A stretch of 64,000 nucleotides of DNA from Gemmatimonadota bacterium (GTDB lineage: Bacteria; Gemmatimonadota; Gemmatimonadetes; Gemmatimonadales; Gemmatimonadaceae). Positions 1 through 64,000 of the stretch are shown here, piece after piece. The translations under genes were made by a program, and so were the position numbers. The notes below the pieces were generated by a model. The model saw nothing but the letters and a program-made list of their open reading frames with translations. It searched no databases and was not told the DNA's origin. The stretch is from assembly GCA_003134685.1 (NCBI GenBank), contig PLCA01000016.1, positions 1 through 64,000 of the forward strand. Reading direction: 5' to 3'. Positions within the stretch are counted from its first letter, which is position 1. Each line of letters begins with the position of its first letter.

Positions 1-45
1 CCGGATATGCCGGATATGCCGGACATGCCTGACATGCCTGACATG
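1..45 (+). repeat. 9-bp tandem repeat encoding Pro-Asp-Met
   Basis: Five in-frame 9-bp units (CCGGATATG, varying to CCTGACATG) lie back to back at the window edge and code for PDM repeats. They are followed by looser ATGCCTCCR units coding MPP to about position 90. The array probably continues upstream of the window. Confidence 0.8.
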
Positions 46-1581
46 CCCGAGGTTCCGCCAATGCCTCCCATGCCTCCAATGCCTCCGATGCCGGCCATCA
101 CGCCGATCGCGCCGATGGCGATGGAGATGATGATGGATGCAATGCCTCCGATGGCGCCCATGGCTCCGATGGCGCCAATGGAGCTCGCACCGATGACTCC
201 GACGCCGTATTCGGTCTCACTGGCACCGAGAGCAGCTCGCGACGCGCTGGGTCGCGCGGTCTCCGAGATAGAACGAGTTCAGGGGCAATCGCCGTTCGAC
301 CGCCAGTTCGGCGGAATCACCAGTGATCCTCCAAAAGCGTGGGCTCAATCCGATCCCGCCGATTCCCTCTATCGTCTAGCACGCGAGGCCCTGAACCGCG
401 GCGAGTACCGCCGGGCCGCCGGCCTTTTTAACGACATCACCCAGAAGTTTCCGAATTCCGTCTACGCTTCCGACGCGCGTTACTGGCGGGCTTTCGCTCT
501 CTATCGGCTCGGTGGCTCCTCCGATCTCCGCGATGCGCTGAATGCGCTGCAGGACAGCGGACGAGGCTACCGCCAGGCGTCGCTGCAGACCGATGCACCC
601 GTGCTCGCGACGCGGATCCGCGGCGCGCTGGCAGCACAGGGAGACGTGGACGCGAAGAGGTTCGTCAATGCGGCGGCGTCGCAACCGGGCGGAGCCTGCG
701 ACCGCGAAGATCTCGCCGTCCGCACGGAAGCTCTGAATTCCCTGGCCCGAACCGATCCCGAGTCCACCACTCCGATTCTTGCCCGCCTTCTCGCCCGGCG
801 CGACGACTGCTCCGCGAGCCTGCGTCGCGCCGCGATCTACCTGCTGGGCCGGCGCACCGATGCAGAGGCGATGAATCTCGTGATCGGTGCTGCCCGCAAC
901 GATCCCGATATCAGAGTCCGGGGAGAGGCTCTCCGGTTTCTGGCCGCGATGCCCGGGGATCAGCCGATCACCACGATCGAGGAGATGGCGCGCACTCCTG
1001 GCGACGAGCAGTTGCAGAGCGCCGCCATCGCGGCGCTCGGCCGCAGCGACAACCCACGCGCCAGGCAGAGCCTGCGCGCGATCGTCGAGCGGAACGATGT
1101 CAGCGAGAATCTGCGCATCGCCGCACTCTCGAGCATCGACACGGAGCATTCGCCTGACAACGGCGCGTACATAAGAGCAGCGTACCCGCGTTTCGAGTCG
1201 CCGGCCCTGAAGGCGGCGGCCATCCGCGCGGTGTCGCGCGTCGGCGGGAACGACAACGATCAGTGGCTGCTGACAATCGTGGGCAACCAGAACGAGCCGG
1301 TCGAAGTCCGTGCGATGGCGCTCCGCTACGCGGGACGCTCCACGATCCCAATCGCCGATCTCGCCCGGATGTACGACGTCGCTGGTGACCGTCCGCTGAG
1401 AGAGCAGTTGATCAGGCTCTACGCCGAGCGCCCCGAGCCCGAAGCAACGGACAAGCTTTTCGCTATTGCCAGGACCGGCACCGATCCCGATCTCAGACGC
1501 TACGCGATATCCGCCCTCGCGCGGAAGAACGATCCGAGAACCAAGAAGCTTCTAGTGGAGATCATAGACAAAAATGACTAA
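1..1581 (+). CDS. TPR/HEAT-repeat protein with Met-Pro-rich N-terminus (5' partial)
   Basis: The reading frame is open from base 1, so the true start lies outside the window; the first in-frame ATG is at 7. The visible part begins with a low-complexity segment rich in Met, Pro and Asp (about 65 residues). A TPR/YbgF-like segment follows, with signature words such as ALNRGEYRRAAGLF and KFPNSVYASDARYW (about residues 118-160). The rest is a run of HEAT-like helical repeats of about 30 residues. The C-terminal 110 residues clearly resemble the end of the next gene, so the two are tandem paralogs. The stop overlaps the next start by 8 bp (ATGACTAA), implying one transcript. HEAT and TPR repeats are protein-protein scaffolds; no enzymatic motif is visible. 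Export cannot be judged because the N-terminus is missing. Confidence 0.8.
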   Translation, partial: PDMPDMPDMPDMPDMPEVPPMPPMPPMPPMPAITPIAPMAMEMMMDAMPPMAPMAPMAPMELAPMTPTPYSVSLAPRAARDALGRAVSEIERVQGQSPFDRQFGGITSDPPKAWAQSDPADSLYRLAREALNRGEYRRAAGLFNDITQKFPNSVYASDARYWRAFALYRLGGSSDLRDALNALQDSGRGYRQASLQTDAPVLATRIRGALAAQGDVDAKRFVNAAASQPGGACDREDLAVRTEALNSLARTDPESTTPILARLLARRDDCSASLRRAAIYLLGRRTDAEAMNLVIGAARNDPDIRVRGEALRFLAAMPGDQPITTIEEMARTPGDEQLQSAAIAALGRSDNPRARQSLRAIVERNDVSENLRIAALSSIDTEHSPDNGAYIRAAYPRFESPALKAAAIRAVSRVGGNDNDQWLLTIVGNQNEPVEVRAMALRYAGRSTIPIADLARMYDVAGDRPLREQLIRLYAERPEPEATDKLFAIARTGTDPDLRRYAISALARKNDPRTKKLLVEIIDKND

Positions 1582-2851
1582 GCGCCTTTCCCAACTAGCG
1601 GCGGCACTTCTTGTCGCGACAGCCGCGTCGGCAGCACCTGCTCTCGCGCAGTCGCTCGCGAACCGAATTGCGTCAGCTGCCGACCGGTCTGTGCAATTCA
1701 GCTTTCCGGCACGCCCCGGCGTCTGCGGTGATGGTCGCACGTACATCTCGACCGGATCAGGCAATTTTTACGGATCGTTCTCGACGAACACCGCGGACCA
1801 GTGCCAGGCCGGCCCCGTGAGAGTCGTGATCGACCTTGCTGACAGGAACGTCGTGGCGCTTCGCACGTATGTCGGTGCGCCGTTGGCGGTGGTTGATGCG
1901 GGTGTCACGAATCTCGGTACGGTGACCGCGGTCGACGCCGCCGACTACCTCCTTGGCGCAGCTTCGCGTGCCGACGGACGGGTCGGGCGTGACGCGATCT
2001 TCGCTGCTCTCCTCGGCGACAACGTCGATGCCACGTCGCGACTCCTCGAGATCGGGCGCGATCAGAATCGTCCGCTCGAGACGCGCCGCGCGGCGCTATC
2101 CGGCCTCGGCCGCAGCGACGCGCCGCAGCTGGACAAGATCGGCTCGGCGCTTGTGCAGATCGCGACCAATGAGAGCGACGTTCAGGGCGTCCGAACTCAG
2201 GCGCTCTCGGTTCTCTCGCGGCTCGATCACGGAGCGGGGATTCAGCCACTCGTCCAGCTGGCGAGTGGAAACATGAACTCGTGGATCGGCCGCGAGAGCA
2301 TGAGAGTGCTGTCATCGTCCGGAGATCCGAGGGCGCGGCAGTTTCTACGCTCGACGGCGCAGCGCACTGATCTTCCCGACGAGCTGCTGGCGGTCGCGAT
2401 CCGCGGCCTCGGACGCAGTTACGTGACGGGCCAGGACGCGGCGCTGCTGCGCTCGCTATATCCGCGCCTCACCGGCGAGCGCTCGCGCGATGCAGTGCTT
2501 GCCTCGGTCTCCGAGCTAGGTGGCACCGACAACGTCCAGTGGCTCATGGGAGTCGTTCGCGACGAGAAGCTCACTCCCGAAGCGCGCCGGCGGGCGCTCG
2601 AATACCTCTCGCGCGCAGGAGCGACGACTCCTTCGCTGCTTGCGCTCTACGACCCGACACCGGATCCACAGATGCGCGGTGCCTTAATCGCTATTTATGC
2701 GCGCCTGGCCGACAAGGGAGCGACCGACAAGCTGGTCTGGATCGCGCGCAATGAGCCGAACACTCAACTGAAACGCCGTGCGATTTCGGCGCTATCGCGG
2801 AACTCCGATCCGACGATCCGTCAGGCGTTGGCGGATATCGTCGAGCGGTAG
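1574..2851 (+). CDS. Secreted HEAT-repeat protein
   Basis: A 425-residue protein with a clear signal peptide (basic MTKR, a hydrophobic alanine/leucine stretch, probable cleavage after ALAQ near residue 26). The region after the signal contains a small conserved-looking domain with CGDGRTYIS near residue 50 and a second Cys about 30 residues later, which could form a disulphide. From about residue 125 onward it is HEAT-like helical repeats, with words such as RRAALSGLGRSDAP and RRAISALSRNSDPTIR. It is a paralog of the preceding gene and is translationally coupled to it by an 8-bp overlap. Likely a periplasmic or envelope scaffold. No catalytic motif seen, and the specific function is unknown. 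Confidence 0.8.
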   Translation: MTKRLSQLAAALLVATAASAAPALAQSLANRIASAADRSVQFSFPARPGVCGDGRTYISTGSGNFYGSFSTNTADQCQAGPVRVVIDLADRNVVALRTYVGAPLAVVDAGVTNLGTVTAVDAADYLLGAASRADGRVGRDAIFAALLGDNVDATSRLLEIGRDQNRPLETRRAALSGLGRSDAPQLDKIGSALVQIATNESDVQGVRTQALSVLSRLDHGAGIQPLVQLASGNMNSWIGRESMRVLSSSGDPRARQFLRSTAQRTDLPDELLAVAIRGLGRSYVTGQDAALLRSLYPRLTGERSRDAVLASVSELGGTDNVQWLMGVVRDEKLTPEARRRALEYLSRAGATTPSLLALYDPTPDPQMRGALIAIYARLADKGATDKLVWIARNEPNTQLKRRAISALSRNSDPTIRQALADIVER

Positions 2852-2860
2852 GCGCTGGGG

Positions 2861-3457
2861 TCAGCCGGCCTTCCTCTCCCGCTGCATGCTCACCGCCGTC
2901 TGCTCAACCAGCCGGGGCGCACTCCAGGCTTTCCCGAGCTCCTTCTGGAAGCAGCGCTTGGGAACTATCTCGACGCCGGACTTCGATAGCGTGTCGTAGC
3001 GAGCCAGCTTCTCGGGGTAGCGCGAGATCGTCGTCGGCTTGTACGAGAGCGAGAGGAAGAAGTTGTCGGTTAGACTGAGCGCGAACAGCTCTTCGATGTC
3101 TCTCGCCCGCGCCAGCCGCTCGACCCCGAGCACGACCTGGCTGCCCAGCCCTTTTCCGTGGTGCATTGGCGCAACCGCTACGGACGACACCTCGGCCAGC
3201 GACGGCGAATACTCCTCGAGCGCGGCACAGGCGATGACGCGGCCGGCGCTGTTGGTAGCAACGACATAGCTGTCGATGCGCGTGGCGACCTGTTCGAACG
3301 TTCTGAAGAGCATCAATCCTTGCGCGGCGTACTGTGTCACCAGCTCGAGGATCTGGCCGGCGTCGGCGCGCGCAGCGCGCCGCACCGTCGTCGACGACGC
3401 GGAATCGGCTCTGTTGCGAGCCAGGCCGGGCTTGGCAGCCGTTGGGAAATTATGCAC
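2861..3457 (-). CDS. GNAT N-acetyltransferase, short ArgA-like
   Basis: A GNAT-fold acyl-CoA transferase. The acetyl-CoA-binding loop is VAPMHHGKGLGSQVV (Q/RxxGxG/A type), preceded by the beta-strand AEVSSVAVAP. The order of elements (VRRAARADAGQILELV at the N-terminus, then ACAALEEYSPSLAEV) resembles single-domain ArgA-like N-acetylglutamate synthases, but amino-acid specificity cannot be read from sequence. I place the start at GTG 3457 because a good promoter (-35 TTGCGC, 17 bp, -10 TATACA) ends six bases before it, making a leaderless transcript. An ATG at 3484 lies within the promoter, so it is the less likely start. A long basic C-terminal tail (about 30 residues) follows the domain. 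Confidence 0.75.
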   Translation of the reverse strand: MHNFPTAAKPGLARNRADSASSTTVRRAARADAGQILELVTQYAAQGLMLFRTFEQVATRIDSYVVATNSAGRVIACAALEEYSPSLAEVSSVAVAPMHHGKGLGSQVVLGVERLARARDIEELFALSLTDNFFLSLSYKPTTISRYPEKLARYDTLSKSGVEIVPKRCFQKELGKAWSAPRLVEQTAVSMQRERKAG

Positions 3458-3463
3458 GAGGAA

Positions 3464-3492
3464 TGTATATATAAACACCCCCACGGGCGCAA
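3464..3492 (-). promoter_or_regulatory. Promoter of the GNAT gene, leaderless type
   Basis: On the minus strand, TTGCGC (plus 3487-3492) and TATACA (plus 3464-3469) are separated by 17 bp. The predicted transcription start coincides with GTG at 3457. The A/T-rich TATATATA patch stands out from the GC-rich surroundings. Confidence 0.5.
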
Positions 3493-3520
3493 GTGTTCCC
3501 CTCCGGTCGGTCAGTGGTTG

Positions 3521-3547
3521 AACGGGCGCAACTCCCCCACGCCCGTT
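3521..3547 (-). terminator. Stem-loop after the DUF411 gene
   Basis: AACGGGCG and CGCCCGTT (3521-3528 and 3540-3547) form an 8-bp GC-rich stem at the stop codon of the DUF411 gene. There is no clear T-run, so it is a weak terminator candidate. Confidence 0.35.
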
Positions 3548-4016
3548 AGTGGCTGGCGAACACCCCGGTCTTCCCGCTTTTGTCGAACGTGAGCACCTGG
3601 TAGCGCTGGGCCGGCCCGCCTTCCATTCCGGGAGATCCCATTGGCATTCCTGGAACGGCGAGGCCAGCGATCCGCGGCTTCTGGGCGAGGAGCCGATCGA
3701 TGTCGGCCGCTGGGACGTGGCCTTCGATCAGGTATCCATTCACGATCGCCGTGTGACACGCGGTCAATCCGTCCGGAACTCCGAGCGTGCGCTTGATCTC
3801 CGTCATGTTGGGAGTGTCCTTCGCGTCCACGCGGTACCCGTGCTTGATGAGGTGTTCGATCCAGCTCTTGCAACAGCCGCAGCCTGGATCCTTGTAGACG
3901 GTGATGATGGGCTTCTTCGCTGCCTCGGGCGGAGAAATTGGTGCCGCGGCGGTAGTGAGCGCGAGCGCGATGAACGCCACGGTGAGCCCAATGGTCCTGA
4001 CGGGATGGCTATTCAT
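3546..4016 (-). CDS. DUF411 metal-binding protein, exported
   Basis: A 156-residue protein of the DUF411 family, a small periplasmic family often found with copper and other metal-handling genes. An N-terminal signal sequence (about residues 8-25, IGLTVAFIALALTTAAA) precedes the thioredoxin-like domain starting KPIITVYKDPGCGCCKSW. The signature CGCC cysteines are at residues 46-49. Family-typical words follow: LGVPDGLTACHTAIVNGYLIEGHVP and, near the end, GLAVPGMPMGSPGME. The two Met-rich PGMPMGSPGM residues are also plausible metal ligands. Its start overlaps the stop of the upstream DinB-like gene by 4 bp (ATGA), so the two form an operon. The metal is not determinable from sequence. Confidence 0.88.
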   Translation of the reverse strand: MNSHPVRTIGLTVAFIALALTTAAAPISPPEAAKKPIITVYKDPGCGCCKSWIEHLIKHGYRVDAKDTPNMTEIKRTLGVPDGLTACHTAIVNGYLIEGHVPAADIDRLLAQKPRIAGLAVPGMPMGSPGMEGGPAQRYQVLTFDKSGKTGVFASH

Positions 4017-4552
4017 TTGGGAATTGATTTGAGTGTCCGCTCGATCTGCTTCTTGTGCCGGCCCTCATGCTGGCCGACGAAAATTAGCCACTGATACAGA
4101 TCGAGCTCGCCCAGAACGGGATGGGTGTGCTTGATCTCGCCAAGCGAGAGTCCACTTCCCGAGACGACGGCGGCGCGGAGAGCTTCGCGCGAGCTCTCGA
4201 GACCGTCGAGCGCCTCGCTGATGTCTATGTTCGTTCGCGGCTGAACTGCCGACGGCGCTTGCAGTACGGCGTTGTCGAGGACGGCACTGTATCGCTCGAA
4301 GGTCGGCATCACCGACGCCGTCGATTTCTCCTCGCCCAGCCCCGCCTCTCTCGCCTGGCCGACGCGCTTGGTGATGAGACGCGCAACCCCCGATTCCACC
4401 ATGCGCAGATGCTCGAGAATCTCGGCCACCGACCATCCATCCGGAGCCGCGCGCCGGCAAAGTTTTTCGCCGTCGATGCCCTCGAAGCTCTGAAGGAGCT
4501 CTCTCCGTTTCTCTTCCACAAAAGTCATGGTTTCGGCGAGCCTCGCGTGCAT
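4013..4552 (-). CDS. DinB-family four-helix-bundle protein
   Basis: A 179-residue DinB_2/DUF664-type protein. The helical layout and the three metal-ligand histidines expected of the family are visible: one in SVAEILEHLRMVE (near residue 48) and HEGRHKKQIERT near the C-terminus, typical of DinB proteins. Members are metal-binding thiol transferase or hydrolase-like enzymes; the name comes from the Bacillus DNA-damage-inducible dinB and does not imply a polymerase. A strong ribosome-binding site, AGGAGATAGGAGG, lies just upstream of the ATG. It is the first gene of the pair with the DUF411 protein and is divergent from the imuB-like gene, whose damage-type promoter lies about 100 bp away. Substrate unknown. 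Confidence 0.8.
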   Translation of the reverse strand: MHARLAETMTFVEEKRRELLQSFEGIDGEKLCRRAAPDGWSVAEILEHLRMVESGVARLITKRVGQAREAGLGEEKSTASVMPTFERYSAVLDNAVLQAPSAVQPRTNIDISEALDGLESSREALRAAVVSGSGLSLGEIKHTHPVLGELDLYQWLIFVGQHEGRHKKQIERTLKSIPK

Positions 4553-4653
4553 GGTCGTTCCTCCTATCTCCTGAATCTACACATGGATGGGCACGCCCGC
4601 GTTCCGGCTTTTTTGGTCCATGCGGAACGAACGACGACACTCGTGCGCCCTTC

Positions 4654-4682
4654 TTGTCTTCGGTATATATTCGGTATATAGT
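4654..4682 (+). promoter_or_regulatory. imuB-like promoter with paired TTCGG boxes
   Basis: -35 TTGTCT (4654-4659) and -10 TATAGT (4677-4682) are separated by 17 bp. The spacer holds two TTCGG boxes at 4659-4663 and 4670-4674, start-to-start 11 bp, each followed by TATATA. The dnaE2 promoter at 13438-13465 has the same arrangement, suggesting a shared repressor such as LexA or an equivalent. The operator role is inferred. Confidence 0.6.
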
Positions 4683-4702
4683 TGGTGCCCCCTCGCTGAA
4701 AA

Positions 4703-6043
4703 ATGACCTTCATCTGCCTCTGGATTCCCGCCGCCGTTCCTGCCTCTCTCGCCATCGGCACAACCACCGCCCTGCCGAAGAACGAGATCCTTCAACAACT
4801 GGTGCCTTCGCTACTCGGAGTAGCTCCACGCGTGATGCTGGGAGCGAACGGAATCGTGTGGGCCGATGCGCGCGGAATGAGCGCCGAGTCTTTGGCTAGA
4901 GATCTTCTCGACGTTCTTCACGAGAAGGGAGGGGAGAAGGTGAGGGCTTCCATCTCCATCACTCCAGTCTCCGCCGAGGTCGCCGCTCGTCATGGAAATG
5001 GCGGTCTCGTCACAATCTCGCCGGGGTCGGAGCGCGAGTATCTCGCTCCGTATTCCGTCGGCGTGCTCGAGCCATCGCTCGCTCTGTCGACGATGCTCGA
5101 TGGGATTGGGGTGGAGAGCTGCGGAGATCTGGCGGGACTGGATCTCGAGTCTGTCGAGGTTCGTTTCGGGGCCGAGGGGGCGCGCCTCTGGAGATTGTCG
5201 AGGGCCGACGACTCGCGCCGCATTTTCGCCAGCATGCCGCGGGCGCTGCCGACCGCTTCTCTCGACTGGGTGGATTACACGCTCAAGAATGCGGAGCGCC
5301 TCGTCTTCATCATCAACGCGCTCGTCGGAAACATCACGACGGAGCTCAAGTCGCGCGGCCAGTGCGCGCGCGAGATGACGATGATCTTCTCGCTCGCCAA
5401 TCGTGAGACTTACGAGCATGCGCTGCGGCCCGCGAGATCGACGGCCAGCCACAAGGCGTGGATGCGACTGATACGCTCTCACCTGGAAAGAATCGTTCTT
5501 CCCGATGGCGTCGTCGGCATTACGATTCGTGTAGAAGCGGTAACGGGCGAACTAGAACGCCAGGGAGACATCTTCGATCGCGGATTTGCCACGGCGCGCG
5601 CGGCGGAGGAAACGATCGCACAGCTGCTGGATGATCAGGGCGCGGTGGTGGTGACTCCGCGCAACACGCAGCACCCCTTGATCGATCGCCGCACGGAGTG
5701 GATCAGTCAGGAGCCGTCGCAGGCTTCGGCGAGAATCCAGCTGAGGGAGCGGGTGGTGAAAGCGACCGCCGCTCCCCGGCTAACGCTTCAGCTTCTTTCC
5801 GAGCCCAGGCGAGTCGCTGTGAAAACCAGGCGTCGCCGCGATCACGAGCTGCCGGTGGAGTTTCGCGACAAGCACTGGATGCAGATCATCTCCGCGGCCG
5901 GACCCGATCGCGTCTCGGGTGGCCGCTGGACCGAGCCGTACGCCCGCGAGTATTTCCGCTGCGTTACGGATGATGGGATGATGATCTGGCTATACCGTGA
6001 TGCTAGAGCGGGTGAGTGGTACCTGCATGGGTGGTGGGATTAA
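4703..6043 (+). CDS. imuB: ImuB-like Y-family polymerase paralog (mutasome subunit)
   Basis: A 446-residue protein of the ImuB type: a Y-family DNA polymerase fold that lacks catalytic activity and links DnaE2 to the sliding clamp during damage-induced mutagenesis. The N-terminal strand FICLWIPA matches the usual ImuB opening, followed by the palm-like segment GIVWADARGMSAESLARDL. A helix-hairpin-helix-like part (MLDGIGVESCGDLAGLDLESV) sits near residues 133-155. The C-terminal signature is DRVSGGRWTEPYAREYF then WLYRDARAGEWYLHGWWD, characteristic of ImuB. The N-terminal palm is shorter than usual (family about 500 residues), and the acidic catalytic residues of active Y polymerases are not evident. 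dnaE2 lies 7.4 kb downstream with a matching promoter. No imuA is present in the window. Confidence 0.82.
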   Translation: MTFICLWIPAAVPASLAIGTTTALPKNEILQQLVPSLLGVAPRVMLGANGIVWADARGMSAESLARDLLDVLHEKGGEKVRASISITPVSAEVAARHGNGGLVTISPGSEREYLAPYSVGVLEPSLALSTMLDGIGVESCGDLAGLDLESVEVRFGAEGARLWRLSRADDSRRIFASMPRALPTASLDWVDYTLKNAERLVFIINALVGNITTELKSRGQCAREMTMIFSLANRETYEHALRPARSTASHKAWMRLIRSHLERIVLPDGVVGITIRVEAVTGELERQGDIFDRGFATARAAEETIAQLLDDQGAVVVTPRNTQHPLIDRRTEWISQEPSQASARIQLRERVVKATAAPRLTLQLLSEPRRVAVKTRRRRDHELPVEFRDKHWMQIISAAGPDRVSGGRWTEPYAREYFRCVTDDGMMIWLYRDARAGEWYLHGWWD

Positions 6044-6059
6044 GGACAAACCCACTACA

Positions 6060-6309
6060 AACAGAACGGGATCCGAGATCTCAACTGCAACAGAACGTGA
6101 TCCGAGATCTCAACTGCAACAGAACGGGATCCGAGATCTCAGAAGCGTAGATCTCAGATTTTAGTAACTACGCTGCGACATATCTGGGTGGCGTTATGGC
6201 ACAGGCGGTCGGTTGTACTCGGATACGCGTGGAATACGGTCAGAGCGCGGTGACTACCGACTGAGATCTATGCCCTCTGAGATCTCGGATCCCGTTCAGT
6301 TTGCAGTTG
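6060..6309. repeat. Palindromic intergenic repeat element, copy A
   Basis: This fills the 309-bp gap between the imuB-like and hydrolase genes. Three tandem 29-bp units (6060-6140; core GAACGGGATCCGAGATCTC) lead into a roughly 130-bp core. An inverted unit, GATCTCGGATCCCGTTCAG (6280-6298), closes the element. The core (about 6141-6275) is repeated in reverse orientation at 51865-52018 with roughly nine in ten bases identical, so it has moved or been duplicated. It has no open reading frame. No other signal was seen in this gap apart from the short region just before ATG 6353. Confidence 0.85.
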
Positions 6310-6352
6310 CCGTTCCCTTTCGCGACTCGCTTTCCCGCGCGATTTTCCTGTT

Positions 6353-8386
6353 ATGACGAAAATCGTACGCATCTTCGTTCTTCCCTTGCTAGCCGTCGCC
6401 ATGCTGGCGACTCCCGCCGCCGCGCGCGTCGTCCGGGTCGAGATCCTCACCCGATCCGACATCGCCGGCGCCTTCGGAAACGCCGGCACCTACGAGCGGA
6501 TAACCGGCCGCGTGTACTTCGCGTTCGACCCCAGCAACCCGGAGAACCGGAAGATCGTCGATCTCGATCTCGCGCCGCGGAATTCTGCTGGAGAAGTGGA
6601 GGCCGTGAGCGAATTCGTCATGCTGCGCCCAAAGGATCCGGCGCGCTCGGCCGACCTAGCAGTCATCGACATCGTCAACCGCGGCGGAATCACGACCTTC
6701 ATCTTCAACCTCGACCGCAACGGCACCGCATCGCCGCAATCCGCGGAATTCTACGGCGACGCGCTGCTGATGAAACGCGGCGTCACGATTGTCGCCCTGG
6801 CCTGGCAGTGGGATGTGCCCCCTGGCGGAAGCGCGCTCCACTTTCAGGCGCCACCGGCGGGCTCCGCCGAGCGGCCGATCACCGGACTGGTCCGTAACGA
6901 CATCACGATCGACAGCGCCACGACATCGATCTCGCTCGGGCACAGTCTCGCGCCGACACTCGCCTATCCGGTCGCCGACGAGAACGATCCCTCGAACGTG
7001 CTTAACGTGCGTGACGATCCCGTCGGTCCGCGCACGGTCGTTCCACGGAGCGAATGGCGCTTCGCGCGCGACAGCAGCGGCACAGTCGTGAACGATCCAC
7101 GGTGGGTCTACATGTCGGGCGGATTTGCGCCGGGCAGAATCTACGAAGTCGTGTATCGGGCCAAGGATCCGGTGGTGGTGGGCACCGGGCTCGCCGCCGT
7201 GCGTGACATGATGTCCTATCTCAAATACGATCCATCGGCGGTGGCGCACGTCAGATACGGAATCGGTTACGGTGTTTCCCAGACGGGGAGATTCATCCGC
7301 CACTTCCTCTATCAGGGATTCAACACCGACGAGAAAGGGCGCGTCGCCTTCGACGGTTTTTTCGCCCACACTGCCGGAGCCGGCCGCGGAAGCTTCAACC
7401 ATCGCTTCGCACAACCGTCGCGAGACGCGCAGCCGTACTCAACTTTCTTCTATCCTACCGACGTTTTTCCATTCACGAGCGTTCCAACCCTCGATTCAGT
7501 CACTGGACGTCGCGCCGGCTTTCGCGATGATCTGCGCGGCTCGGGGGCTACCAGAGTTTTCTACGTCGACGGCGGCCATGAATATTGGGGACGCGCCGCG
7601 TCACTCAGTCACACGACGCCCGACGGGAAACAGGATGTCGGATTTCTTCCCACCGAGCGCCGCTACGTCATCTCTTCGGCTCAGCACTCGAGTCCCGGTG
7701 CGTGGCCCGTTTCCGAGAATGCGCGCATCAGCGGGACAAACGCATATCACGGAGATCCGCTCGATCAGCGCCTGGCACTGAGAGCGCTGATGTCGTCGCT
7801 GATCGATTGGGTGAAGGAAGGGAAGGAGCCGCCGCCGTCACTTTATCCAACACTCGCCGGCGGGAATCTTGTGAGGGCAGCGGAAGAGCGCTTTCCCGCT
7901 ATCCCCAATCTCCCGGTCGCGCGCGTCCCGCATCAACCATACAGACTCGACTTCGGACCGAGATGGCGGCATGGAATCATCGACTTCGAGCCACCGAAGG
8001 TGGGCGCGCCATACCCTGTCTTCGTGTCGCGCGTGGATTCGATCGGCAACGATCTTGGCGGAATCAGGAGCATTGAGTTGCTCGCGCCGCTCGCCACGTA
8101 CTATCCGTGGCAACTAAGAACCGGCATGGCCGCGGCAACCGACCGGCTCCTCAGCTTTCGCGGGACCTTTGTGCCTCTTCCAAGGACCGACGCCGAGCGG
8201 AGAACCGCCGGCGATTCGCGTCCGAGCATCCAGTCGCTCTACAGAGATCGAACGCGATTCATGCGGCGAGTGGACGCGGGCATATCAGCGCTCATCAAGC
8301 AGCGATTCTTGCTTCCGACGGATTCCGTCGCCGCGCGGACCCGGATGAGCGATGTCTGGGAGCGGTACGGGGTGATCGCGAAGTAA
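6353..8386 (+). CDS. Exported alpha/beta hydrolase domain protein (PF20091-like)
   Basis: A 677-residue protein with a signal peptide (LPLLAVAMLATPAAA, cleavage near residue 24). The large family with an alpha/beta hydrolase domain starts with VEILTRSDIAGAFGNAGTYERITG and contains the nucleophile elbow GYGVSQTGRF, with Ser at about residue 309. A conserved VDGGHEYW and SAQHSSPGAWP follow, the latter possibly carrying the catalytic His. The length fits this family of uncharacterised extracytoplasmic hydrolases. It lies downstream of the imuB-like gene but is separated from it by a 250-bp repeat element, so co-transcription is doubtful. Its stop codon is immediately followed by the next repeat element. 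Substrate unknown; esterase or amidase activity is the family expectation only. Confidence 0.75.
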   Translation: MTKIVRIFVLPLLAVAMLATPAAARVVRVEILTRSDIAGAFGNAGTYERITGRVYFAFDPSNPENRKIVDLDLAPRNSAGEVEAVSEFVMLRPKDPARSADLAVIDIVNRGGITTFIFNLDRNGTASPQSAEFYGDALLMKRGVTIVALAWQWDVPPGGSALHFQAPPAGSAERPITGLVRNDITIDSATTSISLGHSLAPTLAYPVADENDPSNVLNVRDDPVGPRTVVPRSEWRFARDSSGTVVNDPRWVYMSGGFAPGRIYEVVYRAKDPVVVGTGLAAVRDMMSYLKYDPSAVAHVRYGIGYGVSQTGRFIRHFLYQGFNTDEKGRVAFDGFFAHTAGAGRGSFNHRFAQPSRDAQPYSTFFYPTDVFPFTSVPTLDSVTGRRAGFRDDLRGSGATRVFYVDGGHEYWGRAASLSHTTPDGKQDVGFLPTERRYVISSAQHSSPGAWPVSENARISGTNAYHGDPLDQRLALRALMSSLIDWVKEGKEPPPSLYPTLAGGNLVRAAEERFPAIPNLPVARVPHQPYRLDFGPRWRHGIIDFEPPKVGAPYPVFVSRVDSIGNDLGGIRSIELLAPLATYYPWQLRTGMAAATDRLLSFRGTFVPLPRTDAERRTAGDSRPSIQSLYRDRTRFMRRVDAGISALIKQRFLLPTDSVAARTRMSDVWERYGVIAK

Positions 8387-8582
8387 AACTGCAACTGAAC
8401 GAGAGGTCAGCCGCGAGCCTGAAAGCTGTCAGCTGTAAGCCTTAAAACGTCGGGACGCCCTTGGTGGCGTGATCCCAAAAGCGGTTGATTGTGCCTTGAT
8501 TCGCGCCGATGACGTCCCGACGTCGTGAGGCTTAGAGCTATCAGCTGCAAGCTTCCAGCTAATCTCTCGTTCAGTTGCAGTT
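8387..8582. repeat. Palindromic intergenic repeat element with perfect 19-bp ends
   Basis: AACTGCAACTGAACGAGAG at 8387-8405 is the perfect reverse complement of 8564-8582. Inside, a second imperfect inverted pair (around AAGCCTTAAAACGTCGGGACG at 8438-8458 and CGTCCCGACGTCGTGAGGCTT at 8513-8533) lies around a loop of about 55 bp. The element fills the space between convergent genes exactly: the left end starts the base after the hydrolase stop codon, and the right end overlaps the stop codon of the GT117 gene. Confidence 0.8.
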
Positions 8583-10806
8583 AAGTCCCGGGGAACCCCA
8601 GGATGCGCGCCGCCTTCACGATACTTTTGACTCGGTTCATGACAGCGTCGGCGCCCTTTGCATCTCCTTTCCCCCTCAGCGCTTCCGACAGGACCGCCCC
8701 TGTGAACGCGTAGGTGTAGGGAATTCCGACCGAGGCTCGATCGATCCAATCTCCCTCCTTCACCAGAGCCTCCGGCGCGTGATAGACTTCGTTCCAGAGA
8801 GCCTTTGTGCGCTCGAGATCAACGTTGAGACCCAGTACGTGAGGCGTCTCGGGCGTTTCCGCGATAGGATGGTCGACCAGCTTCTGCACGAAGCCCTGTG
8901 AGAGCAGATACGGCTGCAGTGCGGCGGCAAGGTGGCCGCCTCCGCCAGTCGAGAGGTAAATCGGGCGCTCGGGAAATGCATCCTTGATCAGGCGGAGCAT
9001 CACCAGCTCATCGCGCACGAGGTATCCGGGGTCAATGCTCAGCGTCATGTTGTTGCCCTGCCTGAAAATCTGCGGCTCGTTGATCTGTATGTATTCGGGA
9101 ATCGAGTCCGCCTGGGCGAACGTCATCTTGAGCGGCGGTCCACTCGGCTTCTTCCAGGTGGTTCCGCGATAAATCGCCGGTCCATTGGCGGCATCGTACG
9201 TCTCGATTGGGCGGCGAATCATCTGCCGCACGAACCAATCGGTGTCCAGGTAGGTGGTGACAGCGACGGTCACGTCTCGGCGCACGCCGTCGACTTCCTG
9301 CGCGAACCAGAGCGGGAATGTGTCGTTGTCTCCGTTGGTGATGACAATCGCGTAGGGCTCTAGCGAGTTCAGGTAATCGCGTGCCCACTGGTCGGTGAAT
9401 TCATGGCCAGCCCGCGACGCGAACCGCCAGTTCGCAAAGAGCGGGATTAGCGCGATGAGGAGAATTGGCGCCGCCAGCATGAGTCCGCTCCGCGTCGGCC
9501 ACGACGCGGCTGTGACGGACTTCTTTCCACCGGTCTTCTCCGCCGTTAGCCCTGCGCCTCCGAGCCAATATGCCAGCTGCTCCCAGGCGTAGCCCAGGCC
9601 GATCGCCGCCCACACTCCCCAGGCCGAAAAGCTCCAGATGTAGAAGTAGTCTCGATCACGCACTTCGCGCGCGACGTCGCGCAGCTCCGGATCCTGCGAC
9701 CATCCGTACTTGAAGTTGAGGTAGTAGATGAGCGCGAGCGTCATCGTGAACATGAGCGGACCAAAATACCAGAACGTTTTTCGATCCCGCTCCCAGTGCA
9801 CGTAACCGCCAAGGAGCCCAAGGCCGAGGAACAGGAACGCGAGCATGAACTGAAGTGCCGGCATCGTCCCGTGCGCGTCGCGCAGCCACTGCCACTTGAA
9901 GTAGAACCACCACATTTCGACTTGCGCCGGGTAGGACGCGCCGCGTTCCAGCTTCGGCCCGTACTGCTCGCGGTTGATGTTCGCCATCAACCGCTGCTCC
10001 GTGAGCCCGCTGAAGGTGCAACCAGCCTCGAGCTTCGTTTCGCACCCGGTGGGCGCGCCCTCGTTGATGGCGGGGAAGTAGGCGGCGCGTACCGGCTCGT
10101 AGATGAAAGGCGTGAGCCCGATGATGAGAGCGCCGAGAGCCGCGAGTACGAGTTTCCAACGGAGCAATGTGCGCCAGCGGGTGATGAGCATCGCGACACC
10201 GGCCGCGGGCAGCGGCAGAAATCCGGCCGGATGATTCGAGTAGCCGAGGCCGAGGAGGAAGCAAACCAGTACGACGAGACGATCCGCGCGCGGTGAATCG
10301 GGATCTTCGATCCACTCGATGATGATCCATGATGTGATCGTGAAAAACAGGAGCGAAATGGTGTAGACCTTCTCGTTGACCACCGATTGGTTCCACACCG
10401 TGAATGCCGTCGCACCGATGAGAGTGGCGAGGCTGGCTACAACGAGCCGCTGCCATCTCTCCGCGATCCAGCGTGCGACGATCCTCTCGGTGATCAGAAA
10501 CCAGAAGCCGGCCGAACAGGCGCTGGCGAGCGCGGCCATGATGTTGATCCTGGCGCCGTACGAGACGGGGATTGGCAGTGACGCGAAAGCGTGGCCGAGG
10601 AGTATGAAAAAGGGATTGCCCGGCGGATGCGGGATGCCGAGAACTTTGACCGCCGCCATGTACTCGCCGGTGTCCCACATCGCCACCGAAGGCGCGAGTG
10701 TCAGCAGGTAGAGGACGAATACGAGCGCCGCCGCAATCGCGGCGGGGATGTACGAGGGCTTGTAGCCGTCTCTCTCGAAACGGGCAGCAGAGGCTGTCGT
10801 TGCCAT
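8581..10806 (-). CDS. DUF2723 / GT117-family multipass membrane protein, copy 1
   Basis: A 741-residue protein of the DUF2723 family (PF11028), classed with glycosyltransferase family 117, integral-membrane O-mannosyltransferase-like enzymes using lipid-linked sugars. The first hydrophobic helix (AAIAAALVFVLYLLTLAPS) is followed by the loop motif WDTGEYMAAVKVLGIPHPPGNPFF, which holds the acidic residues expected at the active site of this GT-C fold. About ten further membrane helices run to about residue 480. An extracytoplasmic C-terminal part contains ITNGDNDTFPLWFAQEVDGV. It is a close paralog of the next gene upstream, only 5 bp away, and both are in one minus-strand operon. The acceptor is unknown. 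The stop codon lies in a repeat element. Confidence 0.85.
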   Translation of the reverse strand: MATTASAARFERDGYKPSYIPAAIAAALVFVLYLLTLAPSVAMWDTGEYMAAVKVLGIPHPPGNPFFILLGHAFASLPIPVSYGARINIMAALASACSAGFWFLITERIVARWIAERWQRLVVASLATLIGATAFTVWNQSVVNEKVYTISLLFFTITSWIIIEWIEDPDSPRADRLVVLVCFLLGLGYSNHPAGFLPLPAAGVAMLITRWRTLLRWKLVLAALGALIIGLTPFIYEPVRAAYFPAINEGAPTGCETKLEAGCTFSGLTEQRLMANINREQYGPKLERGASYPAQVEMWWFYFKWQWLRDAHGTMPALQFMLAFLFLGLGLLGGYVHWERDRKTFWYFGPLMFTMTLALIYYLNFKYGWSQDPELRDVAREVRDRDYFYIWSFSAWGVWAAIGLGYAWEQLAYWLGGAGLTAEKTGGKKSVTAASWPTRSGLMLAAPILLIALIPLFANWRFASRAGHEFTDQWARDYLNSLEPYAIVITNGDNDTFPLWFAQEVDGVRRDVTVAVTTYLDTDWFVRQMIRRPIETYDAANGPAIYRGTTWKKPSGPPLKMTFAQADSIPEYIQINEPQIFRQGNNMTLSIDPGYLVRDELVMLRLIKDAFPERPIYLSTGGGGHLAAALQPYLLSQGFVQKLVDHPIAETPETPHVLGLNVDLERTKALWNEVYHAPEALVKEGDWIDRASVGIPYTYAFTGAVLSEALRGKGDAKGADAVMNRVKSIVKAARILGFPGT

Positions 10807-10811
10807 TTTGG

Positions 10812-13031
10812 TCAGGTTCCTGATAGGTTGATTCGCGCCGCTTTTGCGACCTGTCGTACCCTGCCCATAATGGCGTCGGCCGCCTTCTCATCCCCTCGCC
10901 TCGACATCGCCTGCGCCAGGACAGCTCCGGTAAACACGTAAGCGCCCGGAATGCTGATAGAGGGGCGATCGATCCAGTCTCCTTCCTTCATGAGAGCTTC
11001 GGGCGCCCGATAGACCGTGTCCCAAAGAGCCTTGCTGCGATCGACATCGATGAACAAACCAGCTATTTGCGGCGTTGCTGCGTTGTCAGATAGCGGATGA
11101 TCGACCAGCTTTCGCACCAAACCCTGGGAGAGCAGATATGGCTGAAGTCCCAGGCCCTCTCCAACTCCAGCCGCGACGTAGACAGGCCGCTCAGGAAATG
11201 AATCCCTGATTAGGCGAAGGAGCACGAGCTGGTCGCGCAAAAGGTAGCCGCGCGGAATGTCCAGTTTGATGTTGTCCTTCCGGAAAACCTGTGGTTGCGT
11301 GATCTCGATGTAATCCGGAATCGCGTCCGCTTCGCGGAATGTCATCTTGAGCGGGGGACCGACGGGCTTCGTCCACTGGCGATTCCTGTATATCTCCGGC
11401 CCCGCCCCCGCGTCGTAGGTTTCGACCGGTCGACGAATCAGCTGCCGCGCGAACCAGTCGATGCCGAGGTAGGTAGATACCGCGACCGTGACGTCGCGCC
11501 GCACGTTCTCCGCTTCCTGGGCGTACCAGAGTGGAAAAGTGTCGTTGTCTCCACTTGTAACGACGATCGCGTAAGGCTCGAGCGAATTGAGGTAGTCGCG
11601 GGCCCACTGATCCGTGAAATAGTCACCAGCTCGCGATGCGGACTTCCAGTTTGCTACGAGAGGAATGAGTGCGATGAGAAGGATCGGCGTCGCGAGAACC
11701 AAGGCGCGTCTCGAAGGTCGGCGGGTCAGTACAGGCTGCCTACGCTTGATTGTCTCTCGATCCGACTCTACTCGTTCCTTCCCGAGAAAGTACGAGATCT
11801 GTTCCCAGACGAAGCCGAGACCCATCCCCGCCCATACTCCCCACGCTGAGAAACTCCAGATGTAGAAGTAGTCTCGATCGCGCACCTCGCGGTCAACTGC
11901 GTTCCCAAGGTCAGGAGCCTGCGACCAGCCGTATTTGAAGTTGAGGTAGTAGATGAGCGCGAGGGTCATGGTGAACATCAGCGGCCCAAAGTACCAGAAC
12001 GTCTTTCGGTCGCGATCCCAGTGCACGTACCCGCCAAGGAGTCCCAAGGCGAGAAACAGAAACGCCATCATGAACTGGAGTCCCTGCATCGTCTGATGAG
12101 AGTCACGCAGCCACTGCCACTTGAAGTACAGCCACCACATCCCAACCTGGGCGGAATACGGCGCGCCGCGTTCCAGTTTCTGGCCGTATTGCTCGCGATT
12201 GATGTTGTACATCAACCGGTCCTTCGTGAGCTTGGTGAATGTGCAGCTCGCTTCGAGCTTCGTCTCGCACGCGGTGGGCGCGCCCTCATTCATCGCCGGA
12301 AAGTACGCTGCACGGACAGGCTCGTAGATGAACGGCGTGAGACCCAACGTCAGCGCACCGAGACCCGCAAGCACAAGCCGCCACCGTAGCAGGGTGCGCC
12401 AGCGCGTGGTGAGCAATGCGATCCCAGCGGCGGGAAGCGGCAGGAATCCCGCCGGATGATTGGCGTAGCCAAGCCCGAGCAGGAAGCAGACGAGAACGAT
12501 GAGACGATCCGCTCTGCGTGAATCCGGATTTTCGATCCACTGGATGACGATCCACGAGACGATCGTGAAAAACAGCAGCGAGATGGTGTAGACCTTCTCG
12601 TTTACGACGGACTGGTTCCAGACGGTGAACGCGGTCGCGCCGATCAGCGTTGCGACGCTCGCCACGACAAGGCGTTCCCATTTCTCGGCGACCCAGCGCG
12701 CAACGATTCTTTCGGTGATCAGGAACCACAAGCCGGCCGAGCAGGCGCTCGCGAGCGCCGCCATGATATTGATCCTCGCCGCATACGAGACCGGAATCGG
12801 GAGCGACGCAAACGCGTGAGCGAGCAACACGAAAAAGGGGTTGCCCGGCGGATGCGGAAGTCCGAGCACCTTCACCGCAGCCATATACTCGCCGGTGTCC
12901 CACATCGCCACCGAAGGCGAGAGAGTCAGCAGGTAGAGGGCGAATACGAGCGCCGCCGCGATTGCGGCGGGGATGTACGAGGGCTTATAGCCGTTCTCTT
13001 CGAAACGGCGGGTCGGGACGGTCGTTGCCAT
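10812..13031 (-). CDS. DUF2723 / GT117-family multipass membrane protein, copy 2
   Basis: A 739-residue GT117-type membrane protein, first in the operon with its paralog downstream. The N-terminal half is nearly identical to copy 1: same SYIPAAIAAALVF start, WDTGEYMAAVKVLGLPHPPG loop and INREQYGQKLERG segment. Differences concentrate in the C-terminal extracytoplasmic part, for example VTSGDNDTFPLWYAQEAENV instead of ITNGDNDTFPLWFAQEVDGV. This pattern suggests duplication followed by divergence of the acceptor-binding side, or gene conversion in the transmembrane half. Both copies keep the acidic loop. The start is ATG 13031; the 440-bp divergent region to dnaE2 must hold the operon promoter. 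Confidence 0.85.
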   Translation of the reverse strand: MATTVPTRRFEENGYKPSYIPAAIAAALVFALYLLTLSPSVAMWDTGEYMAAVKVLGLPHPPGNPFFVLLAHAFASLPIPVSYAARINIMAALASACSAGLWFLITERIVARWVAEKWERLVVASVATLIGATAFTVWNQSVVNEKVYTISLLFFTIVSWIVIQWIENPDSRRADRLIVLVCFLLGLGYANHPAGFLPLPAAGIALLTTRWRTLLRWRLVLAGLGALTLGLTPFIYEPVRAAYFPAMNEGAPTACETKLEASCTFTKLTKDRLMYNINREQYGQKLERGAPYSAQVGMWWLYFKWQWLRDSHQTMQGLQFMMAFLFLALGLLGGYVHWDRDRKTFWYFGPLMFTMTLALIYYLNFKYGWSQAPDLGNAVDREVRDRDYFYIWSFSAWGVWAGMGLGFVWEQISYFLGKERVESDRETIKRRQPVLTRRPSRRALVLATPILLIALIPLVANWKSASRAGDYFTDQWARDYLNSLEPYAIVVTSGDNDTFPLWYAQEAENVRRDVTVAVSTYLGIDWFARQLIRRPVETYDAGAGPEIYRNRQWTKPVGPPLKMTFREADAIPDYIEITQPQVFRKDNIKLDIPRGYLLRDQLVLLRLIRDSFPERPVYVAAGVGEGLGLQPYLLSQGLVRKLVDHPLSDNAATPQIAGLFIDVDRSKALWDTVYRAPEALMKEGDWIDRPSISIPGAYVFTGAVLAQAMSRRGDEKAADAIMGRVRQVAKAARINLSGT

Positions 13032-13132
13032 TTATGTGATCGAAGGACGTTGGACGAGTGGATGAATTTTAGTCACTCCGCGGGCGCTTTGCGTTGTAAC
13101 TGGCATAGTCGCAACTGAATAGTCGTGTCCGC

Positions 13133-13200
13133 TGACAACTGCAACTGACGGGCGGATTGACAACTACAACCTACGGGCGGACTGACAACTACAGACAACT
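13133..13200. repeat. Degenerate 25-bp tandem repeats
   Basis: Units beginning TGACAACTGCAACTGACGGG (13133-13157) and TGACAACTACAACCTACGGG (13158-13182), with a partial third at 13183, lead into the palindromic element at 13203. They share the AACTGCAACTGA word found at the ends of the other elements in the window. The 100 bp before them (13032-13132) show nothing recognisable other than being upstream of the divergent GT117 operon. Confidence 0.6.
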
Positions 13201-13202
13201 AC

Positions 13203-13387
13203 AACTGAACAGGCGGGAGGCGCCGGTAGCATAGGCATCAGTTTGTTAGTTCACTACGCCCGGACTTGCCTCTGTGGCATTCTGGGCACAACCACTTGCT
13301 TGTGTCATGACTCTACCGAGATAAGTCCGGGCGTCGTGAACTGAATCGCTGACAGCTACGCTACTCACGCCTCCCGCCTGTTCGGTT
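13203..13387. repeat. Palindromic intergenic repeat element between GT117 operon and dnaE2
   Basis: Outer arms AACTGAACAGGCGGGAGGCG (13203-13222) and its reverse complement at 13368-13387 match at 19 of 20 bases. An inner pair (TTAGTTCACTACGCCCGGACTT at 13245-13266 with 13323-13345) pairs around a loop of about 55 bp. The plan is the same as the element at 8387-8582 but the sequence of arms and core is different. The remaining bases to 13437 show nothing else. Confidence 0.75.
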
Positions 13388-13437
13388 GGAGGTATCAGCC
13401 ATTCGCAGTAGCCAGTTCTAAGCAGCCAGTCTCCCCC

Positions 13438-13465
13438 TTGCCTTCGGTCTATGTTCGGGTATACT
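13438..13465 (+). promoter_or_regulatory. dnaE2 promoter with paired TTCGG boxes, leaderless
   Basis: -35 TTGCCT (13438-13443) and -10 TATACT (13460-13465) are 16 bp apart. TTCGG boxes lie at 13443-13447 and 13454-13458, again start-to-start 11 bp. The predicted transcription start falls at or one base before the ATG at 13473, so the mRNA is probably leaderless. The arrangement copies the imuB-like promoter at 4654-4682. Confidence 0.6.
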
Positions 13466-13472
13466 CCGAGCC

Positions 13473-16400
13473 ATGGGGTTCGTCGAGCTTAGAGCACGTA
13501 CCGCCTTTTCATTCGGCGACGGCAGCACCTCCCCGGAAGCACTCGCCGCCCGCGCGGCATCACTCGGCTACAACGCGCTCGGGATCACCGACACTGCCGA
13601 CCTGGGCGGGATCGTCCGCTTCGGACTCGAGGCACGCCGGCAGAATCTGAAACCCATTGTCGGCGCCGAGCTCAACATCGAAGGATGTCCCGCCGCTTTT
13701 CTGGCGAGGAGCAAGGAAGGATTCAACAATCTCGCTGCCCTCGTCACCAGGTCGCGCGTGGGTGACCTCTCGACGTGGAAGAAGGGAGATGGAAAAAAGA
13801 CGCGTGGACGCCCGCGCATCTCCTGGCAACAGGTAGCGGAGCGGAGTGAAGGACTGCAGATGCTGACCGGTCCGGCGTCCGGGCCGATCGCATCCAGTCT
13901 CCGCGCCGGTAATTACAGGGGAGCGGAGCGCACACTCTGTCAGTGGCGAGACGTCTTCGGCGACAGGCTCGCGGTCGAAGTGCAACTGCACCACACGAGC
14001 GGCAACGAATCGGCGCTCGCTTCCGCCCTGATCGAGCTGGCCGAGCGGCACAAAGTGCCGTGGGTGATCTGCCACGAGCCCCGCTACATCGACAACGACA
14101 GCCGGCTCGTTCACGACGTGCTCACCGCCTTGCGATACGACATCACCATAGATGAGGCGCTCGCCAGGGGGCTGCTGCATCCGAATGGCGAGTGGCGTCT
14201 CGCTTCTCCCGAGGAAATGGCGGAGCGGTGGAAGGGACGCGAAGCGGGGCTGGAGGAGAGCGAGCGTATCGCATCCGAATGCGACTTCAGCCTCGCCTGG
14301 GTGAGGCCGCCGCTGCCGAAGTTTTCGGTCCCCGCCGGCCACAACGACGACACGTTTCTGCGCGAAAAGGTTTTCGAGGGCGCGCGCGAGAGGTGGGGAG
14401 AGATCGATGACAAGCAGGCCTCGCAGCTGGAGCACGAGCTGAGAGTCATCGGGAAACTCGGCTTCGCCGGATTTTTTCTGGTAATGTGGGACGCGGTGAA
14501 CTTCGCCAGGCAAAAGGGGATTCTCTGCCAGGGGCGCGGCAGCGCGGCAAACTCCGCGGTGGCGTACTGCCTCGCCATCACCGCGGTCGATCCGGTGCGG
14601 CACGGACTTCTGTTCGAGCGATTTCTCTCCGAGATCCGCGTCGATGGGCAGACAGAGGCTCCCGACATCGACGTGGACATCGAACACGATCGGCGTGAGG
14701 AGGTGCTCGACTACGTCTACGGCAAGTACAACCGGGCGAACGCGGCGATCACCTGCATCATCCAGATGTACCGCGGGCCCAACGCGATTCTCGATTCGAT
14801 GCGCGCGTTCGGGTATCCGGTCGAGATGGCGACGAATTTCTCAAAGAGAATCCACTGGAGCGATCCGGCCGAGGGAGCGAAGTACATCGAGGAGACTCTC
14901 GCTCCCAAGTACGGTCTCGATCTCGACAACCCGCGGGGCAGGGCGACTCTCGCGGCGATGGCGGCGTTCGAGGGAGTGCCCCGTCTTCGCTCCACGCACG
15001 TCGGTGGATTCGTGCTATCGTCGGCTCCCCTCGGCGACTACATGCCGGTCGAGCACACGACGATGGGGCGCACGATCATCCAGTTCGACAAGGACGATCT
15101 CGATGCCGTCGGCGTGCCGAAGTTCGATTTCCTCGGGCTCGGCGCCCTCTCGCTGGTGAGACGCGCGTTCGACATGATCGAAGTGCGCACCGGAACGAGG
15201 CCGGAGATGTACAAGCTGCCTCCGGACGATGAGAAGACGTACGATCTGATCGCGCACGGCGAGACGATCGGCACCTTCCAGATCGAGAGCCGCGCGCAGA
15301 TCGCGTCGGTGCTCCATACAAAGCCCGAGCGCCTCTATGACATCGTGGTGCAGGTAGCGCTCATACGTCCGGGTCCGATCCAGGCGAATTTCGTGCATCC
15401 CTACACGGCCAGGCGGCGAGGGCTCGAGCCCGTGACGTACCTGCATCCCGATCTGGAGCCGATTCTCAAGCGTACGCAGGGAATCCCGATCTTCCAGGAA
15501 CAGGCGATGGCGATCGCCATGAAGCTCGGAGGCTACTCGGCGGCGCAGGCGGATGAGCTGCGACGAACTATGGGACATATCCGTAAAGTGGAAAAGCTCC
15601 ATCGTGTGCTCGAGCAGCTGCGCGCGCGCATGGTCGAGCGCGGAGTCGAGGAGCACGTTGCGGTGAAAATCGCCGAAGATCTCAAGAGCTTTGCCAACTA
15701 TGGATTCCCCGAGTCGCACGCGTGGAGCTTCGCCCTCATCGCGTACGCGACCGGGTATCTCAAGGCGCACTACACGGCGGAGTTTTACGCCGGCTTGTTG
15801 AATTCGTATCCGATGGGGTTCTATCCGCCGTCGACACTCATTCACGATGCGAGGCGGCACGGGCTCAAGAGTCTTCCGCCCTGCATGCGCGACGGCGACT
15901 GGGAGTGCACCACCGAGCCGACGGAAAATCCGGACAGGCCGGCGCTCAGAATCGGGTGGCGGCACATCCGGGGACTGGGCGAGAAATCTCTCGACGCGCT
16001 GAAAGCAGCGAGGGGCTGGGACCGCTTCGCATCGATCGACGATGTGGTGCAGCGGGCAAAGCTGCAGCGCTCCGACGCGCTGCAGCTCGCGCGCGCCGGA
16101 GCATTCGGCGCCTGGGAGCCGGATCGCCGCCGCGCCGCCTGGGTCGCGATGCGCGCGGTGGGAGATAGCCTCCCCCTCGCTCCGGCGCGTGTGACACCAT
16201 ACAACCCGCGTCCTCTCACGCGGGATGAGCTGATCTTCCTCGACTACTTCTCGGTCGGTATCTGCGTCAACGGCCATCCAATGGAGCATCTGCGCGAGGA
16301 GCTGCAGGGCGCGGGTGTGCTCGACTCACGTCAGCTCGAGAAGCTTCGGGGCGGAGAGTCGATCGTCACGGCGGGCCTCGTCACCATTCGGCAGCAGCCG

Positions 16401-16631
16401 CAGAGCGCCAAGGGCACGGTGTTCCTGCTGATGGAAGACGAGTTCGGGTTCATCAACGTGATCGTTTCCAAGAAGATGGTCGAGAAGTATTCCGAGGTGG
16501 TGAAGTTCTCGACCTTCGTAGCGGTCAAGGGAAGGTTCGAGCGCGACGGAGGAGTGCGGAACGTCATAGGGCTGAACTTCCAGGAATTGAAGGTGAAGCA
16601 GATCGTCCACGCCTCTCGCGACTTTCACTAA
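13473..16631 (+). CDS. dnaE2: Error-prone DNA polymerase DnaE2 (ImuC)
   Basis: A 1052-residue C-family polymerase, matching DnaE2 (about 1030-1100) rather than replicative DnaE (about 1160). It performs translesion synthesis in the ImuA-ImuB-DnaE2 mutasome. The N-terminal PHP domain is degenerate: the usual HxH metal motif is replaced by ELRARTAFSF. Catalytic aspartates are present in PDIDVD (residues 397-402) and KFDFLGL (Asp552). Later DnaE2 hallmarks are EQAMAIAMKLGGYSAAQADE, ESHAWSFALIAYATGYLKAH and SYPMGFYPPSTLIHDARRHG. An OB-fold domain near residues 960-1010 (VTAGLVTIRQQPQSAKGTVF) ends the protein. Its promoter matches that of the imuB-like gene. Confidence 0.93.
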   Translation: MGFVELRARTAFSFGDGSTSPEALAARAASLGYNALGITDTADLGGIVRFGLEARRQNLKPIVGAELNIEGCPAAFLARSKEGFNNLAALVTRSRVGDLSTWKKGDGKKTRGRPRISWQQVAERSEGLQMLTGPASGPIASSLRAGNYRGAERTLCQWRDVFGDRLAVEVQLHHTSGNESALASALIELAERHKVPWVICHEPRYIDNDSRLVHDVLTALRYDITIDEALARGLLHPNGEWRLASPEEMAERWKGREAGLEESERIASECDFSLAWVRPPLPKFSVPAGHNDDTFLREKVFEGARERWGEIDDKQASQLEHELRVIGKLGFAGFFLVMWDAVNFARQKGILCQGRGSAANSAVAYCLAITAVDPVRHGLLFERFLSEIRVDGQTEAPDIDVDIEHDRREEVLDYVYGKYNRANAAITCIIQMYRGPNAILDSMRAFGYPVEMATNFSKRIHWSDPAEGAKYIEETLAPKYGLDLDNPRGRATLAAMAAFEGVPRLRSTHVGGFVLSSAPLGDYMPVEHTTMGRTIIQFDKDDLDAVGVPKFDFLGLGALSLVRRAFDMIEVRTGTRPEMYKLPPDDEKTYDLIAHGETIGTFQIESRAQIASVLHTKPERLYDIVVQVALIRPGPIQANFVHPYTARRRGLEPVTYLHPDLEPILKRTQGIPIFQEQAMAIAMKLGGYSAAQADELRRTMGHIRKVEKLHRVLEQLRARMVERGVEEHVAVKIAEDLKSFANYGFPESHAWSFALIAYATGYLKAHYTAEFYAGLLNSYPMGFYPPSTLIHDARRHGLKSLPPCMRDGDWECTTEPTENPDRPALRIGWRHIRGLGEKSLDALKAARGWDRFASIDDVVQRAKLQRSDALQLARAGAFGAWEPDRRRAAWVAMRAVGDSLPLAPARVTPYNPRPLTRDELIFLDYFSVGICVNGHPMEHLREELQGAGVLDSRQLEKLRGGESIVTAGLVTIRQQPQSAKGTVFLLMEDEFGFINVIVSKKMVEKYSEVVKFSTFVAVKGRFERDGGVRNVIGLNFQELKVKQIVHASRDFH

Positions 16632-16707
16632 AAGCGCACGGCAACGACGGCCAGCGCCGGACGCGGTCGCCTTGCCGCTGGAGCGAGCGAGACGTTATCG
16701 TAGGCGC

Positions 16708-17763
16708 ATGCCGCACAAGCAGCAGTCGGGACGCGCTTTCGCGAGCGACAATTGGGCCGGTGTGCATCCCGAGGTTCTGGCGGCGATGGCAGCCGCAAAC
16801 GTCGGGCACGTTCCATCCTACGGCGGCGATCCCTACACGCGCGATGCCGTCGCCCGAATCGGCGACGAGCTCGGCGGGGATGCCCAGGCATTTCTGGTGT
16901 TCAGCGGCACCGCCGCGAATGTGCTCTGCCTCCAGAGCATGGCGCAGTCGCACCAGGCGGTGATCTGCGCCGAGACGGCGCATGTCCACACTTCGGAGTG
17001 CGGTGCCGCCGAAAAGCATATCGGATGCAAGCTGCTCACGGTGCCTTCACCGCAAGGCAAGATCACCGTGCCGGGAATCCGGGAGCATCTGCATGACATC
17101 GGGAACGAGCACCATGCGCAGCCGCGCGTGATCTCGATTACGCAGGCGACGGAGTACGGCACGGTGTACACGCCGCAGGAGATCCGGGTGATCGCGGATT
17201 TCGCGCACGCGAATTCGCTGCTCCTGCACATGGATGGCGCAAGAATCTTCAATGCCGCGGTGAGCCTCAACGTTCCGCTGAAAGCGATCACGAGTGGCGC
17301 TGGCGTCGACGCGCTCTCGTTCGGCGGCACGAAGAACGGCCTGGTCGCGGGAGAGGCCGTGGTCTTCTTCAAGCTCGCGCTGGCGGACGATTTCGAGTTC
17401 AAGCGCATGCAGGGGATGCAGCTCTCATCGAAGATGCGGTTCATCGCGGCGCAGTTCAGCGCGCTGCTGACCAACGATCTCTGGAAGAGAAGCGCTACCC
17501 ACTCCAACCGGATGGCGCAGCTGCTGGCGGGAGAGCTCGCCGGCATCAAGGGTGTCACGATCACCCAGCAGGTGCAGGCGAACGAAGTGTTCGCGACGAT
17601 GCCGAAGGAGATAATCCCGAAGCTGCAGGAGCGGTGGCCGTTCCATGTCTGGAACGAGGCCAATTCCGAAGCGCGCCTGATCACTTCGTTCGACACGGCC
17701 GAGGCCGATGTCACCGATTTTGCCGGTCTTGTGCGCGAAGCGATCGGCGCCAGGGGGAAATAA
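16708..17763 (+). CDS. ltaE: Low-specificity L-threonine aldolase
   Basis: A 351-residue fold-type I PLP enzyme that cleaves L-threonine or L-allo-threonine to glycine and acetaldehyde. Family features: FASDNWAGVHPEVL at the N-terminus, YGGDPYTRDAV, the stacking/active-site region ICAETAHVHTSECGA, the PLP-binding acid in LLLHMDGARIFNA and the Schiff-base Lys209 in SFGGTKNG. I chose ATG 16708; a further upstream ATG at 16672 adds a basic 12-residue leader unlike the family. The stop overlaps the following SDR start by one base (TAATG). The reading frame of both suggests a two-gene operon 75 bp downstream of dnaE2 and possibly transcribed with it. Confidence 0.88.
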   Translation: MPHKQQSGRAFASDNWAGVHPEVLAAMAAANVGHVPSYGGDPYTRDAVARIGDELGGDAQAFLVFSGTAANVLCLQSMAQSHQAVICAETAHVHTSECGAAEKHIGCKLLTVPSPQGKITVPGIREHLHDIGNEHHAQPRVISITQATEYGTVYTPQEIRVIADFAHANSLLLHMDGARIFNAAVSLNVPLKAITSGAGVDALSFGGTKNGLVAGEAVVFFKLALADDFEFKRMQGMQLSSKMRFIAAQFSALLTNDLWKRSATHSNRMAQLLAGELAGIKGVTITQQVQANEVFATMPKEIIPKLQERWPFHVWNEANSEARLITSFDTAEADVTDFAGLVREAIGARGK

Positions 17764-18467
17764 TGGATCTGAAAAATGCTGCGGTGCTGGTCACCGGTGG
17801 GAGTTGTGGAATAGGCCTCGAGACGGCGCGCCTCCTGCGAGTGCGCGGCGCGCGAGTGGCGATTTGCGCGCGGCACCAGGATATACTCGAAGCCGCGGCG
17901 AAGGAGATCGGCGCGCTGCCGATAGTCGCAGACGTAAGCAAGGAAGACGACGTGCTGCGGATGACCTCCACGGTGCTCAAGGAGTACAGCGACTACAACG
18001 TGCTCATCAACAACGCCGGTTTTGGCTCATTCGCCTCTCTCCTTGAGCTCACCGGAGACGAATTCTTTCGCGTGTGGGAGACGAACGTGCTGGGAGCAAT
18101 GCTCGTTGCGCGCGAATCGGCGAAGCATTTCGTCGGCCGCAGTTACGGAAATATCGTGAACATCTCCTCGACCGCGGGGCAGCGCGGATTCGCCAACGGA
18201 ACGGCGTACTGCTCGAGCAAATTCGCGGTACACGCAATGACCGAGTGCTGGAGGGCGGAGCTTCGGCAGCACAACATTCGCGTCATGCAGGTGAATCCAA
18301 GCGAGGTTCAGACCAGCTTCGGCGAGGCCGAGTCGACGCACACGACCGCAGAAAATCCGACCAAGCTGCACGCGTCGGACATCGGTCACCTCATCGTGAG
18401 CATGCTGGAGACCGAGGATCGGGGGTTCGTTACCGAATCGACAATCTGGGCGACCAACCCAAAATAG
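17763..18467 (+). CDS. Short-chain dehydrogenase/reductase
   Basis: A 234-residue classical SDR. The dinucleotide-binding motif TGGSCGIG is at residues 11-18, NNAG near 83-86, and the catalytic Ser135, Tyr149 and Lys153 in NISSTAG and AYCSSK. The charged residue ARH after the second strand suggests NADP(H) preference (inference). Substrate is not determinable; FabG-like 3-oxoacyl reductases and sugar or amino-acid-derived alcohol dehydrogenases share these features. It starts at the ATG overlapping the threonine aldolase stop, and a role on a product of that enzyme is possible but unproven. Confidence 0.85.
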   Translation: MDLKNAAVLVTGGSCGIGLETARLLRVRGARVAICARHQDILEAAAKEIGALPIVADVSKEDDVLRMTSTVLKEYSDYNVLINNAGFGSFASLLELTGDEFFRVWETNVLGAMLVARESAKHFVGRSYGNIVNISSTAGQRGFANGTAYCSSKFAVHAMTECWRAELRQHNIRVMQVNPSEVQTSFGEAESTHTTAENPTKLHASDIGHLIVSMLETEDRGFVTESTIWATNPK

Positions 18468-18474
18468 AACGGCA

Positions 18475-18746
18475 ACAAGACGAGATCCGAGAGGAGAAAA
18501 GAGAACGAAACGGGATCCGAGATCTGAGAGGCGCAGATGTCAGTAGATAGTCACTGCCCTTCGACCGTTCGATGCGTGTGAGCCTACCGTATACAGTAGG
18601 AAGGGCACCTCGTGAGGTCCGAGCGCGGTGCCTATGCCCTCAGATCTTTGCTTCTGAGATCTCGGATCCCGTTCAGTTGCTTTGCTTCTGAGATCTCGGA
18701 TCCCGTTCAGTTGCTTTGCTGCCGAGATCTCGGATCCCGTTCAGTT
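18475..18746. repeat. Palindromic intergenic repeat element, copy B
   Basis: This fills the convergent gap between the SDR and the cytidylate-kinase-like gene. The left arm (about 18502-18528, ACGGGATCCGAGATCTGAG) mirrors three 34-bp tandem right arms carrying GATCTCGGATCCCGTTCAG at 18658, 18692 and 18726. The first part of the core (GAGAGGCGCAGATGTCAGTAG, 18525-18545) resembles copy C, but the middle (18570-18640) is different. An inner hairpin CCTACCGTATACAGTAGG lies at 18583-18600. Confidence 0.8.
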
Positions 18747-18751
18747 CGTTT

Positions 18752-19375
18752 CTAAAGCTTGAACCGACTCCTCGCCGCGCTCACGATCAGCTGAGCGGAC
18801 CCTTCGATCCCCAATCGCTCAGTGTTCATGCTTAGATCATAATTCTCGAGCGCGCGTCGATCGCGCTCCCAATGCAGCCGCACCCATTGATCGCGCTTCT
18901 TATTAGTATCATCCACGAGCCGCGCAGCTTCCTCGGCGCCGATGCCCTCGCGCTTCATCGTCCGCGCGATCAGCGCCTTCCGCGGCGCGTAGCAGAATAC
19001 GTGGAGCGTGTCCTCGCGCTCGGCCAGCATCTCCCAGGTGCCGCGCCCGACTACGACCAACGGGCCGCGCACGATCGCTTCCTCGATGATGTGCCTGGTG
19101 ACTTCGATGAGCTGCTCGTCGGTTGGACGCTTTGCGTCCGCGATGGGCGACATCCACTCCTGCGAGCCCATCGCCATCGCCGAGGTCAGTCGTTCCACCA
19201 GTGAAGGAACCCTCTCCTCACGCGCCTGCACCTCGGCTACGCTCAATCCCATGCGGGCCGCTACTGCATCGACGACTGCATTGTCGAGCAGCGACCATCC
19301 CAAAGCTTTCGCGACGATGGCGGCGACCTCCGAGCCTCCCGACCCGTAAAGCCGTGAGACCGTGAGAATCGCCAA
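18752..19375 (-). CDS. Cytidylate kinase-like protein (PF13189)
   Basis: A 207-residue P-loop NMP-kinase-like protein of the cytidylate-kinase-like family. Its P-loop is GSGGSEVA in the opening ILTVSRLYGSGGSE. Further family features are a conserved VVVGRGTWEMLAER segment (residues about 110-125), the arginine-rich LID region and the KKRDQWVRLHWERDRRALENYD segment. Such proteins are annotated as kinases but their substrate is rarely known; true CMP kinase is usually the separate cmk gene. The start codon is TTG at 19375, placed inside the second copy of a 36-bp duplication of the upstream gene's 3' end. It is in an operon with the AAA ATPase (39 bp). Confidence 0.8.
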   Translation of the reverse strand: MAILTVSRLYGSGGSEVAAIVAKALGWSLLDNAVVDAVAARMGLSVAEVQAREERVPSLVERLTSAMAMGSQEWMSPIADAKRPTDEQLIEVTRHIIEEAIVRGPLVVVGRGTWEMLAEREDTLHVFCYAPRKALIARTMKREGIGAEEAARLVDDTNKKRDQWVRLHWERDRRALENYDLSMNTERLGIEGSAQLIVSAARSRFKL

Positions 19376-19441
19376 GTGTCAGTCCTGAGAGGGGCGGCGG
19401 CGCTTTGACAAGTGCTAGTCCTGATAAGGGCGGCGGCGCTT
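19373..19441. repeat. 36-bp tandem duplication of a gene end
   Basis: Plus-strand copies at 19373-19405 and 19409-19441 both read CAAGTG followed by AGTCCTGA and a GGCGGCGGCGCTT tail, with a few mismatches. The distal copy is the C-terminal tail and stop of the ATPase gene. The proximal one contains the TTG start codon of the kinase-like gene. Confidence 0.75.
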
Positions 19442-20863
19442 CTCTTCGACGGCCCGGCCGTAAGTGCCTGCATCCGATCGCGCGATTTTCTTGCGCGCCA
19501 CGAGAGACTCGAGCACCAACTCGCACCCGGCCGCAAGGACCGGGAGATCGTCCATCGGCGCCAGGCCCACGGTGTTCACGACCTGCATCAATCCCGGGAT
19601 GCTGCCGAAACCTTCGACGACGGCGTCGACCCCGACATCATCGGTCACCTGCAGCGCGCCACCAACATCGAACCACATGATGATCTCGTCGGTACTTACC
19701 CCGCCGGCGCGGTCCTGATAGGTCGCATCGGCGGCGCGGCGTATCAGCTCGCGAGCGATGACGTGTCCGCCGACCAGCTCACCCTCGTACTCCAGCTCGA
19801 TCTTGCCGGTGATGGCCGGAAGCGCGGCGTAAATGTCGGCGATGCGCGGGACAATGTCGCGCTCACCTGTCCGAATCGCGCGCCGCTCCGCGTTCGACAC
19901 GACGTTCTCGAGAACGGAGATCGGCATGCGCTGGGAGACCCCGGAGCGCTTGTCGATGCGCTTGTCGTTCCGCGCCTCGAACGCGACGCGCTCGATCACC
20001 TCGGCGATGAAGTCCGGCACGCGCACCTTCCCGGCGCCCCGGGCCGTCCACGCTTCCTGATTCGTGATCGCCATGCCGAGCTCGACGCTCTCGGGATAGT
20101 GCGTCGTCACCTCGCTCCCGATGCGATCCTTGAGCGGCGTGATGATCTTGCCGCGGGCGGTGTAATCCTCGGGATTGGCGGTGAAGCAGAGCATGACATC
20201 GAGCGGCAGCCGGACCGGATAGCCTTTGATCTGGACGTCGCCTTCCTGCATGATGTTGAAGAGGCTGACCTGGACTTTTCCCGCCAGGTCAGGAAGCTCG
20301 TTGAGCGCGAAGATTCCGCGATTTGACCGCGGCAGCATCCCGTAGTGCATCGTGAGCTCGTCGCCGAGGATGTGTCCTCCGCGCGCGGCCTTGATGGGAT
20401 CGAGGTCGCCGATGATGTCGGCTACCGTGACGTCGGGCGTAGCGAGCTTCTCGACATAGCGTTGATCCGGATCGAGCCATGCGATCGGCGTGTCGTCTCC
20501 GGCTTCGTTCAGAAGATTCTTCCCGTACTTGGAGATCGGAGCGAACGGATTGTCGTTCACCTCGCTGCCGGCGATGATCGGCATCGCCGGATCGAGTAGC
20601 GTAGTCAGGGAGCGGAGGATTCTCGACTTCGCCTGTCCACGGAGGCCGAGGAGGATGAAGTTGTGCCGGCTCAGAAGGGCGTTGACGATCTGCGGCATGA
20701 CCGTCTCCTCGTAGCCGATCACTCCATGGAAAATGGGCTTTCGGGTAGCGAGACGGGTGAGGAGATTCGAGCGAAGCTCATCTTTTACCGACAGCTGTCT
20801 CCGGTCCGGAGAGCCGAAGGCAGAGCGCTTGAGTGCGCCAAATGTTTCCGGGTTGACCGACAA
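19415..20863 (-). CDS. AAA+ ATPase, magnesium-chelatase ChlI/MoxR-like
   Basis: A 482-residue AAA+ protein. The Walker A motif is GLRGQAKSR (GxxGxxKS) near residue 75. A Walker B-like ILGDELTMHYGMLPRSNRGIFALNELPDL and sensor 1 motif CFTANPEDYTARGK follow. The order matches ChlI-type and MoxR-type ATPases, often annotated as magnesium chelatase subunits or sigma-54-interacting proteins. These usually act with a VWA-domain partner, but none is found in this window. There is no evidence of chlorophyll-synthesis genes, so a chaperone-type role is more likely (inference). It is first in the operon with the cytidylate-kinase-like gene. Confidence 0.8.
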   Translation of the reverse strand: MSVNPETFGALKRSAFGSPDRRQLSVKDELRSNLLTRLATRKPIFHGVIGYEETVMPQIVNALLSRHNFILLGLRGQAKSRILRSLTTLLDPAMPIIAGSEVNDNPFAPISKYGKNLLNEAGDDTPIAWLDPDQRYVEKLATPDVTVADIIGDLDPIKAARGGHILGDELTMHYGMLPRSNRGIFALNELPDLAGKVQVSLFNIMQEGDVQIKGYPVRLPLDVMLCFTANPEDYTARGKIITPLKDRIGSEVTTHYPESVELGMAITNQEAWTARGAGKVRVPDFIAEVIERVAFEARNDKRIDKRSGVSQRMPISVLENVVSNAERRAIRTGERDIVPRIADIYAALPAITGKIELEYEGELVGGHVIARELIRRAADATYQDRAGGVSTDEIIMWFDVGGALQVTDDVGVDAVVEGFGSIPGLMQVVNTVGLAPMDDLPVLAAGCELVLESLVARKKIARSDAGTYGRAVEEKRRRPYQD

Positions 20864-20940
20864 CTGACTCTCCGCGGGAAATGCCGACTTTGAGACTTAA
20901 TCTAGCCCGTGTGCGTGAGGGCAACCAGAAGGCTCTGCCC

Positions 20941-20968
20941 TTGACACCTGTTCAGGATGAGATAAATT
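20941..20968 (+). promoter_or_regulatory. Consensus-like promoter of the small lipoprotein gene
   Basis: A perfect -35 TTGACA at 20941-20946 and a -10 TAAATT at 20963-20968 are separated by 16 bp. The predicted leader is about 75 nt and ends with a good Shine-Dalgarno (AAGGAGAT at 21038-21045) five bases before the ATG. This is the strongest conventional promoter and ribosome-binding site seen in the window. Confidence 0.65.
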
Positions 20969-21050
20969 TTCGCGCGCGCCAAAACGGGCACCGCGATCGC
21001 GGGCACGGTACCGGCGACTTATCCCACGTTCCTCTCTAAGGAGATCGTAA

Positions 21051-21281
21051 ATGAAGCGCCTGGCCCTTGTCGCCGCCGTTCTCGCACTAGCCGCATGCAC
21101 CGCCAAGAAGGATGAAGCAGCAACCGCCGACACGTCCGCTCCCGCCATGGCTCCGGCCCCGGCAATGACGGACACGACGATGAAGATGGACTCGAGCGCC
21201 AGCACCACCACGAGTCCGACGGCGTCGAGCACCACCACCAAGACCACCAAGACCACGAAGACCACCGCGAAGAAGAAGTAA
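21051..21281 (+). CDS. Small Thr/Lys-rich lipoprotein
   Basis: A 76-residue protein with a lipoprotein signal: MKRLALVAAVLALAAC, lipobox LAAC with the lipidated Cys at residue 16. The mature part is low complexity: Ala/Met/Pro-rich, then Ser/Thr-rich, ending in repeated KTT units and a KKK tail. No globular domain. The promoter, ribosome-binding site and terminator are all unusually good, so the gene is probably highly expressed. A surface-anchored, positively charged tail might contact DNA, peptidoglycan or LPS (inference). Function unknown. Confidence 0.75.
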   Translation: MKRLALVAAVLALAACTAKKDEAATADTSAPAMAPAPAMTDTTMKMDSSASTTTSPTASSTTTKTTKTTKTTAKKK

Positions 21282-21296
21282 AGCTCCTCGCTGTGA

Positions 21297-21333
21297 TCAA
21301 AAAGGCGCCACTAAACAGTGGCGCCTTTTTCGT
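21297..21333. terminator. Bidirectional intrinsic terminator
   Basis: AAAAAGGCGCCACT and AGTGGCGCCTTTTT (21299-21312 and 21317-21330) form a 14-bp stem with a four-base loop. A-tract and T-tract on either side serve both the lipoprotein gene (plus) and the YgfZ-like gene (minus). The hairpin contains the last codons of the latter. Confidence 0.85.
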
Positions 21334-22318
21334 TTTGCTCGACTTGCACGCTGCATTCTCCTCCGTCCCATCTTGCCTGCAGCGTCGTGCCCGGCGGCAC
21401 CTCGCGCCTCACCATTCCCAGTGCGACGCCACCAAATCGCGGTGACAGCGCGGAGCTTCGAATGTCGCCGATCACCTTGCCGGTCTCGTCCAGCAGCTCG
21501 GCGCCGTTCGGCGGTGCCGGCCTGGTGACGAACCGCAGCCTGCGCAGGAAGCGATTCACGTGGCCCCGGAAGTGAACACGCGCGACAGTTTCCTGCCCGA
21601 TGTAGCAGCCCTTGGTATAGGAGATCGCGCCTAGCTCGTCGAAGTTGGCTTCCTGCGGGAGCGTTGATTCGTCCATGTCGGCGCCCCACTTCGGACGACC
21701 GCTCTCGATGCGCGCGATTTCCCAGGTGTCCTGGCCCCCTGGAAAGACTCCCGCTGCCTCCAGCTTTCCCTTGAGCGAAGGGGCCGCCTCGCTCGGAATG
21801 AAGATCTCGAATCCATCGAGATCCATCTCGGGGACGCGGGCGATGATGACTGTCACTCCCTCGAACGGCCGGCTGATGTGCCCGTAGGGCGCGAGATCCG
21901 CGATGTCCTTCTCGTCGACGTCAGCCACGTGCGACACCGCCAGGCGCGCCGACCGTCCAAAGACTCCGAAATCACTGAGCTCGGACGTAAGATCGTGGTA
22001 AGGCGCGATGCGCGGGTTGACGTATTTGTGCACCATCTCCTTCCATCCCGGAGCGGCAGCGGCGGAAGTGTCGATCAGAAGCGAATCGTCGAGCGCGAAG
22101 ATGCGGAGGTCGGCGACGATCTTGCCCTTGGGAGTGAGCGCGGCGGCGTATTGGCCTTCACCTGGAACCAGGGCCGAAACGTCGTTCGTCACCATTCCGG
22201 TGACCAGCTCGGCGGCCTTCGGTCCGGATATGCGCATGCGCGTCCGGTCGCTCCGATCGAAAAAGAGAGCACCGTTGTGCAACGCGGAATACTCGTTCAT
22301 TTCCGACATTACCTGCAA
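21311..22318 (-). CDS. YgfZ/GcvT-family folate-binding protein
   Basis: A 335-residue member of the YgfZ branch of the GcvT family, which helps repair or assemble certain Fe-S enzymes using folate. The diagnostic motif KGCYIGQET is at residues 236-244, with the conserved Cys at 238. The N-terminal part contains RISGPKAAELVTGMVTNDVSAL and the C-terminal beta-barrel KVIGDIRSSA. It is distinguished from the glycine cleavage T protein by this motif. It lies 24 bp downstream of glcF, encoding an Fe-S protein, which fits a support role. The ATG at 22318 is kept; an ATG at 22309 gives almost the same protein. Confidence 0.87.
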   Translation of the reverse strand: MQVMSEMNEYSALHNGALFFDRSDRTRMRISGPKAAELVTGMVTNDVSALVPGEGQYAAALTPKGKIVADLRIFALDDSLLIDTSAAAAPGWKEMVHKYVNPRIAPYHDLTSELSDFGVFGRSARLAVSHVADVDEKDIADLAPYGHISRPFEGVTVIIARVPEMDLDGFEIFIPSEAAPSLKGKLEAAGVFPGGQDTWEIARIESGRPKWGADMDESTLPQEANFDELGAISYTKGCYIGQETVARVHFRGHVNRFLRRLRFVTRPAPPNGAELLDETGKVIGDIRSSALSPRFGGVALGMVRREVPPGTTLQARWDGGECSVQVEQNEKGATV

Positions 22319-22342
22319 TTAAGCCAGTGCCCAGAGCGGGCG

Positions 22343-23647
22343 CTACTGGCCGAAGGCGGCATACGATGCGTCGAGCAGATCGACGGGATGAATGGCGCGG
22401 GCGGGGATTTCGGCGCGAATCAGGCCGGCGCCAATCTGCATCAGACAACCAGGATTTCCAGTCGCCACCCACGGCGCTCCGGTCGCGCGAATATTGGCGA
22501 GCTTGGGCGCGAGCACGGCGTCGGATGTCTCCGGCTCGATGAGATTGTAGATGCCGGCGCTTCCGCAGCATTGGTCGGAATCGTGGAGCGGAACGAGCTC
22601 CAGACCCGGGATCGCGGCCAGAACGGAGAGCGGGGGCTGCGTCACGCGTTGCGCGTGCTGGAGATGGCAGGGCGCGTCGTACGTCACTCGCAGGGGCAAA
22701 GGCCCACCTTCGCGCGGACCAGCGGCAGCGAGAAGCTCGCTCACATCCTTCGCTCGGGCGCTCATGCGCGCCGCCCGCTCGTGCCACTCGGAATCATCCT
22801 TTAGAAGATGTCCGTACTCCTTCATGATCGCTCCGCAGCCCGCGGCATTGACCGCGACGAACTCGGCGCCCGAGCGCTCGAACGCTGCGATGTTGCGTCG
22901 CGCGAGAGAGCGGGCAGTCTCGAGATCGCCGGCGTGCGCGTGGAGCGCGCCGCAGCAACCCTGGCCGGGAGCAGCGGCAATTCCGTAACCGTTCACCGCG
23001 AGGACGCGCCTGGTGGCGCGGTTTGTCTCGCTGAAGAGGCCGTCCATCACGCAGCCGCGTAGTGTTGCGACATTGCCTCGCTCGCCGCGCGTCACGGGCT
23101 CGTAGCGTGAGCGCTCGATGGAGCGGCCGGTGGATGCGAGCATCGCCATCGCGAACCCGAGACGCCCCTTGATTCCGGAAAGGAGCGTGGGAATAGGAGT
23201 GGCCGCGAGAATTCGGGAGAAGAACATCGCGGGGCGCAGCAGCCACTCGCGAGCGAAGACGAAGAGGATCGCCCGCGCGATGAAGGGCACAGGCTTGTAC
23301 TCGCGCAGCGTAGCTCTCGTCGCTTCGAGAAGTTGTCCGTAGGGAACGCCGCTCGGGCAAACGGGCTCGCACGCTCTGCATCCGAGACACTGATCGATGT
23401 GCTGCTGCACACTCGGATCATCGGGCCTGACCGTGCCCTCGAGCAGCGACCGCATGAGAAAGATGCGTCCGCGCGGGCTGTCGTTCTCGTCCTCGAGATT
23501 GAGGTACGTCGGGCAAGCCTGGAGGCAGAATCCGCAGTGCACGCACGCATTGATTCCCGGCAGCGCGTCGGCGAGTGGGGTGCCGGGAAGGGCGCAGCCA
23601 GGCATCGGATCGTGTGGCAGCGGATTGGTGGGGAGGGCTGCGGTCAA
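22343..23647 (-). CDS. glcF: Glycolate oxidase iron-sulfur subunit GlcF
   Basis: A 434-residue Fe-S subunit of glycolate oxidase. Two ferredoxin-type 4Fe-4S motifs, CVHCGFCLQACP (about residues 35-46) and CLGCRACEPVCP (about 88-99), come first. Two CCG domains follow, with CCGALHAHAGD and, later, CCGSAGIYN. These pass electrons from the flavin of GlcD to the respiratory chain. The start is TTG at 23647, one base after the glcE stop; an in-frame ATG at 23605 is a shorter alternative. Third in the order glcD-glcE-glcF. Confidence 0.9.
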   Translation of the reverse strand: MTAALPTNPLPHDPMPGCALPGTPLADALPGINACVHCGFCLQACPTYLNLEDENDSPRGRIFLMRSLLEGTVRPDDPSVQQHIDQCLGCRACEPVCPSGVPYGQLLEATRATLREYKPVPFIARAILFVFAREWLLRPAMFFSRILAATPIPTLLSGIKGRLGFAMAMLASTGRSIERSRYEPVTRGERGNVATLRGCVMDGLFSETNRATRRVLAVNGYGIAAAPGQGCCGALHAHAGDLETARSLARRNIAAFERSGAEFVAVNAAGCGAIMKEYGHLLKDDSEWHERAARMSARAKDVSELLAAAGPREGGPLPLRVTYDAPCHLQHAQRVTQPPLSVLAAIPGLELVPLHDSDQCCGSAGIYNLIEPETSDAVLAPKLANIRATGAPWVATGNPGCLMQIGAGLIRAEIPARAIHPVDLLDASYAAFGQ

Positions 23648-23648
23648 G

Positions 23649-24797
23649 TCAGTCGCCGAGTATGCCGGGGTTGAGAATGCCGTGCGGGTCGTACGCTTTC
23701 TTGATGCCCTGTGAGAGGGAATCGGAAATCACCGTTGGCGAGACAATGGGCCAGACTTCAGCGGGCAACTTCTCGTAGACGACGACTCCCTCACCGGGGT
23801 TCTCTGAAGACACTCGCAGGTCCACAGATGTCCGGCCGTCTGGAATTCCAGCCGCCACCGTCAGCGCCTGCGGGGAAGTGAAGATGCGCATCACCCCGCG
23901 ATGAATGTTGACGTAGCTGAAGATGCCCGGCATTTCGTCCTTGAGCATCGCTGCTGATGTTGCGACAAACTGGACCGGCAACGCGGCAATCCGGATAGTG
24001 TCATCAGCGCCGTTTTCCAGATTTCGCAGCTGACTCCACATCGCGTCTGCCACTTCATCGACTTTGACGACCGTCGCGATCGCCTTGATCTGGGCGTCGA
24101 CAGCTGCAGCATTGCCTCCCAGTCGGATCAGGCACACGGGATTATCATCGAGGCTGAGCGCGCGTGCCGAGGTTGCATTCAACAATTCCATGGCAAAGGG
24201 CGCGATCGGAGCGCCGCGAAACGCGCGAAGAAGTCCTGTCACCTGCTTTTCTGTTCCTCGCAGCTTTACTACGAAGGTTCGATCGACCTTTGGCCGCGCA
24301 TACAACCGCAACGTCACCTCGGTGATGACGCCGAGCGTTCCCCACGAGCCTGTGAGCAACCGGGACAAATCAAAGCCCGCGACGTTCTTCACGACCTTGC
24401 CTCCGCCTCTCACCACATCGCCACGACCGTTCACGAACTCCAGGCCGAGCAAGAGGTCTCGTGGGAATCCAAAGCTTGATGCGAGTGGTCCGGCCGAAGC
24501 CGTCGCGATCGTCGCCCCGATCGTTCCGTCATTCGAGCCGTACGGGTCGAGTGGAAGCCATTGGTCGTGCTCGCCAGTCACGCGCCCGATCTCATCGAGT
24601 GTCGTTCCCGCTCGAACGGTGAGCGTGAGGTCGCCCGGCACGTAGCTGACGACCCCGCTGTCGTCACGAAGCGAAAGCGTTTTGTCCGCGCGCACAGGCC
24701 GCCCCGCGTCGAGCCAGGTCGAGCGGCCGGCGATCCGGAGTGGAGTCCGATTCGATCCGCTTTCCTTGATCGCGGAGACGACCGCTTCCGTGCTCAC
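23649..24797 (-). CDS. glcE: Glycolate oxidase FAD-binding subunit GlcE
   Basis: A 382-residue FAD-binding oxidase subunit. The PCMH-type FAD domain is visible as LDPYGSNDGTIGATIATASAG (split here between residues 95-115), FVNGRGDVVRGGGKVVKNVAGFD and LLTGSWGTLGVITEVTLRL. Start is GTG at 24797, overlapping the glcD stop as ATGTGA; the longer upstream frame is the shadow of glcD. GlcE works with GlcD and GlcF to oxidise glycolate to glyoxylate. Its length is close to the E. coli protein (350). Confidence 0.9.
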   Translation of the reverse strand: MSTEAVVSAIKESGSNRTPLRIAGRSTWLDAGRPVRADKTLSLRDDSGVVSYVPGDLTLTVRAGTTLDEIGRVTGEHDQWLPLDPYGSNDGTIGATIATASAGPLASSFGFPRDLLLGLEFVNGRGDVVRGGGKVVKNVAGFDLSRLLTGSWGTLGVITEVTLRLYARPKVDRTFVVKLRGTEKQVTGLLRAFRGAPIAPFAMELLNATSARALSLDDNPVCLIRLGGNAAAVDAQIKAIATVVKVDEVADAMWSQLRNLENGADDTIRIAALPVQFVATSAAMLKDEMPGIFSYVNIHRGVMRIFTSPQALTVAAGIPDGRTSVDLRVSSENPGEGVVVYEKLPAEVWPIVSPTVISDSLSQGIKKAYDPHGILNPGILGD

Positions 24798-26269
24798 ATG
24801 CTCACCCGCAAACGGCCGCCGGGCACGGCGTGCCATTCCTTGCAGGCGTGAACCGGAACGACCTTCCCCGGATTGGACCGCCGCTCCGGATCGAACACCG
24901 CGCGCAGTTCGCACATTGCGTTGAGCGAGCTCTCGGAGAAGATGGATTCCATGTACCCCATCTTGTCGAGCCCGACGCCGTGCTCGCCGGTGATGCTGCC
25001 GCCCGCATCGATGCACGCCCGCATGATCTCGGTCATCGCTTTGTGCACCCGCTCGCTTTCGGCCGGATCGTCGGCGCTGTAGGCGATGTTCGGATGAAGA
25101 TTTCCATCACCGGCGTGAAAGACGTTGCACACCACGACGCCGTATTTCTCGCTGATCGCGCGAATGGTGGCGAGAATATCAGGCAGACGCGTCCGCGGAA
25201 TCACCGCGTCCTGGACGATCAGGTGCGGCGCCAGGCGTCCCATCGCTCCAAATGCCTTCTTTCGTCCCTGCCAGAGCTTCATGCGCTCCGCATCGTCGCG
25301 CGCGACCTTCACGTTGCGCGCGCCGCCATCGAGGCAGATCCGCCGCACGGCTTCGAGGTCCGCCGAAACGCCAGCGTCCAGTCCGTCGAGCTCGATGAGT
25401 AGAATCGCCTCCGCATCCCGCGGGTAGCCCGCGGCATAAATGGAATCCTCGACCACGCGGATGGTCGGACCATCCATGAACTCCAGCGCCGCTGGTACGA
25501 TTCCGGAAGCAATGATCGCGGAGGTCACGTGCGCGGCCTGGTCCACTGACGTGAAATCGGCAAGCAGCGTCCTCACCGTCTGCGGCTTGACCATCAGCTT
25601 GACGGTTATGTCCAGAGCGAGCCCGAAGCATCCCTCTGACCCGATGAATGCTCCGCGGAGATCGTAGCCATCTCGCTCACCGACCTTGCTGCCCAGCTCG
25701 ACCACCTCGCCGCTTGGTAGAACAACCGTCATCGCCAGCACGTGGTTGAGCGTGACCCCGTACTTGAGGCAATGAGGACCTCCGGCGTTCTCGGCCACGT
25801 TGCCGCCGATCGTGCACGCCGCCTCGCTCGAAGGATCCGGAGCGTAGAGCAGACTGTGAGGTGCGACGTGCTTGTTGAGCCGGAGATTCACGACGCCGGG
25901 CTCGACCGTGGCGCGGCGGTTTTCGACGTCTAGCGAGATGATCTTCTTGAGGCGATGGAGCCCGATGACGACGATGTCGTCGGCGAGCGCTCCGCCCGAC
26001 AACCCGGTGCCGGCGCCTCGAGGGACGAATGGGAGTCCTTCGTCGGCCAGCAGTCTCACGACTGCGATGGTCTCTTCACGCGTCCCCGGAAAAACAGCGA
26101 GCCTGGGCTGGCGCCTGTAGCCGGGCAATCCATCGGAGTTGTAGACCAGCAACTCGCTCGGCCGACTCAGCACGTGGCGCTCGCCCACGATTTCAGCCAG
26201 ACGCTCCGCGATCGCGGACCGCGTCGGCGGAGTGTGAGCCAGAGTCGGGGCGCGAGTCGGCTGGGTCAT
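24794..26269 (-). CDS. glcD: Glycolate oxidase subunit GlcD
   Basis: A 491-residue FAD-linked oxidase, the catalytic subunit that oxidises glycolate to glyoxylate (D-lactate dehydrogenases are similar). The FAD-binding part includes PRGAGTGLSGGALA, APDPSSEAACTIGGNVAENA and GSEGCFGLALDITVKL. The C-terminal cap has FHAGDGNLHPNI and GEHGVGLDKMGYM. It is the first gene of glcDEF, all overlapping or abutting, so expressed as a unit. No regulator is adjacent. The link to photorespiration or organic-acid use is by homology only. Confidence 0.92.
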   Translation of the reverse strand: MTQPTRAPTLAHTPPTRSAIAERLAEIVGERHVLSRPSELLVYNSDGLPGYRRQPRLAVFPGTREETIAVVRLLADEGLPFVPRGAGTGLSGGALADDIVVIGLHRLKKIISLDVENRRATVEPGVVNLRLNKHVAPHSLLYAPDPSSEAACTIGGNVAENAGGPHCLKYGVTLNHVLAMTVVLPSGEVVELGSKVGERDGYDLRGAFIGSEGCFGLALDITVKLMVKPQTVRTLLADFTSVDQAAHVTSAIIASGIVPAALEFMDGPTIRVVEDSIYAAGYPRDAEAILLIELDGLDAGVSADLEAVRRICLDGGARNVKVARDDAERMKLWQGRKKAFGAMGRLAPHLIVQDAVIPRTRLPDILATIRAISEKYGVVVCNVFHAGDGNLHPNIAYSADDPAESERVHKAMTEIMRACIDAGGSITGEHGVGLDKMGYMESIFSESSLNAMCELRAVFDPERRSNPGKVVPVHACKEWHAVPGGRLRVSM

Positions 26270-26282
26270 CCGTGGAATTTAG

Positions 26283-27200
26283 CTATTCATCTCCATCTGG
26301 CGGGGCGCCGACGAGATGGAGCGCGTCACGCTCAATCCTGTAATCGAGAGGAGTCCGCATTTCTTTGAGCTCGCCATCGAGCCCGATCAAGGCGTGGGAC
26401 CTGGTAAGATCGATCCGGCAACTCTCGACGAGGAAGTCGTCGAATTCCGGAAGTTTCTCCGCTTCCTTCGTTCCCTTGGCAATGCCGGCCAGCGCCACGG
26501 CGAACAGACGCGCCCGCTTGCGACCACCAACGACCATGACGTGGAGTCCCCGCCTCCCGTTCTTCACCCTGCTGCCGAGTGTCGGCAGCTTGAGCTCGCG
26601 CTCGCCAGCGCCGATGAAGACCATTGAAGAGCGGTAGATCTTTTTCTCGCCTTCGACTTCCAGCGTCACCGTGAAGGTACGCAGCCGCGCCCATGTGCTG
26701 ATGAGGGCCAGGAAGCTCGCGATCCTGTAACCGACATACTTCTCGAACCGCTCGCGAACACGGACAAAGGTGACGTACGCGCCGATCGAGCTCGTGTTCA
26801 GAAACAGAGAGCCATTGACGTAGGCAACGTCGGCGCCGATGAGCACGCCGTTGGCGGCAACCAGCGCTGCCTTCCGCAAGTCCTCCGGAATGTTGTGATC
26901 CTTGGCGAAATGGTTGAGAGTTCCGGCCGGGATGATCGCAAGCTCGACGTCTGTTTTGGCGACAAGCGAGGCGGCGGTGGCGATGGTACCGTCACCGCCG
27001 GCTACCACGATGCGCTTCGCTCCTCCATCGATTGCCTGCTTGATCCTCCTCTCCAACTCGCTCGGCTGAACCTCCTCGAGGTCGAACGTCCCGTCCGAGA
27101 GAGCCGCGCGCGCCGCTTCCGCATTTCCGCCGGCAGCATTGAGAAAGACCTTGAGCTTCGAGCCGCGCGGAGCTGCAGGCGCGGTCTGTGTCGCTGCCAT
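26283..27200 (-). CDS. Diacylglycerol kinase-family lipid kinase (YegS/BmrU-like)
   Basis: A 305-residue lipid kinase-like protein. The DAGK catalytic domain shows NAAGGNAEA, VVAGGDGTIATAASLVAKT (nucleotide-binding GGDGT) and PAGTLNHFAKDHNIP near residues 75-105. The C-terminal beta-sandwich continues to the end, with SRVKNGRRGLHVM and LIGLDGEL typical of YegS-type kinases. It phosphorylates diacylglycerol or a related lipid at the membrane face. It sits between glcD and the sigma-factor gene, with a terminator upstream, so it has its own promoter or reads through. Confidence 0.87.
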   Translation of the reverse strand: MAATQTAPAAPRGSKLKVFLNAAGGNAEAARAALSDGTFDLEEVQPSELERRIKQAIDGGAKRIVVAGGDGTIATAASLVAKTDVELAIIPAGTLNHFAKDHNIPEDLRKAALVAANGVLIGADVAYVNGSLFLNTSSIGAYVTFVRVRERFEKYVGYRIASFLALISTWARLRTFTVTLEVEGEKKIYRSSMVFIGAGERELKLPTLGSRVKNGRRGLHVMVVGGRKRARLFAVALAGIAKGTKEAEKLPEFDDFLVESCRIDLTRSHALIGLDGELKEMRTPLDYRIERDALHLVGAPPDGDE

Positions 27201-27247
27201 CAGTTGTGGAGTAAGAGGAGGGAGCCAACGGGGATGGACAGCCTCCT

Positions 27248-27292
27248 ATACAAGAAAGACGCCGGCCAAACTTCGCCCGGCGTCTCTTCCTG
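27248..27292 (-). terminator. Terminator of the sigma-factor gene
   Basis: On the minus strand, AGACGCCGGGC pairs with GCCGGCGTCT around a short loop and is followed by TTCTTG. It lies 30-75 bp after the sigma-factor stop. T-run is short but the stem is strong. Confidence 0.65.
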
Positions 27293-27324
27293 TTGATGTC
27301 CAACCATGCTTCAACCTACAGCTT

Positions 27325-28212
27325 CTAGCTCCAGAATCCAGCGAGGGCGGAACCGTCCGGCGACTCTCTGAGCTTCTCGAACGCGCGCTCACGAATCTGT
27401 CTGATCCGCTCACGGGTGACGCCCATGAGAGCACCGATCTTCTCGAGTGTCATCGCGTCGGAGCCCTGCTCGAGGCCGTAATAGAGGTGAAGGATCTTGC
27501 GCTCGCGGGGGGTGAGGTACTTCCGGAAAACGCGGTCAATGAACTCGCGCATCAGATGGAAGTCCGTCACGTCCTCGATTTCGGCGCCGTCGACTCCGGC
27601 GAAACGTTCGCCGAGGGTGCAGGCCTCGCGATCAGAGCGATCGATCGGGGCGTCGAGCGAGATCTCCGTGGCCGACATCTGCTTGGCCGAACGAACTGCA
27701 TCGGGGGTCTCTTCGAGAAGTCGTCCGATCTCGTTGTCGGTGGGATCGCGCTTGAGGACCTGCGAGAGAACGGTCTGCGCCCGGGCCAGCTTGATCAGCT
27801 GCGAATTCTGATTGAGCGGGATTCGAACGCTTCGAGTCTGCTCGGCAAGCGCCTTCAGCACTGCCTGGCGAACCCACCACACGGCGTAGGAGATAAACTT
27901 GACGCCTTGATCGGGGTCGAACTTTCTGACTGCCTTGAGCAGGCCTTCGTTGCCGATGGCGACGAGCTCACCAAGGTCGAGACCGTGACCCTGGTATTTC
28001 TTTACGTACGAGATTACGAAGCGAAGATTGGCAGTGACCAAACGCTCTGCTGCTTTCTCGTCGCCTGCCTGCGCACGACGCGCTAAACGCCGCTCTTCTT
28101 CGGCGTCAGTGATCAGTGGAAGCTTTTGAATGTCCTGGAGGTACTGGTCGAACGCGGTAGAGGGGGAGGAACGGAAGAAGCCTTTGGATCTACTCTCGCC
28201 CGTTGTCTGCAT
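27325..28212 (-). CDS. RpoD-like sigma-70 factor, short form
   Basis: A 295-residue sigma factor with regions 1.2 to 4.2 but no long region 1.1 or non-conserved insert. Region 1.2 begins AFDQYLQDIQKLPLITDAEE. Region 2 has ANLRFVISYVKKYQGHGLDL and FISYAVWWVRQAVLKAL, the -10 recognition helix. Region 4.2 is EKIGALMGVTRERIRQIRER, the -35 recognition helix. The residue identities match primary sigma factors closely, so it may be the housekeeping sigma or a group 2 relative. The -35/-10 style seen at promoters in this window (TTGNNN / TATANT) is consistent with such a factor. Monocistronic. Confidence 0.9.
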   Translation of the reverse strand: MQTTGESRSKGFFRSSPSTAFDQYLQDIQKLPLITDAEEERRLARRAQAGDEKAAERLVTANLRFVISYVKKYQGHGLDLGELVAIGNEGLLKAVRKFDPDQGVKFISYAVWWVRQAVLKALAEQTRSVRIPLNQNSQLIKLARAQTVLSQVLKRDPTDNEIGRLLEETPDAVRSAKQMSATEISLDAPIDRSDREACTLGERFAGVDGAEIEDVTDFHLMREFIDRVFRKYLTPRERKILHLYYGLEQGSDAMTLEKIGALMGVTRERIRQIRERAFEKLRESPDGSALAGFWS

Positions 28213-28282
28213 AAGCCCCTTGGCAGAGACATTACCGACCGGCGTTGCCTGGGTGGCGCGCCCGGTTCTGTTGGACGCGCAC

Positions 28283-28310
28283 GTTAACTAGGCGCGCACT
28301 CCACCGTCAA
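28283..28310 (-). promoter_or_regulatory. Possible promoter of the sigma-factor gene
   Basis: On the minus strand TTGACG (28305-28310) and GTTAAC (28283-28288) are 16 bp apart, about 75 bp upstream of the start codon. The -10 match is weak. Confidence 0.3.
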
Positions 28311-28331
28311 CAGCCACATTTCATGCCACGT

Positions 28332-28508
28332 TCAAGCCTGCGGATCTTTGGGCTTCGTTCGGGTCGTGGCGCTTACAATCCCGATTCCGATCAGGATGAT
28401 GGCCCCCACAGTGACCCAAGTGGGTGAGACGCCAAGAAGGATGGCGGCGATTGCGAGACCAATGATCAGGACGATGAATCCAATCAGGTAGGTGCTGAAC
28501 GAGGACAT
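28332..28508 (-). CDS. Small two-helix membrane protein
   Basis: A 58-residue protein with two hydrophobic helices (FIVLIIGLAIAAILLGVS and VTVGAIILIGIGIVSATT) separated by PTW. Its short tail TRTKPKDPQA is basic. The ATG at 28508 is preferred; an in-frame upstream ATG would add a stretch with no resemblance to a signal or family. Its neighbours are the sigma factor (downstream) and the 3D-domain protein (upstream), all on the minus strand. No homology recognised. Confidence 0.6.
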   Translation of the reverse strand: MSSFSTYLIGFIVLIIGLAIAAILLGVSPTWVTVGAIILIGIGIVSATTRTKPKDPQA

Positions 28509-28582
28509 TATGTGATTCCGGTTAGGATTTTCCTGCCGCAATCGAGCAAATGTAAGGCCAGTTGTGGCCTGAAAAAACGCGG

Positions 28583-29407
28583 TCAGCGCTTCGCGAGTCC
28601 GTCCCACCGAATGGGCATGAGCGAATCGTTCGGGACTTGCTCGACTTCGCGCGCGACGAGTACTGCGCTGCCCCAGTGACGTCCGAAGCGCGCTGCTTCC
28701 TTGCAGTCGGGGTTCCAGATGTCGAGCGTCGCGCCCAGCACGTTGCCGCCGGTGTCGTCCACGAGGTAGCGACCCAGGTATTCCTCGCCGAGGAAGACTT
28801 CGACGTAGCGCGCGAGCGGGAAGATTCTGGGATCGGCCGCAACGATTCCATGCCGAGTCTGGCGTCCGCGGCGCGTTTCACCCTGAACGCAGTACTGGGT
28901 GAGTGAAACCGGGACGGTGATTCCATTCTGGGCGCGAGCGAACTTTGATGGAATGAGCGGAATAATGCCCTTTTTCATCTTGATCGCTTCATGCGCCGTA
29001 GCGCGGACGATGCTCGCGGCGTACGGGAATATGTCGATGCCATAGGCGACGGGTCTCGTCACAGCGGTCGTCGCCTTTGCGACTCTCGCGGCTGCAGAGG
29101 GAAGCGCCCTTGCCATGTCCGACACGGTTTCCGCCAGCGGACCGCCGAGCATTCCCGCGGTCTCGCGAATCCTTTCGATATCGGCGCTGGCTTCGGGCTC
29201 GAGCTGCGGCCCCTTGCGAGGCGGAACCTCGATTCCGGCCCCAATCGGAGCGAGCGAGGGGAGCGCGATCGCTCCGGTTCCTATGAGAGCGACAGCGAGG
29301 GTTACCGCGACGATGGTGCGCACGACCTCCTTCCGCCGATGGCTGGGCGAAACGTCGTTAGCGGCCACTGGTGGGAGGCTGCGCCGAGAGATTCTGACAA
29401 TTTTCAT
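28583..29407 (-). CDS. 3D-domain protein, membrane-anchored
   Basis: A 274-residue protein with a membrane anchor or signal near residues 30-50 (TIVAVTLAVALIGTGAIAL). A C-terminal 3D domain (PF06725) follows, named for its conserved aspartates: HGIVAADPRIFPLARYVEV, YLVDDTGGNVLGATLDIWNP and the final RFGRHWGSAVL. This double-psi barrel resembles lytic transglycosylase MltA and Rpf-associated enzymes, so a peptidoglycan role is expected. The first ATG overlaps the aroB stop by 4 bp (ATGA), joining it to the cobalamin adenosyltransferase-aroB operon. Confidence 0.82.
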   Translation of the reverse strand: MKIVRISRRSLPPVAANDVSPSHRRKEVVRTIVAVTLAVALIGTGAIALPSLAPIGAGIEVPPRKGPQLEPEASADIERIRETAGMLGGPLAETVSDMARALPSAAARVAKATTAVTRPVAYGIDIFPYAASIVRATAHEAIKMKKGIIPLIPSKFARAQNGITVPVSLTQYCVQGETRRGRQTRHGIVAADPRIFPLARYVEVFLGEEYLGRYLVDDTGGNVLGATLDIWNPDCKEAARFGRHWGSAVLVAREVEQVPNDSLMPIRWDGLAKR

Positions 29408-30486
29408 GCAAGCACCTCCCGCAGTTGATTGTCACTGACTGGAACCGTCCATCCCGTCTCTGCCCCGGCCATCGCTCCAATGCGAAGGGGAAGGGCGAAC
29501 CTCGTCTTGCCCGACATTCCCTTCTTATCCGACTTCATCGCCTCGATGACCGCGTCCGGTTCGAAGCCGGGTGGGAGGTCGGTCGGGAGCCCAGCGGACT
29601 GCAGCACCTTTGTGATCGTGGCTGCGGTTCCGGTCCTGGCTACGCCGATCTGTTCGGCGAGCTTGCTCTCCAGTGCCATCCCGATCGCGACGGCCTCACC
29701 GTGTAGCAATGAGTAGCCGCTAACCAGCTCGACGGCGTGGCCAATCGTGTGGCCGAAATTCAGAGTTTTCCGAAGGCCTTCCTCCCGTTCATCACGTGAG
29801 ACAATGTCGGCCTTGATCTCTACGCTACGGACGATGAGCGAGAGCATCCTGTCACTCGCCGAACCGTCCGCCGACAGCAGCTCTGAAGCACCGCTGGCGA
29901 CCTCACGAAGATATACGTCGTCCGCGATTACGCCATGCTTGACAATCTCTGCAAAACCCGCACGCATTTCTCTAAGTGGAAGCGTGGCAAGGAGTTGGGG
30001 GTCGACAAGCACAGCAGTCGGAGGGTGGAAAGCGCCCACCAGATTCTTGCCCGCTGGGGTGTCCACCGCGGTTTTCCCACCAATCGAGGCGTCGACCATG
30101 GCGACCAATGTGGTGGGTATCTGGACCACCGGAATTCCGCGCATGAACGTCGCGGCGACGAAGCCCGCAAGGTCGCCGATGACCCCACCCCCGAGCGCAA
30201 TCACAGCCGAATCGCGCCCATATTTGTTGGCGAGCATCTGGTCGGTGAGCCGGGCCCAGCTTTCACGGGTCTTGGTCGACTCTCCGGCGAGGACAGTGAA
30301 GACGTCCGCGCTGCCCTTTTCAAGCTGGCCGCGGACCTTTTCAGCGTACAGCGGAGCGACGTTGGAATCCGTGATGACGGCGTACCGATGAGCGGGGGCG
30401 AGCTCCCGGGCAACGGCGCCGGCGTTGGCCAGGAGACCGGGGGCAATCCGGATCGAGGACCCCCCAAGCCGGATCTCGCGGGTCAC
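29404..30486 (-). CDS. aroB: 3-dehydroquinate synthase
   Basis: A 360-residue enzyme of the shikimate pathway: it converts DAHP to 3-dehydroquinate using NAD+ and a divalent metal. Diagnostic sequences are ALGGGVIGDLAGFVAATFMRG, PTTLVAMVDASIGGKTAVD, ETIVKHGVIAD-like EIVKHGVIADDVY, and NFGHTIGHAVE with the metal-binding His pair. Start is GTG 30486, overlapping the upstream stop as GTGA. The longer frame extending to 31080 is a shadow of the upstream gene. Second of three in this minus-strand operon. Confidence 0.93.
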   Translation of the reverse strand: MTREIRLGGSSIRIAPGLLANAGAVARELAPAHRYAVITDSNVAPLYAEKVRGQLEKGSADVFTVLAGESTKTRESWARLTDQMLANKYGRDSAVIALGGGVIGDLAGFVAATFMRGIPVVQIPTTLVAMVDASIGGKTAVDTPAGKNLVGAFHPPTAVLVDPQLLATLPLREMRAGFAEIVKHGVIADDVYLREVASGASELLSADGSASDRMLSLIVRSVEIKADIVSRDEREEGLRKTLNFGHTIGHAVELVSGYSLLHGEAVAIGMALESKLAEQIGVARTGTAATITKVLQSAGLPTDLPPGFEPDAVIEAMKSDKKGMSGKTRFALPLRIGAMAGAETGWTVPVSDNQLREVLA

Positions 30487-31028
30487 CAGGTTACTTCGCC
30501 AGCACCCGTGCGTACGTTCGCGACGCGCGCGAGAGTGAAGAGGAGATCCGACAACCGATTCAGATAAATGACGACGAGGGATGGGATCTCGACCTCCTTC
30601 TGGAGGTGCACGACCCTCCGCTCTGCTCGCCGGCAAACAGTTCTGGCGACGTGAAGCACCGCTCCTTTGCGGCTTCCGCCGGGGATGATGAATGCCTTGA
30701 GCGGTTCCAGCTCCTTCTCGCAGTCGTCGATCGCGCGCTCGAGGTCCCTGATCCGCTGGTCGTCGATGTTGGCCTTGGTCAGGTGGCTGTGCATCTTCTC
30801 CAGGTCCGGCGTGGCGAGGAGAGCGCCGATGCTGAAGAGATCGCGCTGCATCGGCACGAGGACCTCGTCGATGCGTGGGAGCGGCTCGATTGCGCGCGCC
30901 ATCCCGATGACGGCATTGAGCTCGTCGACGTCGCCGTAGGCTTCGACGCGGGGGTCGTCCTTCTGGACTCGGCCGCCGCCGAATAATCCCGTGTCGCCGG
31001 CGTCGCCGGTCTTCGTGTAGATCTTCAT
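30483..31028 (-). CDS. Cob(I)yrinic acid a,c-diamide adenosyltransferase, PduO type
   Basis: A 181-residue PduO-type ATP:cobalamin adenosyltransferase making adenosylcobalamin. The conserved opening MKIYTKTGDAGDTGLFGG, the ATP-binding VEAYGDVDELNAVIG and the C-terminal CRRAERRVVHLQ and YLNRLSDLLFTLAR are present. I start at ATG 31028, where the conserved N-terminus begins; an ATG at 31049 adds seven residues. It shares its promoter region with the divergent CPXCG gene (about 70 bp). Adjacency to aroB is probably incidental. Confidence 0.9.
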   Translation of the reverse strand: MKIYTKTGDAGDTGLFGGGRVQKDDPRVEAYGDVDELNAVIGMARAIEPLPRIDEVLVPMQRDLFSIGALLATPDLEKMHSHLTKANIDDQRIRDLERAIDDCEKELEPLKAFIIPGGSRKGAVLHVARTVCRRAERRVVHLQKEVEIPSLVVIYLNRLSDLLFTLARVANVRTGAGEVTW

Positions 31029-31096
31029 CGCTCGGAAATCTACGCTCATTAACTTCAGTTGCCGGTAGTATCGCGTACAACTATCAATCAACTCTA

Positions 31097-31345
31097 ATGA
31101 GCCTCCCCGACGACGAAGAATTGCCAGACCTCGAGTTCCCCCTCGGCGATGGGACGGCCGAGACGGGTGCGACGGTCTACTGTCCCTACTGCAATGAGAC
31201 GGTCGAGATTGTGATAGATCCCGGCGGCGGACCAGCGCAGGAATACGTCGAGGACTGCGAGGTCTGTTGCCAGCCCTGGAGCGTGAGCGTGCAATATCGT
31301 GAAGACGGCTCCGCTCAAGTCAGCGTCGAGCCGCTCGACGAGTAG
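31097..31345 (+). CDS. CPXCG-motif cysteine-rich protein
   Basis: An 82-residue acidic protein of the PF14255 family. Cys29 and Cys32 lie in CPYCNE, and Cys54, Cys57 and Cys58 in CEVCCQPW, giving a small zinc-ribbon-like site. Family members have no known function. The strongly acidic N-terminus (DDEELPDLE) is typical. Divergent from the cobalamin adenosyltransferase. Confidence 0.85.
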   Translation: MSLPDDEELPDLEFPLGDGTAETGATVYCPYCNETVEIVIDPGGGPAQEYVEDCEVCCQPWSVSVQYREDGSAQVSVEPLDE

Positions 31346-31397
31346 AGGCGGGGGACCGGAGTAGGCCGTCGGCCGGTCAGCGGCGACCGGAGCAACT

Positions 31398-31958
31398 CTA
31401 TCGGGCGGCTCGCGCCGCTCTCCACTCGGGCTCGAGGATCGAATAGACCGCGAGCGTCTCGAAGCAATCCCACTTGATCGCCCAGTCGCGCTCGATTCCT
31501 TCGGGCGTCATCCCGAGCTTCTGCATCACTCGTCCCGATGCCGGGTTCCGAACGAAGTGGCGTGCTTCGATGCGGTGGAGGCCGAGCACCTCGAAGCCGT
31601 AATCAATGAGGCGCCTGCTCGCCTCGGTAGCGTATCCGCGATTCCAGCCATGGACCGCGATCCAGTAACCGAGCTCGGCGCGTCGGTGCTCTGGCTTGAT
31701 CATGAGACTGATGGCTCCGGCCAGGCGGCCTGTCGCGGTATCGACAATCGCGAAGGTCGCGTTGCTGCCCTCTGTCCAGGCCGGGCCATGAGCGAGAATC
31801 CAGTCGGCTGCTCCGCCATGTGGATACGGGTGCGGAATGTTGAGGGTTGTGTCGGCGATCTCACGCATGCCGGCGAAGCGCTCTACGTCGAAGGCGTCAT
31901 GAGGGGTGAATGGGCGGAGGGTGAGGCGCTCCGTGTACAGGGTCGGCTGGTCAGGCAC
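31398..31958 (-). CDS. RimJ/RimL-type GNAT acetyltransferase
   Basis: A 186-residue GNAT of the Acetyltransf_3 group. Typical words are TERLTLRPFTPHDA at the start, IADTTLNIPHPYP, AELGYWIAVHGWNRGYATEA (acetyl-CoA loop) and GLHRIEARHFVRNPASGRVM, the hallmark of RimJ/RimL-like enzymes acting on protein N-termini or small amines. Substrate not inferable. Start is GTG at 31958. It is convergent with the CPXCG gene and divergent from the reductase gene. Confidence 0.82.
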   Translation of the reverse strand: MPDQPTLYTERLTLRPFTPHDAFDVERFAGMREIADTTLNIPHPYPHGGAADWILAHGPAWTEGSNATFAIVDTATGRLAGAISLMIKPEHRRAELGYWIAVHGWNRGYATEASRRLIDYGFEVLGLHRIEARHFVRNPASGRVMQKLGMTPEGIERDWAIKWDCFETLAVYSILEPEWRAARAAR

Positions 31959-32075
31959 GCTTCGATCTACAGTTCTGGGAAAGGAATGAGGCAGAGTCTA
32001 GAGCACCGCTCCTCGGTCTGCCAGCGCCCGCGTCGGATGTCCCGTGAGCTCGCTACTATATATTTCGCGTCAGAG

Positions 32076-33098
32076 ATGACCCACGAGATAACCGACATCA
32101 CCGTCATTGGCGGCGGTCCCACGGGACTGTTCGCCTCTTTTTATACGGGAATGCGCGGGGCGACTGCACGGATCGTCGACGCGCTGCCCCAGCTCGGAGG
32201 GCAGCTCACGGCGCTCTACCCCGAGAAGTACATCTTCGACGTCGGGGGCTTCACCAAGATACTGGCTAAGGATCTCGTCAAAGCGTTAACGGAGCAGGCG
32301 GCGCAGTTCCCCTTCAAGGCACACCTGAACCAGAACGTCACCGCCCTCGAGCGGAATGACGATCATTTCGTCCTTGTCACCGAGACCGACCGCTTCCCGA
32401 CGCGCGCGATCGTGATCGCCGCGGGGATCGGCGCGTTCTCCCCGCGGCGCCTGCCGCAATCCTGCGCGGAACCGTGGTACGGGCGGGGGATCTTCGATCG
32501 GGTGTCCGATCCGGAAGAGTTCCGAGGCCAGAGCATTGTCATCATCGGGGGAGGCGACTCGGCGTTCGACTGGGCGCAGCAGCTGCGCGACCGCGCGAAG
32601 GCCGTGACGCTCGTCCATCGGAGCGACAAATATCGCGCGCACGGAGCGACCATCGCCGACGTTCAGGCTGCCGCCTCCTCGGGGGAGGGGCGCACGACGC
32701 TGCTACCGTTCCACGAGCTGCACGACGTGCTGTCGCGTGACGGTAAGCTTACTGGCGTGACAGTGCGCGACGTCAAAGCAAAGACGACCCGCGACGTAGA
32801 TGCGGATGTAGTTCTGCCGATGCTCGGCTTCCACAGCGACATCGGCGCGCTGGCCGAGTGGGGATTGAACTGCGAGAAGGACGAGATCGTCGTCAACAGC
32901 CTGATGGAGACGGGGCGGCCAGGGATCTACGCCGCGGGTGACATCACGACCTATCCCGGCAAGCTGAAGCTGATCGCGACGGGATTTGGCGAAGCCGCGA
33001 CCGCGGTCAACCAGGCGGTTCACTTGATCTATCCCGAAAAGAAGGTGAATCCGGGACACAGCTCCAACATGGCGATCTTCGGACAGAAGGACGACTAG
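32076..33098 (+). CDS. Ferredoxin/flavodoxin-NADP+ reductase, thioredoxin-reductase type
   Basis: A 340-residue two-nucleotide-binding flavoprotein like Bacillus YumC. The FAD-binding GGGPTGLFASFYTGMRG is at residues 10-26, and the NADP-binding GGGDSAFDWA near 155. The FAD-site AAGDITTYPGKLKLIATGFGEA closes it. The CxxC redox pair of true thioredoxin reductase is absent, which is the distinguishing mark of this ferredoxin-NADP reductase type. I start at ATG 32076 because the FAD motif follows at once; the frame is open to 31557 but that part is a GNAT shadow. An AT-rich patch (ACTATATATTT, 32055-32065) 10 bp upstream may be its -10. It overlaps lspA at the 3' end by 4 bp. Confidence 0.87.
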   Translation: MTHEITDITVIGGGPTGLFASFYTGMRGATARIVDALPQLGGQLTALYPEKYIFDVGGFTKILAKDLVKALTEQAAQFPFKAHLNQNVTALERNDDHFVLVTETDRFPTRAIVIAAGIGAFSPRRLPQSCAEPWYGRGIFDRVSDPEEFRGQSIVIIGGGDSAFDWAQQLRDRAKAVTLVHRSDKYRAHGATIADVQAAASSGEGRTTLLPFHELHDVLSRDGKLTGVTVRDVKAKTTRDVDADVVLPMLGFHSDIGALAEWGLNCEKDEIVVNSLMETGRPGIYAAGDITTYPGKLKLIATGFGEAATAVNQAVHLIYPEKKVNPGHSSNMAIFGQKDD

Positions 33099-33625
33099 CT
33101 CGGCTCGTCCAGGGCAGCGCTGGCGGAGAGGGTGTGGGCGCTCCGCTCGTCTTTAGCCGCGCGCACGCAAAGGATCCACGTGAGCATTGCGGTGCCGAGG
33201 GTCACGGCGAGATCCGCGAGATTGAAGGTCCAGAAGCGGTGTGTGCCGATGCCGATGTCGATGAAATCGACGACTCCGCGCGCGGAGCGGAGGCGGTCGA
33301 ACAGGTTGCCGACCGCGCCGCCGCAAATGAGCGCGATCGAGGCTATCTGGAACCGGTCTTCACGCGGTGTCTGCCGGTACATATAGGCCAGCACGAAGAG
33401 CGTTCCGAAGGACAGCAGCACGAACCAGAAGCGGGACGATGGCCCGAGCGAAAAGCTCATCGCGCCGTCGGGGTTGTATGCGAGAGTGAAGCGCAGCACA
33501 TCGTCGATGATGTCGTGCGGAAGGTAGGGCGGGGACAGCGCGGTGACGGCGAATCGTTTGCTCGCGACATCAAGGAGGATGGTCGTGAGGAAGATCGTCC
33601 AGAATCTATTGGCTCGTTGCGGCAT
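33095..33625 (-). CDS. lspA: Lipoprotein signal peptidase
   Basis: A 176-residue type II signal peptidase, a four-helix membrane aspartic protease that cleaves lipoprotein signals before the lipidated Cys. Conserved parts are LAYNPDGAMSF, GGAVGNLFDRLR, GVVDFIDIGIG and FNLADLAVTLG, the last two holding the catalytic aspartates. The C-terminal tail is about 25 residues longer than usual and Ser/Ala-rich. Its end overlaps that of the reductase gene by 4 bp. Confidence 0.92.
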   Translation of the reverse strand: MPQRANRFWTIFLTTILLDVASKRFAVTALSPPYLPHDIIDDVLRFTLAYNPDGAMSFSLGPSSRFWFVLLSFGTLFVLAYMYRQTPREDRFQIASIALICGGAVGNLFDRLRSARGVVDFIDIGIGTHRFWTFNLADLAVTLGTAMLTWILCVRAAKDERSAHTLSASAALDEPS

Positions 33626-33759
33626 GAATCTCTTTAGGGTGTTGCCTCCCTACGGCGTCGAGCGCGAATGCGTTTCGCCGCGGGGCTGGGGCTGGTGGTT
33701 CAATAGAGCATTATAGATTTCAGTACACTGAACTCCAATCAAAAGACGATCGAGGCGGA

Positions 33760-35211
33760 ATGGCACGAACCCCCGACATGCGAAGCAGGAATCCTCTTCA
33801 CTATCACCTGATCGGAATTGGTGGCACTGCCATGGCTTCGTTGGCGGGACTGCTGAAGGCCGCGGGTCACACGGTCACCGGCTCGGACGAGAACGTATAC
33901 CCGCCAATGTCGACGGGGCTCCAGGAGATGGGCATTGCTTATACCCAAGGGTATCGCGCGGAGAACCTCGAGCCGCGGCCGGACATCGTCATCGTCGGGA
34001 ACGCGATCTCGCGAGGAAACCCGGAGCTGGAGGCGGTGCTGATCCAGAAGCTTCGCTACACCTCGGCCGCCGCTACCATAAAAGAGGAGTTCATCTGGGG
34101 CCACCACTCGATGGCGGTGGCCGGCACGCACGGGAAGACGACGACGACATCGCTGCTGGCGTGGGTGCTGGAGTCGGCGGGGCTCAAGCCGAGCTTCCTG
34201 ATCGGTGGAGTCGCGGAGAACTTCGGGACCTCGTTCAGGCTGACCGACTCCAACTATTTCGTGATCGAGGCTGACGAGTACGATACCGCGTACTTCGACA
34301 AGGGCCCGAAGATGTGGCACTACCTGCCGGACACCGCGATCGTCAACAACATCGAGTTCGATCACGCCGACATCTATCGAGATGAAGAGGCGTACAAGTT
34401 CGCGTTTGCGCGGTTCATAAATCTCATTCCGAAGAACGGGGTGCTGATCGCGGGCTGGGACTCGCCGATCATGCGTGAGCTGGCGCCCAAGTCTTTCGCG
34501 CCGGTGGAGTCTTTCGCCTACGGAGACGAGACCAAGCCTCCGGTGGGCCAGCCGCACTGGCACGCGCGCGATGTCGAGTTCAGCGAAAGCGGCACGCGGT
34601 TCCGCGCGTTCCGGTCCGACAAGGAATGGGGATTGGTCGACACGCCGCTCGCCGGCGCGTTCAACGTCAGAAACGTTCTGGCGGTTATCGCCGCGGCGGA
34701 AGCCGTGAAAGCGGACCCTGACGGTGTGCGCGAGGGACTTCGCACGTTCGCCAGCGTCAAGCGGCGGATGGAAGTGCGCGGTGAGGTCCGTGGTGTCGTG
34801 GTGATCGACGATTTCGCGCACCATCCGACAGCGATTCGGGAGACGATCGACGCGATCAGGCAGAAGTACAAAGGGCGGCGTATCGTCGCGGTGTTCGAGC
34901 CGCGCAGCTACACGGCGCAGCGGCGGGAATTTCAGGATGATTACGTGAAGGCCTTTCGGGGGGCGGACGAGATAGTCTTTGCCGCGCTTTTTCGTCCTGA
35001 CCGGTACACGAAGGAAACGGCGTTGGACCTCGACCAACTCGTACGCGATCTCGCTTCGACGGGCAAAGGGGCGAAGCAGCTCAAGGATGCCGACGCCATC
35101 GTCAAGGATTTATCGCCGAGGCTGAAGGTGCGGGACGTGGTGCTGATCATGTCGAATGGTGGGTTCGGCGGCATCCACCAGAAATTGCTTGACGCGCTTG
35201 GGCGCAATTGA
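33760..35211 (+). CDS. mpl: UDP-N-acetylmuramate:L-Ala-gamma-D-Glu-meso-DAP ligase
   Basis: A 483-residue Mur ligase of the Mpl type, which attaches recycled murein tripeptide directly to UDP-MurNAc. The N-terminal Rossmann HYHLIGIGGTAMASLAGLLK and GHTVTGSDENVYPPMSTGL, the ATP loop AGTHGKTTTTSLLAW near residue 127, and DEYDTAYFDKGPKMWHYLP with the NNIEFDHADIY motif are distinctive of Mpl rather than MurC. The C-terminal domain includes DDFAHHPTAIRETIDA. Peptidoglycan recycling implies import of murein peptides; a dipeptide-type permease lies 4 kb downstream. A GAGGCGGA ribosome-binding site precedes ATG 33760. Confidence 0.92.
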   Translation: MARTPDMRSRNPLHYHLIGIGGTAMASLAGLLKAAGHTVTGSDENVYPPMSTGLQEMGIAYTQGYRAENLEPRPDIVIVGNAISRGNPELEAVLIQKLRYTSAAATIKEEFIWGHHSMAVAGTHGKTTTTSLLAWVLESAGLKPSFLIGGVAENFGTSFRLTDSNYFVIEADEYDTAYFDKGPKMWHYLPDTAIVNNIEFDHADIYRDEEAYKFAFARFINLIPKNGVLIAGWDSPIMRELAPKSFAPVESFAYGDETKPPVGQPHWHARDVEFSESGTRFRAFRSDKEWGLVDTPLAGAFNVRNVLAVIAAAEAVKADPDGVREGLRTFASVKRRMEVRGEVRGVVVIDDFAHHPTAIRETIDAIRQKYKGRRIVAVFEPRSYTAQRREFQDDYVKAFRGADEIVFAALFRPDRYTKETALDLDQLVRDLASTGKGAKQLKDADAIVKDLSPRLKVRDVVLIMSNGGFGGIHQKLLDALGRN

Positions 35212-35231
35212 AAAGCAACGGCAACGGAAGA

Positions 35232-35265
35232 CTACCGGCCGGGGGCTGCCGGCGGGCCGGCCGAG
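35232..35265. terminator. GC-rich stem-loop between convergent genes
   Basis: CCGGCC (35235-35240) and GGCCGG (35255-35260) can pair around a 14-base loop that itself contains GCCGGC. It lies between the ends of mpl and the DUF1697 gene. No T-run, so only a candidate. The preceding AAGCAACGGCAACGG resembles the opening of the palindromic elements. Confidence 0.3.
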
Positions 35266-35304
35266 GGCTTCGGGCTTAACGACGGAACGGCTATAGCGCG
35301 GAGA

Positions 35305-35892
35305 CTAAATGCGCTTGCGGGGCGCGACTGGCGTCAGTTTGGCCGATCCGGTCTTGGCGATGATTCCGAGTTTCAGCACCGTGTTCCAGTTACGGGCGGT
35401 GCCGCGACCCAGGCGCTTCTCGATCATCACATGCGTCAGCTTGGAGCGGCCCTGTCCGTTCGGGTAGAAGATGTAGGCCTGCTTCCCTTTTGCCGTTATG
35501 ATCTCCGGGCCTTTCCCTTTGATGTCTGCCTGGAGTGCGGCGACGACCTCGGCATTGGGCGCGCTCTTCAGGAAGAGCGCTATCAGATGCCCTGGATCCC
35601 GCTCGGCTTCCTTGCGATAAGGATTCTGCCGGATCAGTAATTTCCACTCCTCAGGAGTGCGCACGAAGAAATCAACTTCGAGCGAGAGCCTGTCCGCGGC
35701 TTCCGACTCCAGGAAGCGCTCGAGCTCGGCGCCCGTTCGCACCTTGCTCGAGAAGATGAGGTTGCCGCTCTGGAGCAGAGAGCGTGCGTCCTGGAGACCG
35801 ACATCCGTTATGAAATTGCGCAGATCGGTCATGCCGATCTGCCGGTGGCCGCCGACGTTGATACCGCGGAGGAGCGCGATGTGAGTTGTCAG
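35305..35892 (-). CDS. DUF1697 family protein, probable non-ATG start
   Basis: A protein of the DUF1697 family, about 195 residues if the conserved N-terminus is included. The first ATG (35832) would give 175 residues and lose the hallmark IALLRGINVGGHRQIGM, which is encoded in frame just upstream. The only plausible initiator for the full form is CTG at 35892; an in-frame TGA follows four codons further upstream. The rest shows the family words LLQSGNLIFSSK and FFVRTPEEW. Function unknown. Either a rare CTG start is used or the true start codon has mutated. Confidence 0.75.
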   Translation of the reverse strand: MTTHIALLRGINVGGHRQIGMTDLRNFITDVGLQDARSLLQSGNLIFSSKVRTGAELERFLESEAADRLSLEVDFFVRTPEEWKLLIRQNPYRKEAERDPGHLIALFLKSAPNAEVVAALQADIKGKGPEIITAKGKQAYIFYPNGQGRSKLTHVMIEKRLGRGTARNWNTVLKLGIIAKTGSAKLTPVAPRKRI

Positions 35893-35974
35893 AGGGAGCC
35901 GTCAGTGGTGATTGACACGCCAACAACCTAGCGAGGGCGTGCAACAGGCGCGAGCGCACATTTTTCCCGCGTCA

Positions 35975-37249
35975 CTACGCGCGCGCGGAGTGTTCTCGAT
36001 TGCGCTGCCCCGGCCCGCGCTTCGTGCTCCGGTACGGTCGCTCCCACTCCCGCAGGTGAGCCAGCAGATAGTCGAGCGAGAAGATGTGCCGCGAGTTGTC
36101 GGCTTTGCGGCGGAAGATCACGCGCGACCAGCCGCGCATCCCGGTGGGCGTGTACCACTCGCCATCCATGTGCAGCTTGTCGCCGGAGATCGCCCTGATC
36201 AGAACGCGCTCGTACTGCGAGCGCGGAAGGACACGCTCGGGAAAGAGATTGTCCCACGTGCACAACCGACCGACGTCCTCGTAGCCAGGTGGACGGTCGT
36301 CGAGGTCGAGGAGCGACGGGGCACGTCCCTTCATCACCGAGCCGATGAGGCGCAGCGTGAAAGGATCCGAGTAGCGACGGATATTGGGCCAGAAATGCTT
36401 GGTGATCCGGCCCGCGATCTCCCTCAAAGAGAGGAAATGTCCATGAGTGGTCGGCCACCTGTCCTCGTCGATGTCGCAGGTGAAGGGGTTTTCCGGGAAG
36501 CAGTCGAAGCGCGCCAGCCATCCCTTGCGAGTGGTGTGCGGCATGGGACGAAATCCCCTGATGATTGGGATATCGGTCTCATCGAGCGCGCTGATCTCGT
36601 AGCTCGGCCAATGCATAACCTCGCGGACGATGCCCACGATTAGAGTGGCGGTCGCGATCATGAGGGGCGCGTCGGGGGTGAAATCGGCCGTAACTTCAAT
36701 GCGATCCCCACGGGGCCTGACGCCGATCCCGGTTGACCGGCGGTTCGCCGCGAGCAGCATCACGGGAACCGGAAGGATGTGGGCCAGCAGATATGCGAGC
36801 TGGTCGACGGTTCTCGTCGGGCCCTGCTCCTCTTTTGGCACCTCGAAGGAGATGTTGTAGTGGGTGCTGAAGCCGGCGAGCTGTACATCGCTGTCGTGCG
36901 CCTGCTCCCAGGCGTCGAGCTCCTGCCGGACGAACAGGATCGCTTCCCAGAGTGAGCGTCCGGCGCGCGCGGCGCAGCCACGCTCGATCTCGATCACTGG
37001 GGTAGCGACCTCGATGACGCCGGTGTCGAAGTAGACCGCGCCGCCGGTGGGCAGGTGATACGACCTCCCCTTCCGGTGCATCATCTTCTCACGGATGAAA
37101 CTGCGCGGGCTACCGAAGGTATCCTCCGGCTTCACCTGCACGCCGTCCACGATCACGGCGAATTCGGCTTCCATACCGATCGCCGCGAGCTGGATCCGCT
37201 CGCGAGTGGATGATTTGTTCTCCGGTCCTTTCTTCTTCTTCAGCGTCAT
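35975..37249 (-). CDS. Glutamate-cysteine-ligase-like (GCS2/amidoligase-type) protein
   Basis: A 424-residue protein with a glutamine-synthetase-like fold as in GCS2 carboxylate-amine ligases. The ATP/metal acids appear as IGMEAEFAVI (Glu27 and Glu29), GGAVYFDTGVIEVATP (Glu80) and GFSTHYNISFE (His130, Asn132), the usual order for the family. No signal peptide, so cytoplasmic. True GshA activity is unlikely to be read from this alone, and a related role joining an amino acid to a peptide or other carboxylate is possible. Last of five clustered minus-strand genes (transporter, hydrolase, M15-like, ligase), 57 bp after the M15-like gene. Confidence 0.62.
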   Translation of the reverse strand: MTLKKKKGPENKSSTRERIQLAAIGMEAEFAVIVDGVQVKPEDTFGSPRSFIREKMMHRKGRSYHLPTGGAVYFDTGVIEVATPVIEIERGCAARAGRSLWEAILFVRQELDAWEQAHDSDVQLAGFSTHYNISFEVPKEEQGPTRTVDQLAYLLAHILPVPVMLLAANRRSTGIGVRPRGDRIEVTADFTPDAPLMIATATLIVGIVREVMHWPSYEISALDETDIPIIRGFRPMPHTTRKGWLARFDCFPENPFTCDIDEDRWPTTHGHFLSLREIAGRITKHFWPNIRRYSDPFTLRLIGSVMKGRAPSLLDLDDRPPGYEDVGRLCTWDNLFPERVLPRSQYERVLIRAISGDKLHMDGEWYTPTGMRGWSRVIFRRKADNSRHIFSLDYLLAHLREWERPYRSTKRGPGQRNREHSARA

Positions 37250-37306
37250 TCTCTTCTTTTAGCCAGAGTCCTGAATCTTCACTTATTGAATCGTGCGATA
37301 GCTCCG

Positions 37307-37939
37307 TCAACTTTTCACATCCCGCGGTACCGACAACACGTAGCCCAGATCGAGGTGGAGGTGGTCTTCCGCGAAGCCGGTCGGCGCTCCGTAAGGGCGG
37401 GTCCAGATGCCCGGCAGAGTCTGGCGCGCGATCAGACTGAACCGCTCGATCGCGCCCCGATTGTCCAAGTAGGTGTCGCCAATTCGGTAGATGTTGGCGG
37501 CCGTTCCCCAGGCGTGTGGGGTCGCGTTCTTGGAGAAGCGGTGGGAGGGCGATCGATAGCCCCCATTTGCGGAGATATGGACAAGCGTCCCAACTGCATC
37601 CCGAAACCTCTCCAGGCACACTGCCAACAGCGTTATAGCGCACGGAACGTACCGGGGAAATGTCCTCAGGGGCGGCGCTTCCCGGACGTCGACCTGGATG
37701 AACTCCCAGAGCAGGAAATGCGAGGCTAACTCGATTTTCATGGCCGAGTCCCAGGACGGGACCTCATAGAAATAGCGGGGAAGCTGACGGGGAAACCCGG
37801 TCGCGTCCTTCCACTCCTCCCCGGGCCTGAGCGCCTTTCGATACTCGGGCGGGAGGGTAAGCCCGTCAACGACCCGAAGCGGGAAATTCGGGGCCTCATT
37901 CACACCCGGCGTCTCCGCGAAACTGGCGGGGTCGCTCAT
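37307..37939 (-). CDS. M15-like (D-Ala-D-Ala carboxypeptidase-fold) protein
   Basis: A 210-residue protein with an M15/DD-carboxypeptidase-like core: the strand ISANGGYRSPSHR, PHAWGTAANIYRIG and FAEDHLHLDLG near residues 122-199. These correspond to the metal-binding region of M15 peptidases (usually H-x6-D ... HxD). His142 and His193/His195 are kept, but the expected Asp is Asn149, so the metal site may be altered. No signal peptide is visible. Its start overlaps the end of the beta-lactamase-like gene by 4 bp, so the two are coupled. It might trim or bind a peptide inside the cell. Confidence 0.6.
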   Translation of the reverse strand: MSDPASFAETPGVNEAPNFPLRVVDGLTLPPEYRKALRPGEEWKDATGFPRQLPRYFYEVPSWDSAMKIELASHFLLWEFIQVDVREAPPLRTFPRYVPCAITLLAVCLERFRDAVGTLVHISANGGYRSPSHRFSKNATPHAWGTAANIYRIGDTYLDNRGAIERFSLIARQTLPGIWTRPYGAPTGFAEDHLHLDLGYVLSVPRDVKS

Positions 37940-38826
37940 TCATCCACCGGGCCTTGGGTGAGGTACTCGTATATGGTATGCGAGATAGCGGCGATCGTAC
38001 GCGAGCGGCCGGTCGTTTCGGGGTCCCACTCTGTAAGGATCACGAGCACGTAAGGCTTCCGTTTGGGCAGGTAGACCACTCCCGCGTCGTGGGCGACCGT
38101 TGATATCTCCCCCGTCTTATGAGCGACGCGTGTGCCTTTCGGCAGCCTGGCGGGAATTCCCTGGTTGAATTCCTGGCCGTGGAGGATGTCCATCATCCGC
38201 CGCGACAGGGCGGGGGAGAACGCCTTTCCCTCCGACAGCATGATGAGAATTCTCAGCAGCCCATCGGCGGTCACCATGTTGTTGATGCCCTTTTCGAACG
38301 CCAGCTCATCTTCGACCCCGCGCCTGAGCTCGATCCCCTCGTCGACATGCAGCTCCTTCAGCGTCTGATTGACGGCGTCCGATCCGATCACGCCGAGCAG
38401 GAGATTGGTCGCGAGATTGCTGGAGGTCGTGATCATGTGATACGCCAGCTCATCGACGCGCATCATCTTGCCGATTGCGTTGTGTACGGCCGAGTTGGCA
38501 TCGCGCCCCGATTCGACGCGGAACGGGATGTTCTCGACGACGCTCAGGAAGCGATTGCGGACGTGCACGCGGGAATGCGGCAGAAGATCGCCGCGATTGA
38601 TCGCGGCGAAGGCGCCGAGAAGGATCGGAACCTTGATGGTGCTCGCGGCGTGAAACCAGCGGTCGCCGTGATAGTGGAGCTCGAGGCCGGTCTCGGCATC
38701 GCGCAGGGCCACAGCGATGGCTTTGGCGCCCGACTCCTGTTCGATCTTCTCGATCTGCTCTCGCAGTGCGCGGTCGCGCGGCACTATCTCCGTCGTGGGC
38801 GGTGCGGACCCTTCCTCCTTCGGCAT
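37936..38826 (-). CDS. Serine hydrolase of the class A beta-lactamase fold, apparently cytoplasmic
   Basis: A 296-residue penicillin-binding/beta-lactamase-fold hydrolase. All three motifs are present: SxxK as Ser62-Thr-Ile-Lys65 in AASTIKVPILL, SxN as Ser135-Ser-Asn137 and KTG at 237-239 in AHKTGEISTVAHDAG. An Glu-rich segment (EDELAFE) occupies the omega-loop region. The N-terminus (MPKEEGSAPPTTE) has no signal peptide and starts only 8 bp after the permease stop, so a hidden leader is unlikely. True beta-lactamases are exported, so this is more likely an intracellular peptidase or esterase acting on imported peptides (inference). Not evidence for drug resistance. Confidence 0.75.
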   Translation of the reverse strand: MPKEEGSAPPTTEIVPRDRALREQIEKIEQESGAKAIAVALRDAETGLELHYHGDRWFHAASTIKVPILLGAFAAINRGDLLPHSRVHVRNRFLSVVENIPFRVESGRDANSAVHNAIGKMMRVDELAYHMITTSSNLATNLLLGVIGSDAVNQTLKELHVDEGIELRRGVEDELAFEKGINNMVTADGLLRILIMLSEGKAFSPALSRRMMDILHGQEFNQGIPARLPKGTRVAHKTGEISTVAHDAGVVYLPKRKPYVLVILTEWDPETTGRSRTIAAISHTIYEYLTQGPVDE

Positions 38827-38834
38827 CGGGGAAA

Positions 38835-39755
38835 TCAGGAGTATGCTACGCGGGGATCCGCTTTGGCGTAGGCGAGATCAGTGAGGAGATTGACCAACAC
38901 GAACACAACGCTCAGGAACAACACAGATCCCTGAATCGCCGGCAAATCGCGTCGCGTGATCGCATTCACCACGTAGCGCCCGAGCCCGGGCCAGCTGAAG
39001 ATCGTCTCGGTGAGAATGCTGCCGGTGAGATAGTATCCGAAGTCGAGGCCGAGCACCGTGATGATTGGAATCAGCGCATTCCTGAGGGCGTGCCTCACGA
39101 CCACGACGCGCTCCGTCAATCCTTTCGCGCGAGCTGTGCGGACGAAGTCGCCGCTCAGCACATCGAGCATCGCCGATCTCGTCACGCGAGCGAGAAATGC
39201 AATCGATCGTGAGCCAAGGGCGAACGCCGGAAGAATGAGGTACTTGATACCGCCGTAGCCCGAAGGCGGTAGCCACCTCAGCGTCACTGCGAACACCAGG
39301 ATAAGAATGAGCCCGACCCAGTACACCGGGAACGAGATTCCGAGATACGCTATGCCAAGTCCGAGGCGGTCGAACCAGCCGCCGGGATTTCTCGCGCTCA
39401 AAACGCCGAGTGTGATGCCAAGCACGGATGCGAGCAGCATGGCGGATCCGGCGAGTAGGAGCGTCTTCGGGAATCGCTCGCGGATGTCCGTCATAATCGG
39501 CCGCTGGGTGATGTAGGAGTTTCCGAAATCACCACGCAGGACACCGCCTGTGTAGTGAGCGAACTGGCTCAACACCGGCTCGTCGAGGCGAAGCTCCTTT
39601 CTGAGTCGCGCGATCGTCTCGGGATCCGCGCGCTCACCCACCATCTCCTGCACCACATCGCCGGGCGCGACGCGCAGGAGCAGAAAGACGACTACCAGGA
39701 CTCCAAACAACGTCGGAATCGAAAGCAGCAGTCTGCGAACGATGAAAGACAGCAC
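38835..39755 (-). CDS. Dipeptide/oligopeptide-type ABC permease (DppB/OppB-like)
   Basis: A 306-residue permease with six predicted membrane helices and the family opening MLSFIVRRLLLSIPTLFGVLVVVFLLL plus RVAPGD. The EAA-like coupling loop is ARAKGLTERVVVVRHALRNALIP near residue 215. It pairs with the adjacent binding lipoprotein (4 bp). The usual second permease and two ATPases are not in the window, so either they lie elsewhere or the system borrows them. Confidence 0.88.
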   Translation of the reverse strand: MLSFIVRRLLLSIPTLFGVLVVVFLLLRVAPGDVVQEMVGERADPETIARLRKELRLDEPVLSQFAHYTGGVLRGDFGNSYITQRPIMTDIRERFPKTLLLAGSAMLLASVLGITLGVLSARNPGGWFDRLGLGIAYLGISFPVYWVGLILILVFAVTLRWLPPSGYGGIKYLILPAFALGSRSIAFLARVTRSAMLDVLSGDFVRTARAKGLTERVVVVRHALRNALIPIITVLGLDFGYYLTGSILTETIFSWPGLGRYVVNAITRRDLPAIQGSVLFLSVVFVLVNLLTDLAYAKADPRVAYS

Positions 39756-39759
39756 TTCG

Positions 39760-41310
39760 CTATTTGGTAATTGTCACGTCGGTCCAGCGCTGGCCGTTGA
39801 AGACGGCCGGCACGGCGAAGCCCTTGATCCAGGGCTGCACCGCGTAGACATCCTTATAGAAGAAGAGATAGATCATCGGCGCGTCGTCGTACGCGAGCTG
39901 GTCGGCCTGGGTGTAAAGGACGTTGCGCTTGGACTCATCCTGCTCGCGGTGGGCCTGGTCTACCAGCGCGTCGAACTTCGGGTTGGAGTAATACGATACG
40001 TTGCCGCCCGCGCCCTTGTTCTTGCTGTAGAGAAGTGGATAGAGAAAGTTTTCCGCGTCCGGATAGTCGGCCCACCATTCCTTGACGTAGAGGTCGCTCT
40101 TTCCGTTTCGGGCGGCCTCGCGAACCGACGAGGCGTCGCGCTGCACTATCGTCACGCGGATTCCCGCTTCGGCGAGGTTTGCCTGAATGGCTTGCGCGAG
40201 GCGGGGGGACTGATCGGTGGTCGCTGCCCAGAGATCGACGTCTATTCCTTTCGGATGCCCCGCCGCGACCAGCAGCTCCTTCGCTTTCGCAACGTTGTGC
40301 GCATACCCTTTGCGATTCGGATCGGCCCCGCCGAGGATTGCCGGAACCACGCCAACGGCGACGGTTCCGCGGCCCGCCATGACAGCGCTGAGGATGGTGC
40401 TGACATCTGTCGCGTAGTTGAGTGCCTGCCGCACGCGAACATCGGCGAGTGGCCCTCGCGCAACGTTGATGGCGACGTACCAGAAGCGAAGCGCCGGCGC
40501 GGATGTGAGAAGTTTGCTCTTCACGGGATCCGTCGCCCAGGATTTGCCCGCTTCGTCCGGGACTGAAAGCACGTCGACGTTGCCTGCTTCGAATTCGGCG
40601 GTGGCGGTGCTCATTTCCGGAATGATGCGCGCCATCAGCGAATCGGTCTTCGGCGGGCCGTCGAAGTAGTCAGGATTCCTGGCGAAGCGCAGGTAATCGT
40701 CGTGTCTCCATTCGACGAACTTCCATGGTCCCGTTCCAATCGGCTTCTGACCGAAGTCGGCCGGGGGATTGTCGGGCACGATGGAGTTGACGGGCATCGC
40801 CAGCTCCTTCGGGAAGATCGAAAGGGGCTCCTTCAACGTGATCAAGACAGTGGAGTCGTCTGGAGCCGCGAGACCGCTGATGCTCGTCGCCTTGCTCGCC
40901 GCGAAATCCTCGGCTCCCTTGATCGGATATAGTGGCCAACCGCGTCCGCCCTTCGTTTTGGGGTCGAGCACGCGCTGGAAGGTCGCGACTACGTTCTTCG
41001 AGGAGAACGGGCGTCCGTCGTGGAACTTGACGCCGCTGCGAAGATGGAATGTGTACGTGATTCCGTCGGCGCTCACGTCCCACGATTTCGCGAGCCCGGG
41101 AACCACCTTCGCGTCCGGAGTGAAGCGCGTCAGTCCATCGAAGATGTATGCGACGGCGCGTCCGGTGGGGACGTCCGTCGAGAGGGCTGGATCCATCGAT
41201 CGCGGGTCGTAAGTATCGCGCGAATCGATGATCGTTTTGCGGGAAGGAGCAGATTCGCCGCCGCCACAGCTGAGAATCGCCGGTATTACGAGGAGGAAAA
41301 GTCGCCGCAT
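39760..41310 (-). CDS. Dipeptide-type ABC substrate-binding lipoprotein (DppA/OppA-like)
   Basis: A 516-residue SBP_bac_5 family solute receptor. The lipoprotein signal MRRLFLLVIPAILSC has a lipobox ILSC. Family words: DPRSMDPALSTDVPTGRAVAYIFDGL, LRSGVKFHDGRPFSSKNVVATFQRVLDP and AITLKEPLSIFPKELAMP. Start at ATG 41310; the upstream ATG 41364 would precede the signal. First gene of a five-gene cluster (binding protein, permease, serine hydrolase, M15-like, ligase-like), divergent from the small membrane protein before the BamA-like gene. It recognises peptides, perhaps murein tri- or tetrapeptides given the nearby mpl; nickel or heme are alternative ligands in this family. Confidence 0.88.
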   Translation of the reverse strand: MRRLFLLVIPAILSCGGGESAPSRKTIIDSRDTYDPRSMDPALSTDVPTGRAVAYIFDGLTRFTPDAKVVPGLAKSWDVSADGITYTFHLRSGVKFHDGRPFSSKNVVATFQRVLDPKTKGGRGWPLYPIKGAEDFAASKATSISGLAAPDDSTVLITLKEPLSIFPKELAMPVNSIVPDNPPADFGQKPIGTGPWKFVEWRHDDYLRFARNPDYFDGPPKTDSLMARIIPEMSTATAEFEAGNVDVLSVPDEAGKSWATDPVKSKLLTSAPALRFWYVAINVARGPLADVRVRQALNYATDVSTILSAVMAGRGTVAVGVVPAILGGADPNRKGYAHNVAKAKELLVAAGHPKGIDVDLWAATTDQSPRLAQAIQANLAEAGIRVTIVQRDASSVREAARNGKSDLYVKEWWADYPDAENFLYPLLYSKNKGAGGNVSYYSNPKFDALVDQAHREQDESKRNVLYTQADQLAYDDAPMIYLFFYKDVYAVQPWIKGFAVPAVFNGQRWTDVTITK

Positions 41311-41331
41311 GAGTGTCTTCTGACGGTTGAC

Positions 41332-41655
41332 ATGAAGGGGCGAAATACGAGAACTTTCGCGCACCCCGAATTAGGCCTCACCGTGAGCGCAGAATACTAT
41401 TATCGCCGCCGACTTGGCGCCAAGGATCTACTGCCTGCCGTTGGCGTCGGCGTCGCCGCCGGTATGGCCGTTTTCTACATTGTGCAACTCTTAATCCAGC
41501 GTACACCACTCGTTCCGCAGGGCGAGCAACCTCGCACGCCGACGACACCCCCCAACCGAATGCTGGGCGAACGCATCGAGCCTGAAACAGAGACGCACTA
41601 CGCTCGCGAGCTGCCGCCCGGGCAGCCACCAGGCGCGCGCGCGCCGCAAGGGTGA
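41332..41655 (+). CDS. Small single-helix membrane protein upstream of the BamA-like gene
   Basis: A 107-residue protein with one membrane helix (LLPAVGVGVAAGMAVFYIVQLLI) followed by a Pro/Arg/Glu-rich tail (TPTTPPNRMLGERIEPETET). The start is ATG 41332; GTG 41383 is a possible later start. Its stop overlaps the BamA-like GTG start (GTGA). Co-transcription with the barrel protein and TamB suggests a role with them. No homology recognised. Confidence 0.65.
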   Translation: MKGRNTRTFAHPELGLTVSAEYYYRRRLGAKDLLPAVGVGVAAGMAVFYIVQLLIQRTPLVPQGEQPRTPTTPPNRMLGERIEPETETHYARELPPGQPPGARAPQG

Positions 41656-43907
41656 GGTTTCCCCGGATACGACTCGGGGTCTATACCGCACTCGCGTTCT
41701 TCGCAGCGTTTACCGGCGTCAACAGCGCACGCGCGCAGGACATCGAGTGCCAGCGTGGCGACCTCGAAGTGTTTCGACTGGTGTTCGAGGGGAACAAGGC
41801 CTTTTCGGACGCTGATCTTGCCAAGACGATTGTCACCGCGCCATCGGCGTGGGCGCGGCGTTACCTATACCTGCCCTTCACGGTCAAACATTGTCTGGAT
41901 CGAGCTGAACTCCCGAACGATCGGGCGCGGTTGATAATCTTTTATCGCCGTCGGGGGTATCCGAAAGTGACCGTAGACACCGTCGTAAAGGTGCTGGCGC
42001 CCCGGGCGGTCGAGGTCAGGTTCAACATCAGCGAGGGACCCCCGATGATACTCAGGTCCTTCGTGGTCAGCGGACTGGATTCGGTTCCGGAAAAAGCGCA
42101 GATCCGCCGTGGTGTGCCTGTGCGCGAAGGCGGAAGATTCGACCGCTTTGGGATAGATGCCGCGGCGGACACGGTTCGCCAGCGACTGCACAACGATGGA
42201 TACCCGAGGGCTGAGGCGGTCAATCGCTTCAGCGTGAACGACAGCACTTGGAGCGCGTGGGACACCCTTTACGTGACGCCCGGTCCGAGGACGAAGCTTG
42301 GAGCAATCAAGATCAACGTGATACCGCTTGATTCTGCAAAGGGCCAGCAGATACCGACCAGAATCGTGCGCCGGATCATGGGGCTCGATTCGGGTGAGCT
42401 TTTCCGCGAGGACGAGATCATCGACGCTCAGCGCGCCCTCTATCAGACCGAGGCGTATCAGCACGTGTCGATAACGCCCGACTCGGCCTCGGATACTCTG
42501 GTCACTCTCTACACGAATCTGGCCGAGGCTCCAATGCATGCGGCGAGAGCGGGTGCGGGATACGGAACGCTGGATTGCTTTCGACTGACCACCGAGTTCA
42601 CCGACTACAATTTTCTGAACGGCGCGCGCCGGTTCGATCTCAATGCGCGGGTCTCGAAGATCGGAATCGGGAAGCCGCTCGACGGCGCGCCGGGGCTGTG
42701 CCCGGCGGCAAAGCAAGACGTTTTCAGCAACCGTCTGAACTACTACATCGGGGCCACGTTCAGGCAGCCAACGTTTCTCGGACTGAGAACGGTTCCGACG
42801 ATCACGGTATACAGCCAGCGCGTGTCGGAGTACAACGCGTATCTGCGAACGACGGCGATTGGAGGCGTGGCATCGGTGGTGTGGCGGGGCCTCACCAGAA
42901 CGCCGGTCAACCTCGCCTACTCTATGGACCTCGGCCGAACCGAGGCGCAGCCGGCGCTTTTCTGCGCGGTGTTCAACCTGTGCGAAGCGGCTGAGCGCGA
43001 GAGAATCCAGCGCACCCAAACGCTGGCGGTGCTGAGCCTCGCCGTGACGCGTGACAACTCGAACAATCTTCTCTCGCCAACGCGCGGGTCGATCATCAGG
43101 CTCGAAGCGCGGCATTCGTCGCCGGCCATTCTTTCCAACAAGGATCTTCAGTTCAACAAGCTGGTTGGAGATGCGTCGCGGTACATCAGCGCCGGCGGCG
43201 GCAATGTGCTCGCCTTCCGCATCCGCGGCGGAAGCGTGTTCGGCCGCAACGTGGCGTCGGCGACGGCGTTCATCCCACCGCAGGAGCGGTTGTACGCCGG
43301 TGGTCCTACGACCGTTCGTGGATTCTCGCAGAATGAGCTCGGCTCGCTGATCTACATTGCACCCGGTCGCCAGGAGATATCAACGGTCGACAGCCTTGGT
43401 CAACCGATAACAGTGCTTCGGGACAGCAGCGGTTTGACGCGAAGAGTCGTTCCGGTCGGCGGCAACAGTCTGGTCGTTGGCAACATGGAGCTGCGCCTCA
43501 GAAGTCCGTTCTTGCCCGAGCTCCTGCAATTCACTCTGTTCACGGATGCGGGCGAAGTCTGGAATCGTGGCAGCACGGCGACGCTGAGTGGCGTAAAGCT
43601 TAAGGTCACTCCGGGCGTTCAGGTAACCGCGTTCTCTCCCGTTGGCCCAGTGCGAGTGGCGATAGGATACAACCCGTACCAGCGTCCCACCGGACCGCTG
43701 TACTATGAAGCGACGAACGAAGGCGGGGAGCTAGTGTGCGTGAGCCCTGGCAACTTATTGCCGGTGACGATAACTCCCGTTCCGAGCTCTACCGACGTCA
43801 TCATTCATCAGCAATCGGGCGTGTGTCCCGCGACATACCAGCCCGCCAAGCAAAACAGCCTTCGCAGCAAGCTGACATTCAGCTTCGCAATCGGTCAGGC
43901 GTTCTAG
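41652..43907 (+). CDS. BamA/TamA-family outer-membrane protein
   Basis: A 751-residue Omp85-family protein. Signal peptide ends near SARAQD. POTRA domains follow: the first near residues 40-110 with EVFRLVFEGNKAFSDADLAKTIV, then ILRSFVVSGLDSVPEKAQIRRGV and KINVIPLDSAKGQQI. The C-terminal half is a bacterial surface antigen beta-barrel with the conserved PPQERLYAGGPTTVRGFSQNELGS (VRGF motif) and a terminal aromatic residue (SFAIGQAF). TamB follows directly, so a TamA-like role in outer-membrane biogenesis or lipid transport is more likely than BamA itself. GTG start overlaps the upstream gene. Confidence 0.88.
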   Translation: MRFPRIRLGVYTALAFFAAFTGVNSARAQDIECQRGDLEVFRLVFEGNKAFSDADLAKTIVTAPSAWARRYLYLPFTVKHCLDRAELPNDRARLIIFYRRRGYPKVTVDTVVKVLAPRAVEVRFNISEGPPMILRSFVVSGLDSVPEKAQIRRGVPVREGGRFDRFGIDAAADTVRQRLHNDGYPRAEAVNRFSVNDSTWSAWDTLYVTPGPRTKLGAIKINVIPLDSAKGQQIPTRIVRRIMGLDSGELFREDEIIDAQRALYQTEAYQHVSITPDSASDTLVTLYTNLAEAPMHAARAGAGYGTLDCFRLTTEFTDYNFLNGARRFDLNARVSKIGIGKPLDGAPGLCPAAKQDVFSNRLNYYIGATFRQPTFLGLRTVPTITVYSQRVSEYNAYLRTTAIGGVASVVWRGLTRTPVNLAYSMDLGRTEAQPALFCAVFNLCEAAERERIQRTQTLAVLSLAVTRDNSNNLLSPTRGSIIRLEARHSSPAILSNKDLQFNKLVGDASRYISAGGGNVLAFRIRGGSVFGRNVASATAFIPPQERLYAGGPTTVRGFSQNELGSLIYIAPGRQEISTVDSLGQPITVLRDSSGLTRRVVPVGGNSLVVGNMELRLRSPFLPELLQFTLFTDAGEVWNRGSTATLSGVKLKVTPGVQVTAFSPVGPVRVAIGYNPYQRPTGPLYYEATNEGGELVCVSPGNLLPVTITPVPSSTDVIIHQQSGVCPATYQPAKQNSLRSKLTFSFAIGQAF

Positions 43908-43913
43908 CTTCCC

Positions 43914-46900
43914 ATGACACGCCGGCTCCGTATCGTCATCGCGAGCGCCATCGTCCTGGTGGGGTTCCTGCTGATCGTCTTCCTCAGCTTCATTGGTGTC
44001 ACGCACACCGGCTTCGGCCAGGAACGCGTGCGCCGAATGGTGTCGACGATGCTCGAGGGCAGCGTGAAGGGCAAAGTCTACATCGGCCACATGAGCGGCG
44101 GATTCTTCACCGGCGTGACGATCGACTCGGCGGAGATGAGAGACGACGAGGATTCCGTTTTCTTCGCGTCCGGGCCGATCACTGTTTCGTACGATCCGCG
44201 GGATCTCTTCGACCGCCGGATTCTTCTCAGCCATCTCGAGGCCGACCGTCCGGTAGTTCACCTGCGGCAGCACGAGAACGGCGACTGGAACTGGAGGAGA
44301 ATCTTCCCCGCGAGCGTCGAGAAGCAGAAGAGAAACGAGCGCGGGTTCGGACAGTACATCGTCGTCGACTCGACTGTGATCCGCGACGCCACGGTCACGC
44401 TGACGCTGCCGTGGCATCCGTCCGACACGCTGCGCGGAGCACAGCGCGATAGCGCCCTCAGATTCGAGCTGACGCGCTCCGATCACGAGATACGGCGGAC
44501 GCGCGAAGGACTCGCGCGGACCTGGAGATGGACCCAGGCGCAGGCGAATCTGGGCTTCGCCCGGCTCGCGGATCCCGACACCGTCGGTCGCCTCGTCAGA
44601 ATCAGAAAGGCGAGCTTCACGGAAACCGATCCTCCGTTCAAGTTTCGCAACGTCTCGGGCACGGCGCTCAACCTCGGTGATTCGGTGTTCATCGACAGCG
44701 ATCATTTCGACCTGCCCGGCTCGACCGGGAAGGCGCACGGCAGCGTCGTATGGGGGAGTGATCTTCCGATTCGCTACTATCTGCACATCATCGGCGACTC
44801 GGTGTCTCTGGCCGACGTTGCGTGGGTCTACCCGACGCTGCCCACCACTGGTGGCGGCAAGATGGTGCTCGACATCAGGAGCGAGCGGAACCCGCGTTTT
44901 CTCGACTACATCCTGACGAACATGGATGTGCGCACTACCCGCTCGCGGCTGCTGGGTCAGATGACATTCGGCACCGGCGGGGCGGTGCTCGCGGTCAAGA
45001 ACGTCGATCTCCAGGCGACGCCGGTCGATTTCGATTTGCTCCGTACCCTGAATGGAAAGGCGTTTCCCTACGACTGGCAGGGAAAGATCACCGGCACCGT
45101 GAAGGCGTCGGGCGGTCCGCTCAATCATTTCAAGGTCGAGCAGTCGGCGCTCATCTTCGAGGATGCGCACGTGCCCGGCGCTGTCACCGAAGCGCGCGGC
45201 GAAGGCGAGCTCGACATCCTCTTTCCCGCCTTCACGGCGTTCCACGATTTCAACGTCGACGTCGCGACGCTCGACGTGCGCACGCTCCAGTACCTGAACA
45301 AGTTCTTTCCCAAAATCAAGGGAACGGTATCGGGCACCGCGACGCTCGACTCTTCATGGCTGGACGTACGTTTCAAGAACGCGAATCTCCTGCATCACGA
45401 TGGCAACGAGCCGATCTCGCACGTCACGGGCAACGGCCGCGTGACGTGGGGCGACAAGTATCTCACTTACGATCTCGCGCTCCAGGCGCAGCCGGTGTCT
45501 TTCACCGCACTGACGCACTCGTACCCGCTGCTGCCGCTGCAGGGCAGCTATACTGGCCCCGTGCAGGTTAAGGGCATGTCTCCCAATCTCCTGATCAACA
45601 CGACATTGACGGGGCCGGCGGGGACGTTTGGATACAGCGGATTGGTTGACGCGGATCCTGAAGAGTATGCGGCTCGCGGCCGCGCGACTTCGACCGCGCT
45701 CGATCTGCGAACATTGCTGGAGAACAACGCGCTGCCGCACTCGCAGCTCACTGGCCAGTACGATCTCGATCTGCGGGGCGTAAATCTGGCCTCCCTCACC
45801 GGCAAGGCGGTGGCGTCGATCGAGAAATCGACCCTCGCCGGCTTCCGCGTCGATCCTTCTGTTGCGCGGGCGCACTTCGCCGGGGGAGTCGTGACGGTGG
45901 ATACGCTCGCGCTCAACGCGGCGGGACTCAAGGCTCGAGCGTCCGGCACGTTCGGGCTGACTGGCGCTCACACCGGCTCGCTCAAATTCTCGGCGGTGAT
46001 GGATTCGTTGTCGCGACTTCGGGCGCTGGTGCCGGGGCTGGCGACCACGGCGCAGCTGGACTCGCTGGGGGGCAGCGCCGAGCTGAGCGGGGAGCTGACA
46101 GGAAGCGCCGATCATCTCTCGCTCAACGGAATCGTTCACGCGAACGACGTGCAGCTCGGCACGCGCAGTGTCCGGAGCGTGCGCGGAACCATTCTCCTCG
46201 CCGACGTCACCAAACAGCCGAGCGGATCGCTGATATTCGGCGCTGACACCGTCGCGCTGGGGCCGGTCGGCTTCAACAGCATCAGAGCTTCAGTGGCGCT
46301 CGCCTCGCCGACTTCGGGCCATTTCAGCGCATCAATGTTGAGCCAGAGCGGCGTGCAGACGGACCTGGCGGGAAATCTCACGCGCAGCAAGGACACGACC
46401 GTTCTGAGACTCGACAGTGCGGCGGTGCTGGTCGATACGGACAACCGCTATCGCCTTCAGGCACCGAGCCGCGTCGTTTTCTCGAAGGGTTTCCTCACGC
46501 TCGACTCGCTCATCCTTCAGCACAGCAGCAAGGCGAGGCTGATCGTCGAGAACGTGCAGCTGAAAGGCGACTCCATCAGGGGGCACGTCCGCACCGACAG
46601 CGTCGACATGCGGCTCTTCCGCGCGTTCGTGCCGGGACTGGTAGATGCCCGCGGAGCAATTGTGGGAGATGTCGAAATTCGGGGGGACATCAAGCAGCCG
46701 AGGCTGTTCGGTCAGATCTCTCTGGCCGACGGCACGGCGGCGTTCTCCAACATTGGGACGCGCTTCATTCACATCCGGGCGGACATTGCGCTGTCGGGTG
46801 ACACCGTCCACGTCAAGCAACTGTCCGCGGAGACGAACGCGGACCGACGCGGGGTGTTGAACGTCGAAGGCACGATCAGCTTCGAGCACTACGACAACCC

Positions 46901-48068
46901 GTCGTTCTCGCTCGTCGCGAACGCATCGAACTTCCATTCGATCGACAAGCCGGGGCTGGCCGCGCTCGACATCTCGACGGGGTCGCCGGTGACGCTGACG
47001 GGATCGACGCAGGATGCGGTGATGCGCGGCACGATCCGCGTCGAGCGCGGAACCATCTACATCCCCGACGTCGTGAAGAAGAGGATCATCGATCTCAACG
47101 ATCCCGAGTTCCTGGACATGGTCGATACGCTGCTCGCGGCAAACCGGCAGGTGATGCCGCGCGCTCCGAAAGCGGTGGCGCGAAACCTGAGACTCGAGAA
47201 CGTCGCGGTGGACATCGGACCAGATGTCTGGCTGCGGTCGTCCGAGGCGAACGTCAAGCTCGGTGGCTCGCTCAACGTGACGCTTGCTCCGCCGACGCCG
47301 AGCGACCCGCCACGCCTGGCTCTCGACGGAACGTTGAGCGCCGACAAGGGAACCTACAGGCTCAATCTCGTCGATCCGTTCATACAGCCGACCTTCGACG
47401 TGCAGAGCGGAACACTGCGCTTTTTCGGAACCCCGGATTTGAATCCGGCGCTGGACATCAAGGCGATACACACTGTGCGTCAACCGCAGAAGAGCGTCAA
47501 CGGGCGGGACGTCAGGGTGGAGGTAGACATTACAGGAACCCTCGCGCAGCCCCACCTCGCCCTCACAAACCCCGATAACCTTCCGCTCTCTGAGAGCGAC
47601 TTACTCAGCTATCTGGTGACGGGTGAGCCCGCCGTCGGACTCGACAATACCAGCAACCAAGTAGCGAGCCTCGGCGTGCGCACGTTTGCGAACATCTTCA
47701 CCAATGCACTTCCGAAAAACCTGCTCGACATCCTCGAGCTGCAGACAGCGACGCCGGGCGCCGACCCCACACTGACTGCGAACAATGCATCGTACTACAG
47801 CAGTCTGCTCAACACCCGGGCGGTACTCGGGAAGCAGCTGGGCAGCAGGTGGTTCCTCGGGTTGAGTACAGGACTCTGTCCGAGCGCGTTCAAGGAGAAT
47901 CTTGGCCTTCAGCTGGAGTACAGAATCAGCTCCGCACTGAGCGCGCAGGCAGCAATCGAGCCGGGCTCCAGCAATACGGGCTGCGGCAAAACCACGACTC
48001 CGAACATCCAGCTAACCCAGACTCCGTCGCAGCTGGGGTTCGACCTTTTTCGGAACTGGCGTTTCTAA
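43914..48068 (+). CDS. TamB-like AsmA-family translocation/assembly protein
   Basis: A 1384-residue protein. N-terminal membrane anchor (IVIASAIVLVGFLLIVFLSFIG) is followed by an AsmA-like opening (FGQERVRRMVSTMLEGSVKGKVYIGHMSGG). A very long repetitive beta-groove region carries many short NxxG/GxF-type turns. The C-terminal DUF490/TamB domain is recognisable from SRIERGTIYIPD-like VERGTIYIPDVVKKRIID, LSADKGTYRL, NLPLSESDLLSYLVTGEPAVG and LQLEYRISSALSAQAAIEPG. TamB bridges the inner and outer membranes, probably as a phospholipid conduit. It lies 6 bp after the TamA/BamA-like gene, so they act as a pair. Confidence 0.9.
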   Translation: MTRRLRIVIASAIVLVGFLLIVFLSFIGVTHTGFGQERVRRMVSTMLEGSVKGKVYIGHMSGGFFTGVTIDSAEMRDDEDSVFFASGPITVSYDPRDLFDRRILLSHLEADRPVVHLRQHENGDWNWRRIFPASVEKQKRNERGFGQYIVVDSTVIRDATVTLTLPWHPSDTLRGAQRDSALRFELTRSDHEIRRTREGLARTWRWTQAQANLGFARLADPDTVGRLVRIRKASFTETDPPFKFRNVSGTALNLGDSVFIDSDHFDLPGSTGKAHGSVVWGSDLPIRYYLHIIGDSVSLADVAWVYPTLPTTGGGKMVLDIRSERNPRFLDYILTNMDVRTTRSRLLGQMTFGTGGAVLAVKNVDLQATPVDFDLLRTLNGKAFPYDWQGKITGTVKASGGPLNHFKVEQSALIFEDAHVPGAVTEARGEGELDILFPAFTAFHDFNVDVATLDVRTLQYLNKFFPKIKGTVSGTATLDSSWLDVRFKNANLLHHDGNEPISHVTGNGRVTWGDKYLTYDLALQAQPVSFTALTHSYPLLPLQGSYTGPVQVKGMSPNLLINTTLTGPAGTFGYSGLVDADPEEYAARGRATSTALDLRTLLENNALPHSQLTGQYDLDLRGVNLASLTGKAVASIEKSTLAGFRVDPSVARAHFAGGVVTVDTLALNAAGLKARASGTFGLTGAHTGSLKFSAVMDSLSRLRALVPGLATTAQLDSLGGSAELSGELTGSADHLSLNGIVHANDVQLGTRSVRSVRGTILLADVTKQPSGSLIFGADTVALGPVGFNSIRASVALASPTSGHFSASMLSQSGVQTDLAGNLTRSKDTTVLRLDSAAVLVDTDNRYRLQAPSRVVFSKGFLTLDSLILQHSSKARLIVENVQLKGDSIRGHVRTDSVDMRLFRAFVPGLVDARGAIVGDVEIRGDIKQPRLFGQISLADGTAAFSNIGTRFIHIRADIALSGDTVHVKQLSAETNADRRGVLNVEGTISFEHYDNPSFSLVANASNFHSIDKPGLAALDISTGSPVTLTGSTQDAVMRGTIRVERGTIYIPDVVKKRIIDLNDPEFLDMVDTLLAANRQVMPRAPKAVARNLRLENVAVDIGPDVWLRSSEANVKLGGSLNVTLAPPTPSDPPRLALDGTLSADKGTYRLNLVDPFIQPTFDVQSGTLRFFGTPDLNPALDIKAIHTVRQPQKSVNGRDVRVEVDITGTLAQPHLALTNPDNLPLSESDLLSYLVTGEPAVGLDNTSNQVASLGVRTFANIFTNALPKNLLDILELQTATPGADPTLTANNASYYSSLLNTRAVLGKQLGSRWFLGLSTGLCPSAFKENLGLQLEYRISSALSAQAAIEPGSSNTGCGKTTTPNIQLTQTPSQLGFDLFRNWRF

Positions 48069-48132
48069 ACCATTACTGAGTCGTCACTTAACGGATTTAC
48101 GATAGCTACATTCAGTTTAGGCTGACAACCGA

Positions 48133-48351
48133 ATGGCGAAGAATCTCCGCGAAAAAGACGTGATGATGTGCCGCTCCTGTGGAAACGAGGAGCGCGCGTC
48201 CGAAGGCTACCCGTGCTCGGATTGCGGGACCTTCGTCTGCATCATCTGCAACTTCCGCGGAGTCACGCTCTGCAAGTCATGCCGCGCGAAACGACCGGAG
48301 CCACCGCTGACGCCGATCAATTCGACCAAGATCGACTGGCCCGAGCATTGA
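48133..48351 (+). CDS. Small eight-cysteine zinc-binding protein
   Basis: A 72-residue protein with four CxxC pairs: Cys13/16, Cys28/31, Cys36/39 and Cys47/50 (CRSCGNEE, CSDCGTFVCIIC, CKSC). This suggests two zinc sites, arranged like a cross-brace or double zinc ribbon. The rest is charged at the N-terminus and Pro-rich at the C-terminus. No homology recognised. Its stop overlaps the likely TTG start of the NlpC/P60 gene by 3 bases. Confidence 0.65.
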   Translation: MAKNLREKDVMMCRSCGNEERASEGYPCSDCGTFVCIICNFRGVTLCKSCRAKRPEPPLTPINSTKIDWPEH

Positions 48352-49127
48352 CCGAGAGCGTGACCGCCGTCGCGGCGATCGCGCCGATGTTGTGCGAGCC
48401 CGATGTAAAAACGACCCAGGTATCACAGCTGCTGCACGGCCACATCGCACAGGTCGTGGAACGGAACGGGCTCTGGCTTCATGTGAAAGGCGCCGACGCG
48501 TACGCCGGATGGATTCATCAGGGCTACGTCGTCACGATGCCAATGGCGCTTCCCTCATTGCTGGATACGGGGTGGAATGATCCGCGCCCGCTCTCACTCA
48601 ACTGCACCGTTCGCGACGAGCACGGAGCCACGCGCAAGCTCCCGCTGGGCGCGCTCGTCACCGAGGGCCAGGAGCGATTCGCCGGACTGGCGATGACCCT
48701 CGAGGAGCGGCGGAAAGCGTTTCCACCGGCGGCCGACTCCATCACCGCGTCGGCGATGACTTTCTTCGAGGGCACGTCGTACGAGTGGGGAGGCCTGACG
48801 CCCTGGGGCTGCGACTGCTCCGGGCTGGTATCCAGCTCGTTTCACCTGCATGGCGTCAACGTTCCCCGCGACGCGTGGATGCAGGCGGCGACCGGCGAGC
48901 TGGTCGAGTCGCTGCGAGATCTTCGTCCTGCGGATCTCCTTTTTTTCTCCGACGAGCCCGACGGGAAGGTCACGCACGTGGCGATATCGCTGGGCGGGAT
49001 GAGAGTCGTTCATCTCGCGCTCGGGCGAGGGGGCTACGCCATCGATGATTTAGCCAGCGGAGGCGAGTACACGGATCTGCTGCTCAAGAGATTTCGTTTT
49101 GGGCGTAGAATCTTGAAGGAGAACTAA
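48348..49127 (+). CDS. NlpC/P60 cysteine peptidase with SH3-like domain
   Basis: A 259-residue protein with an SH3-like module (PMLCEPDVKTTQVSQLLHG ... LWLHVKG, residues about 15-70). A C-terminal NlpC/P60 domain has GTSYEWGGLTPWGCDCSGLV with the catalytic Cys, and KVTHVAISLG with the His. These enzymes usually hydrolyse gamma-D-Glu-DAP bonds in murein peptides. The likely start is TTG 48348, overlapping the upstream stop as TTGA; an ATG at 48279 in the same frame would overlap 73 bp of the Cys-rich gene. No signal peptide in the short form, so cytoplasmic. It could process recycled murein peptides. Confidence 0.78.
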   Translation: MTESVTAVAAIAPMLCEPDVKTTQVSQLLHGHIAQVVERNGLWLHVKGADAYAGWIHQGYVVTMPMALPSLLDTGWNDPRPLSLNCTVRDEHGATRKLPLGALVTEGQERFAGLAMTLEERRKAFPPAADSITASAMTFFEGTSYEWGGLTPWGCDCSGLVSSSFHLHGVNVPRDAWMQAATGELVESLRDLRPADLLFFSDEPDGKVTHVAISLGGMRVVHLALGRGGYAIDDLASGGEYTDLLLKRFRFGRRILKEN

Positions 49128-49155
49128 GGGCGCGGCAGCAGTCTTTAGGTTCTTC

Positions 49156-49590
49156 TTAGCTGACCATTCCGTTGGGCGCGCCGGCCACCATCGGCGATTG
49201 AACGGGCCCGTTGACAAACAGGCGCGCAGTCGCTGTGGGGAGGTCGTCGAGCGTAACCTGCATCGTGTATTGACCCACCATGTTGAGCGGAAGATCCACC
49301 ACCGCGATGATCGGCAGATCGACCTCGAACACGGGGTTCGGCGCGGGCGCGACGTTCATCTCGCCGGTCGAGGACCAGAGCTCTTCGTCGAGCGGGCTCA
49401 GCCAGCGGAAGCCGAGCTTGTGCGAGCCGACATCGACGCCACTGGCTTTGAGCCGGACGATGAAGTGAGTGCGCGGATGGATCGTCGGCAGCCCCGCTAC
49501 CTGAACTGCATCGAAGACTCCCAGCACATTCAGTTTTCCTTCCTGTGACAGGTTGGCGGCGTCGGCGAAAATGGCGAACGAGATGTGCAT
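49156..49590 (-). CDS. DUF6941 family protein
   Basis: A 144-residue protein of the DUF6941 family, recognised from MHISFAIFADAANLSQEGKLNVLGVFD, SVDVGSHKLGFRWLSPL-like repeats and VGQYTMQVTLDDLPTATARLFV. No membrane or signal segments. Function unknown; the beta-rich sequence suggests a small sandwich. Convergent with the NlpC/P60 gene and divergent from the EamA transporter gene. Confidence 0.72.
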   Translation of the reverse strand: MHISFAIFADAANLSQEGKLNVLGVFDAVQVAGLPTIHPRTHFIVRLKASGVDVGSHKLGFRWLSPLDEELWSSTGEMNVAPAPNPVFEVDLPIIAVVDLPLNMVGQYTMQVTLDDLPTATARLFVNGPVQSPMVAGAPNGMVS

Positions 49591-49636
49591 GAAAGCAAAG
49601 TAGCCGCGGCACGCCTTGCCCGGCTAGCTTTCGGCA

Positions 49637-50554
49637 ATGACTGAATCAGTTGCGCCATCTCCGGCCGTCGGCGACTCGGCCGCGCATCACTCGTTCGGGC
49701 TGACGGATCTTCTCCTGCTCACGATGGCGGTGATCTGGGGAGTCAATTTCGTCGTCGTGAAGTACGCAACGCACATCTTCAACCCGGTGGCCTTTACCGG
49801 ACTTCGCGTCGGAACCGCGGCGGCATTTCTCGTGGCGTTCGCCTACGCTCGCGGCGGCTTCGCGCTTTCGCGCCGTGATGTGGTTCGGCTCCTTCTTCTC
49901 GGCGTGCTCGGCAACGGCCTGTACCAGCTCTTCTTCGTTCACGGAGTCGCGCGCACCCGTGCCGGGAACGCGTCTCTCATCGTTGGTGCCGCGCCGGCGT
50001 TCATCGCGCTCGCGGCGAGGGTTCGTGGCATGGAGCGCGTGAAGCGGATGACGCTCGTCGGCATCGCTCTCTCGATGATCGGTGTCGCCCTCGTGATCGT
50101 TGGAAGCGGCACATTGTCGAATGGCCAGACGACTCTCCTCGGATCAGTCCTTGTCTTCCTTGGAGTTCTGTGCTGGTCCGCCTATACGATCATGTTGCAG
50201 CCATACACGAAACGGATCGACGTGATCCAGCTCTCGGCCATCACGCTGGTCGGTGGCGCGGTGCCGTTGATCATCGCGTCGACGCCCGCGCTGGTCGCCA
50301 CTGACTGGTCCAGCATCGGAGCCGGCGGTTGGCTCGCGCTTTTCTACTCGAGCGTGATCTCGATGGGCGTCGCGTATTTCTTCTGGTATCGCGGCCTGCG
50401 GGTGCTCGGGCCTACTCGCACCGCCGTGTACTCGAACCTGCAACCGATCGTCGCCCTTCTGGCTGCGTGGGCGTTGCTCGGTGAAGTCCCGACGATCTTC
50501 CAGGGCCTGGGCGCGGTGACGATCATCGCCGGCGTATTCCTTACCAGAACATGA
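49637..50554 (+). CDS. EamA-family drug/metabolite transporter
   Basis: A 305-residue, ten-helix DMT/EamA transporter made of two EamA repeats. First repeat: MAVIWGVNFVVVKYATHIFNPVAFTGLR near residues 28-55 and QLFFVHGVARTRAGNASLI. Second: GVLCWSAYTIMLQPYTKRI and SVISMGVAYFFWYRGLRVLG. An exporter of small metabolites is expected; substrate unknown. The following HAD gene overlaps by 4 bp and the CYTH gene continues the operon. Confidence 0.88.
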   Translation: MTESVAPSPAVGDSAAHHSFGLTDLLLLTMAVIWGVNFVVVKYATHIFNPVAFTGLRVGTAAAFLVAFAYARGGFALSRRDVVRLLLLGVLGNGLYQLFFVHGVARTRAGNASLIVGAAPAFIALAARVRGMERVKRMTLVGIALSMIGVALVIVGSGTLSNGQTTLLGSVLVFLGVLCWSAYTIMLQPYTKRIDVIQLSAITLVGGAVPLIIASTPALVATDWSSIGAGGWLALFYSSVISMGVAYFFWYRGLRVLGPTRTAVYSNLQPIVALLAAWALLGEVPTIFQGLGAVTIIAGVFLTRT

Positions 50555-51243
50555 GGCTCGTTCTCTTCGACATTGACGGCACGCTCCTCAATTCGGAAGG
50601 GCTCGGGCGCGCATCGATGCGGCTGGCGCTGGGATCGATCTTCGGGTCGCCCGGAAATCCCGCGTATCGGTACGACGGAAAGACCGACAAGCAGATCGTG
50701 CGCGACGTCATGCGACTCGAGGGTCACTCCGATGAGCACATCGATTCGCGGATGGAGAAGCTGATCGAGATTTACCTCGAAGGGCTTCGCGACGGAGTGA
50801 AGAGCGGAAAGTTCAACGTTCGTCCCCTCGACGGCGTCGTCGAGCTGCTCGATGCGCTCGAGCCGCGCGAAGATGTCGTGCTCGGGCTGCTGACCGGGAA
50901 TGTCGAAACCGGCGCGCGTACCAAGCTGAGGGCGGCCGGGATCGACCCGGATCGTTTTCGAGTCAACGCGTTCGGCTCGGATCACGAGCACCGTCCGGAG
51001 CTTCCGGCGGTCGCGCAAAGGAGGGCGAGCGAGCTGCTCGGGCTCGAAATCGCGGGGGGGCGTATGGTCGTCATCGGAGACACTCCCGCGGACATCGCGT
51101 GCGGGCGATCGCTGGGCGCGAAGGCGATCGGCGTCGCCAGCGGCCACTACACGGTCGAGCAGCTACTGGAGCACGATCCATACGCCGTTTTTCCGTCGCT
51201 GAAAAACACGCAACAGGTGCTCGAGAAGATCGTCAATGCGTGA
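50551..51243 (+). CDS. HAD-family hydrolase (phosphoglycolate phosphatase-like)
   Basis: A 230-residue haloacid dehalogenase-type phosphatase. Motif I FDIDGTLLNSEG, motif II LLTGN, and motif III/IV VVIGDTPADIACGRSLGAKAIGVASG are all intact. The class fits Gph-like phosphatases with a helical cap, but substrate is uncertain; phosphoglycolate is plausible since glycolate oxidase is encoded elsewhere in the window. Operon: EamA-HAD-CYTH. Confidence 0.85.
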   Translation: MRLVLFDIDGTLLNSEGLGRASMRLALGSIFGSPGNPAYRYDGKTDKQIVRDVMRLEGHSDEHIDSRMEKLIEIYLEGLRDGVKSGKFNVRPLDGVVELLDALEPREDVVLGLLTGNVETGARTKLRAAGIDPDRFRVNAFGSDHEHRPELPAVAQRRASELLGLEIAGGRMVVIGDTPADIACGRSLGAKAIGVASGHYTVEQLLEHDPYAVFPSLKNTQQVLEKIVNA

Positions 51244-51829
51244 GGTCGAGCTCAAAGCGGTCGTCGACGATCTCGCAAAGCGGCGCAGGACGATCGAGGC
51301 GGCGGGGGGAGTGCTGTCGTTCGAGGGAAAGACCTCCGACCGGCGCTACGACTTTGCGTCGGGCGAACTGTCGGGACGCGACGAAGTGCTGAGAACGCGG
51401 CGCTACCAGAGCAGCGCGTCGACGAGGACGTACCTCGATTGGAAGGGTCCGACCGAGAAGAAGGGCGCATACAAGGTCCGCGAAGAGATCACCGCACCGG
51501 TCGAGGATTTCGACTCGCTCGAGAAGATACTGGAAAGACTCGGACTGACGCTCAGGTGGGAGATCGACCGCGAAATCGCCCAGTACCAGCTTGCCGGCGC
51601 GATCATTCGCTTCGAGACCTACCCGCGCATGGACGTGCTGGTCGAGGTGGAGGGCGAGCCGGCCGCCATCGAGGCGGCGATCGAAGCCGTCGGGTTGCCG
51701 CGCGGGACGTTCACGAGCGAGAGACTGCCGGACTTCGTCAAAAAGTTCGAACACAGGACCGGCGTCCGTGCGGCTATGAGCGATAGGGAGATGAAGGGGC
51801 ATTACGGGTTAAGGGATACTGCGAACTGA
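51236..51829 (+). CDS. CYTH-domain protein (class IV adenylate cyclase/CyaB-like)
   Basis: A 197-residue CYTH triphosphate-tunnel protein. The ExExK signature is EVELK at the N-terminus. Other elements: KTSDRRYDFASGELSGRDEVLR, LDWKGPTEKKGAYKVREEI and FETYPRMDVLVEVEGEP. Family members are adenylate cyclases, thiamine triphosphatases or polyphosphatases; activity cannot be assigned. It overlaps the HAD gene by 8 bp. The stop codon and last codon (AACTGA) are the opening bases of repeat element C. Confidence 0.82.
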   Translation: MREVELKAVVDDLAKRRRTIEAAGGVLSFEGKTSDRRYDFASGELSGRDEVLRTRRYQSSASTRTYLDWKGPTEKKGAYKVREEITAPVEDFDSLEKILERLGLTLRWEIDREIAQYQLAGAIIRFETYPRMDVLVEVEGEPAAIEAAIEAVGLPRGTFTSERLPDFVKKFEHRTGVRAAMSDREMKGHYGLRDTAN

Positions 51830-52036
51830 ACGGGATCCGAGATCTCAACTGCAAACTGAACGGGATCCGAGATCTCAGAGGCATAGATCTCAGTAGGTTG
51901 TCACCGCGCTCTGACCGTATTCCGCGCGTATCCGAGTACAACCGACCGCCTGTGCCATAGCGCCACTCAGATACGTCGCAGCGTAGTTACTAAAACCGGG
52001 GATCTACGCTTCTGAGATCTCGGATCACGTTCTGTT
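51824..52036. repeat. Palindromic intergenic repeat element, copy C
   Basis: Two direct arms, AACTGAACGGGATCCGAGATC (start 51824, and again near 51854), are followed by a core and a closing inverted arm, CTGAGATCTCGGATCACGTTC (52012-52032). The core is the reverse complement of copy A at 6141-6290 with about nine in ten bases alike. The whole gap between the CYTH and FTR1 genes (281 bp) holds nothing else recognised apart from about 75 bp before ATG 52111. Confidence 0.85.
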
Positions 52037-52110
52037 GGCGGTTAAATAGATGTCGGCGCTTGCGAGCCAACGATTGCTTCCAGTACGAATCCGGATAGAT
52101 TCACTCGGCA

Positions 52111-53910
52111 ATGAATCATCGACTTTTGCGATGGATCGGTGTCCCGGTCCTGTCGCTCATAGCAGCCATTGCGCTGCCCGCCCAGGAAAACCCAGCAAAA
52201 CGTCTTGCGAGCATCGTCGGTGTCGCCGCCGAGGAGTACGCGAAGGCGATTGACGAGCACGGAAAACTCATCTCGAAGGATGAGTTCGACGAGACTTACG
52301 GGTTCCTGACCGACGCCAAACAGGTCGCGACCAGGCTTCGCGGCTACGATGCCGTGGCGACGAGGGCGATCCTCGACAGCATTGTTGCCGCGGTCGCGCA
52401 AAGAAAACCGCCGACAGTAGTAAGAGAGCTTCATCAGCATTTTGCCACGTCCCTCGGGACGGCCGGGGCGATGGATCTTCCAAAGGGCCCGCTCGATACG
52501 GTCGAGGGGCACGCGTTGTTCGTCAAGAACTGCGCGTCGTGTCACGGCATGACGGGGGCCGGTGACGGGCCGGCCGCGCACACGTTGAGCACGCCGCCGC
52601 CCGCGACCGGCGTCCGAAAACTCACTCCCGAACTCACACCGACGCTTGCCTACAACGTCATCTCGGTTGGAGTGCGCGGCACGGCGATGCCGGGCTACGC
52701 TTCGTCGCTGACGCCGCAGCAGCGGTGGAACATCATCAACTACATCTACTTGCTCCGTGGCGAGCTGTTGAGACTCCCAGTCGCGGGAGCGGATGCGACG
52801 GCGATTCCCGGGGACACGGCATCGCCGGTGATTCTGGCGCTGCTCGACAGCGCCCTCGACTTCGCGCGCAGTGGCAAGACCGCCGAAGCGGGTGATCGCG
52901 CCTTCGATGCGTACATCGCGTTCGAGCCGCTCGAGACTCCGGCGCGCGCGAAAAAGCCCGGACTCGTCGCGACGATGGAGCGCCACTTCGCCGACTTCAA
53001 GGGAGCAGTGAGGCGAAGCGACCTCGCCGCCGCCAAGAGCTCGCGCGATGCGATCGCAAACGAGCTTCCGTCGGTTATCGATCTCACTCAGCAGCCGTCG
53101 GGCGCCTGGGAAGCTTTCTTCCAGTCCTTCCTTATCATCCTGCGTGAAGGATTCGAGGCGATTCTCGTGATCGGCGCGGTTGTCGCACTTCTGATCAAGA
53201 CGGGACATCGCGAGCGGCTTCGCTCGATCTGGCTTGGAATCGTGCTCGGCCTCGTGGCGAGTCTCGCCACCGCCGTCATAATGAAGACGCTGCTCGCGGC
53301 GATGCCCGCCAGCAGGGAGATCGTCGAGGCGACGACGATGCTGATCGCCGTCGTGGTGCTGTTCTCGGTGAGCTACTGGCTCATCTCCAAGGTCGAGGCC
53401 GCGAAGTGGCAGAAATTCATTCGCGAGAAAGTGAATTCGGCACTCGAGCACGGCGGCGGCAAAGCGCTCGCGCTCGTCGCATTCCTCGCGGTCTACCGCG
53501 AAGGAGCGGAGACCGCGCTCTTCTACCAGGCGCTGTTCAACGAAGGACCCAACGTCGGACTTCCGCTCGCGCTCGGGATCGTCATCGGGTTCGCCGCGCT
53601 GGCGGTGATCTTCACGCTCTTCTATCGCTACGGTGTCCGAATCCCGATGCGTCGGTTCTTCACGGTGACGAGCATCCTGCTCTATTACATGGCGTTCGTG
53701 TTCATGGGGAAAGGAATCCGCGAGCTCCAGGAAGGGAACATCATGCGCATCACGGTGATTCCGGGCGGGCCACACGTCGATGCAATGGGTATCTATCCGA
53801 GCGTCGAGACGCTTACGGCGCAGGGGATTCTCATTATCCTGCTACTCTTCGCTACCGTCAGGACATTCGGCCCCGGTCATAAACCGGAACCGGGTGTGCC
53901 CGGGGCGTAG
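52111..53910 (+). CDS. Cytochrome c - FTR1 iron permease fusion
   Basis: A 599-residue protein. Signal peptide (LSLIAAIALPAQ) then a periplasmic region of about 110 residues. A cytochrome c domain follows, with CASCH at residues 141-145 (c-type heme) and distal Met in GTAMPGYASSL near 193. After a helical linker comes an FTR1-type membrane domain of about seven helices with the two REXXE ferric-iron motifs REGFE (345-349) and REGAE (463-467). FTR1 imports ferric iron after oxidation at the outer face; the attached cytochrome may handle electrons during that oxidation. This domain combination occurs in other bacteria. Last residues are Pro/Gly-rich. Confidence 0.87.
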   Translation: MNHRLLRWIGVPVLSLIAAIALPAQENPAKRLASIVGVAAEEYAKAIDEHGKLISKDEFDETYGFLTDAKQVATRLRGYDAVATRAILDSIVAAVAQRKPPTVVRELHQHFATSLGTAGAMDLPKGPLDTVEGHALFVKNCASCHGMTGAGDGPAAHTLSTPPPATGVRKLTPELTPTLAYNVISVGVRGTAMPGYASSLTPQQRWNIINYIYLLRGELLRLPVAGADATAIPGDTASPVILALLDSALDFARSGKTAEAGDRAFDAYIAFEPLETPARAKKPGLVATMERHFADFKGAVRRSDLAAAKSSRDAIANELPSVIDLTQQPSGAWEAFFQSFLIILREGFEAILVIGAVVALLIKTGHRERLRSIWLGIVLGLVASLATAVIMKTLLAAMPASREIVEATTMLIAVVVLFSVSYWLISKVEAAKWQKFIREKVNSALEHGGGKALALVAFLAVYREGAETALFYQALFNEGPNVGLPLALGIVIGFAALAVIFTLFYRYGVRIPMRRFFTVTSILLYYMAFVFMGKGIRELQEGNIMRITVIPGGPHVDAMGIYPSVETLTAQGILIILLLFATVRTFGPGHKPEPGVPGA

Positions 53911-53945
53911 CACTTGCCCATTGTCGTTCGAAGCGGGAGACTGAG

Positions 53946-54857
53946 ATGACAACCAGGCAGATGCCGGCAACCGCGGATGATCAACACGGAATCCGACCCA
54001 AAGGATACCGCCTGCCCGAGTCAACGCGCCTCGGCAGAGTGCGTTTGCAGGTCGCGGATCTCGAGCGATCGCTCTCCTTCTATGAGAGGGTGCTTGGAAT
54101 GAGAGTGATCCGCCGCACCCATGACTCGGTGAGCCTCGGACCGCACGGAGAAGATCGAGAGATCGTTCACCTGCGCCAGCTGAGGAGCGCGCGGCCGGTG
54201 CCGAAGCGCGGACTGCTCGGCCTCTATCATTTCGCGATCCTGCTGCCCGATCGGGCATCGCTCGGCCGGTTCGTAGCGCATCTCGCCGCGATCGGCGAAT
54301 ACGCCGGGATGTCGGATCACTTCGTGAGCGAAGCAGTTTATCTCACCGATCCCGATGGCCTTGGCATCGAGGTGTACGCGGATCGCCCGCGCGACGCATG
54401 GCGCTACGACGAACGGCAGTTGTACATGACCACGAATAGTCTCGACGTGGATGATCTGGTGAAGTCGGCCGGCGGCGAGCGTTGGAAGGGAATGCCGGCC
54501 GGTACCGTGCTCGGCCACGTGCATCTCTACGTCGATGACATCGCAAAGGCCGAGGCGTTCTATCATGACGCGTTCGGATTCGACAAGGTCGTGTGGAGTT
54601 ATCCAGGCGCGCTGTTCATGTCGGCAGGTGGATATCATCATCATCTCGGCACCAACACCTGGGCTCGAGGCGCGCCGCCGGCGACGGACGCGGATGCGCG
54701 TCTGCTCGAGTGGGAGATCATCGTCCCGACGAAGAAGGACGCCGAGGAAGCGGCGCGCCACGTGAAGGCGGCCGGGTACCCCGTGAAAGAGGAGAATGGC
54801 GAATGGATTCTGACCGATCCGTGGGGCACGAGCCTCAGACTCGTTCCCGAAAAATGA
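53946..54857 (+). CDS. VOC-family ring-cleavage dioxygenase/glyoxalase-like protein
   Basis: A 303-residue protein with two vicinal-oxygen-chelate modules, like CatE-type catechol-2,3-dioxygenases of Bacillus (YfiE). First module: LGRVRLQVADLERSLSFYERVLGM; then LYHFAILLPD. Second: LGHVHLYVDDIAKAEAFYHDAFGFD with YHHHLGTNTW and WEIIVPT. Metal ligands of such proteins (His, His, Glu) are available in GHVHLY, HHHLG and LLEWEI. Substrate not inferable. Overlaps the next gene by 4 bp. Confidence 0.82.
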   Translation: MTTRQMPATADDQHGIRPKGYRLPESTRLGRVRLQVADLERSLSFYERVLGMRVIRRTHDSVSLGPHGEDREIVHLRQLRSARPVPKRGLLGLYHFAILLPDRASLGRFVAHLAAIGEYAGMSDHFVSEAVYLTDPDGLGIEVYADRPRDAWRYDERQLYMTTNSLDVDDLVKSAGGERWKGMPAGTVLGHVHLYVDDIAKAEAFYHDAFGFDKVVWSYPGALFMSAGGYHHHLGTNTWARGAPPATDADARLLEWEIIVPTKKDAEEAARHVKAAGYPVKEENGEWILTDPWGTSLRLVPEK

Positions 54858-55366
54858 TGCGACATCGTGGGCACGTTCGTTTCTGGGATCAAGGATGGCG
54901 TTTGGGTGTGTCGCTGGTAGCCGTCGCACTGGTGGCGTGCTCGAGTCAGATGCGGTCTGGTGGAAGTGGGGGATTTCAATTCGCGTCTGACGCTGCCGCG
55001 ATCAAGGCGACACTGGACACGACTGCCGCCGGATGGAATCGGAGCGAGCTACCGGTTTACCTCTCAGCCTATGTGGATTCGTCGACGGCGATGGGCTCGA
55101 CCGGACTCGTGCGCGGAGTGAGGGGAATCGAGGGGCAGATGCGCGCGGGATACTGGAAGACGGGCCGTCCGCTTCAAATGCTCAGCTACGACCATCTGGA
55201 GATCAGGCCAATCGGGCCGAATCAGGCGATCGTGACCGGGCAGTACATTCTCACCGGAGCAGGAATTCCCAACCGAACTGGTTGGTTCACCACGATCTGG
55301 GTTCGCGTCCCCCCGGGCGGGCATCCGCCCACCGGGTGGCGAATGGTGCACGATCACTCGTCGTGA
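54854..55366 (+). CDS. SnoaL/DUF4440-like lipoprotein
   Basis: A 170-residue lipoprotein: signal GVSLVAVALVACSS with lipidated Cys. The mature domain has AIKATLDTTAAGWNRSELPVYLSAYVD, RGVRGIEGQM and the closing TGWFTTIWVRVPPG, TGWRMVHDHSS, matching the NTF2-like DUF4440/SnoaL_3 fold. Such domains serve as binding or minor enzymatic modules; role unknown. The ATG overlaps the previous stop (ATGA). A strong terminator follows at 55425. Confidence 0.75.
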   Translation: MMRHRGHVRFWDQGWRLGVSLVAVALVACSSQMRSGGSGGFQFASDAAAIKATLDTTAAGWNRSELPVYLSAYVDSSTAMGSTGLVRGVRGIEGQMRAGYWKTGRPLQMLSYDHLEIRPIGPNQAIVTGQYILTGAGIPNRTGWFTTIWVRVPPGGHPPTGWRMVHDHSS

Positions 55367-55424
55367 ACGCGGGGCAAATCGGTGTGGGCGCCCAGAGGCG
55401 GAATCCGCGTGTGGGGTTGGTACG

Positions 55425-55458
55425 CAAAGAGTCCGCCCCGACCTGGGCGGACTCTTTG
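55425..55458. terminator. Bidirectional hairpin terminator
   Basis: CAAAGAGTCCGCCC (55425-55438) pairs perfectly with GGGCGGACTCTTTG (55445-55458) around a six-base loop. It lies between the SnoaL-like gene (plus) and the end of the lgt operon (minus), so it probably serves both. Confidence 0.75.
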
Positions 55459-55507
55459 AGCGCGGCTGCATTCACGCTGTACCGGCTCATGCTGATCTAC
55501 ACTCTCG

Positions 55508-55702
55508 TCAGATCCGGTTGACGACCAGCTGCGCTACATAGGCGCGAGGCGCGTTGCCGTCCGCCTGTCGGGGGACCGGCGGTGAGACCCACGAAACGGA
55601 TTTGCCGGTTCCATCGCCGCGCAGCTGGAAAGCGCGGCGATGATCGCGCCCGCCGAAATCAACGCGCGTGACGAAATCAACGCGCGCGTCTGCAGTGACC
55701 GA
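55508..55702 (-). pseudogene. Coding-like fragment in frame after the lgt stop
   Basis: Directly after the lgt TAA the same frame stays open for 64 codons and ends at TGA 55508. The product has a coding-like composition with no low-complexity (for example AFQLRGDGTGKSVSWVSPP and RAYVAQLVVNRI) and GC-rich third positions. There is no ATG, GTG or TTG in the frame, so it is either the 3' remnant of a lost gene or a C-terminal extension of Lgt reached by readthrough. The rest of the gap (55367-55507) holds the hairpin at 55425 and nothing else recognised. Confidence 0.4.
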
Positions 55703-56563
55703 TTAAGCTACCTGAGTTTGAGTCGTGGCATAAATCCCCGGTGCGTCAGCGTGCGGATTCCGACGCATGTACATCCAGACCGCGCCGCCAATCGTGAACA
55801 GCACCGCGATCACCTGCGCTGTCGTAAACGGACCAAAGAAACGGTCGTCCTTTGCGCGCACGAACTCGATCAAAAACCGCTCGATCCCCGCCAGCACGCA
55901 GTATAGTCCGAACAGCCAACCCTCTGCGTGCTTGTGACCGCGAAAACGCCAGAGGATGAGGAACATCACGAAGCCGAGCACGACCTCGTAGAGCTGAGTC
56001 GGATGGACGGAAAGAACCGTATTCGGCGATGAGCCCAACGGCGGCGGGATGTGAAACAGCTGCGTCATGTTCGAGACCGTCGAAGGCGGTGCTCCGTTGG
56101 GGAAGCTCACCGCCCACGGTCCGTTCCAGGGGCGTCCGTAGTCGTCGCCAACCGCCCAGCAGCCGGTCCGCCCCAGGGAATAACCCGCGGCGAGCGCGGG
56201 CGCGGCGACATCGCTGATGCGCGTAAAGCTCTGATGCTTGCGGTGGATCACGATGTAGGAGGCAATTATTCCACCGGTCAGTCCGCCCCAGAACACGAAG
56301 CCGGCTCTGCTCAGGAGAGCGCTGAAGTCGTGCATCAGGATGGCGTAGTAGATCTTGCCACCGAGGAGTCCGCCGACGACTCCCGCAAAGACGACGTCGC
56401 CGATGGGCTCGGGGTCGTGACCGCGCCGCGCGAGCTCACGTTGCGAGATGATCTGGGCGATGACGAACGCCATCAGAACGGCCAGTCCGAATCCGGTGAG
56501 CTGGAGCGGGCCGACATCATACGAAAGGGGCTGCTGGACTATCGAAGCGAAAATCGTTGGCAT
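55703..56563 (-). CDS. lgt: Prolipoprotein diacylglyceryl transferase
   Basis: A 286-residue multipass membrane enzyme that moves diacylglycerol to the Cys of prolipoproteins. Family landmarks: VFAGVVGGLLGGKIYYAIL, FWGGLTGGIIASYIVIHRKH, and the signature region GYSLGRTGCWAVGDDYGRPW (normally GRxGNFxNxE; this form is divergent but keeps Gly-Arg and the following acid). The catalytic His of the family is represented in SVHPTQLYEV. Last gene of the long operon. With lspA in the window, both early lipoprotein-processing enzymes are accounted for. Confidence 0.85.
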   Translation of the reverse strand: MPTIFASIVQQPLSYDVGPLQLTGFGLAVLMAFVIAQIISQRELARRGHDPEPIGDVVFAGVVGGLLGGKIYYAILMHDFSALLSRAGFVFWGGLTGGIIASYIVIHRKHQSFTRISDVAAPALAAGYSLGRTGCWAVGDDYGRPWNGPWAVSFPNGAPPSTVSNMTQLFHIPPPLGSSPNTVLSVHPTQLYEVVLGFVMFLILWRFRGHKHAEGWLFGLYCVLAGIERFLIEFVRAKDDRFFGPFTTAQVIAVLFTIGGAVWMYMRRNPHADAPGIYATTQTQVA

Positions 56564-56573
56564 GGCTCTGAAT

Positions 56574-57617
56574 CTAGGCTGCTACGACGCCCGGGATAGG
56601 GCTGCTGGCGTAGGCGTTCAAATCGAGGCCCGATCTCTCGCCCTGCTCGAATCTGAAAAATGCCGCGCGGGCAATCATCGCGGCATTATCCGTAGCAAGG
56701 CGCGGACTCGGCGTAAGGACGGTGATACCCTCTAGCTCGAGTCTCGTTCGCATCGCGGTGGCAAGGGTGCGATTGCAGGCGACGCCACCGCCCAGGACGA
56801 CCCGCTGACGGGAGAAGGCATTGGCGGCGCGCCAGGTCTTCTCGACCAACGTATCGACGAGTGAATCCTGGAATCCGCGGGCAAGGTCGGCCTTGTCGGC
56901 TTCGATGTCCTTTGACGCGCGCACGGCGTTGAGCACGGCGGTCTTGATGCCGCTGAACGAGAAGGCGTAGTAGTCGTCGTCCTTTGGCAGCGCGTTCTTT
57001 CGCACCATCGCTCTGGCGAAATGGAAACGCTTTGGATTTCCCTCGAGCGCGAGCTGCTCGACGTATCGCCCGCCGGGGTAGGGAAGACCGAGAAGCTTGG
57101 CGACCTTGTCGAATGCTTCGCCGGCCGCGTCGTCGCGCGTTGCCCCGAGCAGCCGGTATTTCCCCCAGGCTTCGACGTCGAGAAGCAGCGTGTGTCCGCC
57201 CGAGATCAACAGCGCAGTGAACGGCGGCACGGCATCGGGGTGCTCGAGCGCCGCCGCGAACAGGTGTCCCTCCATGTGATGAATTCCGAGCAGCGGAATT
57301 CCGCACGAAAACGCGAGCGCCTTCCCGTAGCTCACTCCGACCAGCAGCGCGCCCACCAAGCCCGGAGTGTTCGTGACGGCGACGGCGTCGAGATCATCGA
57401 GTTTTGTTCCCGCCTCTTCGAGCGCGCGCGCGACCACCGGGACAATGCTGGTGAGATGCGCACGTGATGCGATCTCCGGGACTACTCCGCCAAAGACGCG
57501 GTGGACGTCCTGCGACAGGATCACGAGAGACTTCTGGGTGACCTGGTCGCCCTTTCCCTCGAGAACGGCGGCGGACGTCTCGTCGCACGAAGTCTCGATG
57601 CCCAGGATGCGCGTCAC
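56574..57617 (-). CDS. tsaD: tRNA N6-adenosine threonylcarbamoyltransferase
   Basis: A 347-residue ASKHA-fold enzyme transferring the threonylcarbamoyl group to A37 of ANN-decoding tRNAs. Diagnostic parts: ILGIETSCDETSAAVLEG, GGVVPEIASRAHLTSI, the metal-binding HHMEGHLFAAALEH, ISGGHTLLLDV, GEAFDKVAKLLGLPYPGG and VVLGGGVACNRTL. Complete and of normal length. It follows tlpA by 2 bp. Confidence 0.93.
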   Translation of the reverse strand: MTRILGIETSCDETSAAVLEGKGDQVTQKSLVILSQDVHRVFGGVVPEIASRAHLTSIVPVVARALEEAGTKLDDLDAVAVTNTPGLVGALLVGVSYGKALAFSCGIPLLGIHHMEGHLFAAALEHPDAVPPFTALLISGGHTLLLDVEAWGKYRLLGATRDDAAGEAFDKVAKLLGLPYPGGRYVEQLALEGNPKRFHFARAMVRKNALPKDDDYYAFSFSGIKTAVLNAVRASKDIEADKADLARGFQDSLVDTLVEKTWRAANAFSRQRVVLGGGVACNRTLATAMRTRLELEGITVLTPSPRLATDNAAMIARAAFFRFEQGERSGLDLNAYASSPIPGVVAA

Positions 57618-57619
57618 GA

Positions 57620-58171
57620 CTATTCCGTGCGCTCCGTGAGAAGCCTGTCCACCAGTGCCCGCGCCTCGGGCGAGTTCCAGTCGGTAGCCGACATCAGCTT
57701 CTTCCTGATCACGCCGTCCTTGCCGATGATGAACGTCTCCGGATAACCGGTGATGTCGTACAGGTCGGTGATCTCGCCCTTCGGATCGTGCAGGATCTCG
57801 AATGTGAGACCGTACTGTTTCGCGAACGCGCGGATCCCAGAGTCGGTCCCGGGGTCGTCGATGCTGACCGCCACGATCTTCAATCCCTTCGGACCGTACG
57901 TCTTGTGCAGCGCTTCAATGCTCGGCATTTCCACGCGGCACGGCAGGCACCACGTCGCCCAGACGTTGATCATCACCACCTGGCCGCGATAATCGGCGAG
58001 GGTCTTTTCCTTCGGGATGGAATCGAGGGTGAGCGCCTTGAAATTGGGCGCTTTGGTTCCCAGCTCCACCGGGAACAGCTCGTGGCGGAGATACCGCGTG
58101 GCACCGTACGCGATCGCGCAGGTGAGGCCGAGGACGAGCGCGCCAATCGCGAGCTGCTTCCTGCCCGTCAT
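57620..58171 (-). CDS. TlpA-like membrane-anchored thioredoxin
   Basis: A 183-residue thiol-disulfide reductase: anchor near residues 8-25, then an AhpC-TSA/thioredoxin domain with WATWCLPCR holding the redox Cys75-Cys78. The sequence KAPNFKALTLDSIP and GYPETFIIGKDGVIRKK is typical of TlpA/ResA-like proteins that handle cytochrome c maturation or periplasmic disulfides. Start is ATG 58171, overlapping the rpe stop by 4 bp. The frame upstream of that ATG is a shadow of rpe. Confidence 0.88.
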   Translation of the reverse strand: MTGRKQLAIGALVLGLTCAIAYGATRYLRHELFPVELGTKAPNFKALTLDSIPKEKTLADYRGQVVMINVWATWCLPCRVEMPSIEALHKTYGPKGLKIVAVSIDDPGTDSGIRAFAKQYGLTFEILHDPKGEITDLYDITGYPETFIIGKDGVIRKKLMSATDWNSPEARALVDRLLTERTE

Positions 58172-58833
58172 GTCTGTACCGTGCAGCGAGAGCGAAGCTC
58201 CGCGATCTCCGCCTTGGGATTCTTCGCGCTGAAGATGGCGTTGCCCGCGACGAAGGTGTTGGCGCCCGCTTCCCATACCGACTTGATGGTCTTGCGATCG
58301 ATCCCGCCGTCCACTTCCAGAAAAGCCTTGCTGCCATTCTCGGCCAGCATCTCACGCGCGCGGCGAACCTTGTCCACCGATCCCTTGATGAAGCTTTGCC
58401 CGCCGAAACCAGGATTTACGGTCATAACAAGCAGCAAATCGAGATCAGCGATTACCTCACTCACCGCCGAGAGCGGGGTCGCGGGGTTCACCACCGCGCC
58501 GGCGCGGCACCCGAGCTCGCGAATGCGATTGAGCTGTCGCTGCAAGTGCGGCGACACCTCGGTATGGATCGACATTCCGTTCGCGCCCGCCTCGGCGAAG
58601 CTCTCGAAGTAGTTCTCGGGCTGGACGACCATCAGATGCACGTCGATCGGCAGCTTGGTGAGCTTGCGCACCGACTCTATCACCTTGGCGCCGAAGGTGA
58701 GATTGGGAACGAAGCGGCCGTCCATCACATCGACGTGAATCCAGTCGGCGCCGCCCTCCTCGAGCATCGCGATCTCGTCAGCGAGCCTGGAAAGGTCGGC
58801 GCTCAGAATCGATGGCGCGATGCGAACGCTCAT
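58168..58833 (-). CDS. rpe: Ribulose-phosphate 3-epimerase
   Basis: A 221-residue TIM-barrel enzyme interconverting ribulose-5-P and xylulose-5-P. All signature blocks are present: IAPSILSADLSRLADEI, WIHVDVMDGRFVPNLTFGA, VHLMVVQPENYF, VMTVNPGFGGQSFI and LEVDGGIDRKTI. Normal length. Its start overlaps the PASTA gene's stop by 4 bp. Confidence 0.94.
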   Translation of the reverse strand: MSVRIAPSILSADLSRLADEIAMLEEGGADWIHVDVMDGRFVPNLTFGAKVIESVRKLTKLPIDVHLMVVQPENYFESFAEAGANGMSIHTEVSPHLQRQLNRIRELGCRAGAVVNPATPLSAVSEVIADLDLLLVMTVNPGFGGQSFIKGSVDKVRRAREMLAENGSKAFLEVDGGIDRKTIKSVWEAGANTFVAGNAIFSAKNPKAEIAELRSRCTVQT

Positions 58834-59633
58834 TCCGGAACGGGCAGAGGCAATGGAAGCGGGGGAGGCGCGCTGGTACCGGTGTCGATCCTGATCGAGG
58901 GTGGCGCAGGGAAGTGGGAGACGGTGAGACTCACCGCTCCGCCGGCTGAGATCGTCTGCCCGGCTGCGGGCATCTGTCTGATCACAGTGTTCTCGGGCTG
59001 GAGAGAGCTCGTGTCGCGGGAGACGCCGGAGATGCGGAGTCCGATCTGCTCGACCATCGAGCGCGCTTCACCGACGCTGCGCCCGTAGAGGTCGGGCATG
59101 TTCACCGTCGCGGGTCCTTTGCTGAGCACGATGTCCACCGTTCCGGGGAGCTCGACTTTCGTCCCGGCCGGCGGCGATGTGGCGATCACGAGTCCGCGCG
59201 GCGCATCCGAGAGCTGCTCGGTGACGCCCCCCAAAACGAGTCCCGTGTTCTCGATCGAGATGCGCGCCTGCTGCTGCGACATGTTAGTCGTCACCGGCAC
59301 CTCGGCGGTTTTCTGGCCCGCGCTCAGCGCGAGGACGACGTTGGTGCCGCGCTTCTGTCTGCTCCCGGCCGGTGGATCCTCCTGCAGCACGATGTTGGCG
59401 CGAATCGTCTTGTGGAATCGCGATTCGCCCTGCTGCGCGGGGAATCCCTCCTTTTTTAGCGCGACAGTAGCATCCTCGAACGTCTTCCCGACCACGTTCG
59501 GAAGAATTCCATCGTCCGGCAGCACCTCGGCCGGAAACGCAAAGAGGAACACCGCGGTATAGGCGATGAGAAATCCGCCGGCCGCAGCAATCAGATATGG
59601 GAACGCACGCCGAGGAAAGGCGCGCCAGTTCAT
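58830..59633 (-). CDS. Membrane-anchored triple-PASTA protein
   Basis: A 267-residue protein with one membrane helix (FPYLIAAAGGFLIAYTAVFLFAF) and three PASTA domains: LPNVVGKTFEDATVALKKEGF, VPVTTNMSQQQARISIENTGL and MPDLYGRSVGEARSMVEQIGL. There is no kinase domain, so it resembles the sensor part of Stk/PknB proteins without the enzyme. PASTA domains bind peptidoglycan. The C-terminus is Pro-rich (PPPLPLPLPVPE). It begins at the base next to the end of rsmB. Confidence 0.87.
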   Translation of the reverse strand: MNWRAFPRRAFPYLIAAAGGFLIAYTAVFLFAFPAEVLPDDGILPNVVGKTFEDATVALKKEGFPAQQGESRFHKTIRANIVLQEDPPAGSRQKRGTNVVLALSAGQKTAEVPVTTNMSQQQARISIENTGLVLGGVTEQLSDAPRGLVIATSPPAGTKVELPGTVDIVLSKGPATVNMPDLYGRSVGEARSMVEQIGLRISGVSRDTSSLQPENTVIRQMPAAGQTISAGGAVSLTVSHFPAPPSIRIDTGTSAPPPLPLPLPVPE

Positions 59634-60965
59634 CTAGCTGACCCTGCGCAAGCGCGCGGCGAAGGCTCCGTCGGTGCCGTGACGGTGCGGAAGTACGCGC
59701 AGCCGTCCACCGTCGAGCAGCTCCGGAGGAACGCTCCCTTCTGGCGGCGGCTCCAGGATCCAATTGAGATTGTCCGAAAGGAAGGAATCGATCTGCGCGT
59801 CGTTCTCTTCGGGCTCCAGCGAGCAGGTGCTGTAGATGAGAAGCCCATCGGGCCGTACAACTTTCGCAGCTGCCCTCAGAATAAGTTTTTGGAGGGCGGA
59901 CATCACGGCGATGTCCGATACCTTGATGCGCCAGCGCGCGTCGGGGTGCCGGCGGAAGGTGCCAGTTCCGGTGCAGGGCACGTCGATCAGCACCGCGTCG
60001 ACCGGACGAATCGCCGGATTCCGCGCGTCACCGACGAAGGGAAGGAGATTCACGCTCTCGAGGCGACGCTGGTTCGCGAGCAGGCGCTGGAGCCGGCCGA
60101 ACGATTTGTCGCTAGCCACCACTGTGCCTGCGGTACGAGACAGCTCCAGTGCTTTGCCGCCCGGCGCCGCGCACAGGTCGGCGACCGTCGCTCCGGTTGG
60201 AACCGCGGCGTATTCCGTGACGAGCGTGGCGGCCGGATCCTGAACAAAGAAAAGCCCCTTCTTGAATGCGCCAAGCTCCGTGAACGTCGTCCCGCCGGAG
60301 ATCGCGATGCTGTCGCGCGCGTACGGCGCGTCCGCGACGTGAACGCCCGCCGCTTCCATCATCGCCTCGAGCTGTTCGCGGACGATCCCATACGGCCGGA
60401 TCGCGATTGGAGCGTCGGCGTTGTTGAGCGTCAGCAACCGCTCGGTGTCCTGCTCGCCCCACAGGTCGATCCAGCGCGCGATGAGCCAGCGCGGGTGCGA
60501 GTACTTGAGCGCGAGCGCATCAACTGCGTCCGGTGGGGCAGCCGTGATTAGCTGGTCCCGCTCGCGATCGGTGCGCCGCAGCACGGCGTTCACCAGCTTG
60601 CTGGCCCCGATTCCATGTCTGCGCTTCGCCAACTCAACGGTCTGGGCAATCGCGGCGTAGGCCGGCACGCTCCCCATGTTCAGGAGCTGATAGACGCCGA
60701 GCCTGAGGAGATCGATCACATCCGGATCGAGGCGCGCGAGTCCACCGCGCACCCGATCCGAGAGAACCGTATCGATGCTGGTGCGAGTGCGCAGCATACC
60801 GTAGACGAGCTCGCGCGTCCAGCGCCGGTCGCGCGCATCGAGCGGACCGATGCGCCGCTCGAACGACTGATCGAGGAACTCTCCGCGCCGAAGGTCCACG
60901 CAGATCTCCGCCGCCACAGCGCGGGCGGCGGTGACTCCGCCGAGAGTTGCAACGGTGGTGTTCAC
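59634..60965 (-). CDS. rsmB: 16S rRNA (cytosine-967-C5)-methyltransferase
   Basis: A 443-residue RsmB: an N-terminal NusB-like RNA-binding part (residues about 5-140, with FLDQSFERRIGPLDARDRRWTREL) and a SAM-dependent methyltransferase (LCAAPGGKALELSRTAG). Two catalytic cysteines lie in VPCTGTGTFRRHPD and YSTCSLEPEEN. Start is GTG 60965, overlapping thiG (GTGA), so the longer upstream frame is a shadow. Confidence 0.9.
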   Translation of the reverse strand: MNTTVATLGGVTAARAVAAEICVDLRRGEFLDQSFERRIGPLDARDRRWTRELVYGMLRTRTSIDTVLSDRVRGGLARLDPDVIDLLRLGVYQLLNMGSVPAYAAIAQTVELAKRRHGIGASKLVNAVLRRTDRERDQLITAAPPDAVDALALKYSHPRWLIARWIDLWGEQDTERLLTLNNADAPIAIRPYGIVREQLEAMMEAAGVHVADAPYARDSIAISGGTTFTELGAFKKGLFFVQDPAATLVTEYAAVPTGATVADLCAAPGGKALELSRTAGTVVASDKSFGRLQRLLANQRRLESVNLLPFVGDARNPAIRPVDAVLIDVPCTGTGTFRRHPDARWRIKVSDIAVMSALQKLILRAAAKVVRPDGLLIYSTCSLEPEENDAQIDSFLSDNLNWILEPPPEGSVPPELLDGGRLRVLPHRHGTDGAFAARLRRVS

Positions 60966-61777
60966 GATCCGAGCATCCCAACGGTGGGAGACGAAGGAAC
61001 CGCGACCTCGCGCCGCGGCATTCTTCCGGAAAGGTACGCGTGCCTTCCCGCTTCCACGGCGAGCTTCATAGCGGCGGCCATGCGAATCGGATCCTGCGCC
61101 GCGGCGATTCCCGTGTTCATAAGAATTCCATCCACGCCCTGTTCCATTACGATGCACGCGTCGGATGCAGTACCCACACCAGCGTCCACGATCACGGGCA
61201 CCGAGAGCCGCTGTTTGATTGTGCGGATCGCGTAAGGATTCAACATGCCGAGTCCCGAACCAATGGGAGATGCCAGTGGCATCACGGCAACGGCGCCCGC
61301 GTCCTCGAGCTTGAGCGCGGTCACGAGATCGTCGTTGGTATACGCCAGGACCTTGAAGCCCTCATCGACCAGTGTCTTCGTCGCCTGGAGAAGTCCGATC
61401 GTATCCGGAAGGAGAGTCTGCTGGTCGCCGATGACCTCGAGCTTCACCCACTCGTTGAACCCCGCCGCGCGAGCAAGACGGGCGTAGCGAATGGCGTCGC
61501 TCGCATTGAAGCAGCCGGCAGTGTTGGCGAGCAGGAAGAAATGATCCGGATCGAGATGATGCAGAATGGCTTCATCCTTCGAGCGATCGAGGTCGACGCG
61601 GCGCACGGCGACCGTCACGACTTCGGCGCCCGACGCTTCGATTGCGTCGATCATCTGCGCGTTCGACGCGTACTTGCCAGTACCCACCATTAAACGCGAA
61701 TGAAACTCGTGCCCCGCAATTACGAGTGGCTGCGGGTCGGTGAGAGTCGCCGTGGAAATCAAATCAGCATGTGCCAT
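60962..61777 (-). CDS. thiG: Thiazole synthase
   Basis: A 271-residue ThiG making the thiazole phosphate of thiamine from DXP, dehydroglycine and ThiS thiocarboxylate. Family words: FHSRLMVGTGKYASNAQMIDAIEASGAEVVTVAVRR, the DXP-binding Lys in EWVKLEVIGD, and VMPLASPIGSGLG plus VDAGVGTASDA. Start at ATG 61777, with an 8-bp gap to thiS. Normal length. Confidence 0.93.
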   Translation of the reverse strand: MAHADLISTATLTDPQPLVIAGHEFHSRLMVGTGKYASNAQMIDAIEASGAEVVTVAVRRVDLDRSKDEAILHHLDPDHFFLLANTAGCFNASDAIRYARLARAAGFNEWVKLEVIGDQQTLLPDTIGLLQATKTLVDEGFKVLAYTNDDLVTALKLEDAGAVAVMPLASPIGSGLGMLNPYAIRTIKQRLSVPVIVDAGVGTASDACIVMEQGVDGILMNTGIAAAQDPIRMAAAMKLAVEAGRHAYLSGRMPRREVAVPSSPTVGMLGS

Positions 61778-61785
61778 CGCGTGCG

Positions 61786-62013
61786 CTAGCCTCCACCGAC
61801 GAAGTGCACGATCTCGAGCGAATCGTCCGCGGCGAGGTCGAGCGATGCAAAGGACAATCGATCGCGCAGAATGGTTCCGTTCCGCTCGACGACTACAGTG
61901 CGCGCGTCGAGCTCGAGCGATGCTAGAAGCTTCGCCAGTGTCCAACCTGATGGAACACTTCGATAAGTGCCGTTCACACTAAGAACGACCTCTCCCGCCA
62001 CCGCTTCCGTCAC
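61786..62013 (-). CDS. thiS: Sulfur-carrier protein ThiS
   Basis: A 75-residue ubiquitin-like carrier. Start is GTG 62013; the frame continues upstream but without similarity. ThiS-type sequence: VNGTYRSVPSGWTLAKLLASLELDARTVVVERNG and the closing EIVHFVGGG; the C-terminal Gly-Gly pair carries the sulfur as a thiocarboxylate. It is next to thiG and thiE, as usual for thiazole synthesis. ThiF-like activator and ThiO/ThiH are not in the window. Confidence 0.88.
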   Translation of the reverse strand: MTEAVAGEVVLSVNGTYRSVPSGWTLAKLLASLELDARTVVVERNGTILRDRLSFASLDLAADDSLEIVHFVGGG

Positions 62014-62074
62014 AGTTCCGCCCGACCTATCTCTGTAGCTGCGCCCAGAAGGCTGCCCAAACGGCGAAGCTCTA

Positions 62075-62692
62075 TCATACCTGTGAAAGATAGCGGCTCG
62101 CAGCGAGTTCTGGATTCTCGTCGTTCCAGATTCCGCGAATCGCGGCGACGCCGTGCGCCCCTCGGTGGGTGAGCGAGCGGACGTGCTCGGGGCGGATGCC
62201 ACCGATCGCGATCACCGGAAAACTCACCGCCGCAACGACATCGTTGATGAAGCTGCTCTCGCGCCGAGGCAGGCCGGGATGAGATTGCGTCTCGAATACA
62301 TGGCCGGCCACGCACCAGTCCGCCCCCGCCTGCTCAGCGTCGCGCGCCTCCTCCGGTGAGTGAACGCTGGCGCCGATCCGGAGCGCGGGAGCGATTCTCT
62401 GGACGTCAGGCACGGAGATGGACTTGTGCGTGAGTTGTACGCCCTGGACTCCACAAGCCAGTGCTATGTCCACCCGGTCATTGACGATGCACCAGCACTT
62501 GGTCTGCTCGTTCAGCTCGAGCAGCGCGAGAGTGAGCGAGAAGAGAGTCGGCGAGTCAAGGAGCTGCGAGCGGATGTGAATCGCGCCCTTGTCGCCGAGC
62601 ACGCGCATCACGGCCATCGCTTTCCTGAGGAAGCCGGGGCGAAGCATGATCTCGTCGTTGGTGACGGCGTGGACAAAGGGCAGGTTCGCCAT
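62075..62692 (-). CDS. thiE: Thiamine-phosphate synthase-like protein (ThiE/TenI)
   Basis: A 205-residue TIM-barrel of the ThiE/TenI family. Words seen are AIHIRSQLLDS, CIVNDRVDIALACGVQGVQLTHKSISV, IGASVHSPEEARDAEQAGADWC and IAIGGIRPEHVRSLTHRGAHGVAAIRGIW. The phosphate-binding GG and IR elements are kept, but the usual GPxFxTxTK patch is GHVFETQSHPG. Either ThiE (joining HMP-PP with thiazole-P) or TenI (thiazole tautomerase) is possible. ATG 62692 is used; TTG 62719 overlapping the fmt stop is an alternative. Confidence 0.75.
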   Translation of the reverse strand: MANLPFVHAVTNDEIMLRPGFLRKAMAVMRVLGDKGAIHIRSQLLDSPTLFSLTLALLELNEQTKCWCIVNDRVDIALACGVQGVQLTHKSISVPDVQRIAPALRIGASVHSPEEARDAEQAGADWCVAGHVFETQSHPGLPRRESSFINDVVAAVSFPVIAIGGIRPEHVRSLTHRGAHGVAAIRGIWNDENPELAASRYLSQV

Positions 62693-62715
62693 CGACGCTC
62701 TTGCTACCGGGGTAG

Positions 62716-63642
62716 TCAACCGCCGTACCTGTCGCCGACGGCTGCGCCGCGCCCGCGTACCCACTCGAGTGCGGTCATCCGGCTCTTTCCCTCAGGCTGT
62801 ACTCCGCTGATTCGAATGGCGTCGCGGCCGCACGCGATCACGAGCTCACCGGTCGCGCTGAGAACCTCACCCGGCAAACCCTTGATGTCATCCATCACCT
62901 TCGGGCCGAACATCTTGACGTCACCTTTAGGCGTTTTGCTGAACGCGCCCGGCTTGGGATCGGAAGAGCGTATCAGTCGGGAGATCTCGACAGCGCTGTC
63001 GTTCCAGTTGATGCGCGCGGACTCTCGCGTCACCTTCGCCACGTACGTCGCCCGCAAATCGTCCTGGGGCGTTTCCTCGGCCTTGCCGAGTGACACGAGT
63101 GTCATCGCCTCGACCAGCGTGAGGGCGCCCAGCTCGGAGAGACGCACCTGCAGCTCGCCGTAGGTCTCGTCCTCGAAGATCGGGGTGTCGGCCTGAAGAA
63201 TAATGGGACCCGCGTCGAGTGCCTGGACCACTCTCATGACCGTCACGCCCGTCTCCATCAAGCCCTGTCGAATCGCGGCGTGAATCGGCGCTGCGCCCCG
63301 TAGCGCTGGCAATAGGGATGCGTGGATGTTGAGCGTTCCCAACTTTGGAAGATCTATGATCTTCTGAGGAAGGATGTGCCCGTAGGCGACGACGACCGAG
63401 ATGTCCGGCTTGAGGTCGGAGAGCTTCGCGATCAGCTCGGGCTCGCGCGCGTTTTTTGGCTGGAACAGCGGAATCTCTTCGTCGATGGCGATCTGCTTCA
63501 CCGGCGACGGTATTATCTCGCGCGATCTGCCCTGCGGCTTGTCGGGCTGTGTGACGACTCCGACGACTTCGAATCCTTCCCCGACGAGTGCGCGCAGAGC
63601 GGGCGCGGCGAATTCCGGCGTTCCCCAGAATACGACACGCAC
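62716..63642 (-). CDS. fmt: Methionyl-tRNA formyltransferase
   Basis: A 308-residue Fmt that formylates initiator Met-tRNA. Landmarks: VVFWGTPEFAAPALRAL, VVTQPDKPQGR, the formyl-THF-binding VVVAYGHILPQKIIDLP, NIHASLLPALRGAAPI with the catalytic Asn-His, and DAGPIILQ. Start is GTG 63642, one base overlapping the def stop. With def next door, this is the classic formylation/deformylation pair. Confidence 0.94.
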   Translation of the reverse strand: MRVVFWGTPEFAAPALRALVGEGFEVVGVVTQPDKPQGRSREIIPSPVKQIAIDEEIPLFQPKNAREPELIAKLSDLKPDISVVVAYGHILPQKIIDLPKLGTLNIHASLLPALRGAAPIHAAIRQGLMETGVTVMRVVQALDAGPIILQADTPIFEDETYGELQVRLSELGALTLVEAMTLVSLGKAEETPQDDLRATYVAKVTRESARINWNDSAVEISRLIRSSDPKPGAFSKTPKGDVKMFGPKVMDDIKGLPGEVLSATGELVIACGRDAIRISGVQPEGKSRMTALEWVRGRGAAVGDRYGG

Positions 63643-64000
63643 TACATCTCCGTCTCGTGATGGTGCTCACCTTTCACTTCGCTGCGCACCTTCCGGATGG
63701 AGCCGGGATACTCCCCCTTCGCCTTCTCCCACTTCGACAGCGCGGCCTTCCGTTTGAGGGGGCTCAGATAGTCGATGAACAGCTTGCCATCGAGGTGATC
63801 GATCTCGTGCTGGAAACATCGTCCGAGCAGCTCCGAGCCGGTGGCCTCGTACTCGTTTCCGTTTTCGTCGGTCGCTCGAATCGTCACCGTCGCCGGACGC
63901 TCGACATCTCCATAGATGTCGGGGATGGAGAGACAGCCTTCCTCCGCAATTTCCTTCCCGGGGCCCTGGGTGGAGACGATCCTGGGATTGATTAGCACGT
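63642..64000 (-). CDS. def: Peptide deformylase (5' end beyond the window)
   Basis: A C-terminal part of peptide deformylase: EEGCLSIPDIYG with the metal-binding Cys, and QHEIDHLDGKLFIDYLSPLKR with the HExxH metal site (HEIDH). The N-terminal segment lies beyond base 64000, so the true start is not visible; the methionine at 63998 is internal. It removes formyl groups from nascent proteins. First visible gene of the long minus-strand operon. Confidence 0.92.
   Translation of the reverse strand, partial: VLINPRIVSTQGPGKEIAEEGCLSIPDIYGDVERPATVTIRATDENGNEYEATGSELLGRCFQHEIDHLDGKLFIDYLSPLKRKAALSKWEKAKGEYPGSIRKVRSEVKGEHHHETEM

Follow-up and report, generated by a model that had tools for sequence, protein, structure and literature searches.

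A TTCGG-N6-TTCGG direct repeat as the probable LexA operator across most of the phylum Gemmatimonadota

The window analysed here, 64,000 nucleotides from a Gemmatimonadota bacterium, carries an imuB-like gene and dnaE2 behind promoters of similar layout, in which two TTCGG elements lie 11 bases apart. Does this repeat mark the operator of a common DNA-damage repressor? The sequence-only reading that raised the question described TTGTC or TTGCC before the paired elements and TATAGT or TATACT after them, a description that the sequence confirms: positions 4654-4682 read TTGTC-TTCGG-TATATA-TTCGG-TATATAGT and positions 13438-13465 read TTGCC-TTCGG-TCTATG-TTCGG-GTATACT. The repeats themselves, TTCGGTATATATTCGG and TTCGGTCTATGTTCGG, lie 44 bp 5' of the imuB-like ATG and 30 bp 5' of the dnaE2 ATG, respectively (Table 1), and the dnaE2 transcript is predicted to start at or next to the ATG and thus to be leaderless. 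The same reading called the two genes unlinked, which holds only in part. They are separate here, but the distance between them is 8.8 kb, both are encoded on one strand, and relatives have them together in one imuA-imuB-dnaE2 operon.

Table 1. Features of the two window promoters and locations of boxes at other SOS-type genes of the source genome
Feature	Position	Strand	Basis or remark
-35-like hexamer TTGTCT, overlapping the first TTCGG	4654..4659	+	Sequence; TTG similarly placed in 85 lexA promoters
Putative LexA-type operator of the imuB-like gene	4659..4674	+	Same motif at lexA, uvrA and imuA
-10-like hexamer TATAGT, 17 bp past the -35	4677..4682	+	Sequence
imuB-like gene, 446 aa, strongly diverged Y-family polymerase homologue	4703..6043	+	NCBIfam and synteny
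-35-like hexamer TTGCCT, overlapping the first TTCGG	13438..13443	+	Sequence
Putative LexA-type operator of dnaE2	13443..13458	+	Same position in relatives with a solitary dnaE2
-10-like hexamer TATACT	13460..13465	+	Sequence
dnaE2 / imuC, error-prone DNA polymerase III alpha paralogue, 1052 aa	13473..16631	+	NCBIfam NF004225
Two lexA boxes	C12:527508 and 527536		At -92 and -64
imuA box	C1:612542		Gene is a weak NCBIfam ImuA match, E 6e-9
uvrA box	C16:87637		Gene carries UvrA domains
Radical SAM gene box	C13:74089		Rv2578c/PA0069-like

Identification of dnaE2 is straightforward, as its product exceeds the cut-off of the NCBIfam error-prone DNA polymerase model (1031 bits vs 939), and its closest named relatives come from Gemmatimonadaceae and other Gemmatimonadetes MAGs. 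The imuB-like product has no Pfam domain above cut-off and resembles the NCBIfam DNA polymerase IV model only weakly (E 4e-9, far under the cut-off). Its label is nevertheless correct, because orthologues in relatives occupy the position between a RecA-like imuA and dnaE2, immediately 5' of the latter. The interval between the two window genes contains further features. Two tandem, near-duplicate membrane genes of ~740 aa each occupy 8581-13031 on the minus strand, and an imperfect palindrome of ~190 bp follows at 13200-13390 (95-nt arms, 73% complementary, folding z-score -11), stopping ~50 bp 5' of the dnaE2 operator. This MITE- or REP-like element has ~30-40 further copies in the genome, mostly 70-82% identical, and is adjoined at 13133-13217 by three imperfect 25-nt copies of TGACAACTGCAACTGACGGGCGGAT.

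Within the window, two exact matches to TTCGG-N6-TTCGG compare with 0.41 expected, a mildly unusual result that by itself is only suggestive. The significance of the motif comes instead from genome-level counts, the window sites alone being weak. In the source genome (3.63 Mb) the exact motif occurs 15 times and a reversed control pattern 6 times. Eight of the 15 sites lie ~20-95 bp 5' of SOS-type genes, among them lexA (two sites), imuA, imuB, dnaE2, uvrA and the radical SAM gene. With the motif fixed beforehand on imuB and dnaE2 and then counted at four other promoters (lexA, recA, uvrA and imuA, 150 bp each), four exact sites are found vs 0.0005 expected (P ~2.5e-15). The recA upstream region carries TTCGTAGTTTGTTCGG, a site with one mismatch, ~75-80 bp upstream. 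A T stands two bases upstream of the second TTCGG in all eight SOS sites; among the other seven, only the atpI site shares it.

These remaining copies roughly equal in number the yield of the control pattern. Six fall inside open reading frames, and the one intergenic copy, ~75 bp 5' of atpI (C5:172492, minus strand; L017:1493-1508) at the ATP synthase operon, may be either a chance occurrence or a non-classical target. The motif is thus not common at unrelated genes, a finding that would have told against the operator if reversed. Relaxing the search to one mismatch while requiring the central T gives 65 sites vs 42 for the control, and the 18 further regions that were read add no clear SOS gene; recA alone stands out in this extension. 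The source genome retains imuA, imuB and dnaE2, split apart and each with its own box, and the occurrence of the motif at these genes, lexA, uvrA and, with one mismatch, recA supports the proposed reading as a shared DNA-damage operator.

Extension of the survey to the phylum places the repeat most consistently at lexA itself. A LexA orthologue was identified in 148 of 150 genomes, and 90 lexA promoters were analysed for a box within 250 bp, 85 from eight families and 5 from the outlying family f9. All 85 promoters of the eight families have a box; 77 of them carry a second, in most cases 24-28 bp away. Direct matches number 162 at a spacer of 6, compared with 0-2 at the remaining spacers in the 0-7 range; counts are also elevated at spacers of 9-12 and 19-23, because neighbouring boxes become linked. 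Hardly any inverted arrangements occur in the lexA promoters (0-5 at any spacing from 0 to 24), and boxes on the opposite strand are likewise scarce, so that the earlier description of a direct rather than inverted repeat stands.

Alignment of the first box in these 85 promoters reveals two conserved elements, a TTG that begins 6 bp 5' of the box and a TAnnnT that begins one base past it, so that the 16-bp box takes up the 17-bp space separating -35 from -10. Between the half-sites, T at position 9 (68-82%) is the sole clear preference. The base before TTC is free, with C or T predominating ahead of the first half-site and G, C, A or T ahead of the second. The second lexA box is located 3' of the -10, where it lacks conserved -35/-10 elements of its own. 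An SOS box is expected to overlap the RNA polymerase site, to occur at lexA for autoregulation, and to be found at recA and other core SOS genes. Overlap is seen at the first lexA box and at both window promoters, with the promoter elements assigned by sequence; the box is present at lexA; and the gene set comprises recA, uvrA, imuA, imuB and dnaE2, together with dinB in a genome of another family (G002).

The same pattern recurs at the other SOS loci of relatives; absence of the motif there would have told against the operator. A box with 0-1 mismatch precedes recA in 27 of 27 readable promoters, a count that leaves out three unparsed loci. The dnaE2/imu loci of named genomes (239 kb) contain 23 sites on the coding strand and 0 on the other, positioned ~30 bp 5' of a solitary dnaE2 or 4-161 bp 5' of imuA where imuA, imuB and dnaE2 are contiguous as one operon. 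Across 57 genomes, 942 motif sites were counted vs 244 for the control, with an excess in all 57. Genome G002 has boxes before recA, dinB, imuB and genes for a UvrD-type helicase, an Lhr-type helicase, a radical SAM protein and RND efflux. There, the UvrD-like, imuB, Lhr-like and dinB genes (L332, L334, L335 and L336) start within ~25 bp of the box start, which suggests leaderless SOS transcripts. The RND efflux box (C14:51484; L331) lies ~170 bp upstream of its gene and points to a possible link between DNA damage and efflux. No exact box was found at the dnaE2 loci recovered from Latescibacterota, Eremiobacterota and Bacillota. These observations support widening the scope from two genes to a predicted phylum-level operator.

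The candidate repressor is a LexA of 202 aa with a clear LexA fold, predicted from its DNA-binding and S24 peptidase domains and its match to TIGR00498. The cleavage site Ala87-Gly88 and catalytic residues Ser122 and Lys160 are all present. Its recognition helix reads SLATVHEHL, with SLATVHEH conserved in all 30 LexAs read from family f1, and resembles the Bacillus type. Glu44 in this helix also occurs in the LexAs read from other TTCGG families and aligns with Glu45 of E. coli LexA, a residue that touches DNA. A second LexA-family gene, LexA2, lies downstream of gltX (C3:63905; L024:1406-2050), and its product retains intact cleavage and catalytic residues and an intact S24 peptidase. LexA2 promoters have neither a TTCGG box (0/28) nor a conserved palindrome; GTACG-N4-CGTAC is found only in those of the source genome and its nearest relative.

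Family f9 provides insight into how the half-site might be read. The lexA promoters of its five genomes contain TTCGC-N6-TTCGC boxes. Four of these promoters read TTGACT-TTCGC-N6-TTCGC-C-TATAAT, and the fifth deviates slightly. This arrangement is a near-perfect sigma-70 promoter enclosing the predicted operator and supports the promoter assignment. All five of the corresponding LexAs have Lys44 instead of Glu44. We hypothesize that the change from TTCGG to TTCGC is linked to this substitution, the pairing representing a single phylogenetic event. Four f9 genomes show no excess of the TTCGG motif (32 vs 51 control), and the SOS regulon is not uniform in this family, because the upstream regions of four recA and two dnaE2 genes (L283-L288) have neither a TTCGC nor a TTCGG box.

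Taken together, the repeat, where it lies in promoters, how well it is conserved and which genes carry it make it very probable that TTCGG-N6-TTCGG is the LexA operator, and hence the SOS switch, across most of the phylum Gemmatimonadota. LexA proteins in general repress by blocking promoters and are released by RecA-stimulated self-cleavage. LexA binding, repression and damage induction would here follow the same course. A LexA dimer is proposed to contact both TTCGG half-sites in head-to-tail fashion from the same side of the helix, 11 bp being about one turn, an arrangement that would oblige the two-fold dimer to rotate one DNA-binding domain relative to the other, as for alphaproteobacterial LexA. 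Bound between -35 and -10, it would exclude RNA polymerase. DNA damage would generate RecA filaments that stimulate LexA self-cleavage at Ala87-Gly88 via Ser122 and Lys160, vacating the boxes and jointly inducing lexA, recA, uvrA, the DnaE2/ImuA/ImuB mutasome and the radical SAM repair-type enzyme. A more far-reaching proposal is tentative, with the balance tipping slightly against it: that this is a new phylum-wide operator class in which residue 44 (Glu or Lys) sets base five (G or C), and in which a Bacillus-like helix came to bind 11-bp direct repeats independently of Alphaproteobacteria.

An assignment to LexA has to be weighed against other factors that might recognize the box. A different DNA-damage regulator, either LexA2 or a non-LexA protein, could bind the repeat and have lexA merely as one of its targets. 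The source genome does encode a second LexA-family protein with an intact peptidase, and a five-base repeat could be read by a factor that also controls lexA. Such a regulator is improbable, however, given that lexA is the most constant target and that the shift from TTCGG to TTCGC accompanies a recognition-helix change in LexA itself. LexA2 in particular was rejected as the box regulator: its own promoter is devoid of the box (0/28), and the gene is missing from sampled f2 and f7 genomes, which retain their lexA boxes and, in f2, boxes at recA, imuB and dinB as well.

The placement of the first lexA box, which almost always falls precisely between the -35 and -10 of its promoter, would also fit a promoter element common to these genes, such as an unusual sigma-factor site or spacer, in place of an operator. 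This explanation is less probable still, as the second lexA box lies past the -10 without such elements, the position of the box relative to -35 and -10 differs among genes, and only ~8-9 copies in the genome are in promoter position, all but one at SOS genes. A purely fortuitous likeness between the two window promoters would be conceivable from the window by itself, where 8 of 100 shuffles (8%) give two matches per 64 kb, but the genome-wide and phylum-wide counts already refute it, leaving it a negligible probability. LexA thus stays the strongly preferred reader of the repeat.

LexA motifs differ drastically among bacterial groups, and Gemmatimonadota is a common soil phylum. Seventeen LexA motifs had been reported by 2021 (PMC8565304). 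No published Gemmatimonadota LexA motif or regulon was found in a literature search of incomplete coverage, and priority for this motif is likely but not certain. Knowledge of the motif would make the gemmatimonad SOS regulon predictable from sequence, and would add a further probable example of direct-repeat binding by LexA. The natural pairing of Glu or Lys with G or C offers a test of how LexA specificity shifts, and the mutasome, whose parts are dispersed here but each keep a box, cleanly illustrates how regulation is retained while an operon breaks apart.

One of the closest known systems is the alphaproteobacterial box of Caulobacter and relatives, the direct repeat GTTC-N7-GTTC (PMC8565304, PMC9578287). 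Both have a direct repeat with an 11-bp period and TTC in each half, and the alphaproteobacterial box controls SOS genes including imuA-imuB-dnaE2, as the Gemmatimonadota box is predicted to do. The Gemmatimonadota box differs in its TTCGG half-site, fixed in 85/85 lexA promoters, and its helix SLATVHEHL, and it does not conform to GTTC-N7-GTTC, the preceding base being variable in these promoters. The initial contrast with Alphaproteobacteria is therefore upheld for the GG after TTC and the free preceding base but is a partial one, since the two boxes agree in period, direct orientation and the TTC core. The Firmicutes LexA/DinR box, CGAAC-N4-GTTCG (PMC9578287), contains a half-site, GTTCG, that overlaps TTCGG, but as an inverted repeat rather than a direct one; palindromic arrangements of the Firmicutes or E. 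coli kind are all but absent from the lexA promoters. Balneolaeota, another little-studied phylum, likewise yielded a direct-repeat motif from promoter comparison, TTACACATATTTTWTACATA (PMC7739468), and a regulon with a radical SAM gene and translesion polymerases, although its half-site is unrelated and its period different. The LexA-controlled imuA-imuB-dnaE2 cassette, finally, is represented in the source genome by the same genes and regulatory logic, with imuA, imuB and dnaE2 all under one operator type, but in the source genus it has come apart into several units, and every one of them carries a box.
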